Source of the DNA: a virus
DNA: 36,273 nucleotides
Strand: one strand, 5' to 3'
IMG/VR virus record: IMGVR_UViG_3300042304_000106
Span: 1-36,273 of that record
Every line of letters begins with the position of its first letter. Position 1 is the first letter of the stretch. Shown one piece after another: positions 1-36,273 of the stretch. The translations under genes and the position numbers were made by a program. The notes beneath the pieces are model-generated. The model did no database searches, was not told where the DNA came from, and was given only the letters and a program-made list of their open reading frames with translations.

Positions 1-28
1 CCACTTCTTTCAAAAACTCCCGAAAAAA
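1..28. repeat. Terminal direct repeat, left copy
   Basis: The first 28 bases are identical to the last 28 (36246-36273). The repeat ends inside an A-run, six A in the right copy and continuing to eight A here. This is the signature of a circular assembly cut at an arbitrary point, so the genome is probably 36,245 bp. It is too short to be a convincing physical terminal repeat. Confidence 0.9.
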
Positions 29-41
29 AAGGCAAAACAAA

Positions 42-500
42 TTGGCTAATGGTCAGTCAGCAGGATTGAACAGCATCGAAAAAGTAGTTCAACTGGTTAG
101 CGAGTTGTCTGAAAAGACGCCTCTTCCAGAAGGTGTTGAGCTAAGAAATGAAGATGAGGTTATAATCTGGGGGCAGTTCACGCGCGCGCGCGCACACGAT
201 GGGTGGCGTGACTTTGATTTGCTTTTGGTTGCCAAAGCTGTTCGGCTTGAAGCAGATATCCGCAAGCATCAGAAAAGCCTTGATCGCATGGGCATCATTG
301 TGAAGAATGATCGCGGTACACCGATACCGAATCCATTGATTTCAATCATTGATTCTTTTCAACGACAACAACTTGCCATTATAAGAAGCCTTAGTTTGAA
401 TCAAACAAGCCAAGACCCGCGAACTTTGAATGGCCAAGGTTCTGAGCAGAACAGAATTGCTCGCACGATCAACTCCTTTGATGATCTGATTGCAAGATGA
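42..500 (+). CDS. terS: Terminase small subunit (P27-like)
   Basis: Predicted DNA-recognition subunit of the packaging motor. The 152-residue product resembles the P27 small-terminase family: an LPEGVEL...W segment, a helical middle (ARAHDGWRDFDLLLVAKAVRLE), then MGIIVKNDRGTPIPNP and a helical end with LSL. It lies between the HNH gene and the large terminase, and its stop overlaps the next start as ATGA. The start chosen is TTG at 42, with a weak AAGG about 9 nt upstream. An ATG at 36217 across the circular junction opens a frame that would join this one if the eight-A run at 23-30 were one base shorter or if ribosomes slipped +1 there. The true N-terminus may therefore be about 26 residues longer. 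Function is assigned from family resemblance and position. Confidence 0.8.
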   Translation: MANGQSAGLNSIEKVVQLVSELSEKTPLPEGVELRNEDEVIIWGQFTRARAHDGWRDFDLLLVAKAVRLEADIRKHQKSLDRMGIIVKNDRGTPIPNPLISIIDSFQRQQLAIIRSLSLNQTSQDPRTLNGQGSEQNRIARTINSFDDLIAR

Positions 501-2029
501 CAAATCCAATGACTCGTGGCCAGAGGGTGATCGCCTTCATTGAACACTACTGCAAAGTGCCAAGTGGAAAATCTGTGGGGATTGATTTTCAACTTGATGA
601 CTTTCAAAAGAAATTTATTTTAGATGTATACGACAACCCAAACGGCACAAGACGAGGGTATCTGAGCATCGGTCGCAAGAACGGCAAGACAGCTTTGATC
701 GCTTGCATTTTGCTTGCTCACCTCGTTGGTCCTGAGGCAAAAAAAAATAGCCAAATTATTTCAGGTGCGATGAGCCGAGAACAAGCCGCAATCGTATATG
801 ACCTTGCATCAAAGATAGTGGCCATGTCACCAAAGCTCCGAGTCATTGTGAGAGAAGTGCCTAGCTCAAAGAAGCTATGTGGCTTGCCAATGAATACAGA
901 GTACAGGGCGATCAGCGCAGAGGGCAAGACAGCGCATGGCCTATCGCCAATCTTGGCCATCCTAGATGAGCTTGGTCAGGTCAGAGGTCCGAGTAGTGAG
1001 TTCGTTGATGCAATTACAACTAGCCAAGGGGCGCATGATGCCCCTCTGCTTTTGGCAATATCAACGCAAGCACCAAATGACAATGACTTGTTTAGCATTT
1101 GGTTGGATGACGCTAAGACGAGTGATGATAAGAATATTGTTTGCCACTTGTATGAGGCGGTAAAAGATTGTGATCTAGAAGACCCTGCTGAGTGGAAGAA
1201 AGCCAATCCTGCATTGGGTTCTTTCAGAAGCATGGAAGATGTAATTGAACAAGCCGCAAGAGCAAAGCGGATGCCAAGTTTCGAACCGACTTTTCGCAAC
1301 CTCGTGTTGAATCAGCGAGTTGAGATGGTTGCCCCATTCGTAAGCAGAGGCGTTTGGATTCTCAATAGTTCTGAGCCTGACGAGTCGGTCTTTTATGAAG
1401 AGCCTGTTTATGTGGGTCTTGATCTGTCAGGAAAGACAGACTTGACTAGCATGGTTCTGATAGCATGGCGTGGCAAGTGGCACGTAAAGCCAATCTTCTG
1501 GACACCTGAGAAGGGTCTGAAAGATCGGGCAAGAAAAGATCGTGCGCCTTATGACATTTGGGAATCACAGGGATTCATCAGAACGACAATTGGTGCATCC
1601 ATTGATTATGAGATCGTAGCGCGTGAGATTGTTGAAATCCTGTCAGATTGCAATGTAGTAGCAGTTGCATTTGACAGGTGGAGATTCGATTTGCTGAAGA
1701 AAGAAATCGATGAACTTGGCTTTGTGTTACCCTTAGTGCCATTCGGCCAAGGCTTCAAGGACATGGCTCCTGCGATTGATTCGCTTGAGACAATCCTTTT
1801 GAATGAGCAATTGGCGCATGGAGGCAATCCTGTTCTCACAATGTGCATGGCAAATGCGCGAGTAGAAAAAGATGCCGCAGGGAATCGGAAATTAAATAAA
1901 GCAAAAGCAACTGGTCGCATTGATGGCGCAGTCGCATTAGCGATGGCTGTAGGAGTTGCGGGTATGTCCAAACAAACAGAAGGCGATCTAGACGGATTCT
2001 TAGATGCACCACTTGTAATGAAACACTAA
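497..2029 (+). CDS. terL: Terminase large subunit (ATPase-nuclease)
   Basis: Packaging motor ATPase and genome-cutting nuclease, 510 residues, the usual length for Terminase_1/HK97-type proteins. Walker A is GRKNGKT at residues 59-65. Walker B is the LAILDEL segment near residue 155. A C-terminal RNase H-like nuclease domain begins at YVGLDLSGKTDLT (first catalytic Asp) and includes a late acidic GRIDGAVALAMA segment. The ATG overlaps the small-subunit stop by 4 nt, implying coupled translation. The portal gene follows after 4 nt. The neighbouring HNH gene fits the HNH-terminase cooperation known for cos-type phages. The family call is secure; cos-type packaging is inference. Confidence 0.96.
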   Translation: MTNPMTRGQRVIAFIEHYCKVPSGKSVGIDFQLDDFQKKFILDVYDNPNGTRRGYLSIGRKNGKTALIACILLAHLVGPEAKKNSQIISGAMSREQAAIVYDLASKIVAMSPKLRVIVREVPSSKKLCGLPMNTEYRAISAEGKTAHGLSPILAILDELGQVRGPSSEFVDAITTSQGAHDAPLLLAISTQAPNDNDLFSIWLDDAKTSDDKNIVCHLYEAVKDCDLEDPAEWKKANPALGSFRSMEDVIEQAARAKRMPSFEPTFRNLVLNQRVEMVAPFVSRGVWILNSSEPDESVFYEEPVYVGLDLSGKTDLTSMVLIAWRGKWHVKPIFWTPEKGLKDRARKDRAPYDIWESQGFIRTTIGASIDYEIVAREIVEILSDCNVVAVAFDRWRFDLLKKEIDELGFVLPLVPFGQGFKDMAPAIDSLETILLNEQLAHGGNPVLTMCMANARVEKDAAGNRKLNKAKATGRIDGAVALAMAVGVAGMSKQTEGDLDGFLDAPLVMKH

Positions 2030-2033
2030 TCAA

Positions 2034-3260
2034 ATGGCAACACTTTATCAATCTTTACGCCGATGGTTCGGCAATGTTGGCTCTACTGGTCAACAAGATG
2101 GCGTACAGCTAGGCGAGCCATTCACGCGAGTCTATGATAGCAATAAAGATTACGGGATTGATGGTGCGCTTCAAGTATCAGCAGTTTGGGCATCCATTGA
2201 ATTGCTGACTGACAATATTGCGTCTTTGCCGTTGTTTGTTTACGAGAGATCAAACGATCCTGATGGACATAAAACATTAGCTCGCGGAACTAAGTTGTGG
2301 ACATTGCTTCATGACTCACCAAATCGTCGCCATACTCCAATGGAGTTTTGGCAGTTCATGGTAATGAATTATTTGTTCCGAGGTAACGCATATGCAAGAC
2401 TTGTTCGTAATGATGCAGGGGAAGTTATCGAGATGTGGCCTATGGCTTCAGATCAAGTTGAAGTGGATGTACTCGTTGATAAGACAATCATTTACAAATA
2501 CCAATACGAAGGACAAGTAGCCATATACGATGAGAAATCAGTTTTCCATTGGCGCGATAAGGGCAATGGAATAATTGGAATGAGTCGCCTCGACTATATG
2601 CGTAACTCAGTCGGTATTGCTGTTGATGCACAGAACCATACATCTTTAGGTTACAAGAAATCAGGCAAGCGTCCTGGAGTTTTCATGATCGACAAATTGT
2701 TGACTGAAGACCAAAGGAACAAAATTCGCGGAAACTATCGCGGACTCGTTGAAGGTTCAGATGATGATTTGTTGGTTCTTGAGGCGGGTGCAAAGTTTGA
2801 ACCATTGAGTTTGACTCCTGCTGATTTGCAATTGCTTGATACACGCAGATTCTCAGTTGAGGATATTGGCCGTTGGTTTGGCATCTCCTCTGTAATGATC
2901 AACGATACGAACAAGACAACAACTTGGGGAACTGGTATTGGCCAATTGATTGAAGGCTTCTATAAGTTCAGACTGCGCCCAATGCTTGAATCACTTGAGC
3001 AATGTATTGATAGACGAGTCTTGACACCAAGACAGCGTGAACTTTATACAGCTGAGTTTTCATTAGATGCCATCTTGCGTGGGTCATTGAAAGAAAGACT
3101 AGAGTCTGGTTCAACTGCTGTGCAGAATGGATTGATGACTCGCAACGAATGGCGACAGCTTGAAAATATGCCTCGTAAAGATGGCGCAGACGAACTGACG
3201 GCTCAATTGAATTTAGCTCCTTTGACCTCTTTAGGGAATCAAGGTAATGCCAATCCCTAA
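2034..3260 (+). CDS. Portal protein (HK97 gp3-like)
   Basis: Dodecameric portal at the head vertex, through which DNA is pumped and to which the tail attaches. The 408 residues match the Phage_portal (HK97) family: VSAVWASIELLTDNIASLPLFVYER near the N-terminus, PNRRHTPMEFWQFMV, NYLFRGNAYARL, then LDTRRFSVEDIGRWFGISSVMI, which is strongly typical. It starts 4 nt after the large terminase and its end overlaps the protease gene by 14 nt. Order and length are canonical for HK97-type heads. Confidence 0.95.
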   Translation: MATLYQSLRRWFGNVGSTGQQDGVQLGEPFTRVYDSNKDYGIDGALQVSAVWASIELLTDNIASLPLFVYERSNDPDGHKTLARGTKLWTLLHDSPNRRHTPMEFWQFMVMNYLFRGNAYARLVRNDAGEVIEMWPMASDQVEVDVLVDKTIIYKYQYEGQVAIYDEKSVFHWRDKGNGIIGMSRLDYMRNSVGIAVDAQNHTSLGYKKSGKRPGVFMIDKLLTEDQRNKIRGNYRGLVEGSDDDLLVLEAGAKFEPLSLTPADLQLLDTRRFSVEDIGRWFGISSVMINDTNKTTTWGTGIGQLIEGFYKFRLRPMLESLEQCIDRRVLTPRQRELYTAEFSLDAILRGSLKERLESGSTAVQNGLMTRNEWRQLENMPRKDGADELTAQLNLAPLTSLGNQGNANP

Positions 3261-4269
3261 TAATGCAATGGTTGACGAGGCTCAGCGTGGCCTTGATTGG
3301 CGTAGCGAATTTGGAAGAGGCGGCACAGAGGTAGGAATTGCAAGAGCGCGTGATATTGTAAATAAAGTTAATTTATCTGACGAGACAATTGGCCGAATGG
3401 TTTCATACTTCGCTCGACACGAAGTTGATAAACAGGCAGAAGGTTTCCGTCAGGGTGAGGAAGGCTATCCCAGTAATGGTCGCATCGCTTGGGCTTTGTG
3501 GGGCGGTGATTCAGGCAAGACTTGGGCAGATCGTGAATGGGCAAAGATACAAGATTCGGAGAGTAAGATGATTGGAAGAAAGCAACTTTTATTAAATAGC
3601 GTAAGCCTAAAATTCGCAGACGCATCTAGCGGAAAGTTTGGCGGCTATGCTTCTACATTTGGCGGCATTGACAGCTATGGCGACACAATCATGGCGGGTG
3701 CTTACAAGTCTGTGATTGATGCCGTAATGAATGGCTCTGCGCGGATGCCAAAGATGTTTGTGAATCACAAGTCTTGGGATGTGCCAATCGGCAAGTGGAC
3801 TAAGATGATGGAAGACCAGAAGGGTCTATACATTGAAGGCGAATTGACAATGGGCAATCCAGAAGCCGCAATAGTCAAAGCCGCCATGCAACATGAAACA
3901 GTTGATGGCCTTAGTATTGGTTATATGCTCAAGGCATCAGATGTTGAATATTCTGAAATCAATGGGCAAACTGTTCGTGTCATAAAAAACATCAGTGACC
4001 TATCAGAAGTTTCTGTTGTCACTTTTCCTGCTGACGACATGGCTCGGGTTGACTTAACTAGCGTTAAGACATCGCTTGACCAAGTTGAAAGCATAAAAGA
4101 TTTTGAGGACTTCTTGCGTGAGGCAGGAGGTTTCTCGAAGTCGCTCGCTACGGCTACGGCAAGTCGTGCGAAGCGTTTGTTTGCTCGGAGTGAGTCCGAG
4201 GAATTGAAATTGCCAAATGAACTTCAGCGAATCATCGCTGAGAATCTTAAAACATCTCGGACTCTTTAA
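3247..4269 (+). CDS. Prohead protease with extra N-terminal domain
   Basis: HK97-family serine protease that removes scaffold segments from the prohead. Residues from about 108 form the protease: a GKFGGYASTFGGIDSYGDTI core, the catalytic-type His in FVNHK, and the Ser in VDGLSIGYML. Residues 1-105 form a separate domain (GLDWRSEFGRGGTEVGIARARD, SYFARHEVDK, GRIAWALWGGDSG) that I have seen attached to phage proteases; its role is unknown. Met108 (ATG 3568) is preceded by GGAG at 3558-3561, so a stand-alone protease of about 233 residues, close to HK97 gp4 size, could be made by internal initiation. The capsid gene follows directly. Confidence 0.92.
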   Translation: MPIPNNAMVDEAQRGLDWRSEFGRGGTEVGIARARDIVNKVNLSDETIGRMVSYFARHEVDKQAEGFRQGEEGYPSNGRIAWALWGGDSGKTWADREWAKIQDSESKMIGRKQLLLNSVSLKFADASSGKFGGYASTFGGIDSYGDTIMAGAYKSVIDAVMNGSARMPKMFVNHKSWDVPIGKWTKMMEDQKGLYIEGELTMGNPEAAIVKAAMQHETVDGLSIGYMLKASDVEYSEINGQTVRVIKNISDLSEVSVVTFPADDMARVDLTSVKTSLDQVESIKDFEDFLREAGGFSKSLATATASRAKRLFARSESEELKLPNELQRIIAENLKTSRTL

Positions 4270-4280
4270 AAGGAAATACC

Positions 4281-5474
4281 ATGTCTGATATCGCAGAAAT
4301 TAAATCCCTAGCGGAAACCCAAGGCACATTGCTGAGTACCACTCGTGAACTGAAATCATGGATGGAAAAAGCAAATGGTGAAATCGCGGCTTCCAAAAAT
4401 GTTGAAAATGAAACCAAATCCGCAATGGAAAAACTCAGCACTAAAGCCGCTGAGTTGACCGAGAAGTGTTTGGAACTTGAGCGCAAGATGTCTGACTCTG
4501 CTAAAGAAGGTCAGAAGCAATCTGAGTCTCTTGGTGAGCAATTGGTTAAGTCCGAAGCCTTCCAAGCAATGTCTCAAGGTCGTAGCAAGTTTGCTCGTAT
4601 TGAAACCAAGACAGCAATCGTGAACGCTACTGGTCAGAACCAACCTTTGGTCGCTGACTTCCGTGTCCCAGGAATTATCACAAATCCGAATCGTGTTTTG
4701 ACTATTCGTGATGTGTTGCCTGTCGGTCGTACATCCTCTAACTTGGTGCAATACACCAAAGAGAATGTGTTTACCAACAATGCAAACGCACAATACTCAA
4801 GCCCTGCGCGTGAGAATGTGACAAAGCCTGAGTCAGCAATTACATTCACATTGGCTAACGCTCCTGTGGTGACATTGGCTCACTTCATCCCTGTCTCTCG
4901 TCAGGTGTTGGATGATGCTCCTCAATTGCAATCTTATGTCAATGGTCGTTTGACTTATGGCTTGAAGTTGGAAGAGGAAGATCAGTTGTTGAATGGCCTT
5001 GGTACAAGCGGCACAATCGCGGGTATCACTGCATCAGGTAATCACACAGCGTATAGCCGTCGTATTACTGGTGACACAAAGTTGGATACATTGCGTCGTG
5101 CGATTACTCAGGCTCAATTGTCTGACTATATGCCTGACACAATTGTGATCAACCCTGCTGATTGGGAAACCATTGAAATCGCTAAGACCACTTATGGTGA
5201 ATACATCTTTGGCGGTGAGAATGGTCCTGTGAATGCATTGCAACCTTTGATTTGGGGCAAGCGCGTTATCGCTACAAACAGCATGACAGCGGGTAAATTC
5301 TTGGTTGGCGGCTTCACTATGGGCGCGCAAATCTGGGATCGCATGGATGCGGCTGTTCAAATCTCCTATGAAGATGGCGACAACTTCAAGAAGAACATGG
5401 CCACATTGTTAGCAGAAGAGCGTTTGGCTTTGACAGTCTATCGCCCATCCGCTTTCATTTACGGCAACCTGTAA
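4281..5474 (+). CDS. Major capsid protein (HK97 fold)
   Basis: Forms the icosahedral shell. It has 397 residues, with a coiled-coil delta (scaffold) domain at about 1-105, then a mature domain closely similar in order to HK97 gp5: GIITNPNRVLTIRDVLPVGRTSS, DDAPQLQSYVNGRL, LLNGLGTSG, and VGGFTMGAQIWDRMDA. By alignment from memory, the HK97 crosslink residues Lys169, Asn356 and Glu363 correspond to Lys182, Asn372 and Glu379, all present. Protease cleavage is expected near residue 110. AAAGGAAATACC before the ATG is a good ribosome site, and a terminator follows at 5483. Chainmail crosslinking is inferred. Confidence 0.97.
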   Translation: MSDIAEIKSLAETQGTLLSTTRELKSWMEKANGEIAASKNVENETKSAMEKLSTKAAELTEKCLELERKMSDSAKEGQKQSESLGEQLVKSEAFQAMSQGRSKFARIETKTAIVNATGQNQPLVADFRVPGIITNPNRVLTIRDVLPVGRTSSNLVQYTKENVFTNNANAQYSSPARENVTKPESAITFTLANAPVVTLAHFIPVSRQVLDDAPQLQSYVNGRLTYGLKLEEEDQLLNGLGTSGTIAGITASGNHTAYSRRITGDTKLDTLRRAITQAQLSDYMPDTIVINPADWETIEIAKTTYGEYIFGGENGPVNALQPLIWGKRVIATNSMTAGKFLVGGFTMGAQIWDRMDAAVQISYEDGDNFKKNMATLLAEERLALTVYRPSAFIYGNL

Positions 5475-5482
5475 TTGAGCAG

Positions 5483-5511
5483 ACCCCCATGCTTTAGGGT
5501 GTGGGGGTTTT
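5483..5511 (+). terminator. Rho-independent terminator after capsid gene
   Basis: ACCCCCATGC pairs with GTGTGGGGGT (10 bp including wobbles) around the loop TTTAGG, followed by TTTT. It sits 9 nt after the capsid stop, so it would limit read-through and raise the relative level of capsid mRNA. Confidence 0.85.
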
Positions 5512-5545
5512 GTAATTTATAAAACTAAACAGAAATGACCCCGCG

Positions 5546-6028
5546 ATGGAATTAGTTGAAATAATTGCCCTGACTCACTTTGAAGATTCACGCATCGGTA
5601 GCGTGAGCAAAAAGATGAGGCTAAAAGTTCCGTCAGTAGTTGCTGACGATCTTCAATCAATTGGTGTGATTGAAATAGTAAACCCCCCATTGGCGACCGC
5701 CCGATCAGTTCTTACGACCGCACCGCAGGTCGTTGGGCGGGGCGTGTCGCCTGTATTATTGCAAGCGGACCAAGTCTCACCGAGGAAGATTGCAACCTTG
5801 TTGGAGACCAAGGATGGGCGACCATCGCAGTCAATGATAGCTACCGCAGAGCAACATTCGCAGACTGCTTATATGCTTGCGATGACCAATGGTGGCGAGT
5901 CCACTATGAGCGAGTCAAGTCAGAATACGAAGGCGAATGTTGGACTCAAGACGAGGGGGCGGCCAAGAGGTACAAAATCAATCGCATTGGGTCTGAATAC
6001 AAAGAAGGACTCGGAACTAATGGCGTAA
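5546..6028 (+). CDS. Small head-region protein; C-terminal part dubious
   Basis: The first 48 or so residues (MELVEIIALTHFEDSR...SIGVIEIVNPP) resemble the short proteins often found just after phage capsid genes, with a small beta-rich fold ending near 'LQSIGVIEIV'. After that this frame runs to 6028 only because it overlaps an apparently real gene read one frame back (5674-6327). The later residues, including an AT-hook-like RGRPRG, look like out-of-frame shadow. A six-C run at 5683-5688 lies exactly where the meaningful reading changes frame. No clear ribosome site precedes the ATG. The N-terminal part is likely real; the 160-residue length probably is not functional as such. Confidence 0.5.
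   Translation: MELVEIIALTHFEDSRIGSVSKKMRLKVPSVVADDLQSIGVIEIVNPPLATARSVLTTAPQVVGRGVSPVLLQADQVSPRKIATLLETKDGRPSQSMIATAEQHSQTAYMLAMTNGGESTMSESSQNTKANVGLKTRGRPRGTKSIALGLNTKKDSELMA
5683..5689 (+). promoter_or_regulatory. Candidate -1 slippery heptamer CCCCCCA
   Basis: In the frame of the ORF at 5546 this reads C CCC CCA, the X XXY YYZ pattern for -1 frameshifting. Slipping here joins the first 48 residues to the downstream MptE-like frame, which has no normal start codon. A homopolymer indel in the assembly would look the same. Confidence 0.4.
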
Positions 6029-6327
6029 TCCATCAGGGCGGTAATAGCGGTTATCAGGCAATCAATCTTGCGTACTTATGGGGCGCAAGGACAATTGTTC
6101 TGCTAGGATTAGACTGTACGCTATCACCCAAAGGTGAGGCACATTGGTTTGGTCAGCATGGTGAAGGATTGACAAACCATCAACCATTTGAAATGTGGCA
6201 AGCTAAGTTCCCGCAACTTGCAGTTGATTTGCAAGCAGAAGGTGTCCGAGTAATTAACGCAAGCAGACAGACAGCCCTGACTTGCTTTGAGCGAATGACG
6301 CTTGAGGAAGCAATTAAAGTATGTTGA
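5689..6327 (+). CDS. DUF115/MptE-like protein lacking a normal start
   Basis: This frame is open from 5674 to the TGA at 6325-6327 and encodes a coherent protein: GRWAGRVACIIASGPSLTEE, then GWATIAVNDSYRRA, FADCLYACDDQWW, GGNSGYQAINLAYLWGARTI and VLLGLDC. These blocks are typical of the DUF115/6-hydroxymethylpterin diphosphokinase MptE-like family found in phages, whose members handle nucleotide- or sugar-type substrates. No in-frame ATG, GTG or TTG occurs before 6169, well inside the conserved region. Expression would need an ATT start at 5689 (no ribosome site seen), a -1 slip at 5683-5689, or correction of an indel. Its end overlaps the glycosyltransferase start by 7 nt. The family call is moderately sure; the substrate is unknown. 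Confidence 0.7.
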   Translation: MGDRPISSYDRTAGRWAGRVACIIASGPSLTEEDCNLVGDQGWATIAVNDSYRRATFADCLYACDDQWWRVHYERVKSEYEGECWTQDEGAAKRYKINRIGSEYKEGLGTNGVIHQGGNSGYQAINLAYLWGARTIVLLGLDCTLSPKGEAHWFGQHGEGLTNHQPFEMWQAKFPQLAVDLQAEGVRVINASRQTALTCFERMTLEEAIKVC

Positions 6328-7040
6328 CCCTATTGACTGCAACTGGTGCGAGACCGAAGGCTTGGGCTATCTGCGAATTGTGGATGGCAAGGCAGACGTA
6401 CAGAGGAGATGTTCGTTGGATTATTGTTGATGATGGTGAGGTTGCACAGCCAATCACATTCAGCAAAAAGAAATGGACACTAGAAGTAATTAGGCCAACT
6501 CCTTACTGGCAAGATGGAATGAATACGCAAGCGCGTAATCTTCGATCGGGTATGGATGTTGTTGGCGCAGATGAGAGAGTTGTCTTTATTGAGGATGACG
6601 ATTGGTATGCGGCTGATTGGCTTGAAACAGTTGATAAGAAATTTGAGAAGGCTGAGTTGATTGGCGAAGCTAATGCTCGCTATTACAACTTGCCTCAGAA
6701 ATCTTACAGACCAATGTTCAACACATTGCACAGTAGTCTCTGCTCATCTGCTATTCGTGGTCAGGCATTAGACACATTCAGATCAGTATGCAGGGCGCAA
6801 ATTAAGTTCATTGATGTATTGCTATGGCAAGCGCATGGAAACAATCATTTGTTTAGTGGTGATCGTGTTCTTGGCATCAAGGGCATGGAAGGTCGCGGTG
6901 GCATTGGAGTTGGTCACGCAAAAGAATTCCGTGGAACTAAGGATGTTGGCGGTAAAATTTTGAAATCGTGGATTGGTGATGATGCTTTGGTTTATAAGCC
7001 AGAGGAAAAATTAAATGACGCAATTAGTTCGGAAAATTAA
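6321..7040 (+). CDS. Glycosyltransferase family 2-like protein
   Basis: Predicted GT-A fold transferase of 239 residues. It begins MLTLLTATGARPKAWAICE, has an early WIIVDDG strand, and a metal-binding DxD-type motif in FIEDDDWYAADWLE. The donor and acceptor cannot be read from sequence. It follows the MptE-like frame with a 7-nt overlap and overlaps the connector gene by 26 nt, so it is embedded in the virion structural operon. That position suggests modification of a virion protein, but DNA or host surface sugars are also possible. Confidence 0.78.
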   Translation: MLTLLTATGARPKAWAICELWMARQTYRGDVRWIIVDDGEVAQPITFSKKKWTLEVIRPTPYWQDGMNTQARNLRSGMDVVGADERVVFIEDDDWYAADWLETVDKKFEKAELIGEANARYYNLPQKSYRPMFNTLHSSLCSSAIRGQALDTFRSVCRAQIKFIDVLLWQAHGNNHLFSGDRVLGIKGMEGRGGIGVGHAKEFRGTKDVGGKILKSWIGDDALVYKPEEKLNDAISSEN

Positions 7041-7632
7041 ACGCACAAGCATAGTCACGACAGAGCCAATAACATTGGCAACTGCTCGATTACATTTGCG
7101 TCTTGATGCTGTTGGCTCTCCTGCGGCGCATCCTGATGATGCTTTGGTAACTGCTTTGATTAAGACTGCGCGTGAAGCCGTTGAAGCATATACAGAGTTG
7201 ACTGTTGCACAAACAACTTATGCAATGGCTCTTGATGAATTTCCTGTGAATGAAATTGAACTAGGTACAAGTCCAGTTAATTCAATCACAAGCATCATGT
7301 ATACAGACACGAATGGTGCGACTCAAACACTAAATGCCAATCAATATATATTTGATTCATACAGCAATCCCGCAAAGATTTTCCCTGTAACAACTTGGCC
7401 TCATACCAAAGTTGTTCCAAATGCTGTGGTTGTTCGGTTTGCGGCAGGATATACAGACAGCATGAGTCCTAACGAATATCCAATGCCAAGTGCTTTGAAG
7501 CAAGCCATGTTGCTATACATTGGTGAGCTTTATGAGAATCGTGAAGCAATCAATGTGGGAAATATCGTTACAGCAATTCCATTCGGGATGATTCATCTGA
7601 TGACTCCTTATAGAATCAATATGGGTGCGTGA
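7015..7632 (+). CDS. Head-tail connector (gp6-like adaptor)
   Basis: The 205-residue protein fits the phage connector/adaptor family (HK97 gp6, Phage_connect_1). It has an N-terminal TEPITLATARLHLRLD helix pair followed by DDALVTALIKTAREAVEAYT, a beta strand region (ALDEFP...IELGTSPVNSI), and VRFAAGYT. The adaptor ring binds under the portal. AGAGGA lies upstream of the ATG. Its TGA overlaps the next start. Position between the head module and the head-closure gene supports the call. Confidence 0.88.
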   Translation: MTQLVRKIKRTSIVTTEPITLATARLHLRLDAVGSPAAHPDDALVTALIKTAREAVEAYTELTVAQTTYAMALDEFPVNEIELGTSPVNSITSIMYTDTNGATQTLNANQYIFDSYSNPAKIFPVTTWPHTKVVPNAVVVRFAAGYTDSMSPNEYPMPSALKQAMLLYIGELYENREAINVGNIVTAIPFGMIHLMTPYRINMGA

Positions 7633-7982
7633 TGCGAATTTCAAAACTGCAACAGCGCGTTACTGTTCAGCGCAGAAGTGCTACGCTTGATGCGTATGGC
7701 CAAGAGATAAATTCTTGGATCAATATTGGCACTGTATGGGCTGAAGTGAAGCCATTGAGCGGTCGTGAAAAATTGCGTTCAAATTCAATGGTAGTTGAAT
7801 CACAATTGACGCACCAAGTTACAGTCAGATATTCAGAATTATTTGTTCCTCCAACTACTGCTGATGCATGGCGTATTTTATTTGGAACACGCATATTCAA
7901 CATTACGGCATCTATGAATGTTGATGAGGCTGATAAAACAATCATCTTTGATTGCACAGAGGGAAGTTTAGATGGCCAGTGA
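7632..7982 (+). CDS. Head closure protein (SPP1 gp16-like)
   Basis: Small beta-barrel head-tail joining protein (Phage_H_T_join type), 116 residues from the ATG at 7632; a GTG one codon earlier is also possible. The opening MRISKLQQRVTVQRRS, then LDAYGQEINSWINIGTVWAEVKPLSGRE, is diagnostic. It plugs the connector and offers the tail-docking surface. The ATG overlaps the previous stop (TGATG) and the end overlaps the next gene by 11 nt. Confidence 0.9.
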   Translation: MRISKLQQRVTVQRRSATLDAYGQEINSWINIGTVWAEVKPLSGREKLRSNSMVVESQLTHQVTVRYSELFVPPTTADAWRILFGTRIFNITASMNVDEADKTIIFDCTEGSLDGQ

Positions 7983-8487
7983 TCAAAGCATTTCTATAAA
8001 TGGGCTTGCAGAGTTGCAAAAAATGCTTGATGAACTACCCGCTAAATTAGAAGCCAATATCATGCGAGGTGCTTTGCGGCAGGGCGCAAACATTTATAGA
8101 GATCGTGCTAGGGCTAATGCTCCAATCGGTAAAACTGGTAAATTGAAAAAAAGCATCAAAGTCAAAACAACTTTAAGAAAAGGCAAAGCCGTTTCACAAA
8201 TCGTTGCGGGTGGCGGTGACGCATGGTATGCTAAATTTGTTGAATTCGGAACTGCATCTTTTTATGAGGGTACTGGTAGAACTGTTGGAGCACCATATAA
8301 AATAGAGCCTAAGAACAGGAAGGCTATGAAATTTGGAAATGTCTTCACAGAATCCGCAGTCCATCAAGGTGTCAGGCCAACTGCATTCATGCGTAAAGCA
8401 TTTGATGGTGGAACGACAGAGGTGATTGAAGATGTGGCGGCATATATTCGTATGCGTATTGGGCGAGAGATGATTAAAGCATTATGA
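7972..8487 (+). CDS. HK97 gp10-like neck/tail completion protein
   Basis: 171 residues of the HK97-gp10 family. It opens with SISINGLAELQKMLDELPAKLE, then ALRQGANIYRDRARANAPIGKTGKLKKSI, and YAKFVEFGTAS, which is the family's hallmark FxEFGT block, ending with PTAFMRKAFD. These proteins act at the head-tail interface or in tail completion. It overlaps its neighbours by 11 and 4 nt in a tight connector operon. Confidence 0.9.
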   Translation: MASDQSISINGLAELQKMLDELPAKLEANIMRGALRQGANIYRDRARANAPIGKTGKLKKSIKVKTTLRKGKAVSQIVAGGGDAWYAKFVEFGTASFYEGTGRTVGAPYKIEPKNRKAMKFGNVFTESAVHQGVRPTAFMRKAFDGGTTEVIEDVAAYIRMRIGREMIKAL

Positions 8488-8882
8488 ATCCAGAACTAAT
8501 AATTGCCGCAATGCTAAATACAGCAGGAATTACCACATTGGTAAGCACTCGCAAAGCGATGTCGCAATTGCCACAGAATACCGCCTTCCCTGCGCTCGTA
8601 TATACAGTTATTGATGCTGTGCCATTGCCGCACATAAATTTCGCCACAGAACGCCAAATGGCAAGAGCAAGAGTGCAGATCAATCCGCTTGCTAAAACAA
8701 TGGCAGAGGTGAAAGCAATCCATGACCAAGTTCGCTTGGCGATGGACTTTAAATTACAACAGACATTTGCGGGTAAGACAGTTATCAGTAGTCGCCTAGA
8801 TTTATTCGGAACACCTGAAAAAGATTTAGATACTGGTACTTGGACTCAATCCGCAGATTATTTGGTGTCTTACTATGAGTGA
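8484..8882 (+). CDS. Tail terminator (DUF3168-like)
   Basis: 132 residues, consistent with the DUF3168 tail-completion family that caps the tail tube before head joining. It shows FPALVYTVIDAVPLP, ARARVQINPLAKTMAEVKAIHDQVRLAM and a C-terminal beta hairpin (TWTQSADYLVSYYE). It starts in an ATGA overlap and is followed by a terminator. Its place just before the tail tube gene matches lambda gpU-like order. Confidence 0.88.
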   Translation: MNPELIIAAMLNTAGITTLVSTRKAMSQLPQNTAFPALVYTVIDAVPLPHINFATERQMARARVQINPLAKTMAEVKAIHDQVRLAMDFKLQQTFAGKTVISSRLDLFGTPEKDLDTGTWTQSADYLVSYYE

Positions 8883-8919
8883 GACACAAAACAGTTTCAG
8901 GCATTTGCTTGAAAATTCT

Positions 8920-8944
8920 GCTCACATCCCTGTGGGCTTTTTTT
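8920..8944 (+). terminator. Rho-independent terminator before tail tube gene
   Basis: GCTCACA pairs with TGTGGGC (7 bp with one wobble) around TCCC and is followed by seven T. It separates the connector genes from the tail tube gene, so the highly needed tube protein may have its own transcript or benefit from partial read-through. Confidence 0.85.
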
Positions 8945-8964
8945 AAAACCGAGAGGAAAAGACC

Positions 8965-9441
8965 ATGACAGTCCGCACATCCGCAGGGACAACACTTCGT
9001 GTTACTGCGTCAGCACCCGCTACCTTCAATAGCGCAGGGTATAACACCCTGTTTACAACATCTCCCGTCCCCGCACTCGTTGGTGAAATCACCGACTTGG
9101 GCGAGTTTGGTCGTGAGTATGCTCTGGTCACGCATATGCCAGTTGGCTCGCGTGGCACACAGAAGTTCAAAGGCTCATTCAACGAAGGCACAATCACTTT
9201 GTCTTTGGGTTTGGACACCGATGACGCAGGTCAGATTATTATGAAAGCCGCAAGCATTTCTGATAACGACTATTCGTTTATGGTGACCACACAGAATGGT
9301 GACAAATACTATTTCAGGGCGCAAATCATGTCTTGGAAAGTAGGCGTTGGCTCTGTTGATTCAATCACTACTGCAACTGCAACATTGGAAATCACAACCA
9401 ATGCCGCAGGAGTTGGTATTGTTGAAGCACTAGCCGCTTAA
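8965..9441 (+). CDS. Major tail tube protein
   Basis: 158 residues forming the predicted stacked rings of the tail tube. The protein is beta-rich and small-residue-rich, with EFGREYALVTHMPVGSRGTQKFKGSF, GTITLSLGLDTDDAGQ, NDYSFMVTTQNGDKYYFRAQIMSWKVGVGSVDSI and TATATLEITT, features shared with siphophage tube proteins. GAGAGGAAAAG upstream of the ATG is a good ribosome site. It lies between two RNA hairpins (terminator before, structured leader after), as expected for an abundant structural protein. Confidence 0.88.
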   Translation: MTVRTSAGTTLRVTASAPATFNSAGYNTLFTTSPVPALVGEITDLGEFGREYALVTHMPVGSRGTQKFKGSFNEGTITLSLGLDTDDAGQIIMKAASISDNDYSFMVTTQNGDKYYFRAQIMSWKVGVGSVDSITTATATLEITTNAAGVGIVEALAA

Positions 9442-9490
9442 AGAATTGCCGTAAATGGCAACACGCGCACCTACTCGGGTCAGTTCGCAT

Positions 9491-9544
9491 CCTTCGCGGG
9501 GTGCGGCTGATTCGAGCAAGGGCAATAACTCTCCCCGCGAAAGG
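9491..9544 (+). promoter_or_regulatory. Hairpin covering chaperone ribosome site
   Basis: TTCGCGGGG (9493-9501) pairs perfectly with CCCCGCGAA (9533-9541), extended by two more pairs past a bulged A, around a 31-nt loop. The right arm contains the AAAGG Shine-Dalgarno sequence of the gene starting at 9554. There is no T tract, so it looks like translational control rather than a terminator. Confidence 0.5.
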
Positions 9545-9553
9545 ATTACTAAA

Positions 9554-9958
9554 ATGTTTGATATCTCAGAACTAGCAGTCAAAGACACAGCCATCGTTGA
9601 ATTGGAAACAGTTGAAGGCGATGCATTGCTTGATGTTAATGGAAACCAACTTTCAATCACAGTCTATGGTCCAGGAAGTAAGGCTTTCCAAAAAGCACAA
9701 AGCATCCGCAATCGTGCCATCCTTGAGTATGTGAAGAAGGGTGGAAAGAAGATGAAAGAAGGCGAACAGCGTGAGCTTGATGCTGAGTTTTTATCAGCTT
9801 GCACAGTCAGCTTCAATGGATTTGGATATAAAGATTTCACAGGAGTTGAAATGTTTAAAGCCGCTTATCTTGATTCAGCCATCGGCTTCATTACTGAACA
9901 AGTAAATAAAGCCGTTGGTGATTGGGCAAATTTTACTCAGGCATCATCGAAGACCTAA
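9554..9958 (+). CDS. Tail assembly chaperone, short form (G-like)
   Basis: 134 residues from ATG 9554, chosen because AAAGGA precedes it; an open frame from 9455 has no such signal and reads as low-complexity leader. The protein begins MFDISELAVKDTAIVELE, then DPxG-like YGPGSKAFQKAQSIRN, resembling siphophage tail chaperones that coat the tape measure during tail assembly. Close to its end lies AAATTTT (9928-9934), in the correct frame for -1 slippage into the overlapping ORF, the classic G/GT arrangement. It is followed by the tape measure gene. Confidence 0.87.
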   Translation: MFDISELAVKDTAIVELETVEGDALLDVNGNQLSITVYGPGSKAFQKAQSIRNRAILEYVKKGGKKMKEGEQRELDAEFLSACTVSFNGFGYKDFTGVEMFKAAYLDSAIGFITEQVNKAVGDWANFTQASSKT

Positions 9959-10410
9959 GTCTTTATGCGAGACAACTGGCTTGGTTCAGATCAATACCAG
10001 TTGTCAAGCAAGAGAAATCGGTTGCATCAGGTGATAAGCAAGCTGAGTTAACACGCGCTGAGAAGATTCAAAAAAATGGCGGGAAGCCATTGATGCCTGA
10101 TGTTGGTGATGCTGAATATGTGATAACCTATTGGCAAGATTTAGGCATGGTAGAAATGGGCGGGATGGGTTCAATACCATTGACCGCAAAAGAAATAATA
10201 TCGTGGCAACAATGCACAGGCGTTGAGCTTTCAGCTTGGGAATACAGAGCGATCAAACAAATGTCACAGGCATATTTGATGCAAGCTAAAGAGAGCGAAA
10301 AGCCAGAGTGCGAGCCGCCATTCGGTGATCCAGTAAATGAGTTCGATAGAACTATCGTGAGCAAAAAAGTCGGCAATGCTTTCAGGGCATTCATTCAGGC
10401 AAAAAGGTAA
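9922..10410 (+). CDS. Tail assembly chaperone extension (T-like, by -1 shift)
   Basis: This frame lacks a good start (only TTG at 9922, no ribosome site) and overlaps the end of the previous gene one frame back, so it is probably translated only as a fusion. With slippage at 9928-9934 the junction reads ...GDWANF-YSGIIEDLSLYARQ and gives a product of about 285 residues. The T-like part contains acidic and aromatic helices (EYVITYWQDLGMVEMG, GVELSAWEYRAIKQMSQAYL). As in lambda, the fusion would bridge the tape measure and tube subunits. Confidence 0.85.
   Translation: MGKFYSGIIEDLSLYARQLAWFRSIPVVKQEKSVASGDKQAELTRAEKIQKNGGKPLMPDVGDAEYVITYWQDLGMVEMGGMGSIPLTAKEIISWQQCTGVELSAWEYRAIKQMSQAYLMQAKESEKPECEPPFGDPVNEFDRTIVSKKVGNAFRAFIQAKR
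9928..9934 (+). promoter_or_regulatory. Programmed -1 frameshift site AAATTTT
   Basis: Read as A AAT TTT in the short-chaperone frame, a canonical X XXY YYZ heptamer located 22 nt before that gene's stop. The -1 frame is open to 10410. Such sites are conserved in siphophage tail chaperone genes. Confidence 0.82.
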
Positions 10411-10413
10411 GTC

Positions 10414-13400
10414 ATGGCAACAACAGTCGGGCAACTAACAATCGAGATGGCGGCTAACATTGTTAGACTCCAACAAGATTTAGATAAAGCCAAGAACTCT
10501 GTTCAATCGGCTATGTCTTCAATACAGAAGTCAGCAAGCGTTGCGGCTACTGCATTGGGTGCGATTGGAGTTGGCTTATCGGTTGCCGCTTTTACTGGAT
10601 GGATTAAAAGCGCGATAGATGCCGCAGACGAAACCAATAAGATGGCGCAGAAAATTGGTGTCGCTGTCAAAGATGTAGCAGGGCTTCAGCTTGCCTTTAG
10701 ACAGGCGGGTATTGATAGCGGTGCGCTACAAACAAGCATGAGTAAATTGTCTGTCGCTATTGCGAATGGCAATGATGCTTTTGTTGCTATGAACATCAGC
10801 ACTCGGAATGCAGATGGATCGCTAAAGTCCACTCGTCAAGTCTTGGGCGAAGTCGCTGATAAATTCAAATCATACGAAGATGGTGCAAGCAAGACTGCAT
10901 TGGCTGTCCAGTTGTTTGGCAAAGCGGGTGCTGATTTAATTCCATTGCTTAATGCAGGAGCAGACAGCTTAGATCAGTTTGATGAGATGGCTCGTAAGCT
11001 AGGTTTAACAATTAGCGATGAGACAGCCGCAAGAGCCGAGAAGTTTAATGACACATTGGATTTGATGGGTCAAGGATTCCAAGGTATTGCAATGCAAGTA
11101 GCGGCTGAATTGTTGCCAACTCTTGAAGGTCTTGCAGATCAATTCTTTTCATCAATGACAGAAGGCGACCGCTTGAAACGAATTGCTGAAGCATTAGCTA
11201 TTGGGATGAAAGGTCTGTACATAGTTGTTGTCTTAGTTTACGAAGCTGTTGCCACAATGGTTGATACGCTATACACAGCAGGTCGACAAATCTACGCTGT
11301 GATGACGGGTGATTTTAAAGGTGCTGTGCAGTTGGGTACTGATTACGCTAATCGCCTGAAAACAAATTGGACTGGTGCATTAGAAGAAGTTGACAAAGCA
11401 TGGAACGCTAACGGAAGCACAGCAGTTTCCACAATGACAGCGATCTCTAAGGCGGCAAAGAAAGAAGCACCTTATGTGAGCGATGCTTCAAAGAAACAAG
11501 CGGATGAGTTAAAGAAGTTAGAAGAAGCATATAAAAAGTTATTGACTAGCGTTGATGAAAAGATTGCAACGAACAAAGCTGAAGTTGATTCAACTGAAAA
11601 ATTAACTGAGTCACAAAAGCTAGAGATCAAATACACAAATGAAATTGCGGCAGGAACGCTGAAGCTGACTAAGGCGCAGAAAGATAATTTATTTGAAAAG
11701 CTGAAGCTCTTAAAGATTACTGAAGATGCAATTGCTCTTGCCAAGTTAGAGAAAGAAATTCTGGATGAATCCGCAAAATCTAATTATGCGGTTTATGAAT
11801 CAATCGTCAAAAAGAACAAAGCTCTTACTGATGAAGTTATAAAACAGAAAGAATCTAATGATGCAATTTTCTTAGGTGCTGAAGCCATTGCAAAATTAGA
11901 AGTTGAAAAGTTACATGAGCAAGCAACGACCGCAAAGCGTAATGCTGAACTTGCAGAAGAAGCATGGTTAAGCGAAGGCGTTGTTGATGGATACAGAGAT
12001 CAGGCTAAAGCACTTACTGAATTAGCTCTTGCCAAGGAAAAAGGTATTGGACTTAAAGCCGCCAAAGAAGCACAAGATGCTTGGGACAAAGCGGCAAGCT
12101 CAATCACAGAAGGACTGACTGACGCATTGATGCGTGGCTTTGAATCAGGCAAAGGATTCGTGGACAACATCTTGAGCTTCATTAAAAACAAGTTCAAGAC
12201 AACTGTCGCTGAGTTCATCATTCGCCCAATCATGTCTCCAATCGGAAATGCTTTTGCATCGATGATGCCGACAGCCGCAGGAGCCGCAAGCGGTGGCGGT
12301 GGAATGTTCGGTTCTATCCTTGGTGGTGCAAGCCAGATGGGTTCTTTGTTTGGCTCTGGCTTTAGCGGAACAATGGGCGGTGCAGGGTTCATGGACATGA
12401 TGGGTGCATCAGGCTCTGTCATGGCTAATCAGGGCGTGATGAGTGGCGCGGCTATGGGTGCGGGTGCAGTCATGCCTTATGTCCTAGCGGCGGCGGCTTT
12501 AGTATCTTTGATTAAATCAATGGATGACTCAGGCACTATGCATACAGGTGGCGCGGCAACAGCGAGCGCATCGGGTGCGACAAGAACAACTGGCTCTGAG
12601 CTTAACTTTGTTGTCGATGTGAACAAAGAAATGCAAACGCAAATCGTCAACATGGCGGGAAGCATTGCAAATACTTTGAACGGATTAGAGCGAGCATTTG
12701 GTCGAGCCGAGGAAGTTGTTGTCGGTCTTGGCTTCGCAGATGACTCAAGCGCAGATGGTGCATGGGGCGCGTTGAAGATTCTTGCAAGCGGTAAGAGCCT
12801 TGTTGATTGGGCGCAAGGAGCCGACAAGTGGCCTGGATTTGAGTTCTCGGATTCAGCCGCAGGATTTGAAGAATTCACTTTGAAGATCGCGACAGATGTT
12901 CGCACGATGGTTCAGAGTATGCAGTTGCCTGAGTGGGCGGCTAATCTTGCGGCAACAATTAAAGAAGGCGCGACACTTGAAGAAGTCTTAGCTGTTGTCA
13001 ATGCCATTGCTGAATTGAAAGCGGCATTGGTTGGAGCATCTGAAACTCTGACATTGATGGGTGGTCCGTTTGAGGCTTTGGCTTTGAGTGGTGAAGATGC
13101 TGTCCTTGCGGTATCCAATCTTGTTGGCGGTATTGATCAACTGATTGCCAAGGCACAAGGCTTCATGGCGAACTACTACACGGAACAAGAGCAAGCGGGT
13201 GTCATTGCCACATCACTTGTTCAGGCTTTGCAGAAAGCAGGGTTTACAGAACAGCAGATCGCGGCATTGCAACAGAGGCAAGACTTTAGAACCTTGCTTG
13301 AAAGCATTGATGTAAGTACGACTCTAGGTCAAGAACAGTTTGCGGCATTGATTAACCTTCAGCAGAATTTTGCTGATGTTCAGGGATTGTTGGACACTCA

Positions 13401-14106
13401 GAATTTGACATTGCAAGAGCTTGCAAAGATGGCTCCGACAAATACATTGCTTGATCAAATTAAAATTTTGACAGAAGCAGATACGGCAACAGCAACAGCC
13501 AATGCTGAAGTTCAAATAAACACATTGACCAGTATTGATGTTGGTATTGTTTCTGTGGCAAGCGCAGTTGAATCTTTAGAAGGTGCGACAAATAGCGGAT
13601 TCACTCAAGTAGCTAATGCAGTTGGAAGCGCGTTCAATGAAGCTAAAGCAGAGATTGCATCAGCTAATGCATCAGCCGCCGCCGCTTGGAATAATGCGGC
13701 ATCAGCCATTGATCGCGCAAACCAGATTGCATCTGACTCTATCGCATTTGTAAGCCAGATTAGTTCGGCATCAATCAATCAAGATTATGGCGATTACATT
13801 CCGCAATTTGCATCAGGCGGTTCTTATGGTGGTGGCATGGCTTTAGTTGGAGAGAATGGTCCTGAACTAATTAACTTTGGAAAATCAGGAACTATCTATG
13901 ACACAACAACATCAGCATCAATGATTGGCGGTGAGGTTGCGGGTGAGATAAGGGCTTTACGAGAAGAAGTCAGTCAGCTAAGATACGAGGCTAGATCAAC
14001 AGCAGTTAACACTAGCAAGATATTTAAACTGCAAGATAACTGGGATGTTCGTGGTCTTACTGTTAAGACAGATGCTGATCAACCTTTGGACACAGTAACA
14101 GTATGA
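10414..14106 (+). CDS. Tape measure protein
   Basis: The longest gene, 1230 residues, sets tail length and is ejected at infection. At the usual 1.5 angstrom per residue it predicts a tail near 185 nm. It opens with TVGQLTIEMAANIVRLQQDL, then a hydrophobic segment (AATALGAIGVGLSVAAF), a phage tail tape measure core (AADETNKMAQKIGVAVKDVAGL, FGKAGADLIPLLNAGA), a charged coiled coil at about 355-560, a Gly/Met-rich hydrophobic stretch at about 610-710, and the frequent C-terminal FASGGSYGGGMALVGENGPE motif. It directly follows the chaperone genes. Confidence 0.96.
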   Translation: MATTVGQLTIEMAANIVRLQQDLDKAKNSVQSAMSSIQKSASVAATALGAIGVGLSVAAFTGWIKSAIDAADETNKMAQKIGVAVKDVAGLQLAFRQAGIDSGALQTSMSKLSVAIANGNDAFVAMNISTRNADGSLKSTRQVLGEVADKFKSYEDGASKTALAVQLFGKAGADLIPLLNAGADSLDQFDEMARKLGLTISDETAARAEKFNDTLDLMGQGFQGIAMQVAAELLPTLEGLADQFFSSMTEGDRLKRIAEALAIGMKGLYIVVVLVYEAVATMVDTLYTAGRQIYAVMTGDFKGAVQLGTDYANRLKTNWTGALEEVDKAWNANGSTAVSTMTAISKAAKKEAPYVSDASKKQADELKKLEEAYKKLLTSVDEKIATNKAEVDSTEKLTESQKLEIKYTNEIAAGTLKLTKAQKDNLFEKLKLLKITEDAIALAKLEKEILDESAKSNYAVYESIVKKNKALTDEVIKQKESNDAIFLGAEAIAKLEVEKLHEQATTAKRNAELAEEAWLSEGVVDGYRDQAKALTELALAKEKGIGLKAAKEAQDAWDKAASSITEGLTDALMRGFESGKGFVDNILSFIKNKFKTTVAEFIIRPIMSPIGNAFASMMPTAAGAASGGGGMFGSILGGASQMGSLFGSGFSGTMGGAGFMDMMGASGSVMANQGVMSGAAMGAGAVMPYVLAAAALVSLIKSMDDSGTMHTGGAATASASGATRTTGSELNFVVDVNKEMQTQIVNMAGSIANTLNGLERAFGRAEEVVVGLGFADDSSADGAWGALKILASGKSLVDWAQGADKWPGFEFSDSAAGFEEFTLKIATDVRTMVQSMQLPEWAANLAATIKEGATLEEVLAVVNAIAELKAALVGASETLTLMGGPFEALALSGEDAVLAVSNLVGGIDQLIAKAQGFMANYYTEQEQAGVIATSLVQALQKAGFTEQQIAALQQRQDFRTLLESIDVSTTLGQEQFAALINLQQNFADVQGLLDTQNLTLQELAKMAPTNTLLDQIKILTEADTATATANAEVQINTLTSIDVGIVSVASAVESLEGATNSGFTQVANAVGSAFNEAKAEIASANASAAAAWNNAASAIDRANQIASDSIAFVSQISSASINQDYGDYIPQFASGGSYGGGMALVGENGPELINFGKSGTIYDTTTSASMIGGEVAGEIRALREEVSQLRYEARSTAVNTSKIFKLQDNWDVRGLTVKTDADQPLDTVTV

Positions 14107-15002
14107 AAGTCATAAAGCCAGTTACAGTTACTCCTGCAATGATTCTTTCGAGCAATGCGACAGAGGCATATGCAAATTGGAGTTCAGCAACAACATATAG
14201 CAAAGATCAGAAAGTTGATTACGGAATTGGTTACTACAAAAGTTTAGTTAACTCTAACACTAATAATTTACCTGATGCAGTTGGTTCAACTTTTTGGGAA
14301 TTCATTGGTCCTGATAACAAACACGCGATGTTTGATGGGCAAGTAAGCACGACAACAACTAAATCTGTCGCGCCTCTTACAGTAACAGTCGCAACTGGAA
14401 TTGTGAATAGTGTCGCAATGATTGGCTTGGTGGGACAGAGCGTAACAATTACAGTTACTAATGCAGGGGCAAGTCCTCCAGTTTACACAAGGACAATCGG
14501 TCTTGATGGCACAATCATCTTAGACTGGTATATGTATTTCTTCGAGCCATTTGTTCAGCTTGGTGAAGTTGTCTTGACTGACTTGCCTCCTTATCTGAAT
14601 GCTAGAATTACAATGACATTGAATTCTGGAAGTGCTGTCGCTATTGGAGAATTATTGTTTGGAACTGTTTATACATTAGGCGCATTCGGTACTGAGATCG
14701 GTGCAACTGTCGGCATCATTGATTACAGTCGCAAAGATACAGACAATGAAACTGGCAAAACAACATTCGTTCAACGAGCTTTCAGTAAGCGAATGAGTGG
14801 TCAGTTCTTGGTGAACAATGACAGCATCAATGGCGTTCAAAGAATCTTGGCAGATGTTCGCGCTATTCCTAGTGTTTATATTGGCTCTGAAGAAGTTGCT
14901 TACGCGCCATTAGTTGTATATGGTTTTTATCGAGATTTCACAATTGACATTGCTTATCCAACTAAGAGCTGGTGCAGACTTGAAGTTGAAGGTTTGATTT
15001 AA
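14103..15002 (+). CDS. Distal tail protein with possible carbohydrate-binding part
   Basis: 299 residues, overlapping the tape measure stop as ATGA. Residues of about 20-75 (AYANWSSATTYSKDQKVDYG, YYKSLVNSNTNNLPDAVGSTFWEFIGP) have the W...Y..G..V...Y.S....N..P......W pattern of small ChiC/CBM5-12-type carbohydrate-binding domains found in phage tails. The rest is beta-rich with no motif I can name. Position after the tape measure suggests a tail tip or distal tail component that could touch host surface glycans. The binding role is inference. Confidence 0.6.
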   Translation: MKVIKPVTVTPAMILSSNATEAYANWSSATTYSKDQKVDYGIGYYKSLVNSNTNNLPDAVGSTFWEFIGPDNKHAMFDGQVSTTTTKSVAPLTVTVATGIVNSVAMIGLVGQSVTITVTNAGASPPVYTRTIGLDGTIILDWYMYFFEPFVQLGEVVLTDLPPYLNARITMTLNSGSAVAIGELLFGTVYTLGAFGTEIGATVGIIDYSRKDTDNETGKTTFVQRAFSKRMSGQFLVNNDSINGVQRILADVRAIPSVYIGSEEVAYAPLVVYGFYRDFTIDIAYPTKSWCRLEVEGLI

Positions 15003-15013
15003 AGGAAACAAAT

Positions 15014-15670
15014 ATGGCTATCAGTCCATTACCAACGCCACCGAGTCGGGAAGACCCGACAAACTTTGCGACTCGAGCCGATGCTTTCTTGGGTGCATTG
15101 CCAACATTCCAATCTGAAGCTAATGCTTTGCAAGTGGATGTAAACACAAGACAGACAACGGCAAGCACAGCCGCGACAACCGCAACAACTCAGGCGGGTA
15201 TAGCGACAACCCAAGCGGGGATTGCAACGACCCAAGCGGGTATTGCTACCACTCAGGCGGGTATCTCAACAGCAAGCGCAACATCTGCATCTGAATCTTG
15301 GGATTTGTTTGATGACAGGATGCTAGGCGCGAAGGCTTCAGACCCGACACTTGATAATGATGGCAACCCCATTCTTACTGGTGCGCTTTACTTCAGTACC
15401 ACAGTAAATAGAATGAAGGTATATGACGGAACAGCATGGCAACTGGCTTATGTTCCTGCGGGTGACTTTGTAACTGGTGCGGCTAGTTCACAAACAAATA
15501 CAATTGTTCTGTTTGATGGAACAACTGGTAAGCTAGTTAAACAAGCGACAGTTGGAACAGCGGGACAGTATTTGCAAAGCAATGGTGCAGGAGTAGCTCC
15601 AACATGGATCACACCTCCAGTTCCAGAGATTCCACAAGACAATGCACTTCTTTATTATTTCATGGGTTAA
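15014..15670 (+). CDS. Tail fibre-like protein with heptad repeats
   Basis: 218 residues. After a Pro-rich start (AISPLPTPPSREDPTNFATRADAFL), a helix leads into four perfect seven-residue repeats ATTQAGI, then a beta-rich part with DNDGNPILTGALYFSTTVNRMKVYDGTAW, a block seen in many phage tail fibres, and AGQYLQSNGAGVAPTW. The repeats suggest a trimeric coiled-coil stalk. AAAGGAAACAAAT precedes the ATG. Likely part of the tail tip or side fibres. Confidence 0.72.
   Translation: MAISPLPTPPSREDPTNFATRADAFLGALPTFQSEANALQVDVNTRQTTASTAATTATTQAGIATTQAGIATTQAGIATTQAGISTASATSASESWDLFDDRMLGAKASDPTLDNDGNPILTGALYFSTTVNRMKVYDGTAWQLAYVPAGDFVTGAASSQTNTIVLFDGTTGKLVKQATVGTAGQYLQSNGAGVAPTWITPPVPEIPQDNALLYYFMG
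15182..15265 (+). repeat. Four 21-bp tandem repeats (ATTQAGI)
   Basis: Four in-frame 21-nt units encode ATTQAGI exactly, while third codon positions differ between units. That shows selection on the protein repeat rather than very recent duplication. Confidence 0.9.
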
Positions 15671-15679
15671 GGATAAATC

Positions 15680-18043
15680 ATGGCACAAACTCCAATCTCA
15701 ACATCTGTAATCTACAATTCAAGAACACCAACAAATATCTATACAGTACCATCGGCAAGAACAGCCGTTGTTAAATCTGTCTTGGCATCTTCTCTGATTA
15801 CTACTTATGACACAGTAACAATCAATAAGGTTTCAGGTGGTGTTACTTATCCTATTGTTCAGAATAGAACAACTGGCTATCCATCTGTATCAAGCACATA
15901 TACTGCTTATCCTCCTAAAGAGTCAGTAAATTTATTGGATAGTCCAATCACTTTAGTTGCGGGTGAGTCTCTATCAATATCAACAACCACATCCGCACAA
16001 TATAAATTTATAACCTCTGTGAATGGAACAACGCATCCGAATTTGCGAGTCAATAATATTCACTATTTAAACAGCACTTACATCGCAGTTGGATTTGATG
16101 CAACGAACGGAAATGGTTTAGTGATCACAAGTACAGATGCAATTACTTGGACAAAACAAAACTTCCCATTCGGCTTAACGATTACTGATATTGCTTTTGA
16201 CGGAACTAATTATGTAGTCGTTGGCAGGGGTAGCGTAGGCTTTCTTTATTACAGCACCAACCTAACATCGTGGACTCAAGTCGCGGCTCCAAATACAAGT
16301 GATATGAATTGCATCACATTTGGAAATAGTAGATTTGTTGCGGGTGGTACTAGCGGTGTTATTTGGTATGCTACAACCCCGACTTCTTGGTCAACAGCTA
16401 CAACTCCGATTGCCGCAGATATAAATGCTGTGCTGACTATCGGAACTAATTGGGCTTTTGGATCAACTGGTGCATATTGCTATACATCTAATTTCACAAC
16501 TTTCACAGCACCATATTTTTTCAAGCCAATCACAGCTTCAGTCGCAAGTGGAATCAATGGCTTTGCTATGGATAGTGCGGGGAAAATGTATATTGGAAAT
16601 ACAAGCACAAGTCCAAACGCTAGTGCTACTACTGCAATTTGGTCATCAACTGATCTTGGTAAAACTTTCACGGCTTATGATTTAAGTGGTCTATCAGGTA
16701 GGCCAACAAATTCAGTTTTCCCTCATGCTTTTGGTAATGGAGGAAAAGTGTTTTGGATGTTTACGCATCCTGCTACTAGTCCATATCTGTCATCATCAGA
16801 TGGAGTCTCAATAAACTCGCAAAGTTTCACAGGAACTTACGCAACATCAAGCTCTAATTGGTACACGATAAATGGAACAGGTGGCATTGGTTCAACATAT
16901 AACTATATGATGTCATACCTTACTGGTGGAACAGCTAGTACATATGGTGCTTTGCAAATTGGAACAGTAGCATCTAATGGTGTCTACACCGATACGCTCT
17001 CGTTCTTACTGGCGAATGCTCAAATAATTGCACCAAATCAATATGGACATGGCGCGATGGCCGCAAGTCCATCTACTGGGACTTGGATTTTTGCGGCTAC
17101 ATTTCAAAATGATACGAATTACGGAGCATGGCTACGAGGTACATCAGCATCTAATGGTGCTGTTGGGCAAGGTATGGCCTATGCTTGGTATATCCCATCT
17201 TTAGGAAGTGTATATTCAGCTTGTCACAGACCTAATCATGCGGGTTTTATCATGGGTACAAATAGTGGATACCTGATGACTATTGAAACGCCTACTTCAA
17301 CAGAGACTGTTGAAAGAGGTAGACCATTTCCTGACAATGGAGTTGTGTGTGCAATAACTCCAAGCGGCACTACATCCCAAAGCAAGATACTGGCAATATC
17401 TGCGGGTGGTTATATTGCATCGTCAACAGACCAAGGTGTAACTTGGACTTATGTATCTCGCATCTCTGCATCATTTTCTCCATTCACTTATGTTGGTGGG
17501 AATAAATCACTTCAGTATTCAAATGGATACTGGATGGCTTTTGATAGTTCTGGTGGAGTTTATTATTCAACCGATGGTTTAACTTGGTTGGGGAATCCAT
17601 TGAACATTGGAAATATGTACACGCTCAATTCCAATAATATTTTTATTAAAGCCAATACAGGAATTACATACACAGCAGGAACAAGTCCTGATGTTTTTGT
17701 AAATGCTACAACTCAAAATTTAGGTGATCATGTTTCTGTCCGTAGGATGGCTTATGTCAATGGATCATATTTAATAGGTGGTGCAGGAGTAATTTATTCA
17801 TCAACTGATTTGCTTACTTGGACAGGCCTTTCAATTGCTAATAAACAAATTAACAATAGCACTTTTTACAGTCCAAATAATTGCACCGCCATTGTTTACA
17901 CAGGTGCAGGAAACAATATTGTTGTTGGTAATGCACTAAGGGCAACAACTAGCGCAACTGACTTCAGCATAAGTCAACCAACTCTATTGAGTGCATCCTT
18001 AGTAACTGGCGCGGCAACAGCAGGAATTGTTGAAATATCTTAA
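15680..18043 (+). CDS. Large beta-propeller-like tail protein
   Basis: 787 residues, rich in Ser, Thr and aromatic residues. It contains many Asp-box/BNR-like turns: SSTDAITWTKQ-type, YSTNLTSWTQV, SSTDLGKTFTAY, SSTDQGVTWTYV, YSTDGLTWLGN and SSTDLLTWTG, each followed by blocks such as 'IAFDGTNYVVVGRGS'. This predicts one or two beta-propellers resembling those in glycan-binding or glycan-degrading proteins. I see no catalytic signature I would trust. Placed last among tail genes, it is the best candidate for the receptor-binding protein. Confidence 0.68.
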   Translation: MAQTPISTSVIYNSRTPTNIYTVPSARTAVVKSVLASSLITTYDTVTINKVSGGVTYPIVQNRTTGYPSVSSTYTAYPPKESVNLLDSPITLVAGESLSISTTTSAQYKFITSVNGTTHPNLRVNNIHYLNSTYIAVGFDATNGNGLVITSTDAITWTKQNFPFGLTITDIAFDGTNYVVVGRGSVGFLYYSTNLTSWTQVAAPNTSDMNCITFGNSRFVAGGTSGVIWYATTPTSWSTATTPIAADINAVLTIGTNWAFGSTGAYCYTSNFTTFTAPYFFKPITASVASGINGFAMDSAGKMYIGNTSTSPNASATTAIWSSTDLGKTFTAYDLSGLSGRPTNSVFPHAFGNGGKVFWMFTHPATSPYLSSSDGVSINSQSFTGTYATSSSNWYTINGTGGIGSTYNYMMSYLTGGTASTYGALQIGTVASNGVYTDTLSFLLANAQIIAPNQYGHGAMAASPSTGTWIFAATFQNDTNYGAWLRGTSASNGAVGQGMAYAWYIPSLGSVYSACHRPNHAGFIMGTNSGYLMTIETPTSTETVERGRPFPDNGVVCAITPSGTTSQSKILAISAGGYIASSTDQGVTWTYVSRISASFSPFTYVGGNKSLQYSNGYWMAFDSSGGVYYSTDGLTWLGNPLNIGNMYTLNSNNIFIKANTGITYTAGTSPDVFVNATTQNLGDHVSVRRMAYVNGSYLIGGAGVIYSSTDLLTWTGLSIANKQINNSTFYSPNNCTAIVYTGAGNNIVVGNALRATTSATDFSISQPTLLSASLVTGAATAGIVEIS

Positions 18044-18053
18044 AGGAATAAAA

Positions 18054-18260
18054 ATGACTGATGAAGCATGGAAAAAATTAGAAATAACTTTGGCATTCAA
18101 AGGTGATGAAGTGCAGGCTCTTGTTGAGGCTCTTGCTCATTTGCCATTCCATTTGAGCGCAAAGTTTATTACGAATATTCAAAATCAAACAGCACCGCAA
18201 GTTATGCATTTTGAATCGAAGATGGCAAAAGAACAGGAAGATCAGAAGGATACTGTATGA
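18054..18260 (+). CDS. Small acidic protein, unknown
   Basis: 68 residues starting MTDEAWKKLEITLAFKGDEV. The start at 18054 is preferred over an upstream in-frame codon because AAAGGAAT precedes it after the fibre stop. The protein is helical and charged, ending in KEQEDQKDTV. Its position right after the fibre gene would suit a fibre-assembly helper, but nothing in the sequence proves it. The stop overlaps the next ATG. Confidence 0.65.
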   Translation: MTDEAWKKLEITLAFKGDEVQALVEALAHLPFHLSAKFITNIQNQTAPQVMHFESKMAKEQEDQKDTV

Positions 18261-18496
18261 CTTATGTAGCACTCAAAATGAACATCGTAGTTTCAATTGA
18301 AAAAGATGGTGTCATTGATAGAAGCATGGAGCATGATGTTGTTGTTGATGTTCCTGAATCATCCAATCCAAAAATGGGATGGATATATTCCAAGCCTCCT
18401 GTAATTTATGATGGAGTCATCTGGTTTTATCCAACTGATACAACTTACTTTGATCGCACTCCAAAAGAATCAGGTCGAGTTTTTGTTTCATCATGA
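18257..18496 (+). CDS. Small beta-rich protein, unknown
   Basis: 79 residues (MTYVALKMNIVVSIEKDGVI...). Predicted strands and a C-terminal aromatic patch (WFYPTDTTYFDRTP). Starts in an ATGA overlap with the previous gene and ends in one with the holin candidate, so it is co-translated with the fibre-lysis boundary. Function not recognised. Confidence 0.65.
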   Translation: MTYVALKMNIVVSIEKDGVIDRSMEHDVVVDVPESSNPKMGWIYSKPPVIYDGVIWFYPTDTTYFDRTPKESGRVFVSS

Positions 18497-18711
18497 CTTC
18501 AACAGTTAATGAAGCCATAGTCACCAAAGCCGCAACAGCCGCCACTTATGGCGGCTCAGGAGTAGCCGTAATATTTGGCTTAACAGCCAATGAGTTTGCC
18601 GCTATCTCTGGCGTTGTGATTGCTTTGGTTGGTCTATTGGTAAACGTCTACTTCAAGCATCAGCACTTGAAGCTCGCGAGAGAATCAGCGAAAGCTGACG
18701 AACAAGAGTAA
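18493..18711 (+). CDS. Holin (phage holin 2_3-like)
   Basis: 72 residues with two hydrophobic segments, AATYGGSGVAVIFGLTANEF (weak, Gly-rich) and AISGVVIALVGLLVNVYF, then a basic tail beginning KHQHLKL. The layout matches the small class II / pinholin-type phage holins with the 'G.sa..GLs.neW..i......l.G......Y.K' pattern. It would permeabilise the inner membrane and so permit endolysin action. It lies upstream of the spanin and endolysin genes. Holin identity rests on pattern and context. Confidence 0.75.
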   Translation: MTSTVNEAIVTKAATAATYGGSGVAVIFGLTANEFAAISGVVIALVGLLVNVYFKHQHLKLARESAKADEQE

Positions 18712-18803
18712 TGGAAGATTGGGCTGTCGCTTTCCTTGCGGCAGTCACATTAGTCGCCACTATTCTGTGGTGCGTCTCAATTTTTATTTGGTACTGGACG
18801 TGA
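18711..18803 (+). CDS. 30-residue membrane microprotein
   Basis: Open frame with ATG overlapping the holin stop (TAATG). It encodes MEDWAVAFLAAVTLVATILW followed by CVSIFIWYWT, essentially one transmembrane helix. Its stop overlaps the next start (GTGA). The unbroken chain of overlaps supports translation. A holin partner or antiholin is possible, unproven. Confidence 0.55.
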   Translation: MEDWAVAFLAAVTLVATILWCVSIFIWYWT

Positions 18804-18925
18804 GTTTACTTACGTTTGTAATACTCGCGTCAATAGAATATCGCTGTGTCCGATGGACATGGATTGGTGATGTCTATAACCGCAGAGTAATTTGCCTTGA
18901 GTGGAAGAAGGTAGAACGGAAATGA
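18800..18925 (+). CDS. 41-residue conserved-type phage protein
   Basis: GTG start at 18800 in a GTGA overlap. A short hydrophobic start (SLLTFVILASIEY) is followed by RCVRWTWIGDVYNRRVICLE, a block I associate with small proteins near phage lysis genes. The longer open frame upstream overlaps the 30-residue gene and is not used. Its TGA overlaps the next ATG. Function unknown; probably membrane-associated. Confidence 0.6.
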   Translation: MSLLTFVILASIEYRCVRWTWIGDVYNRRVICLEWKKVERK

Positions 18926-19416
18926 TTGATCCGATGACAGCCCTTGCGGGAATACAGTCGGCTATCTCGATGGTCAAGAAGGCTAGTGCGGTGGCGAACG
19001 ATCTTGGGTCTTTAGCCCCAATGATTGGAAAGTTATTTGACGCTAAGTCAACCGCAACTAAAGCCCTGATTGAAACGAAGAAGTCCAAAGGTTCCAATAT
19101 GGGAACTGCTCTTCAGATTGAGATGGCTTTGGAACAAGCTCGAGCATTTGAGGAAGAATTAAAAATGCTCTTTATGACCACAGGCAAGATCGATGTGTGG
19201 AATAAAATTAAAGCTCGGCAAGATCAGATGGACATTGATGATGCTAGAGAGCTTCGCGCATTAGAGAGAGCAGAAAAGAAAGCCAAAGAAAAAGAAGCAG
19301 AGTTAAACGAGTTGGCTGTGATTCTTGGAGGCTGTGCGTTTGTTCTGTTCTTAGTGGTAATCGGTATCTATGAGTTGATGGAGTTCTGTCAGCAAACAAG
19401 AAGGTGCGGTCGGTGA
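18922..19416 (+). CDS. Coiled-coil protein with C-terminal membrane anchor
   Basis: 164 residues from ATG 18922, chosen because it makes an ATGA overlap with the previous gene; a GTG at 18901 is less likely. Starts MIDPMTALAGIQSAISMVKK, continues with a helical body and a strongly charged coil (ARELRALERAEKKAKEKEAE), then one transmembrane helix (AVILGGCAFVLFLVVIGIYE) and a basic tail. Similar proteins occur beside lysis genes of aquatic phages. The role is unknown. Confidence 0.75.
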   Translation: MIDPMTALAGIQSAISMVKKASAVANDLGSLAPMIGKLFDAKSTATKALIETKKSKGSNMGTALQIEMALEQARAFEEELKMLFMTTGKIDVWNKIKARQDQMDIDDARELRALERAEKKAKEKEAELNELAVILGGCAFVLFLVVIGIYELMEFCQQTRRCGR

Positions 19417-19568
19417 ATGAATATCAAAAGACCTTTGACTTATGCTTGAAGATTTTTTGTTATGGGTGCGTGGCTTTATATGCGCTCGGCTTTTTGAAAT
19501 TCCTTCCTGATGATCTTAGCGATAAGATCGTTAATTTATTTTTGGGTCGCATAGGATTAGGCAAATGA
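19413..19568 (+). CDS. 51-residue membrane protein
   Basis: GTG start overlapping the preceding stop (GTGA). One hydrophobic segment (KIFCYGCVALYALGFLKF) and a C-terminal amphipathic part (DDLSDKIVNLFLGRIG). Stop overlaps the next ATG as ATGA. Supported by its place in the overlap chain; no family recognised. Confidence 0.55.
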   Translation: MNEYQKTFDLCLKIFCYGCVALYALGFLKFLPDDLSDKIVNLFLGRIGLGK

Positions 19569-19741
19569 AAATATCTGCTTATCAGCAAAATGCTAAGATG
19601 CAATGGGAAGTTCAGAGACTCACCCATCAACAGAACATGGAACATTTAGCGAAGCTGAACCGACAAGCTGATCAACAGCAAAAGGTTCAAGATATCAAAT
19701 CACATTGGGTCAAGGTCAATCAAGTGGATGTAATGGCATGA
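19565..19741 (+). CDS. 58-residue Gln-rich helical protein
   Basis: Begins MKISAYQQNAKMQWEVQRLT and continues with a predicted coiled coil rich in Gln and His. No membrane segment. Starts and ends in ATGA overlaps with its neighbours. Unknown function in the lysis-region cluster. Confidence 0.6.
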   Translation: MKISAYQQNAKMQWEVQRLTHQQNMEHLAKLNRQADQQQKVQDIKSHWVKVNQVDVMA

Positions 19742-19944
19742 GATATATTCTGCTTCTGCTATTGCTTACTGGATGCAAAGATGTTTACCGCTATCCATGT
19801 CAGAACCCTGATAACTTTGTCTTGCCTGAGTGTCAGAAGCCGAAGTGCTTGTTCACTCAGCATTGTCCTGAATACTTAGTCGCCCCAATCTTGGAAAAGA
19901 AAGTAACAGATGTCCAACAGCCAGAAGCCAAACCTAACAACTGA
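19738..19944 (+). CDS. Small lipoprotein
   Basis: 68 residues from ATG 19738 (ATGA overlap); an in-frame ATG at 19705 would place the signal sequence internally and is rejected. MRYILLLLLLTGC is a short signal peptide with a lipobox ending at Cys13. The mature part has four more cysteines (YPCQN, PECQKPKC, QHC), suggesting disulphides in the periplasm. Similar Cys-rich lipoproteins sit beside phage lysis genes. It could be an outer-membrane lysis helper or an exclusion factor; neither is shown. Confidence 0.72.
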   Translation: MRYILLLLLLTGCKDVYRYPCQNPDNFVLPECQKPKCLFTQHCPEYLVAPILEKKVTDVQQPEAKPNN

Positions 19945-20440
19945 AGAATTTGAAGTTCGCGTTTGGGGCTTTGTTGTCGTAGTCGTGACTTGCATCCTTT
20001 GCTTCATTGTCATTGCACTCTTGTATTCTGTCACCTTCGTGACACAGCCAATCAAGAGCATGGCTCCAATTGACCAAGCCTATACCAAGATGCTGAACGA
20101 CATTGTTCTGCTGATCGTTGGCGGCATCGGCGGAGTTATGACCAAAAGGGCGGCAGGGGCAGTATCTAGGGCGTTCAATCCTGCTCAACAATCGCAACCT
20201 ATGTGTCACACCTACCAAGGACAGGGCGTCGGTTTTGGTATGTCAAACAATTCAGGATATAACCCGCCATCAGCTTATGGGGGTTTGCCGAGTCAGCCGT
20301 TCGGGGCGATGCCTGTATTCACGAATCCGCAACTGGATGAAAACTGGACACCTCCACCGCCTCCAACCACACCCCCAGAGCATCTAGAATCTGATGCCGA
20401 GAGGGAACAAATTGCTATAGCAAGAACTGAGGCTGACTGA
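19910..20440 (+). CDS. Two-helix membrane protein with Pro-rich tail
   Basis: 176 residues. Two membrane segments: WGFVVVVVTCILCFIVIALL and, after a periplasmic loop, NDIVLLIVGGIGGVMTKR. A Gly/Pro/Asn-rich tail follows with a PPPPPTTPPE run and an acidic end. It overlaps the lipoprotein gene by 35 nt and abuts Rz by a shared base. The layout is holin-like but long; a second holin is possible. Confidence 0.68.
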   Translation: MSNSQKPNLTTEEFEVRVWGFVVVVVTCILCFIVIALLYSVTFVTQPIKSMAPIDQAYTKMLNDIVLLIVGGIGGVMTKRAAGAVSRAFNPAQQSQPMCHTYQGQGVGFGMSNNSGYNPPSAYGGLPSQPFGAMPVFTNPQLDENWTPPPPPTTPPEHLESDAEREQIAIARTEAD

Positions 20441-20940
20441 TGTTTCCAATTCCTTTGCCGTGGATAATCGTTGGTGTAATTATTTCCTTGTTCGGAACTT
20501 ATCAAGTTGGCCATCATTACGGATGGCTTGAGCGCGATAATGACATGAAGATTGCCATTGCAAAAAAGAATGAGGAAGCAAGGGCGACTGAGCAGAAGCT
20601 CGGTGAACAACTCAATACCAATGCAACAAAGTTACAGGAGGCAACCAATGTCATTAATCAAAAGCAGTCTGCCCTTGATCGCGCTATCCGTTCTGGCAGG
20701 GTGCGCATCCCAACCGCAAGTTGTCAGCAAGCCGCCTCAAGTCCCGCCATTGCCGCCACAGATAGCAAAGAAACAGGAAGCCAACCTGACGGAAAGACTG
20801 ACCAAGCTTCTGATGCCGAACGAGAAACCCTTATCGCCATCGCAGAAATAGTCGCGCAGGGTGACAGAAATACTTTGCAACTCAACGCTTGCATCGATGC
20901 TTACAATGAAGTGAGGAATCTTTTAAATGGTGAGTCCTGA
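20440..20940 (+). CDS. rz: i-spanin (Rz-like)
   Basis: 166 residues with an N-terminal signal anchor (PLPWIIVGVIISLFGTYQVG) and a long periplasmic coiled coil (NEEARATEQKLGEQLNTNAT), as in Rz. The spanin pair fuses inner and outer membranes in the last lysis step. An Rz1 candidate is nested in another frame, the most diagnostic feature of spanins. The end overlaps the endolysin start by 14 nt. Confidence 0.87.
   Translation: MFPIPLPWIIVGVIISLFGTYQVGHHYGWLERDNDMKIAIAKKNEEARATEQKLGEQLNTNATKLQEATNVINQKQSALDRAIRSGRVRIPTASCQQAASSPAIAATDSKETGSQPDGKTDQASDAERETLIAIAEIVAQGDRNTLQLNACIDAYNEVRNLLNGES
20648..20851 (+). CDS. rz1: o-spanin lipoprotein (Rz1-like), nested in Rz
   Basis: 67 residues wholly inside Rz in another frame. 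ATG 20648 is preceded by AGGAGG at optimal spacing. Product: MSLIKSSLPLIALSVLAGC, a lipoprotein signal with lipobox LAGC, then a Pro-rich linker (SKPPQVPPLPPQIAKK), the typical Rz1 composition. It would sit in the outer membrane and bind Rz across the periplasm. The open frame extends upstream to 20552, but the strong ribosome site fixes the start. Confidence 0.88.
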   Translation: MSLIKSSLPLIALSVLAGCASQPQVVSKPPQVPPLPPQIAKKQEANLTERLTKLLMPNEKPLSPSQK

Positions 20941-21541
20941 ACAATTACGACAACTCAAGATTGAACAATCGTTGGCTGATCCATTCAATGAAACATTTGA
21001 ACGCTTCGGAATTCTGACTCCAGTTCAGCAAGCCGCATGGCTCGGACAATGTGGCCATGAGTGCAATAATTTTAGAGTCCTTGAAGAGAACCTGAACTAT
21101 CGTGCGCCAACCCTGCTAAAGCTGTTTCCATTGACAGCGAAGAGAGCATGGGGCTTCACGCCTGAATCGGCGGCACAGTATGAGCGTCAGCCAGTTAAGA
21201 TTGCCAATCGCATTTACGGCTCTCGTATGGGCAACAGGGATGAGGCATCGGGAGATGGATTCTTGTACCGAGGCTCTGGATTTTTACAGTTGACGGGCGC
21301 GGCAAATTTTTTCCATGCAGGAAAAGCATTGGGTGAGGACTTCGTTCGCAATCCCGATTTGGTAAGGACACCAAAATATGCGAGTCTTACTGCGGGATGG
21401 TTTTGGCAAACCCACAATTTGAATCAGTACGCTGACAAAGAAGATTGGCTGATGCTGACAAAAAGAATCAATGGCGGCACGATTGGATTAGAGGATCGCA
21501 AGAAGCATATCGCACACGCCATTGACGTCCTCACTTCTTAA
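20927..21541 (+). CDS. Endolysin, GH19 family
   Basis: 204-residue muralytic enzyme cutting the glycan strand of peptidoglycan. Typical GH19 blocks: TPVQQAAWLGQCGHECNNF (general acid Glu45), LEENLNYRA (probable second carboxylate at Glu54), ANRIYGSRMGNRD, GFLYRGSGFLQLTGAANF, and TKRINGGTIGLEDR. No signal peptide, so release depends on the holin. It starts inside the Rz gene end and finishes 11 nt into the convergent leftward gene. Confidence 0.94.
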   Translation: MVSPEQLRQLKIEQSLADPFNETFERFGILTPVQQAAWLGQCGHECNNFRVLEENLNYRAPTLLKLFPLTAKRAWGFTPESAAQYERQPVKIANRIYGSRMGNRDEASGDGFLYRGSGFLQLTGAANFFHAGKALGEDFVRNPDLVRTPKYASLTAGWFWQTHNLNQYADKEDWLMLTKRINGGTIGLEDRKKHIAHAIDVLTS

Positions 21542-21848
21542 CAGCTTTCCATTCTCTCTCGCTACGATTGGCATTTGATTTAACTTTATTCCCTGTCAAT
21601 TCAATCAAGCCTAGATCGTGCATTTCATTGAGCCGCCTTGCCACTTGATTACCATCAAGATTGGTGCATTGCGCTATGCCATCTTTCCCTAGAGGTCCAA
21701 ATGCAAGCAAGCAATCAACAATTCTTTGGTAATGTTGCGGTGCATACTCTCTTATTGAATCAGCCGCTTCAAAAGAAGTAGCAGGGTCACTAGCTCTGAC
21801 TCTTGGGAAAGAAGTAAATATCTTGTCAAACATTTTTTTGTAATGCAT
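21531..21848 (-). CDS. Winged-helix DNA-binding protein
   Basis: 105 residues. ATG at 21848 is preferred over a TTG at 21860 because GGAGA lies 5 nt upstream. After a short start, SDPATSFEAADSIREYAPQH resembles phage proteins with that leader; then IVDCLLAFGPLGKDGIAQCT, DGNQVARRLNEMHDLGLIEL forms a winged helix-turn-helix. Probably a regulator at the far end of the leftward operon. Converges on and overlaps the endolysin by 11 nt. Confidence 0.75.
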   Translation of the reverse strand: MHYKKMFDKIFTSFPRVRASDPATSFEAADSIREYAPQHYQRIVDCLLAFGPLGKDGIAQCTNLDGNQVARRLNEMHDLGLIELTGNKVKSNANRSEREWKAVKK

Positions 21849-21885
21849 GATCTTCTCCAATAAGGTAAGGGTACTGGCGTTCGTC

Positions 21886-21899
21886 CGACATTGCTGTCG
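21886..21899 (-). other. Small hairpin in leftward transcript
   Basis: CGACA and TGTCG form a 5-bp stem around a GCAA (GNRA-type) tetraloop in the leftward RNA, between two genes. Weaker than the other intercistronic hairpins and no T tract. Confidence 0.3.
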
Positions 21900-21921
21900 C
21901 GTTTTCCCCTCAGGTTAAATT

Positions 21922-22161
21922 TTAGAACGGCACATCGTCATCTTCAAGCTGTGGCAAGCCATCCTCACCTTTAGGGGTATTCAGATATGCCCATCCATTC
22001 CAACCCCCTGCATCTGTTAGAGGGGTGCAATCAAGTTTTAGCATCGGTCCTTTCTTGGTATCAATAACTGAACCAACCCTCAGATACCGATTTTTATTTA
22101 CACCATCTTTGTTAACATAAGTGCCTGTAATAACAGATACTTCATAAATTGTCTTTGCCAT
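21922..22161 (-). CDS. Small protein with SSB-like acidic C-terminus
   Basis: 79 residues: MAKTIYEVSVITGTYVNKDG, RYLRVGSVIDTKKGPMLKLD, then a C-terminus ending LEDDDVPF. The last six residues closely match the acidic tip (DDDIPF) by which bacterial SSB recruits partner proteins. Predicted beta-rich body; a tiny OB-like fold is possible. It follows ERF and YqaJ genes and overlaps the latter by 20 nt, so it likely acts in phage recombination or replication. Binding to DNA is inference. Confidence 0.75.
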   Translation of the reverse strand: MAKTIYEVSVITGTYVNKDGVNKNRYLRVGSVIDTKKGPMLKLDCTPLTDAGGWNGWAYLNTPKGEDGLPQLEDDDVPF

Positions 22162-22771
22162 TGTTTTCTTTCAGTTGGTTAAGGGTAGTTAGCGTCACAT
22201 CAACTTCTGCCAAAAATAGCAGAACTTCTGTCTCTAACTTGTTTGCATATTCGGCATCGTATGGATAACGCTGTACGAACATTTGCAACTCTTGCGGTAG
22301 CCTTGGGTCAAAGCTAATGAAATCGCACCACTTGCGACCAGTACAAATCATTTGCCAAGTCATCTGAGCTTTGTGCTTGTTTGGAATCTTGCCACTCAGC
22401 AGGGTTTCAATATGTGTATTGGTCTGTGGGCATTTGATCTCAATCAAACCATCTTGGCCAACCATGCCATCAGGCGAAGCCCCCGCCATCATAGTCGGGT
22501 GCTGAACAAATCCAACCTCATCAACTAAGATGCTGTTCTTCATCTCATAAGCCGCCCGAGCAAGTGGCTCTGTCTCTGTGCCATGCGCCATTGCCGCAGT
22601 CGAAAATGATTCTGCGCCCTTGCCTGTCAAGCGTTCACAGATAAGCTGTGCCAAGTAGTTGTCGCGGCTCGCGGCATATCCTGTTTTGGTACGAGCCACA
22701 ATGTCTTGCACCCTGCTAGCAGTTACCCGCCCTAGACGCGCGGCAAACCATTCTTCTGTGCCTTGTTCCAT
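22142..22771 (-). CDS. YqaJ-like exonuclease
   Basis: 209 residues of the lambda-exonuclease/YqaJ recombinase family, a PD-(D/E)XK nuclease that resects DNA ends. Seen in order: EQGTEEWFAARLGRVTASR, MAHGTETEPLARAAYE, GASPDGMV (Asp101), LIEIKCP (Glu111, Lys113), and KAQMTWQMICTG. It lies next to the ERF annealing protein, forming the usual two-component recombination pair. Confidence 0.95.
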   Translation of the reverse strand: MEQGTEEWFAARLGRVTASRVQDIVARTKTGYAASRDNYLAQLICERLTGKGAESFSTAAMAHGTETEPLARAAYEMKNSILVDEVGFVQHPTMMAGASPDGMVGQDGLIEIKCPQTNTHIETLLSGKIPNKHKAQMTWQMICTGRKWCDFISFDPRLPQELQMFVQRYPYDAEYANKLETEVLLFLAEVDVTLTTLNQLKENNGKDNL

Positions 22772-22774
22772 GAT

Positions 22775-23329
22775 TTAACCTTGACTTTCTGCAAGAGCTT
22801 TTTTACGAGCATCTTTTCTTGCAATAAATTTTTTCTGCGATTCAATGTTGCCATTGGCAAATTGATAAGCCGCAGTAAAAGCGGTTTTCAAATCCTCTTC
22901 TGTTGCAGATTCATCAATTGCGGCAAGATGATCAAGCATTTTTGACTCATCAATTTTCTGAACAGCCGCATTGCCATCGTCATCCTCTGGGGCGATGCCG
23001 CAAGCCGACATGACGCTGTATCTCCGAGCGTATGTCAACGCGCTACCAAAGCCCTGCGCGTCATGCTTCACAGCGGGAATATGAATCTTGCCGCAATTTA
23101 ATATTTCCCCTGATTCGTGAATAAACAATGTTTCCACAATCACGCCTGAATCGCATTCGCTTAGTTGTTGAACTAGGGCAATGCCGTTATTGTTCAGCGC
23201 ATCAATAACCGCCTCAATACAAGCCGACAGATCAGCATATTTAGATTTGAAATGCGGGTTCTTTGAATTCTTGAGCGCAGGACCGAATTCTTTTTGTGCT
23301 TTGACTAAAGCTGTTGCTATTTGTTTCAT
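22775..23329 (-). CDS. erf: ERF-type single-strand annealing protein
   Basis: 184 residues. The ERF-family core is clear: ALVKAQKEFGPALKNSKNPHFKSKYADLSA, DALNNNGIALVQQ, and GSALTYARRYSVMSACGIAPEDDDGNAA. It anneals complementary strands produced by the adjacent exonuclease. Four-base gap to YqaJ and overlap with the upstream gene indicate one transcript. Confidence 0.94.
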   Translation of the reverse strand: MKQIATALVKAQKEFGPALKNSKNPHFKSKYADLSACIEAVIDALNNNGIALVQQLSECDSGVIVETLFIHESGEILNCGKIHIPAVKHDAQGFGSALTYARRYSVMSACGIAPEDDDGNAAVQKIDESKMLDHLAAIDESATEEDLKTAFTAAYQFANGNIESQKKFIARKDARKKALAESQG

Positions 23330-23526
23330 TTGATGGCATCCAGTTGTTGTTTAATTTCAGAGATCAATTCTTCGTGGAGATTGACGATGTAGCAAAGCTC
23401 GCGTATCTTGCCCTGCAACATTCCGACCTGATAGGAAAGCCTATCTCTTGGCTCGCCCCCTTCAAAGAGGCGAGATGAATCCTGCGCTATAGAAGCGATA
23501 ATGTAATCAGCGTTAACTTGAGTCAT
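23326..23526 (-). CDS. Unknown 66-residue helical protein
   Basis: Begins MTQVNADYIIASIAQDSSRL, with a helical C-terminal half (GMLQGKIRELCYIVNLHEEL). AAAGGAATTC upstream of the ATG and overlap with ERF support it. No family recognised. Confidence 0.68.
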   Translation of the reverse strand: MTQVNADYIIASIAQDSSRLFEGGEPRDRLSYQVGMLQGKIRELCYIVNLHEELISEIKQQLDAIK

Positions 23527-23545
23527 CTTAGAATTCCTTTAATTT

Positions 23546-23737
23546 TTATTCTGCGTTTTCTAAATAAGCAGTCAATCGTTTTATTCTGTCAGCGTGATAA
23601 TCTGACATACGGCGAGCGTATTCCATCCCTGATTGGGCATCAAGGAAACGCCTCTTTGCTTCTTCAAGCTCCTTTGCCGCCATTTCATTCGGAGATGGCA
23701 TACGCCACAAATCCTGTATCTTGTATAGCAAGTTCAT
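23546..23737 (-). CDS. Unknown 63-residue coiled-coil protein
   Basis: Start at 23737 chosen because GGAGGGG precedes it; the longer open frame upstream overlaps a membrane microprotein. Starts MNLLYKIQDLWRMPSPNEMA, then a charged coil (AKELEEAKRRFLDAQSG) with a second helix ending RIKRLTAYLENAE. This layout recurs in small phage early proteins. Function unknown. Confidence 0.7.
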   Translation of the reverse strand: MNLLYKIQDLWRMPSPNEMAAKELEEAKRRFLDAQSGMEYARRMSDYHADRIKRLTAYLENAE

Positions 23738-23739
23738 CT

Positions 23740-23832
23740 TCAGCCCCTCCAAGCAAGCATTACGCCAATGCCGCCAAAGATGACGATGGCTAAAACACAT
23801 TCAACTAAGGCAGTAATAATTTTTTGTTTCAT
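23740..23832 (-). CDS. 30-residue membrane microprotein
   Basis: A short leftward frame: MKQKIITALVECVLAIVIFG then GIGVMLAWRG, one transmembrane helix. AAGGGA lies upstream, and the ribosome site of the next gene overlaps its end. Probably real by operon context. Confidence 0.5.
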   Translation of the reverse strand: MKQKIITALVECVLAIVIFGGIGVMLAWRG

Positions 23833-23850
23833 TTCATTTCCCTTTTTAAA

Positions 23851-24054
23851 TTAGATGAAAAAATTGCCGTCTTTTATTGATTCCCAAATGTCTACTACTT
23901 CAACATACTGGCCATAAGCAACGGCTCTGTCAAAATCTGTCTTGTCTGTAATTTGGTTTGTTCCATTATTAGAAACAAATCCCCACACTTGCTCCATGTG
24001 GTTGATCTTGTTTTCTAATTGAGTAAGTAAATTTTCTTTGCTGAAGCGAATCAT
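23851..24054 (-). CDS. Unknown 67-residue protein
   Basis: Starts at 24054 (ATGA overlap with the upstream gene; GGGGAG seven to eight nt upstream). MIRFSKENLLTQLENKINHM begins a helical protein with an aromatic end (VDIWESIKDGNFFI). No family recognised. Confidence 0.68.
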   Translation of the reverse strand: MIRFSKENLLTQLENKINHMEQVWGFVSNNGTNQITDKTDFDRAVAYGQYVEVVDIWESIKDGNFFI

Positions 24055-24257
24055 AATAAATCTCCCCATTCTTTCGCGTCGGTTTGTTCGTTGTAGCCCT
24101 GTGTATAGGCGGCTCGTTCTTCTGCATTCAAATTAAGAACATATTCAGAAGCCAATGAATCGCCAACAAAATAATGCGGATTGAAATCGCGTCCGTAATA
24201 TTTGTCAGCTGACCCTCTGTCGTATGCACCGCCATGTCGTGTGTATTCTGTTTTCAT
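24051..24257 (-). CDS. Small conserved-type phage protein
   Basis: 68 residues: EYTRHGGAYDRGSADKYYGR, then NPHYFVG and AYTQGYNEQ. This HGGxxDRGxAD...NPHY pattern is one I know from small early proteins of many phages, of unknown role. ATGA overlaps at both ends. Confidence 0.75.
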   Translation of the reverse strand: MKTEYTRHGGAYDRGSADKYYGRDFNPHYFVGDSLASEYVLNLNAEERAAYTQGYNEQTDAKEWGDLL

Positions 24258-24421
24258 GCTGTCCTCTCCTCAAGAACTAAACCAATGGCATGATCACTCA
24301 TGCCGTCGTTGCCTGTGCCAAGTTTTTCGTATGCGGCATAGGCTTCTGCGTAGTTGGCATAAGTTCCAATGATTTGATCAGTGTCTTTGTGGACAATGTG
24401 GTGTGGGCGGTCTTCAATCAT
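24254..24421 (-). CDS. Unknown 55-residue protein
   Basis: Open leftward frame beginning MIEDRPHHIVHKDTDQIIGT, followed by YANYAEAYAAYEKLG. ATG overlaps the upstream stop and its TGA overlaps the next ATG, so it fills a gap in the operon exactly. The sequence resembles short 'transformation of query into beta-alpha' phage proteins without a named family. Confidence 0.62.
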   Translation of the reverse strand: MIEDRPHHIVHKDTDQIIGTYANYAEAYAAYEKLGTGNDGMSDHAIGLVLEERTA

Positions 24422-24618
24422 GCTGTTGCTCCTTCGTGGTGCATTTCGTAGTAGGCTTGAGCATCTTCAGCAGTTGATGCTTCCCATTCGCGGCAGATTG
24501 CAACCTCATGGCCATTGTTGAAAACAGCCATCCAAGCCGCAGGAATAGTGCAGTTCAGGCGGTGATGGAAATATTCCGCTTGAAGGTAAACTTCTGTGAT
24601 TTTGAATTGTTTGAACAT
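24418..24618 (-). CDS. Unknown 66-residue protein
   Basis: ATG at 24618 with AAAAGGAA upstream; an open frame to 24708 covers the leader and is rejected. MFKQFKITEVYLQAEYFHHR starts a compact alpha/beta protein ending in EDAQAYYEMHHEG. It is the first gene after the hairpin and possible promoter at 24667-24725. Confidence 0.68.
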   Translation of the reverse strand: MFKQFKITEVYLQAEYFHHRLNCTIPAAWMAVFNNGHEVAICREWEASTAEDAQAYYEMHHEGATA

Positions 24619-24623
24619 CTTGA

Positions 24624-24643
24624 TTCCTTTTAAAAGACCCCGA
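24624..24643 (-). repeat. Palindromic leader repeat, copy A
   Basis: In the leftward RNA this reads TCGGGGTCTTTTAAAAGGAA. It contains the palindrome CTTTTAAAAG and the ribosome site AAAAGGAA of the gene at 24618. An identical 20-mer lies before the gene at 26040, and 16 of these bases before the gene at 26349. Confidence 0.8.
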
Positions 24644-24666
24644 CTGAAATTGCAGGGCATAGAAGA

Positions 24667-24695
24667 ATTATAAGCCAGATTATTTAGGATTCGAA
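24667..24695 (-). promoter_or_regulatory. Possible leftward promoter
   Basis: A perfect -10 TATAAT (24672-24667) with TTCGAA 17 nt upstream, a poor -35. It would give a transcript for the genes from 24618 leftwards. Low certainty. Confidence 0.35.
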
Positions 24696-24697
24696 CA

Positions 24698-24725
24698 CCC
24701 CCCATCAAATTATTTTGATGAGGGG
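24698..24725 (-). other. Intercistronic hairpin after DUF932 gene
   Basis: In leftward RNA CCCCTCATCAAA pairs with TTTGATGGGGGG: 12 bp with one G-U, loop ATAA. On the other strand one pair is a C-A mismatch, so the structure belongs to the leftward transcript. No T tract follows; it may be an attenuator, processing site or stability element. Confidence 0.6.
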
Positions 24726-24735
24726 AAACCCTTGC

Positions 24736-25707
24736 TTATGCCAACAGCAGGGATTCGGCCTCGCTTTTCATGCGGTTGCCATTGCCAAACCATGCGTTGT
24801 TCATGCGGCTGTCGACATTGTGGCCTTTGTCGTGGTCAATGTATTGGGTGACAGCATTGAGCAAGCCCCATCGCGTACCCCCTGCGCCCTGCAAATCTGC
24901 GCCCATGCCCTTTCCCTCAAACAACTCAAGTACCTTGTTGTAGCCGCGAGATGGCTTGAACTCGGCAGTCTTTGGGTCAAAGTTTGCGGGGAATAAATTT
25001 GTCAAGAAGTCTTTGACAAAAGTGACACCGACTTGCTGACGGGCAAGATGGCGGTACTTGTCCATCATGCCGTCAAAGCCGCTAACCACTAGGCCGAGCC
25101 TGTCACGCATCAGGCTCGCATCAAACTCGCGACCATGCGTAATATTGAACCGACTAGGGGCAAACTCATTGTCAGCGGCTGAAAGCGTATTGTTGCAGAC
25201 CACACGGACGCTAGTGAATTGGCCAACAGTTGCCGTAGAGCCATCAAAGCTAGTGGACAACAGCAAATAACCGCGAACGGCATCATCGCCAAGGACACAG
25301 GCCTCTTTGTTTGTGTTTGCCAATGCCCAAATGCGTTTACCGCCTTTAATCGCCCCTGCGACCTCCAGTTTGAATCCTGCGCTTTGCATCAGCACATTGA
25401 AGAAGTCCAGAACATCTTTGGGCTGATGGAGCTTGTAGCGGTCTGTGACCAAACCGAGCGGGGCAAATGTGTCGCTACGATAGACAACATTCTGGCCATG
25501 AACGCGCAAGGTGTCCTGTACTTCATTGAATGGTTGAAAGCGAACTGGTGAAACTTTCGCCTCCCAATCAAGCCCCGCCATTTTTGACCATGTGTCAATG
25601 TCAGCGTCAGGGTTCAATTCCTGACCGAGACCATGCCAAGGCTTCTGACCAACATAAGCGATCTCTGCCATACCTGTCGTTGCGTTTGTTTCGATTAAAT
25701 GTGCCAT
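24736..25707 (-). CDS. DUF932 phage/plasmid-like protein
   Basis: 323 residues matching the DUF932 (TIGR03299-like) family: start MAHLIETNATTGMAEIAYVG, QKPWHGLG, RYKLHQPKDVLDFFNVL, GGKRIWALANT, GYLLLSTSFDGSTAT, VRVVCNNTL, and NAWFGNG near the C-terminus. Members are common on phages and plasmids; some are linked to recombination or anti-defence, but the biochemical role is unknown. AAAGGAAATTTATC precedes the ATG. It is the largest gene of the leftward operon. Confidence 0.93.
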   Translation of the reverse strand: MAHLIETNATTGMAEIAYVGQKPWHGLGQELNPDADIDTWSKMAGLDWEAKVSPVRFQPFNEVQDTLRVHGQNVVYRSDTFAPLGLVTDRYKLHQPKDVLDFFNVLMQSAGFKLEVAGAIKGGKRIWALANTNKEACVLGDDAVRGYLLLSTSFDGSTATVGQFTSVRVVCNNTLSAADNEFAPSRFNITHGREFDASLMRDRLGLVVSGFDGMMDKYRHLARQQVGVTFVKDFLTNLFPANFDPKTAEFKPSRGYNKVLELFEGKGMGADLQGAGGTRWGLLNAVTQYIDHDKGHNVDSRMNNAWFGNGNRMKSEAESLLLA

Positions 25708-25744
25708 GATAAATTTCCTTTAATTAAATTTCAGAGTTGAGGGC

Positions 25745-25760
25745 GGGGGCTTGCGCCCCC
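25745..25760 (-). other. Intercistronic GC-rich hairpin
   Basis: GGGGGC and GCCCCC form a perfect 6-bp stem with a four-base loop (GCAA in the leftward RNA), 7 nt after the stop of the gene at 25768-26040. No T tract, and the DUF932 leader follows. Confidence 0.6.
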
Positions 25761-25767
25761 TATTTGA

Positions 25768-26040
25768 TTAACCGATCAGCAATGTCACATCTTCAACATC
25801 TTGAAGATTTGCAAGGCGACCATTGTTGTTGATGCTGTATTCAACTTGAGCAATCGTTGGAACGCGCAACAATGAATAGTCAACACCTTGAATACATTGG
25901 CTTGTTCCTTCGTACCAAGTCAAAGTAACCATCAATCCATCAATGCTTTCAACTGTTCTCACTTGCGCTTCAGCAGAGTCGCTAGTGACAACTAATTGAC
26001 CGACACGGATTTCAGACAGTTTGATTCTTGCGTTTTTCAT
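25768..26040 (-). CDS. Unknown 90-residue beta-rich protein
   Basis: ATG at 26040 chosen because AAAAGGAAATTG lies upstream; an open frame to 26103 covers a hairpin and is rejected. MKNARIKLSEIRVGQLVVTS starts a strand-rich protein with VRTVESIDGLMVTLTWYEG. It may form a small SH3-like barrel. Function unknown. Confidence 0.68.
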   Translation of the reverse strand: MKNARIKLSEIRVGQLVVTSDSAEAQVRTVESIDGLMVTLTWYEGTSQCIQGVDYSLLRVPTIAQVEYSINNNGRLANLQDVEDVTLLIG

Positions 26041-26047
26041 TTTCAAT

Positions 26048-26067
26048 TTCCTTTTAAAAGACCCCGA
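26048..26067 (-). repeat. Palindromic leader repeat, copy B
   Basis: Identical over 20 bases to copy A at 24624-24643, with the CTTTTAAAAG palindrome and AAAAGGAA ribosome site for the gene at 26040. Confidence 0.8.
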
Positions 26068-26093
26068 GGGGATTGTTGTGATGTGACAGATTG

Positions 26094-26130
26094 CACATCT
26101 CAAGGCTCACAGCATGAGCCTCAAGATATG
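26094..26130 (-). other. Long intercistronic hairpin
   Basis: In leftward RNA CATATCTTGAGGCTCA pairs with TGAGCCTTGAGATGTG over 16 bp, three of them G-U, around a five-base loop. It starts 3 nt after the stop of the gene at 26134. The opposite strand has mismatches at the G-U positions, so the fold is specific to leftward RNA. No T tract. Confidence 0.65.
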
Positions 26131-26133
26131 TAA

Positions 26134-26349
26134 TCAGGCAACGATGTTGAAGTGGAAATGCACTCCGTATTGCATTGCACTAGTGCCGATGAAGCAAGGG
26201 AAGAAGCGGCCATCTGTATGGGTCAAAACCATGTAACGCAATTGATTAAAATCAAATTTGTCAGAAGGGAAAACTTTCTCAACAGCTTTGATTGCATTTG
26301 CAACTGTTGCGTAAGTTTTGTTTGGTGTGAGTTGAACTTGAGTTGACAT
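26134..26349 (-). CDS. First gene of leftward operon, unknown
   Basis: 71 residues: MSTQVQLTPNKTYATVANAI, KAVEKVFPSDKFDFNQLRYM, then a strand-rich end (HTDGRFFPCFIGTSAMQYGV). The ATG is preceded by the shared leader with AAAAGGAAATC. As the first gene after the control region it should be made early. No family recognised. Confidence 0.7.
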   Translation of the reverse strand: MSTQVQLTPNKTYATVANAIKAVEKVFPSDKFDFNQLRYMVLTHTDGRFFPCFIGTSAMQYGVHFHFNIVA

Positions 26350-26355
26350 TTTGAT

Positions 26356-26371
26356 TTCCTTTTAAAAGACC
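26356..26371 (-). repeat. Palindromic leader repeat, copy C
   Basis: GGTCTTTTAAAAGGAA in leftward RNA, the 16-base core of copies A and B, immediately before the gene at 26349. Confidence 0.75.
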
Positions 26372-26539
26372 ACAAGATGTTTGCGGCATGAATGAATTTT
26401 GCATCAGAAATAATAAAAAACGTATTTATTCTAAAAATATTTATAAATTCCCTTATTTTTGTATGTTTCGTTGTTTTTTTGGCACAGTTTACAGCTGTCC
26501 ACTCAGGGTTTCTACTTATTTGCGTTAGCTAAACTTGCT

Positions 26540-26545
26540 TATAAT
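26540..26545 (+). promoter_or_regulatory. -10 box of Cro-like gene
   Basis: A perfect TATAAT ending 6 nt before the ATG at 26552, with only AT-rich sequence at the -35 position. Transcription would start at or next to the ATG, giving a leaderless message. Confidence 0.5.
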
Positions 26546-26551
26546 GGAGAC

Positions 26552-26707
26552 ATGAAAAAAAATGATGCTATAAAACTTGCAGGAAGTATCAAAGAGCTTG
26601 CGCTTCTATTGGGCATTTCTCAACCCGCGATTTCCATGTGGAAAGAGGATGTGCCAAAGATGCGTGTCTTTCAACTTCGTGCTTTGAAACCTGAATGGTT
26701 TTTGTAA
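26552..26707 (+). CDS. cro: Cro-like repressor (P22 Cro/YdaS type)
   Basis: 51 residues from ATG 26552: MKKNDAIKLAGSIKELALLL, then GISQPAISMWKEDVPKMRVF, a compact helix-turn-helix with the Q-x-A-I-S-x-W recognition helix typical of P22 Cro and YdaS-like proteins. The longer open frame from 26459 crosses the promoter and is rejected. It probably binds the neighbouring control region and represses early transcription. No partner CI gene is recognisable. Confidence 0.82.
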   Translation: MKKNDAIKLAGSIKELALLLGISQPAISMWKEDVPKMRVFQLRALKPEWFL

Positions 26708-26755
26708 TTTGAAACACGGCTAGGATGGATTAATTACCCATCTGAAAAGAGTTCT

Positions 26756-26787
26756 CCCCCTCTCCTGCCGAGGTTTCTTTTAGGGGG
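26756..26787 (+). other. Possible weak terminator or attenuator after cro
   Basis: CCCCCT (26756-26761) can pair with AGGGGG (26782-26787), and inside it CTC with GAG followed by TTTCTTTT. The position matches lambda tR1, between cro and the replication gene. The stems are weak and the call is tentative. Confidence 0.3.
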
Positions 26788-26806
26788 CTGTTTGAAAAGG
26801 GCGGCT

Positions 26807-27559
26807 ATGCACTATTACCAGTTCAATATTGGTGACTACCACACGCACACACTACATCTGAACGAGATGGAGGATTTGGCTTATCGCCGAATGCTTGATT
26901 GGTGCTACTTACATGAAAAAGAATTGCCTTTGGACTACGAGCAGATCGCAAGACTGATTCGGATGCGGTCGCATACGGATTGCATTGCAGTAGTAGTGCA
27001 AGAGTTCTTTACGCGACACAATGATGGTTGGATTAGCGACAGGGTATTGCAAGAAATTGAACACTACAAGGCCAAAGTTGAACAGGCATCAAGGGCGGGT
27101 AAGGCATCTGCTGAACGCAGAGCCAACGGCAGTCCAACGGGCGTTCAACCAACCAATAACCAACAACCAATAACTAACAACCAACAACCATTGGATTTAG
27201 ATGCTAACGCATCTTTGGCGGAAGAGGGTCTTCCACCCTGTCCACACAAAGAGATTATTCAGCTATACAAGAAGCATTTGCCGCACCTGACACAGCCGCG
27301 AGTTTGGGAAGGGAATAGGCAGACAGTTTTGAAAAGCCGATGGATACAAGCCTCAAAGCCATCCAATTATTCCCCTGACGGATATAAGACGCGAGAAAGT
27401 GGTTTGAAGTGGTGGGATAGTTTTTTTAGTTACATTGCCAATGATTCATCTTTGGTTAACGGATACAAAAGCAAAGATAGAACATGGTTGCCTGATTTGG
27501 AGTGGATAACGACAGCTTCAAATTTTGCAAAAATAATTGATGGGAAATATGCGAAATGA
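26807..27559 (+). CDS. DUF1376 replication-type protein
   Basis: 250 residues from ATG 26807 (AAAGGGCGG upstream; a TTG at 26792 is also open). The N-terminus MHYYQFNIGDYHTHTLHLNE, then MEDLAYRRMLDWCYLHEKEL is the DUF1376 domain, often found in phage proteins in the replication initiator position. A Gln/Asn-rich linker (NNQQPITNNQQP) joins a C-terminal helical domain (KEIIQLYKKHLPHL, GLKWWDSFFSYIA) similar to those in replication initiators. It follows cro directly, like lambda O. A replication role is inferred. Confidence 0.82.
   Translation: MHYYQFNIGDYHTHTLHLNEMEDLAYRRMLDWCYLHEKELPLDYEQIARLIRMRSHTDCIAVVVQEFFTRHNDGWISDRVLQEIEHYKAKVEQASRAGKASAERRANGSPTGVQPTNNQQPITNNQQPLDLDANASLAEEGLPPCPHKEIIQLYKKHLPHLTQPRVWEGNRQTVLKSRWIQASKPSNYSPDGYKTRESGLKWWDSFFSYIANDSSLVNGYKSKDRTWLPDLEWITTASNFAKIIDGKYAK
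27146..27190 (+). repeat. AC-rich repeats inside DUF1376 gene, possible origin
   Basis: ACCAACAACCA occurs at 27159-27169 and 27180-27190, 21 bp apart, with ACCAATAAC at 27152 and 27166 interleaved. They encode the Gln/Asn linker. Lambda-type origins also lie as repeats within the initiator gene. Confidence 0.35.
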
Positions 27560-27645
27560 AAAATAGATATATTTTCGGAGCATTGTTTTTAATGCTGACT
27601 ATCTTTTGGACTTGGGTTCATTGGCTTATTTGGACTCACATATGA
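27556..27645 (+). CDS. 29-residue membrane microprotein
   Basis: MKNRYIFGALFLMLTIFWTW then VHWLIWTHI, one Trp-rich transmembrane helix. ATG overlaps the DUF1376 stop and its TGA overlaps the next ATG. Confidence 0.5.
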   Translation: MKNRYIFGALFLMLTIFWTWVHWLIWTHI

Positions 27646-27737
27646 CATGGCCATTTCCTCCATTTCCAAATCCAAAACATAAAGATCAGCGTCAGCCGAA
27701 ATTTAATCCCGACAATTTTGAGGACGCGCCGCTATGA
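27642..27737 (+). CDS. 31-residue Pro-rich microprotein
   Basis: MTWPFPPFPNPKHKDQRQPK followed by FNPDNFEDAPL. Pro/aromatic-rich, no membrane segment. Sits between two ATGA overlaps, linking the preceding microprotein to the gene at 27734. Confidence 0.5.
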   Translation: MTWPFPPFPNPKHKDQRQPKFNPDNFEDAPL

Positions 27738-28138
27738 CTAAAGACGAAGCATTGAAGCTGGCGCTGAAGGCGTTGGAAACATCTATGTATCCGCAACAAA
27801 AACAATTGCAAGCCATCACCGCCATCAAAGAAGCCTTGGCACAACAAGCCCTAGATAGGAAGGCAGAGAACGCCCGTGAGTTGGGGCTGGACTATGAGCC
27901 AGAGCAAGAGCCTGTGGGACTGATTGAGAGCCTGAAAGATGCACAACCGTGTTGCGGAGAATATCAAACCTGTTGGCGTGCTTGCACACCTCGCGGAAAG
28001 TTCTTAGCACAGCGCACATGGGTTGGGCTGATGCGTGGCGTGCGCGTGGAGGGTGACACCGTGGTGATCAGCGTCAAGGGCGGCAACGATGCGGCTAGAG
28101 AGTTGTGCGGTGCATTGATCGAGGAGATGAATCGATGA
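27734..28138 (+). CDS. Phage protein with helical N-terminal repeat domain
   Basis: 134 residues. MTKDEALKLALKALETSMYP and ITAIKEALAQQ form the short helical module often seen at the start of phage early proteins. The middle has clustered cysteines (PCCGEYQTCWRAC) and the end is a beta-alpha unit (GVRVEGDTVVISVKGGNDAA). Possibly a mosaic of modules. Base composition is richer in G+C than its neighbours. Function unknown. Confidence 0.7.
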   Translation: MTKDEALKLALKALETSMYPQQKQLQAITAIKEALAQQALDRKAENARELGLDYEPEQEPVGLIESLKDAQPCCGEYQTCWRACTPRGKFLAQRTWVGLMRGVRVEGDTVVISVKGGNDAARELCGALIEEMNR

Positions 28139-28857
28139 CCCCGTTAATTCGCGAGACTATCAAAATGGCTTTTGACGGCGGCATTGACCCTACCGAAATT
28201 CAGTGGTTTGATTTGTCGGGTTATGTTGACGATAGAAGCCATGCGGTTACTGAACCATTAATGAAGTACCGCCCTCCGTTTGAAAAAAACATTGTGGTTT
28301 GGCGCGGTAAAACCAAAACTTATGCGTCTTATGACACTATTTTTATGGTGGTTGGTACTAACCCTGAAGAAGGCATTGTGGTATCTACATGGAAAGGTGT
28401 AACAGGGCGTATGCCAACTAAATTCCCGCCTATGGTTTATGTGGTTGATGGCAATATGTTGCGTTACGGGCCAATAGACGATGGCAAAGAAATATCTAAA
28501 GAAATGGCAGAAACAATGCTTTCTTTTTGCGGTATTTGGCTTGAATCGTTAACGCAATCAGTACAAGCGCATCAACCTTTTACAAAACCTACATTTACTA
28601 ATCAACGAAAAATTAAAGAAGGCAAAATGCCTACTTACGACTGGACTACGGTGGTGGTGGAAGCCTCTAAGCCCAAAAATGAGCATCAAGGGGGCACACA
28701 CGCAAGCCCTAGATTGCATGACCGTAGAGGGCATTTGAGGCGTTTGAAAACGGGCAAAACTTGCTGGGTCAAGGCGCATAAAGTTGGCGATGTGACCAAG
28801 GGTATTGTGTTCCACGATTATGTTATTGAAGCCAAACTCAAGGAGAAGAAAACATGA
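28135..28857 (+). CDS. Unknown phage protein with RRRGH-type C-terminus
   Basis: 240 residues from ATG 28135 (ATGA overlap); an upstream in-frame ATG is rejected. The N-terminal two-thirds have alternating strands and helices (IFMVVGTNPEEGIVVSTWKG). The C-terminus, HASPRLHDRRGHLRRLKTGK then VWVKAHKVGD-like sequence, is a basic module I recognise from many phage early proteins, perhaps binding nucleic acid. Unknown function. Confidence 0.72.
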   Translation: MTPLIRETIKMAFDGGIDPTEIQWFDLSGYVDDRSHAVTEPLMKYRPPFEKNIVVWRGKTKTYASYDTIFMVVGTNPEEGIVVSTWKGVTGRMPTKFPPMVYVVDGNMLRYGPIDDGKEISKEMAETMLSFCGIWLESLTQSVQAHQPFTKPTFTNQRKIKEGKMPTYDWTTVVVEASKPKNEHQGGTHASPRLHDRRGHLRRLKTGKTCWVKAHKVGDVTKGIVFHDYVIEAKLKEKKT

Positions 28858-29048
28858 TGCATTCAATTGCACTTGGCGCGAATCAGCCATTACATAAATT
28901 TAAACTTTGCTCACGATGCGACACAAGCAAGCCTCCAGAGGGCGGCATCGATATGGGGTCTAAATGGATTTGCCAATCCTGTTGGAATAAAAAGATAACA
29001 GGAAAAAATCTAAAGCAAAATCGAATTTCTCAAAAGGCTAAACAATGA
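28854..29048 (+). CDS. Small zinc-ribbon protein
   Basis: 64 residues with CSRC and CQSC pairs about 20 residues apart (LCSRCDTSKPPEGG, WICQSCWNKK), a four-cysteine zinc ribbon, then a basic tail. Starts in an ATGA overlap. Probably binds nucleic acid or protein. Confidence 0.72.
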   Translation: MMHSIALGANQPLHKFKLCSRCDTSKPPEGGIDMGSKWICQSCWNKKITGKNLKQNRISQKAKQ

Positions 29049-29275
29049 GCTTTGCTAAACCAGAATCAAAAAGAAAAGAAGAATTTGAATTTTCTATTTA
29101 CTGCTCAGTAGATGGTTGCGGGAGTAGATGGGCTGTTCATTGTGATGGGGAAAAACCTAAATGCTCGTACCACCAATGGCAGAACAGTAAGCCTCAGAAA
29201 AAAGCTCTTTCATCTTTACCAGACCTTAAGCCAAAGACAGTAGCTCAATGGTATGAAGAAAAGGATGAATTCTAA
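29045..29275 (+). CDS. Small Cys/His protein
   Basis: 76 residues with YCSVDGCGSRW and HCDGEKPKCSYH, enough Cys and His for one zinc site, then a Lys/Pro-rich linker and KTVAQWYEEKDEF. This resembles short phage zinc-finger proteins near replication genes. Function unknown. Confidence 0.68.
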   Translation: MSFAKPESKRKEEFEFSIYCSVDGCGSRWAVHCDGEKPKCSYHQWQNSKPQKKALSSLPDLKPKTVAQWYEEKDEF

Positions 29276-29276
29276 A

Positions 29277-29531
29277 ATGAATTATTTTGATGCAATGCGA
29301 ATCTTGGACAAAGTTTATGACGGAGCCATTTATCCTGAGAATATTATTGACAAAGCTCTTGAAGCAACAGGGGACTTAGATGGACAAGGAACACCTAAAA
29401 GACAGCGAAGCGAGGGAATGGATTGCCAGATACAGAAAGAAGCAACTGGAAGAAGGCAAGGGCGAAGCATTAGAGTGGTGGCGCAAGATATTGTCGGACA
29501 TAGCAAAGAGGCGTGGTCAGTCTGCCGCTGA
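29277..29531 (+). CDS. Unknown protein; end overlaps next gene in another frame
   Basis: 84 residues from ATG 29277. MNYFDAMRILDKVYDGAIYP, then ENIIDKALEATGDLDG, is a helix-rich start of a type seen in other phages. From about 29380 the frame overlaps the next gene by 152 nt and its composition turns to charged, shadow-like sequence. Either a true dual-coding stretch or loss of an original stop. Confidence 0.52.
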   Translation: MNYFDAMRILDKVYDGAIYPENIIDKALEATGDLDGQGTPKRQRSEGMDCQIQKEATGRRQGRSIRVVAQDIVGHSKEAWSVCR

Positions 29532-29586
29532 TGATTTGAGAAAAAGAATGAATATTCAAAGGAAAAAAAATGCAACAAGACATTGA
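29380..29586 (+). CDS. Unknown 68-residue basic helical protein
   Basis: GGGGA lies 5-6 nt before ATG 29380. LKDSEAREWIARYRKKQLEE, then ALEWWRKILSDIAKRRGQSA and ADDLRKRMN match a small phage protein pattern (W..RYR.K.......WW......I.KRRG..AA..LR.RMN) that I know from related phage early regions. This supports it over the overlapping frame. Probably DNA- or replication-associated. Confidence 0.72.
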   Translation: MDKEHLKDSEAREWIARYRKKQLEEGKGEALEWWRKILSDIAKRRGQSAADDLRKRMNIQRKKNATRH

Positions 29587-29746
29587 CATTGAAGCATTGT
29601 TGATGAAGGAGCGAGAACAATGTGTAATTGAATTGCTCAGATGCTTTGTCACAACTGATCAGATGCCAACATCCCGCGATGCTGTCACACACAATGAGGC
29701 GGTAAAAGAATGTATTGATGCTTTGATTGCGAGGAAAGACAAATGA
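29570..29746 (+). CDS. Unknown 58-residue protein
   Basis: AAAGGA lies 8 nt before ATG 29570. MQQDIDIEALLMKEREQCVI starts a helical protein ending AVKECIDALIARKDK. Overlaps the preceding gene by 17 nt and the next by 4 nt (ATGA). No family recognised. Confidence 0.65.
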   Translation: MQQDIDIEALLMKEREQCVIELLRCFVTTDQMPTSRDAVTHNEAVKECIDALIARKDK

Positions 29747-30009
29747 GATATGCCGCAAGAGTGGATGCAAATCAAGCAGAGATAGTCAAAGCCTTGCGTG
29801 ATGTTGGCGCATTTGTTTGGATTATTGGTTTGCCTGTGGATTTGCTCGTTGGCTACAGAGGCCATTCATTCTTGATAGAAATCAAAACAAATTCAAAGAA
29901 GCGTTTAACAGACTTGCAGAGCGATTTTTTTCTCAACTGGAATGGTGGCACAGTTTGCCGAGTGGATGGTGTGGAATCGGCTTTGCGTATGATTGGAGTA
30001 GCAAAATGA
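29743..30009 (+). CDS. PD-(D/E)XK-like (VRR-NUC-type) nuclease
   Basis: 88 residues. RVDANQAEIVKALRDVGAFV, then GLPVDLLVGYRGHSFLIEIK: the Asp of PVDLLVG and the E-I-K motif fit the catalytic core of the PD-(D/E)XK/VRR-NUC superfamily, as in phage Holliday junction resolvase-like proteins; LTDLQSDFFLNWNGGTVCRV completes the fold. It lies immediately before NinB, consistent with a recombination role. Catalysis is inferred from the motif only. Confidence 0.78.
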   Translation: MRYAARVDANQAEIVKALRDVGAFVWIIGLPVDLLVGYRGHSFLIEIKTNSKKRLTDLQSDFFLNWNGGTVCRVDGVESALRMIGVAK

Positions 30010-30422
30010 TGTATCACCTTGAAACAAGTGAACAGGCAACATCTTTGATGCAATCTTTATGGCCAAAAGTCAAAACAGCATTGCAAGCGGGAAGAAAACT
30101 TTCCCTTGAAATAAAGCCTGAGAAAAAAAGCCGCGACCAAGAAGAAAAATATCACGCCATGATTGGCGAAGTTGCCAAGCAAGCACAGCACATCGGAAGC
30201 AAATGGAGTTCCGAAGATTTCAAACGCTTATTGATTGACCAATGGGCAAATGAAACAGATCGCAAGATTGGGCGACTCGTTCAAAGTTTAGACGGAGAGC
30301 GTATTGTTCAGCTTGGGATGCAGTCGCGCAAATTCACGAAAGAAGATGCAAGCGAATTTATAGAATGGTTGGAAGCATGGGGTGCAACCAACGGAATTAT
30401 TTTTTCAACAAAAGGGGAATGA
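30006..30422 (+). CDS. ninB: NinB-like recombination mediator
   Basis: 138 residues from ATG 30006 (ATGA overlap); the open frame upstream is a shadow of the nuclease gene. The NinB family pattern is seen: RKLSLEIKPEKKSRDQEEKY, HAMIGEVAKQ, WSSEDFKRLLIDQWANETD, and LDGERIVQLGMQSRKFTKED ending FIEWLEAWGATNGI. Lambda NinB (Orf) binds single-stranded DNA and helps load recombinases. It complements ERF and YqaJ. Confidence 0.9.
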   Translation: MMYHLETSEQATSLMQSLWPKVKTALQAGRKLSLEIKPEKKSRDQEEKYHAMIGEVAKQAQHIGSKWSSEDFKRLLIDQWANETDRKIGRLVQSLDGERIVQLGMQSRKFTKEDASEFIEWLEAWGATNGIIFSTKGE

Positions 30423-30424
30423 TT

Positions 30425-30655
30425 ATGTATAACTATACTTACTACACAACGATTGGTGAGGGCTTGGAGCCTGTTTATGTTGCAATTGAATTTGACAGAG
30501 ATGAAGATTCAACATTTGATAGAAGTATCGTTTCAATTAAATTGGGTCAGACAGAAATTAGCGGATGCTTTACGGCTGAAGTGCTAGACGATCTTGCTAA
30601 GAAGGGTGCTGATCTTTATATGGCAGAGATTGCTCGCGGAGATCGTAATGTCTAA
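30425..30655 (+). CDS. Unknown 76-residue protein
   Basis: ATG 30425 has AGGGG at 7 nt; ATG 30419 is also possible. MYNYTYYTTIGEGLEPVYVA starts a strand-rich protein with IEFDRDEDSTFDRSIVSIKL and a helical end. Unknown function; overlaps the next gene by 8 nt. Confidence 0.66.
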   Translation: MYNYTYYTTIGEGLEPVYVAIEFDRDEDSTFDRSIVSIKLGQTEISGCFTAEVLDDLAKKGADLYMAEIARGDRNV

Positions 30656-30818
30656 AAGAATAACATTACCAATCTCAGAAAAATTTGATGAAATAAAAAA
30701 TCAACTTGAAGCAGATTTAGGAATTGAATTAACTTACTCGCAAGTATTTAATATTTTGATTCATTCTTATTCATCAAAAAATGCACAGCCAAAAACACAA
30801 TGGAGGGCAATCAAATGA
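30648..30818 (+). CDS. Ribbon-helix-helix-like protein
   Basis: 56 residues from ATG 30648. KRITLPISEKFDEIKNQLEA, LGIELTYSQVFNILIHSY has a leading basic strand and two helices, an Arc/MetJ-like ribbon-helix-helix outline with the T-x-S-Q-V pattern. May be a small regulator. The longer open frame upstream is a shadow. Confidence 0.66.
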   Translation: MSKRITLPISEKFDEIKNQLEADLGIELTYSQVFNILIHSYSSKNAQPKTQWRAIK

Positions 30819-30976
30819 AGAGTCTTGCAATATCTTTTGGCGTATCTTATTTTTTTGCGGCATTTATCAATTGGCAATATGACCCATCTGAGTGGAGTGA
30901 ATTTGCGCGTTTTGGATTGATCTTGTTTGGATTTGTAGTTTTTGGGATGGTCAATGCTTCAAAGAAAAACAATTAA
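30815..30976 (+). CDS. 53-residue two-helix membrane protein
   Basis: MKSLAISFGVSYFFAAFINW, a loop QYDPSEWSEFARFG, then LILFGFVVFGMVNASKKNN: two hydrophobic segments. ATGA overlap with the previous gene and 3 nt to the next. Small early membrane protein of unknown role, perhaps exclusion. Confidence 0.62.
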   Translation: MKSLAISFGVSYFFAAFINWQYDPSEWSEFARFGLILFGFVVFGMVNASKKNN

Positions 30977-30979
30977 ATC

Positions 30980-31438
30980 ATGCGAAAGAAAACAAAAAGA
31001 AAGCATTGGGGATTAGTTAACCCAATTGAACACGCCATCACAGGTGTCGCATTTATTGAGCGAAAAGATTTGAACAAATTGCGTTTATCAGAACTGACGG
31101 CTTTGGACGCTATGATTCGCGGAATGGGTACTGTTCAGGATTGGCGTACTCTGGTGGATGTTTTGAATCTAACTGAGATGATGGCAAGCAATGGCATAGG
31201 AAACGAAGCATTACAAAGTTGTAATTTAGCTCAGACAGCTTTGCATGAGGCGGCAATACGCTATGAGAAAACAAAAAAAATGGGACTGAGTGGAATCGGG
31301 ATTCAGGCGATTAGAGATTTGCTTGAATATGCCGATCTTCAACAGGCAAGTATTCCTAGATGCGATTTTGAAAAAATGATTCAGAAAACCAAAAACTACA
31401 TTAAATCTAGGAACGACAAAGTTGTTGAAATAGCATGA
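30980..31438 (+). CDS. Conserved-type phage early protein
   Basis: 152 residues. A basic start (MRKKTKRKHWGLVNPIEHAI), then LRLSELTALDAMIRGMGTVQ, DWRTLVDVLNLTEMMASNGI and LAQTALHEAAIRYEKT. Proteins with this pattern sit just before the Nin-type nuclease in several phages; I know no function. Helical, probably cytoplasmic. ATGA overlap with the DUF1364 gene. Confidence 0.74.
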   Translation: MRKKTKRKHWGLVNPIEHAITGVAFIERKDLNKLRLSELTALDAMIRGMGTVQDWRTLVDVLNLTEMMASNGIGNEALQSCNLAQTALHEAAIRYEKTKKMGLSGIGIQAIRDLLEYADLQQASIPRCDFEKMIQKTKNYIKSRNDKVVEIA

Positions 31439-31782
31439 AATTCCCTAAACATCAATACATCCGTAGCACCACTTTGCTCCGCAATGCAAGAGAAATTGCT
31501 TGTCAGAATTGTGGTGCTGATGACGGAACTGTAGTTGCGGCACATACTAATTTTGGAGGCGGCAAAGGGCGTTCTATCAAAGCTGATGACAACCTGATTG
31601 CAAGCCTTTGCTACAGATGCCACATGGAGATCGACCAAGGTAGCAACTTGTCTAAGGAGGAAAGGCAAATACTCTGGCAGAAGGCTCACCGCAAGACTGT
31701 TCAGCGTTTGGTGATGCTTCAATTGTGGCCTCACAACATTGAAGTCCCTGATTTGCAAAATTATTTTGAAAAAGAGCGATGA
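31435..31782 (+). CDS. DUF1364/YbcO-like nuclease
   Basis: 115 residues of the DUF1364 family of small beta-beta-alpha-metal nucleases found in phage nin regions. CQNCGADDGTVVAAHTNFGG (Cys23, Cys26, His37), GKGRSIKADDNLIASLCYRC (Cys59, Cys62, His63), and HMEIDQGSNLSKEERQ are the diagnostic segments, with the metal site from Cys pairs and His. It belongs to the recombination set with NinB. Confidence 0.88.
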   Translation: MKFPKHQYIRSTTLLRNAREIACQNCGADDGTVVAAHTNFGGGKGRSIKADDNLIASLCYRCHMEIDQGSNLSKEERQILWQKAHRKTVQRLVMLQLWPHNIEVPDLQNYFEKER

Positions 31783-31831
31783 GTGGGGGGGGTGGTGGTA
31801 AGGCATACAGAAAAAAAAATTAGGGGGTGTC

Positions 31832-31871
31832 TTGTTTGGGAATATATAAGGTATATGCTAAGATTCCTTAT
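31832..31871 (+). promoter_or_regulatory. Possible promoter and operator of modification cassette
   Basis: TTGTTT (31832-31837), 16 nt, TATGCT (31854-31859): a modest promoter. ATAAGG (31846-31851) and CCTTAT (31866-31871) form an inverted repeat around the -10. Upstream are a run of eight G (31785-31792) and nine A, in the one sizeable gap (106 bp) of the rightward operon. Confidence 0.38.
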
Positions 31872-31888
31872 CTAATCAGAAGGCGTAT

Positions 31889-32494
31889 ATGACAAACAAA
31901 TTGGCAATCAAATATAAGGCAACTGAACAGTTGATTCCCTATGCACTCAACAGCCGCACACACTCTGAATCGCAGATTGCACAATTAGCCGCAAGTATCC
32001 GTGAGTTCGGGTTCACGAATCCTGTCCTATTGGATGGAGAGAATGGCATCTTGGCAGGGCATGGGCGGGTAATGGCGGCAAGATTGTTGAAGTTGGAAAG
32101 CGTTCCGACTATTGAAATTTCACATCTGACAGCAACTCAGAAAAAGGCCTATGTCATTGCTGACAACAAATTGGCTCTGAATGCAGGGTGGGACATGGAT
32201 ATCCTTGGCCTTGAAATTGAAGAATTGAAAAATTGTGACTTTGAAATTGAATTGCTCGGTTTTGATGAATCAGAACTGGCTAAAAGCGCAATTGATTATT
32301 CTGTCCTTGATGACGAGGATGTTGATGACAAGATTCAAGACATGGCTGATGGTGTCAGAAAGGCAATACAAATTGAATTTGAGCCTGAACACTATTCAGA
32401 GGCGCAAGAACTGGTCAAATATTGGCGTGGTCAGAACGCTTATGTCGGGTACATGATCTTAGATTTCCTGCGGAAACAAAAAGATAAAGTTTGA
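31889..32494 (+). CDS. ParB/sulfiredoxin-like domain protein
   Basis: 201 residues. A ParB N-terminal-type domain: PYALNSRTHSESQIAQLAAS, IREFGFTNPVLLDGENGILAGHGR (phosphate-binding GHGR, residues 57-60), then IADNKLALNAGWDMDIL and LLGFDESEL. This full pattern normally precedes a DNA methyltransferase domain in phage ParB-methyltransferase fusions. Here the enzyme part is absent and the end is AQELVKYWRGQNAYVGYMIL. AGAAGG precedes the ATG. As the first gene of the cassette it may be its DNA-binding or CTP/ATP-dependent part. Confidence 0.86.
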   Translation: MTNKLAIKYKATEQLIPYALNSRTHSESQIAQLAASIREFGFTNPVLLDGENGILAGHGRVMAARLLKLESVPTIEISHLTATQKKAYVIADNKLALNAGWDMDILGLEIEELKNCDFEIELLGFDESELAKSAIDYSVLDDEDVDDKIQDMADGVRKAIQIEFEPEHYSEAQELVKYWRGQNAYVGYMILDFLRKQKDKV

Positions 32495-32495
32495 A

Positions 32496-33017
32496 ATGAA
32501 AATCTTTGTAACCATTGGCGGCTCTGGCACAAGGATGAAGGAAATCAGTCCTGTTGATAAACAATTTATTTATTACAGGGACAAACGCATCATTGAGCAT
32601 ATCTTTAAGATTTTCCCTTATGCAAATCTGCTAGGTAACGCAAAAACAAACAGCAGGAAAGATACGCTGACAGAAATAGCGCATGAGCAAGATTGCTTGA
32701 TTGTTGACTGTGACATCATCCCGTTTGGTTTGCCAGAATTGAATTTTGATGGCGACACACTATTTTTCTTCAATAGCGAGAAGCCTAAATACGGCTCAAT
32801 TCTGATTGAGGATTCAAGATTGATTGCTGTGAATGAAAAAGACAACATTTCAAAAAATAAATGTAGTGGAATTTATTTCGTCAAATCCATGTCTAATTTA
32901 TTAGACAACATGAGAGATGTGAACAGTTTGGCATCAGGAATGATTGGCGCGAAAGTTATCCAAGAAAACACATTTATCAAATTAGGTGATGTGGAAGATT
33001 ATTACGAGGCACTATGA
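32496..33017 (+). CDS. Sugar-type nucleotidyltransferase
   Basis: 173 residues. The N-terminal IFVTIGGSGTRMKEISPVDK has the GxGxR...K nucleotide-binding signature of sugar-1-phosphate NTP transferases; a metal-type DCD lies at 71-73 (LIVDCDIIPF), and SGIYFVKS matches the later conserved strand. It is shorter than usual (about 240), so a compact variant. Overlaps the HAD-kinase gene by 4 nt, implying that they act on one substrate. Donor synthesis for the nearby glycosyltransferase is inferred. AT-rich compared with structural genes. Confidence 0.82.
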   Translation: MKIFVTIGGSGTRMKEISPVDKQFIYYRDKRIIEHIFKIFPYANLLGNAKTNSRKDTLTEIAHEQDCLIVDCDIIPFGLPELNFDGDTLFFFNSEKPKYGSILIEDSRLIAVNEKDNISKNKCSGIYFVKSMSNLLDNMRDVNSLASGMIGAKVIQENTFIKLGDVEDYYEAL

Positions 33018-33952
33018 TCGTTGTTGTTGATTTTGATGGGACATTGGCAATTGGAAATACGCGCATCATGGACAGGATGCCTAATCTTGCGTTGATAAAA
33101 CGCTTGCAGGATTTGAAAAGCACAATCAATCCAACAATCAAAATTGTGACAGCGCGTGGCTCAAGATTCGGTTTGTCAGAGAGTCAAAAGATTGAAAAAT
33201 ATCATAAAGATATTCAAACTTGGCTCAATTTGCACAATGTTCCGCATGATTGCATTTCTTTCAACAAAGAATATGGCGCGATCTACATTGATGACATGAC
33301 TGTAAGCCAAGACGCTGATTTTACAAGCCTATTGAGTCCTTTCACAAAAAATAAGCTAATCTTCACAGACAGCACAGTAATCAAGAAAACAAAAAACGCA
33401 GAATTGGAATACGCTTGGTATCAGGCGGCAGATAGCATCGTGCAGACACCGAGAATATTATTCTGCAACGATGAGATGATCATTCTTGAAAGAGTGAAAG
33501 AACACAAGAAGCCAACAGCGCATGAAATTATTGATTTGATTGAGTCGTACAAGAATAAATCAATTAAAAATTATTCTTTTGACAGCTACAAACGGAATTT
33601 GCCAAGAATTGAATACGCGACAGCCAAAGTGCAGACCATCATTGATGGGTTAGAAGAACATGAATCATCTTTCTTTCATGGCGATCTTTCAACAACTAAT
33701 ATTCTTGTCCAAGACAATAAATTATTTTGCATCGATCCGAACTACAAAGGTATTTTTGGAAGCTATCTGACGGATGCAGGGAAGGCTTTTTTCAGTTTGC
33801 TTGCATACGAGCAAAGTTATTCACAGGCAAAAATAATTTCAGATAAGTATGGCCAAGATGTAATCAGATATGCCATTGCAGAAGGATTGCGGGTTTGCAA
33901 ATACAACAGCAAATACATTTCTGTTGTTAACAACATGACGGATTTGATATGA
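33014..33952 (+). CDS. HAD phosphatase fused to APH/choline-kinase-fold kinase
   Basis: 312 residues, two domains. Residues 1-105: HAD fold with VVVDFDGTL (Asp6, Asp8), TARGSR (Thr46), and IYIDDM (Asp93, Asp94). Residues of about 115-312: kinase-like with LIFTDSTVIKKTKNAELEYA, ERVKE, HGDLSTTNILV (His222, Asp224, Asn229) and CIDPNYKG (Asp241), the catalytic and metal motifs of the aminoglycoside phosphotransferase/choline kinase fold. Such fusions appear in polysaccharide loci. With the nucleotidyltransferase, it suggests phosphorylation, dephosphorylation and activation of a small sugar or alcohol. Substrate unknown. Strongly AT-rich. Confidence 0.85.
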   Translation: MIVVVDFDGTLAIGNTRIMDRMPNLALIKRLQDLKSTINPTIKIVTARGSRFGLSESQKIEKYHKDIQTWLNLHNVPHDCISFNKEYGAIYIDDMTVSQDADFTSLLSPFTKNKLIFTDSTVIKKTKNAELEYAWYQAADSIVQTPRILFCNDEMIILERVKEHKKPTAHEIIDLIESYKNKSIKNYSFDSYKRNLPRIEYATAKVQTIIDGLEEHESSFFHGDLSTTNILVQDNKLFCIDPNYKGIFGSYLTDAGKAFFSLLAYEQSYSQAKIISDKYGQDVIRYAIAEGLRVCKYNSKYISVVNNMTDLI

Positions 33953-34677
33953 AGATTGCAATACCAACTCATCGGAGATCAGATTCAATAAACAAACTTA
34001 CTTTGAGTTTGCTATCTGATTTCGATAAGAAAGATATTTATTTATTCATAAGCGATGAGCAAGATATGGCTCTTTATAAGCAAATTTGCCCAGAGTACAA
34101 CCTTGTTATGTGCCAAACAGATAACGCAACTGATAAATTTAATTACATTCAAAATTATTTCGATGTCGGAGTTTTTGTAATTGTCATTGAAGATGACATC
34201 AAGCAGATACAGTCTTTGATGACAAAGGATTTGAAGAAGCTGTTTGGATTCATAACAAATTATTGCAATAATAAACAAATCAATTCTTTTGGTGTCTATC
34301 CAAGCTCAAACAAATTTTTTATGAGCAAGACAATCGATATAGGTGCAACATACATTGTTGCTAATCTTTTTGGCTTCAAATCAACCAAAGACCATAGGGT
34401 TCTGTGCCAATTGAAAACAAAGACGGACTATGAGAGAAGCGTAAAGTTTTATAAGCACATGGGAAATATTGCGCGTTTCAATTTCATATCTTGCCTGACA
34501 AACAACTACACCAATAAAGGCGGTATGCAAGAGATCGCAGATAGAGCAACCCTTGAAAGACAAGCCTCTCTGATGCTTTGTAAGTTATATCCCGATATTT
34601 TTTCTATCAATGAGAATAGAAAATCTAAATACACAGAGATTCAAATGGCCAAGAATGTTGTGAAAGAACAGTTATGA
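33949..34677 (+). CDS. TET-associated-type glycosyltransferase
   Basis: 242 residues of GT-A type: MKIAIPTHRRSDSINKLTLS, LLSDFDKKDIYLFISDEQDM, and a DxD-type metal motif in VIVIEDDIKQIQSL (Glu81-Asp83). The IPTHRR start and FISDEQDMALYK strand match the TET-associated glycosyltransferase (TAGT) group, known from phages next to TET/JBP dioxygenases. It would transfer a sugar to an oxidised base in DNA. ATGA overlaps on both sides tie it to the kinase and dioxygenase. Sub-family call is from memory of motif layout. Confidence 0.75.
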   Translation: MKIAIPTHRRSDSINKLTLSLLSDFDKKDIYLFISDEQDMALYKQICPEYNLVMCQTDNATDKFNYIQNYFDVGVFVIVIEDDIKQIQSLMTKDLKKLFGFITNYCNNKQINSFGVYPSSNKFFMSKTIDIGATYIVANLFGFKSTKDHRVLCQLKTKTDYERSVKFYKHMGNIARFNFISCLTNNYTNKGGMQEIADRATLERQASLMLCKLYPDIFSINENRKSKYTEIQMAKNVVKEQL

Positions 34678-35471
34678 ACTATGTGGAACTCAAACAGGTC
34701 AAGCACAGCATAAAGATTGGCGATGTATGCGGTGATATTGAGCCAAATGTCACAGAGGACACAATATTTCTGTCAGACGATAAGATTGTTGGCTTCTACA
34801 TCAAAGAGATGACAGGGCGTGTCAAACAGCTTGCTGATGTTGCCAATGCTGAATTCCTATCTGAGAGAGTGCCAAAGTCTTTCATGGACAGGAAGAAGCC
34901 AATGGGTCAAGATGAGAATGGCAAGAACAAGTACCAGATCATTCGGCAATACAGCACAATACTTGGATCAATAGCACCCAAGCCACATATGAAGAGGGTG
35001 TATCCTGCGATCTCTAGCGTACATCAGGTTAAGTCAGCGCAGACATTTGTCAAAGCCATGCTCCTGCTATGCAAAGAATCTGAGAAGCTCATGCAAGAGA
35101 TCGCTCCTGAGCTTTATGAAACGCAGAAAAGAATCATCACAGAACAAGTCCCGCCTGAATTCCGCTTTGGAGAGTTGTTCACATCAAGTATCAGCAACTT
35201 CAATATCTCCGCACCTTTCCACAGAGATGCCGCTAATCTAGAAGGATGCGTCAATGTGATTATTGCCAAGAAGAAGAACGCTAGAGGCGGCAATACAACT
35301 GTTCCTGACTATGGGGCAACTGTTGACAGCAGGGACAATTCAATGTTGGTGTATCCTGCATGGCGTAATGTGCATGGAGTAACACCAATCCATCCGATAA
35401 TAGAAGGTGGATACAGGAACTCTTTGGTCTTCTATCCACTCAAAGCATTTGCCAACCATTGGAAACAATAG
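34674..35471 (+). CDS. TET/JBP-like 2-oxoglutarate/Fe(II) dioxygenase
   Basis: 265 residues. The C-terminal half has the double-stranded beta-helix signature: NFNISAPFHRDAANLEG gives the iron-binding HxD (His183, Asp185) with Asn188; RGGNTTVPDYGATVDSRDNS; NVHGVTPIHP gives the distal His234; YRNSLVFYPL gives Arg248 for 2-oxoglutarate. H-x-D..N and H...R.S.V.Y are typical of TET/JBP DNA-base hydroxylases. The N-terminal 160 residues are helical and unlike anything I can name, perhaps DNA-binding. It ends the cassette with the glycosyltransferase. Base identity unknown. Confidence 0.82.
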   Translation: MNYVELKQVKHSIKIGDVCGDIEPNVTEDTIFLSDDKIVGFYIKEMTGRVKQLADVANAEFLSERVPKSFMDRKKPMGQDENGKNKYQIIRQYSTILGSIAPKPHMKRVYPAISSVHQVKSAQTFVKAMLLLCKESEKLMQEIAPELYETQKRIITEQVPPEFRFGELFTSSISNFNISAPFHRDAANLEGCVNVIIAKKKNARGGNTTVPDYGATVDSRDNSMLVYPAWRNVHGVTPIHPIIEGGYRNSLVFYPLKAFANHWKQ

Positions 35472-35478
35472 GCTAAAG

Positions 35479-35850
35479 ATGGATTATGTTGACTTCTTTG
35501 CCCTACAAGAGGGTGAGCACAAGATAGATGCAAGACTAAAGAATTGGTCTGTGTATGTCCGACCTCGCAGGGGCTATGGGTCAGTACATCCAATGTTCCG
35601 TTGGTATCGTCCGACAGAAGTATGGAATGGCAATCCGAACAGCTTTTCCCTTGATTTGCCTGATGCCGAGCTACTTGAGGGGGCAATGCGTCATCTGTCC
35701 AATGTGAATAGAATCGCAATCAAATGGTTCTATGTTGAGAACACATCGCCAACTAAAGTATGCAAAATATTAGATATCAACCTACATACATTAAAAAATT
35801 ATGTAAGTAGTGGTAGAAAACAGTTGCAAAGTTATGTGGAAGTGATCTAG
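35479..35850 (+). CDS. Sigma-like HTH protein, candidate late regulator
   Basis: 123 residues from ATG 35479; the open frame from 35407 overlaps the dioxygenase gene and is rejected. A basic middle (SVYVRPRRGYGSVHPMFRWY) precedes ELLEGAMRHLSNVNRIAIKW and TKVCKILDINLHTLKNYVSS, a helix-turn-helix of sigma region 4 type, like phage antiterminator-Q/RinA-type proteins. It lies just before the packaging genes, the usual place of a late activator. Activation or antitermination is inference. Confidence 0.7.
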   Translation: MDYVDFFALQEGEHKIDARLKNWSVYVRPRRGYGSVHPMFRWYRPTEVWNGNPNSFSLDLPDAELLEGAMRHLSNVNRIAIKWFYVENTSPTKVCKILDINLHTLKNYVSSGRKQLQSYVEVI

Positions 35851-35867
35851 AATGCAATCGTCAAGAG

Positions 35868-35927
35868 CGCATACGCATAAGTTGACCACTATCTTTGCGG
35901 AGGTTTCATCATCTCTAAACGCATAAG
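35868..35927 (+). repeat. CGCATA repeats before terminase region
   Basis: CGCATA occurs twice in tandem at 35868-35879 and again at 35920-35925, the latter two within the 9-mer ACGCATAAG (35873-35881, 35919-35927). Between the late-regulator gene and HNH gene, so possible regulator or packaging sites. Confidence 0.35.
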
Positions 35928-36207
35928 CGGATGGCGGCTTCAGAAGGTTCGTCATCTCAGAATGATGGAGTCTCCGCTATGTACGCATTGCCAAGCCAAG
36001 GGAATAGTCAGGCTAGGAGAGGAGTTGGATCACATCATGCCCTTGTCAAAGGGTGGCGATAACGATCCGACCAACCTCCAAATGCTCTGTAAGGAATGCC
36101 ATCACATCAAAACACTTGATGATATGGGGTTCAAGCCTAAACCGCGAATCGGTTTGGATGGATGGCCTGAAGAGGAAAATAAAATCCTCGGAATGGGGGG
36201 GCTGTGA
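35911..36207 (+). CDS. HNH endonuclease of packaging module, ATC start
   Basis: 98 residues if begun at ATC 35911, 7 nt after a perfect GGAGG (35899-35903). The first ATG is at 35962, which would cut off SKRISGWRLQKVRHLR, a basic segment typical of phage HNH proteins. The core is MMESPLCTHCQAKGIVRLGE, LDHIMPLSKGGDNDPTNLQM, LCKECHHIKT: two Cys pairs (24/27, 60/63), the DH motif (40-41), Asn55, and His64. Such HNH proteins assist terminase at cos sites. The start codon choice is unusual; the function is well supported. Confidence 0.87.
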   Translation: MSKRISGWRLQKVRHLRMMESPLCTHCQAKGIVRLGEELDHIMPLSKGGDNDPTNLQMLCKECHHIKTLDDMGFKPKPRIGLDGWPEEENKILGMGGL

Positions 36208-36216
36208 AAAAGTAAA

Positions 36217-36273
36217 ATGACTCCCTACCCAAAACCGTTCCTGAACCACTTCTTTCAAAAACTCCCGAAAAAA
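36217..36273 (+). CDS. Start of frame crossing the circular junction
   Basis: ATG 36217, 9 nt after the HNH stop, opens a frame MTPYPKPFLNHFFQKLPKKK that continues through the junction (base 36245 to base 1) and ends at 47-49, overlapping the TTG start of the small terminase. One base less in the eight-A run (23-30) would make it the N-terminus of the small terminase. It is either that or a 25-residue leader peptide. Confidence 0.45.
   Translation, partial: MTPYPKPFLNHFFQKLPKK
36246..36273. repeat. Terminal direct repeat, right copy
   Basis: Identical to bases 1-28. It marks overlap of a circular assembly. Confidence 0.9.

Follow-up and report, generated by a model that had tools for sequence, protein, structure and literature searches.

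Phage TET dioxygenases reportedly occur together with a C5-cytosine methyltransferase (C5-MTase) and a TAGT-type glycosyltransferase, as told by Iyer and colleagues in 2013 and Burke and colleagues in 2021, and the enzymes assayed in the later work are said to act on 5-methylcytosine (5mC). To our knowledge, these 5mC-active enzymes are the only phage TETs that have been assayed. In the kinetoplastid base J pathway, JBP1/2 hydroxylate thymine and a glucosyltransferase then adds glucose from cellular UDP-glucose. Classical thymidine hypermodification reportedly makes hydroxymethyluracil (hmU) by a dUMP hydroxymethylase (Lee 2018). In Tonitrus, ParB and TET occur with aGPT-Pplase2/ADDT and a 5-hmU DNA kinase, which a passage of PMC11955845 presents as a possible thymidine hypermodification system. 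Passages of PMC13390438 and PMC13216743 assign the T6 TAGT and the RB69 donor genes to cytosine modification, with glucosyl-hmC as the T6 substrate and the RB69 sugar on cytosine. The RB69-type isomerase (ORF055c), NTP-transferase and sugar kinase are the makers of activated arabinose proposed in section 3.4 of PMC6024577 and in PMC13390438.

The five genes and their products

The locus studied here lies in a virus record (IMGVR_UViG_3300042304_000106), the whole 36,273 nt of which are referred to as the window. Because of an exact terminal repeat, the contig probably contains the full, complete genome. Five ORFs, all on the + strand, span 31889-35471.

1..28, identical to 36246-36273, no strand: 28-bp exact direct repeat, two occurrences in the genome, one per end
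31889..32494, + strand: ParB-like protein, 201 aa (phrog_15396, E 2.5e-54)
32496..33017, + strand: short sugar-1-phosphate nucleotidyltransferase-like protein (NTP), 173 aa (RmlA fold, phrog_3980)
33014..33952, + strand: HAD phosphatase (about 1-110) plus APH/choline-kinase-like small-molecule kinase (about 115-312), together HADK, 312 aa (motifs, 1xpj, Foldseek)
33949..34677, + strand: TAGT-type glycosyltransferase, 242 aa, EDD at 81-83 (PF20691, BLAST)
34674..35471, + strand: TET/JBP-family 2OG/Fe(II) dioxygenase, 265 aa (PF12851, invariant residues, TET2 match)

In agreement with the first-pass annotation, which described five adjacent, mostly overlapping genes, all five ORFs were found where it had placed them, with a 1-bp gap between ParB and NTP and 4-bp overlaps at the remaining three junctions. 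Compared with a relative of 80-85% nucleotide identity (L005), the genes show dN/dS values of 0.036-0.12 and differences dominated by third codon positions, hence they are real, selected genes and not chance ORFs.

The dioxygenase falls into the TET/JBP family (PF12851, 40.3 bits, cut-off 34.9) rather than into a non-DNA oxygenase family, the counter-case named at first pass. Its iron triad (H183 and D185 of the HxD motif, H234) and the 2OG-binding R248, all correctly positioned in the earlier reading, are invariant in 19 aligned TETs, and the profile of this TET family matches TET2 (E 1.5e-7). The label 'Queuine tRNA-ribosyltransferase' (phrog_6059) was rejected as a misnomer, as the same proteins match Tet_JBP. 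The glycosyltransferase also exceeds its cut-off (PF20691, 30.2 bits against 27.5), with only profile positions 1-95 of 205 covered, and resembles gp9 of phage S-CBWM1 across most of its length (BLAST E 1e-18).

The remaining Pfam searches gave sub-threshold matches: ParB_N on the ParB-like protein (22 bits, cut-off 26.3), which is firmly assigned by its PHROGs match, NTP_transf_3 on NTP (14.8 bits, cut-off 27), and RIO1 and APH on the kinase half (20.9 and 13.2 bits, cut-offs 22 and 23.2). NTP carries the signature GGSGTRMKxxSPxxK and D71/D73, with active-site residues invariant in 8 relatives, and matches phrog_3980 with E 2.2e-8. In HADK, the HAD motifs D6xD8xT10, T46, K85 and D93D94 and the kinase residues HGD (222-224), N229 and D241 are invariant in 10 relatives. 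The HAD half matches phrog_1238 (E 2.3e-8), EcbF-BcbF TIGR01689 (E 6.7e-10, under its cut-off) and 1xpj (E 1e-12), an entry titled only 'hypothetical protein' that we take to be a HAD protein. Structure models, as proposed at first pass, gave an RmlA-like fold for NTP (mean pLDDT about 80, best Foldseek E 3.5e-9) and a fold like choline kinase, LicA and APH for the kinase half (mean pLDDT about 80). A polynucleotide-kinase-like repair function, raised by a match of the HAD half to phrog_415 (E 0.0037), was discarded, as the kinase half has a choline-kinase-like and not a P-loop fold. Judged by their motifs, the five proteins are catalytically intact, and they are under purifying selection.

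The first-pass annotation knew of no such set with dedicated donor enzymes, but precedents exist: S-CBWM1 carries the same activities side by side, and the three donor activities have counterparts in RB69-type phages, whose genes are presumed to supply activated arabinose. In S-CBWM1 (MG450654), a cultured Synechococcus phage, the adjacent genes gp8-gp12 encode TET, TAGT, HAD, NTP-transferase and an APH-like kinase, gp9 matching PF20691 with 40.6 bits over profile positions 1-205. Unlike in the cassette, HAD and kinase are separate genes, the gene order differs and no ParB is seen upstream; the two TETs share 28% identity over 164 columns. S-CBWM1 gp11 and the cassette NTP family belong to the same Pfam family with no sequence match between them, so that the activity is common to both but the gene is not. 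A search of viral contigs with the S-CBWM1 TET returned its own record only. This TET (gp8) is annotated as 'SNF2 DNA repair protein'.

Proposed pathway and choice of base

The five genes probably form a phage DNA-hypermodification cassette, in which TET oxidation, a self-made donor and TAGT glycosylation would lead to a base-J-like product; its base, sugar and function we infer from sequence comparison. The ParB-like protein may bring or license the system on phage DNA. The TET/JBP enzyme would act on a pyrimidine already incorporated in DNA and oxidise its 5-methyl to a 5-hydroxymethyl group, with thymine as the most likely base. The kinase half is predicted to place a phosphate on C1 of a sugar or sugar-phosphate supplied by the host; the HAD half would remove the distal phosphate, if any, and NTP would join the sugar-1-phosphate to a nucleotide. 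Bacterial ADP/GDP-heptose synthesis follows this logic, as would the arabinose pathway presumed for RB69 phages; a pentose substrate is a guess. The TAGT is proposed to move the donor sugar onto the hydroxymethyl group of the oxidised base, and the resulting phage-made, base-J-like glycosylated hmU, probably carrying a non-glucose sugar, may shield phage DNA from host nucleases. The gene identities, the idea of donor synthesis and the putative order (oxidise a base methyl, make the donor, glycosylate) put forward at first pass thus find support in homology, gene neighbourhood and module swapping. Disguises of viral DNA are known; this version would build its own activated sugar.

If the substrate is thymine, the cassette resembles the base J pathway in hydroxylation followed by glycosylation, but carries the donor genes that the latter lacks. 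With the phage TET systems of Burke and Iyer it shares TET and TAGT within a phage modification cluster, whereas a C5-MTase is present there, and dedicated donor genes and a ParB partner here. Thymidine hypermodification in phages M6, ViI and Tonitrus differs in its tailoring by amino acids instead of a sugar, and the dUMP hydroxymethylase of the classical system has no PF00303 match in the cassette genome.

The same machinery could instead act on host-methylated 5mC and give glycosylated hydroxymethylcytosine, as in the assayed phage TETs, a reading that we regard as unlikely. Besides these assays, the cytosine-directed T6 TAGT and RB69 donor genes speak for it, and a C5-MTase is present in 2 of 137 records, mostly fragments, with a sub-threshold fragment in one more. 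No C5-MTase (PF00145) above cut-off was found in the other 135, this genome included, nor in 25 of the 26 records of at least 25 kb; the record of locus L060 lay outside this search. A thymidylate-synthase-type hydroxymethylase (PF00303) was found in none of these 26 records, this genome included. The Leu256 position, which we take to correspond to the cytosine-contacting histidine of TET2, is Leu in 130 of 132 TETs. Given the lack of a C5-MTase in nearly all records and the Leu in place of His, the route from thymine via hmU to a glycosylated, base-J-like product is favoured. Sister cassettes with ADDT and P-loop kinase-like genes, which are enzymes of thymidine hypermodification, also argue against 5mC. 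Since the T6 TAGT acts on glucosyl-hmC and the RB69 sugar is on cytosine, neither argues for thymine.

In AB434P2 and Enterococcus 9183, synthase-like genes adjoin HAD genes. The AB434P2 synthase, annotated as deoxyuridylate hydroxymethyltransferase, was considered as support for thymine and rejected on account of its PYD motif; the Asp in the synthase-like genes of both phages presumably marks the dCMP type. Host methyltransferases could supply 5mC.

Source of the donor

Regarding the donor, NTP and kinase might alternatively make a CDP-alcohol (choline or ethanolamine, by LicA-LicC logic), or the kinase might decorate the transferred sugar, so that the end group would be a phospho-alcohol or phosphosugar. 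Choline/ethanolamine kinase and LicA are among the top Foldseek matches of the kinase, and the NTP_transf_3 family includes LicC-like enzymes. However, nearly all of the 50 listed Foldseek matches of the NTP model are RmlA-type sugar nucleotidyltransferases, TAGT is a glycosyltransferase family, and the relatives in RB69 are associated with arabinose as the product. Furthermore, one related locus (L151) encodes in the same cassette slot a single 621-aa NTP+HAD+kinase protein, which fits one sugar-activation path; the cassette-family profiles match its kinase poorly (E 2.4, best domain 0.066) and its NTP part with E 1.6e-4. We therefore consider the alcohol or phosphosugar reading rather improbable and retain sugar activation.

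Like the cassette, the RB69 donor module comprises a HAD (ORF051c, phrog_1238, E 1.9e-42), an NTP-transferase (phrog_3980, E 1.1e-6) and a kinase-like domain. RB69 fuses NTP and kinase (ORF053_052c), whereas the cassette fuses HAD and kinase; the cassette-family NTP and kinase profiles match ORF053_052c weakly (E 1.2 and 0.0019), and the L151 kinase shares 29% identity with ORF052c over 220 columns (pairwise E 7e-18). RB69 has a sugar isomerase and the cassette genome does not; the sugar-phosphate isomerase family SIS (PF01380) was found in none of four records, this genome included. In RB69 the base is, according to a passage of PMC13390438, made at the nucleotide level as 5-hydroxy-dCMP, without a TET.

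ParB-TET loci and exchange of the donor module

Of 133 TET loci, 114 have a ParB gene within the 4.5 kb that precede TET; the loci are not independent, as they include many near-copies and were collected via TET or TAGT similarity. In this count, duplicate contigs are excluded, L061, L063 and L155 have no TET row (ORF choice or contig end), and the NTP row of L005 is lost though the gene is present. The genes between ParB and TET vary, TAGT being the most frequent; others are an amino-acid:DNA transferase plus kinase, FkbM, further glycosyltransferases, or none. Among cultured relatives, Mycobacterium phage Acadian, a phage of the laboratory strain M. smegmatis mc2 155, carries ParB-TET-TAGT, and Prochlorococcus phage MED4-184 carries ParB-FkbM-TET. 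The arrangement seen most often (42/133) is ParB-TAGT-TET lacking a donor pair, and 21 'unk' middles are TAGT-like by eye only, from seven of eight inspected. By gene content, ParB-TET is a common phage pair forming a modular cassette with a swappable middle, and the ParB-like protein, a frequent TET partner, is probably a DNA-targeting or recruiting factor.

NTP-HADK-TAGT was found on two distant TET lineages: in L059 the three proteins (48/53/59% identity) lie next to a TET of the other lineage (30%). In a tree of 76 hand-picked TETs, the middle-gene label changes at least four times on well-supported branches, the unidentified middle gene of L077 having been labelled GTB by hand. These data suggest that NTP-HADK-TAGT swaps as a unit between TET lineages.

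The genes could also glycosylate a non-DNA target, such as the virion or host surface, the TET being incidental. In line with this, NTP-HADK stands apart from TET in 3 of 16 NTP contigs (L174-L176), among glycosyltransferase-like genes on a 175-kb phage contig and by methyltransferase-like genes on two others, with no TET, ParB or TAGT match in the 10.5 kb examined; the whole records gave no Tet_JBP match in a search whose controls lacked the Tet_JBP family. Against it stand the translational overlap with TET, the donor-free ParB-TAGT-TET loci, and the TAGT that follows NTP in 13 of the 16 contigs, with TET too in 12 of those 13. Altogether, this reading appears very improbable, and a DNA target is preferred.

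A more far-reaching version of the DNA reading, which we hold tentatively and at somewhat less than even confidence, is that of a true base J analogue: JBP-type oxidation of thymine in finished DNA and glycosylation with a self-supplied non-glucose, perhaps pentose, nucleotide sugar. It would be part of a widespread ParB-X-TET 'plug-in' platform, often by terminase genes, in which a single thymine-oxidising core is combined with exchangeable tailoring by sugar, amino acid or methyl, or with none. If true, a phage thymine hydroxylase with dedicated donor synthesis would mean base-J chemistry outside kinetoplastids. It would also provide new transferases as well as new sugar-modified DNA, and would account for a cassette that occurs both in cultured phages of actinobacteria and cyanobacteria and in numerous uncultured ones.

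Scans of genome contigs with the HADK alignment and the L151 protein gave 594 and 20 pattern matches, among which no relatives were confirmed; thus, there is no bacterial gene context that points to a particular sugar. Of 34 plasmid matches, the best adjoins WavE polysaccharide genes, in keeping with a sugar without indicating which. The GC content of NTP, HADK and TAGT is 0.366, 0.375 and 0.339, compared with 0.426 and 0.445 for the ParB and TET that frame them, which accords with exchange of the three genes as a unit; this dip in the cassette middle is weak in L059 and L154.

Genome context and the five cassette genes

The 36,273 bases of the IMG/VR record begin and end with the same 28 bases, which have no further copy within the window; this points to a self-closing contig with the genome complete. 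Genes outside the cassette include:

497-2029, large terminase, ~61% identical to the Cronobacter phage ENT39118 and HK022 terminases (best among the matches listed)
elsewhere in the window, recombination genes YqaJ, Erf and NinB

The coordinates of the five cassette genes (31889-35471) in the first-pass annotation were all correct. Of the identities it proposed, the TET/JBP dioxygenase and the TAGT glycosyltransferase pass the Pfam cut-offs, while the ParB-like protein, the nucleotidyltransferase (NTP) and the HAD-kinase fusion (HADK) remain below threshold and are identified by PHROGs, NCBIfam, PDB-profile and Foldseek evidence. The structure models have a pLDDT of 79.7 and a pTM of 0.80 for NTP, and of 80.3 and 0.63 for HADK. 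The catalytic residues of the active-site motifs do not vary among the relatives aligned. Compared with the related locus L005, each of the five genes shows purifying selection, with dN/dS values of ~0.04 (ParB), 0.08 (NTP), 0.12 (HADK), 0.04 (TAGT) and 0.06 (TET). From these families we infer that TET would oxidise a DNA base, that NTP and HADK would make an activated sugar and that TAGT would transfer it to the base; a role for ParB and protection from nucleases are also proposed. The ORF list further has a sigma-70 region-4-like HTH ORF (35407-35850) that reaches into the 3' end of TET; in relatives it starts later, near the TET end.

A ParB-TET frame with changing middle genes

Viral loci were taken from a TET scan (43), the best 80 of 488 from a wider TET profile and a TAGT scan (13), and a few cultured phages were added. 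TET rows were obtained for 133 loci, counting near-copies, and in 114 of these the 4.5 kb upstream of TET contain a ParB-like gene. Of the remaining 19, 15 have their TET no more than 2.5 kb from where the stretch begins; the script missed a ParB that is present in at least four of these 19 (L038-L040, and Tonitrus by annotation).

Genes between ParB and TET, with number of loci
TAGT: 42
unknown: 21 (seven of the eight printed are TAGT-like by eye)
kinase-GATase-ADDT: 11
none: 9
NTP-HADK-TAGT: 9 (10 counting L005)
another glycosyltransferase-like family, without Pfam name: 6
ADDT-DAO-kinase: 4
FkbM: 3
HADK-TAGT: 2 (L005, NTP row lost; L151, fused protein)
other forms: 7 altogether

The cassette is modular, a frame of ParB and TET holding changing middle genes. 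Among the middle-gene representatives, ADDT, FkbM, GATase_6 and TAGT pass the Pfam cut-off and DAO falls below it. In cultured phages, ParB and TET are adjacent or one gene apart, near terminase genes, in cyanophage MED4-184 and actinophages Tonitrus, KayaCho, CloverMinnie and Acadian. A ParB-fold survey describes phage fusions of ParB domains with methyltransferases, and its accessible sections contain no mention of TET cassettes (PMC12704722).

Several variants were also observed. In L020-L025, phages without a tailoring gene, ~600 bp separate ParB and TET (e.g. L020 7320-7934) and no forward ORF of at least 60 aa was picked there. In L041 (6621-7779), TET comes after a tandem pair of ParB-like genes and has a glycosyltransferase-like gene behind it. 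In MED4-184 (NC_020847, 3641-5765), TET is accompanied by an FkbM methyltransferase-like gene and by a ParB-like gene annotated 'DNA methylase' (213 aa, 47% to the window ParB); the product of this set is possibly a methylated hydroxymethyl base. The dioxygenase is at times hidden by its label: PHROGs names the TET/JBP family phrog_6059 'queuine tRNA-ribosyltransferase', as does RefSeq at NC_020847 17129-17914, NC_022061 810-1766 and NC_023701 813-1691, and S-CBWM1 gp8 (MG450654 3729-5165), with a TET-like stretch at ~residues 247-406, is annotated 'putative SNF2 DNA repair protein'.

NTP-HADK, a proposed donor pair

NTP adjoins HADK in all 16 contigs found by the NTP profile, in one of which (L152/L169) the two were read from separate stretches of the same contig. 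TAGT follows the pair in 13 of the 16, and TET as well in 12 of these 13; in the TAGT-bearing contig without TET, L155, the contig ends there. In L174-L176 the pair stands among glycosyltransferase- or methyltransferase-like genes, with no TET, ParB or TAGT match in the 10.5 kb covered and no Tet_JBP match in the whole records, in a search whose control genomes lack this family. Because these three carry the pair without such matches, NTP-HADK looks like a general maker of activated sugars that was borrowed for DNA in window-type cassettes. In L174, a 175-kb phage contig, the pair (5001-6481) lies inside a glycosyltransferase-like cluster and its donor may feed another glycan. Full-text literature searches, covering the titles, abstract openings and passages listed, gave no description of a TET with this donor set; phage-TET and hypermodification papers outside that scope may contain one.

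Locus L059 keeps the order ParB-NTP-HADK-TAGT-TET, with local BLAST segments 48, 53 and 59% identical to the window for NTP, HADK and TAGT, 30% for TET and 33% for ParB. A tree was made from 76 chosen TETs, in which long branches, notably S-CBWM1, are unsure. The NTP-HADK-TAGT label must change at least four times on its well-supported branches; all six middle labels together need 22 changes on this tree, versus 40.9 in shuffles. NTP, HADK and TAGT have lower GC than ParB and TET in the window. L005 and L150 show the same dip, which is less clear in L059 and L154. In L151 a single 621-aa protein replaces NTP and HADK:

12-210, NTP_transferase (1.8e-11)
248-348, HAD
366-613, kinase

Among viral structure models, HADK is matched best by a 635-aa nucleotidyltransferase protein from the giant virus Indivirus ILV1 (BFVD A0A1V0SE67), which perhaps combines NTP, HAD and kinase as L151 does.

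Bacterial heptose activation likewise combines a kinase, a HAD phosphatase and a nucleotidyltransferase. In phage S-CBWM1, TET, TAGT, HAD, NTP-transferase and kinase are five neighbouring genes; TAGT (E 1e-18), HAD (4e-8) and kinase (5e-13) match the window family, whereas the NTP-transferase shares only the broad Pfam family, with no sequence match. Agathobaculum phage AB434P2 has a different nucleotidyltransferase (CTP_transf_like) beside a HAD-kinase fusion. In both, nucleotidyltransferase activity appears to be kept while the gene is replaced.

In RB69, a phage with arabinosylated DNA, an annotated arabinose-5-phosphate isomerase lies together with HAD, NTP-transferase and a kinase-like domain. 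ORF055c and ORF53_52c were proposed for the arabinose donor (Thomas et al., PMC6024577, section 3.4), and the Thanatos paper, in its accessible text, discusses an ORF053_052c homologue in two roles, a possible maker of the donor and a candidate glycosyltransferase (PMC12838424). Compared directly, the window family matches RB69 weakly (HAD 0.0028, kinase 0.0019, NTP 1.2); the link through PHROGs is firmer (HAD 2.3e-8; NTP via the common phrog_3980). The L151 kinase, barely detected by the window-family kinase profile alone, is 29% identical to RB69 ORF052c (pairwise E 7e-18) and matches other Escherichia and Shigella phages at E 1e-7; judged by sequence, it would connect the two donor sets.

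The proposed target base

The oxidised base is probably thymine. Three points were counted for cytosine instead. Assayed phage TETs reportedly act on 5mC. AB434P2 and Enterococcus phage 9183 carry synthase-like genes beside HAD genes, and judged by one residue these look dCMP-type. The T6 TAGT and RB69 donor genes have a role in cytosine modification according to the accessible parts of PMC13390438 and PMC13216743.

Several points count for thymine. Neither a methyltransferase nor a hydroxymethylase match was found in the window. Over all searches, the C5-cytosine methyltransferase PF00145, with none in the window, exceeds its cut-off in two of 137 records, with a sub-threshold fragment in one more; since many of the 137 are fragments, the 26 of at least 25 kb weigh most, and only G025 has it. 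PF00303 is missing from all 26, so no nucleotide-level hydroxymethylase is seen there. In sister cassettes there are ADDT and P-loop kinase-like genes, which belong to thymidine hypermodification. In the alignment to TET2, its FYQH, whose His we take to be a cytosine contact, lies opposite FYPL of the window TET, and among 132 readable TET rows this position is Leu in 130, Arg in one and Ile in one. Finally, the Tonitrus authors, in the text available, describe their own system as a possible thymidine system (PMC11955845).

The two PF00145-positive records (G025:28214-28906, L025; G026:1423-1950, L026) have ParB and TET with an empty middle, and their C5-cytosine methyltransferase lies some kilobases from the cassette.
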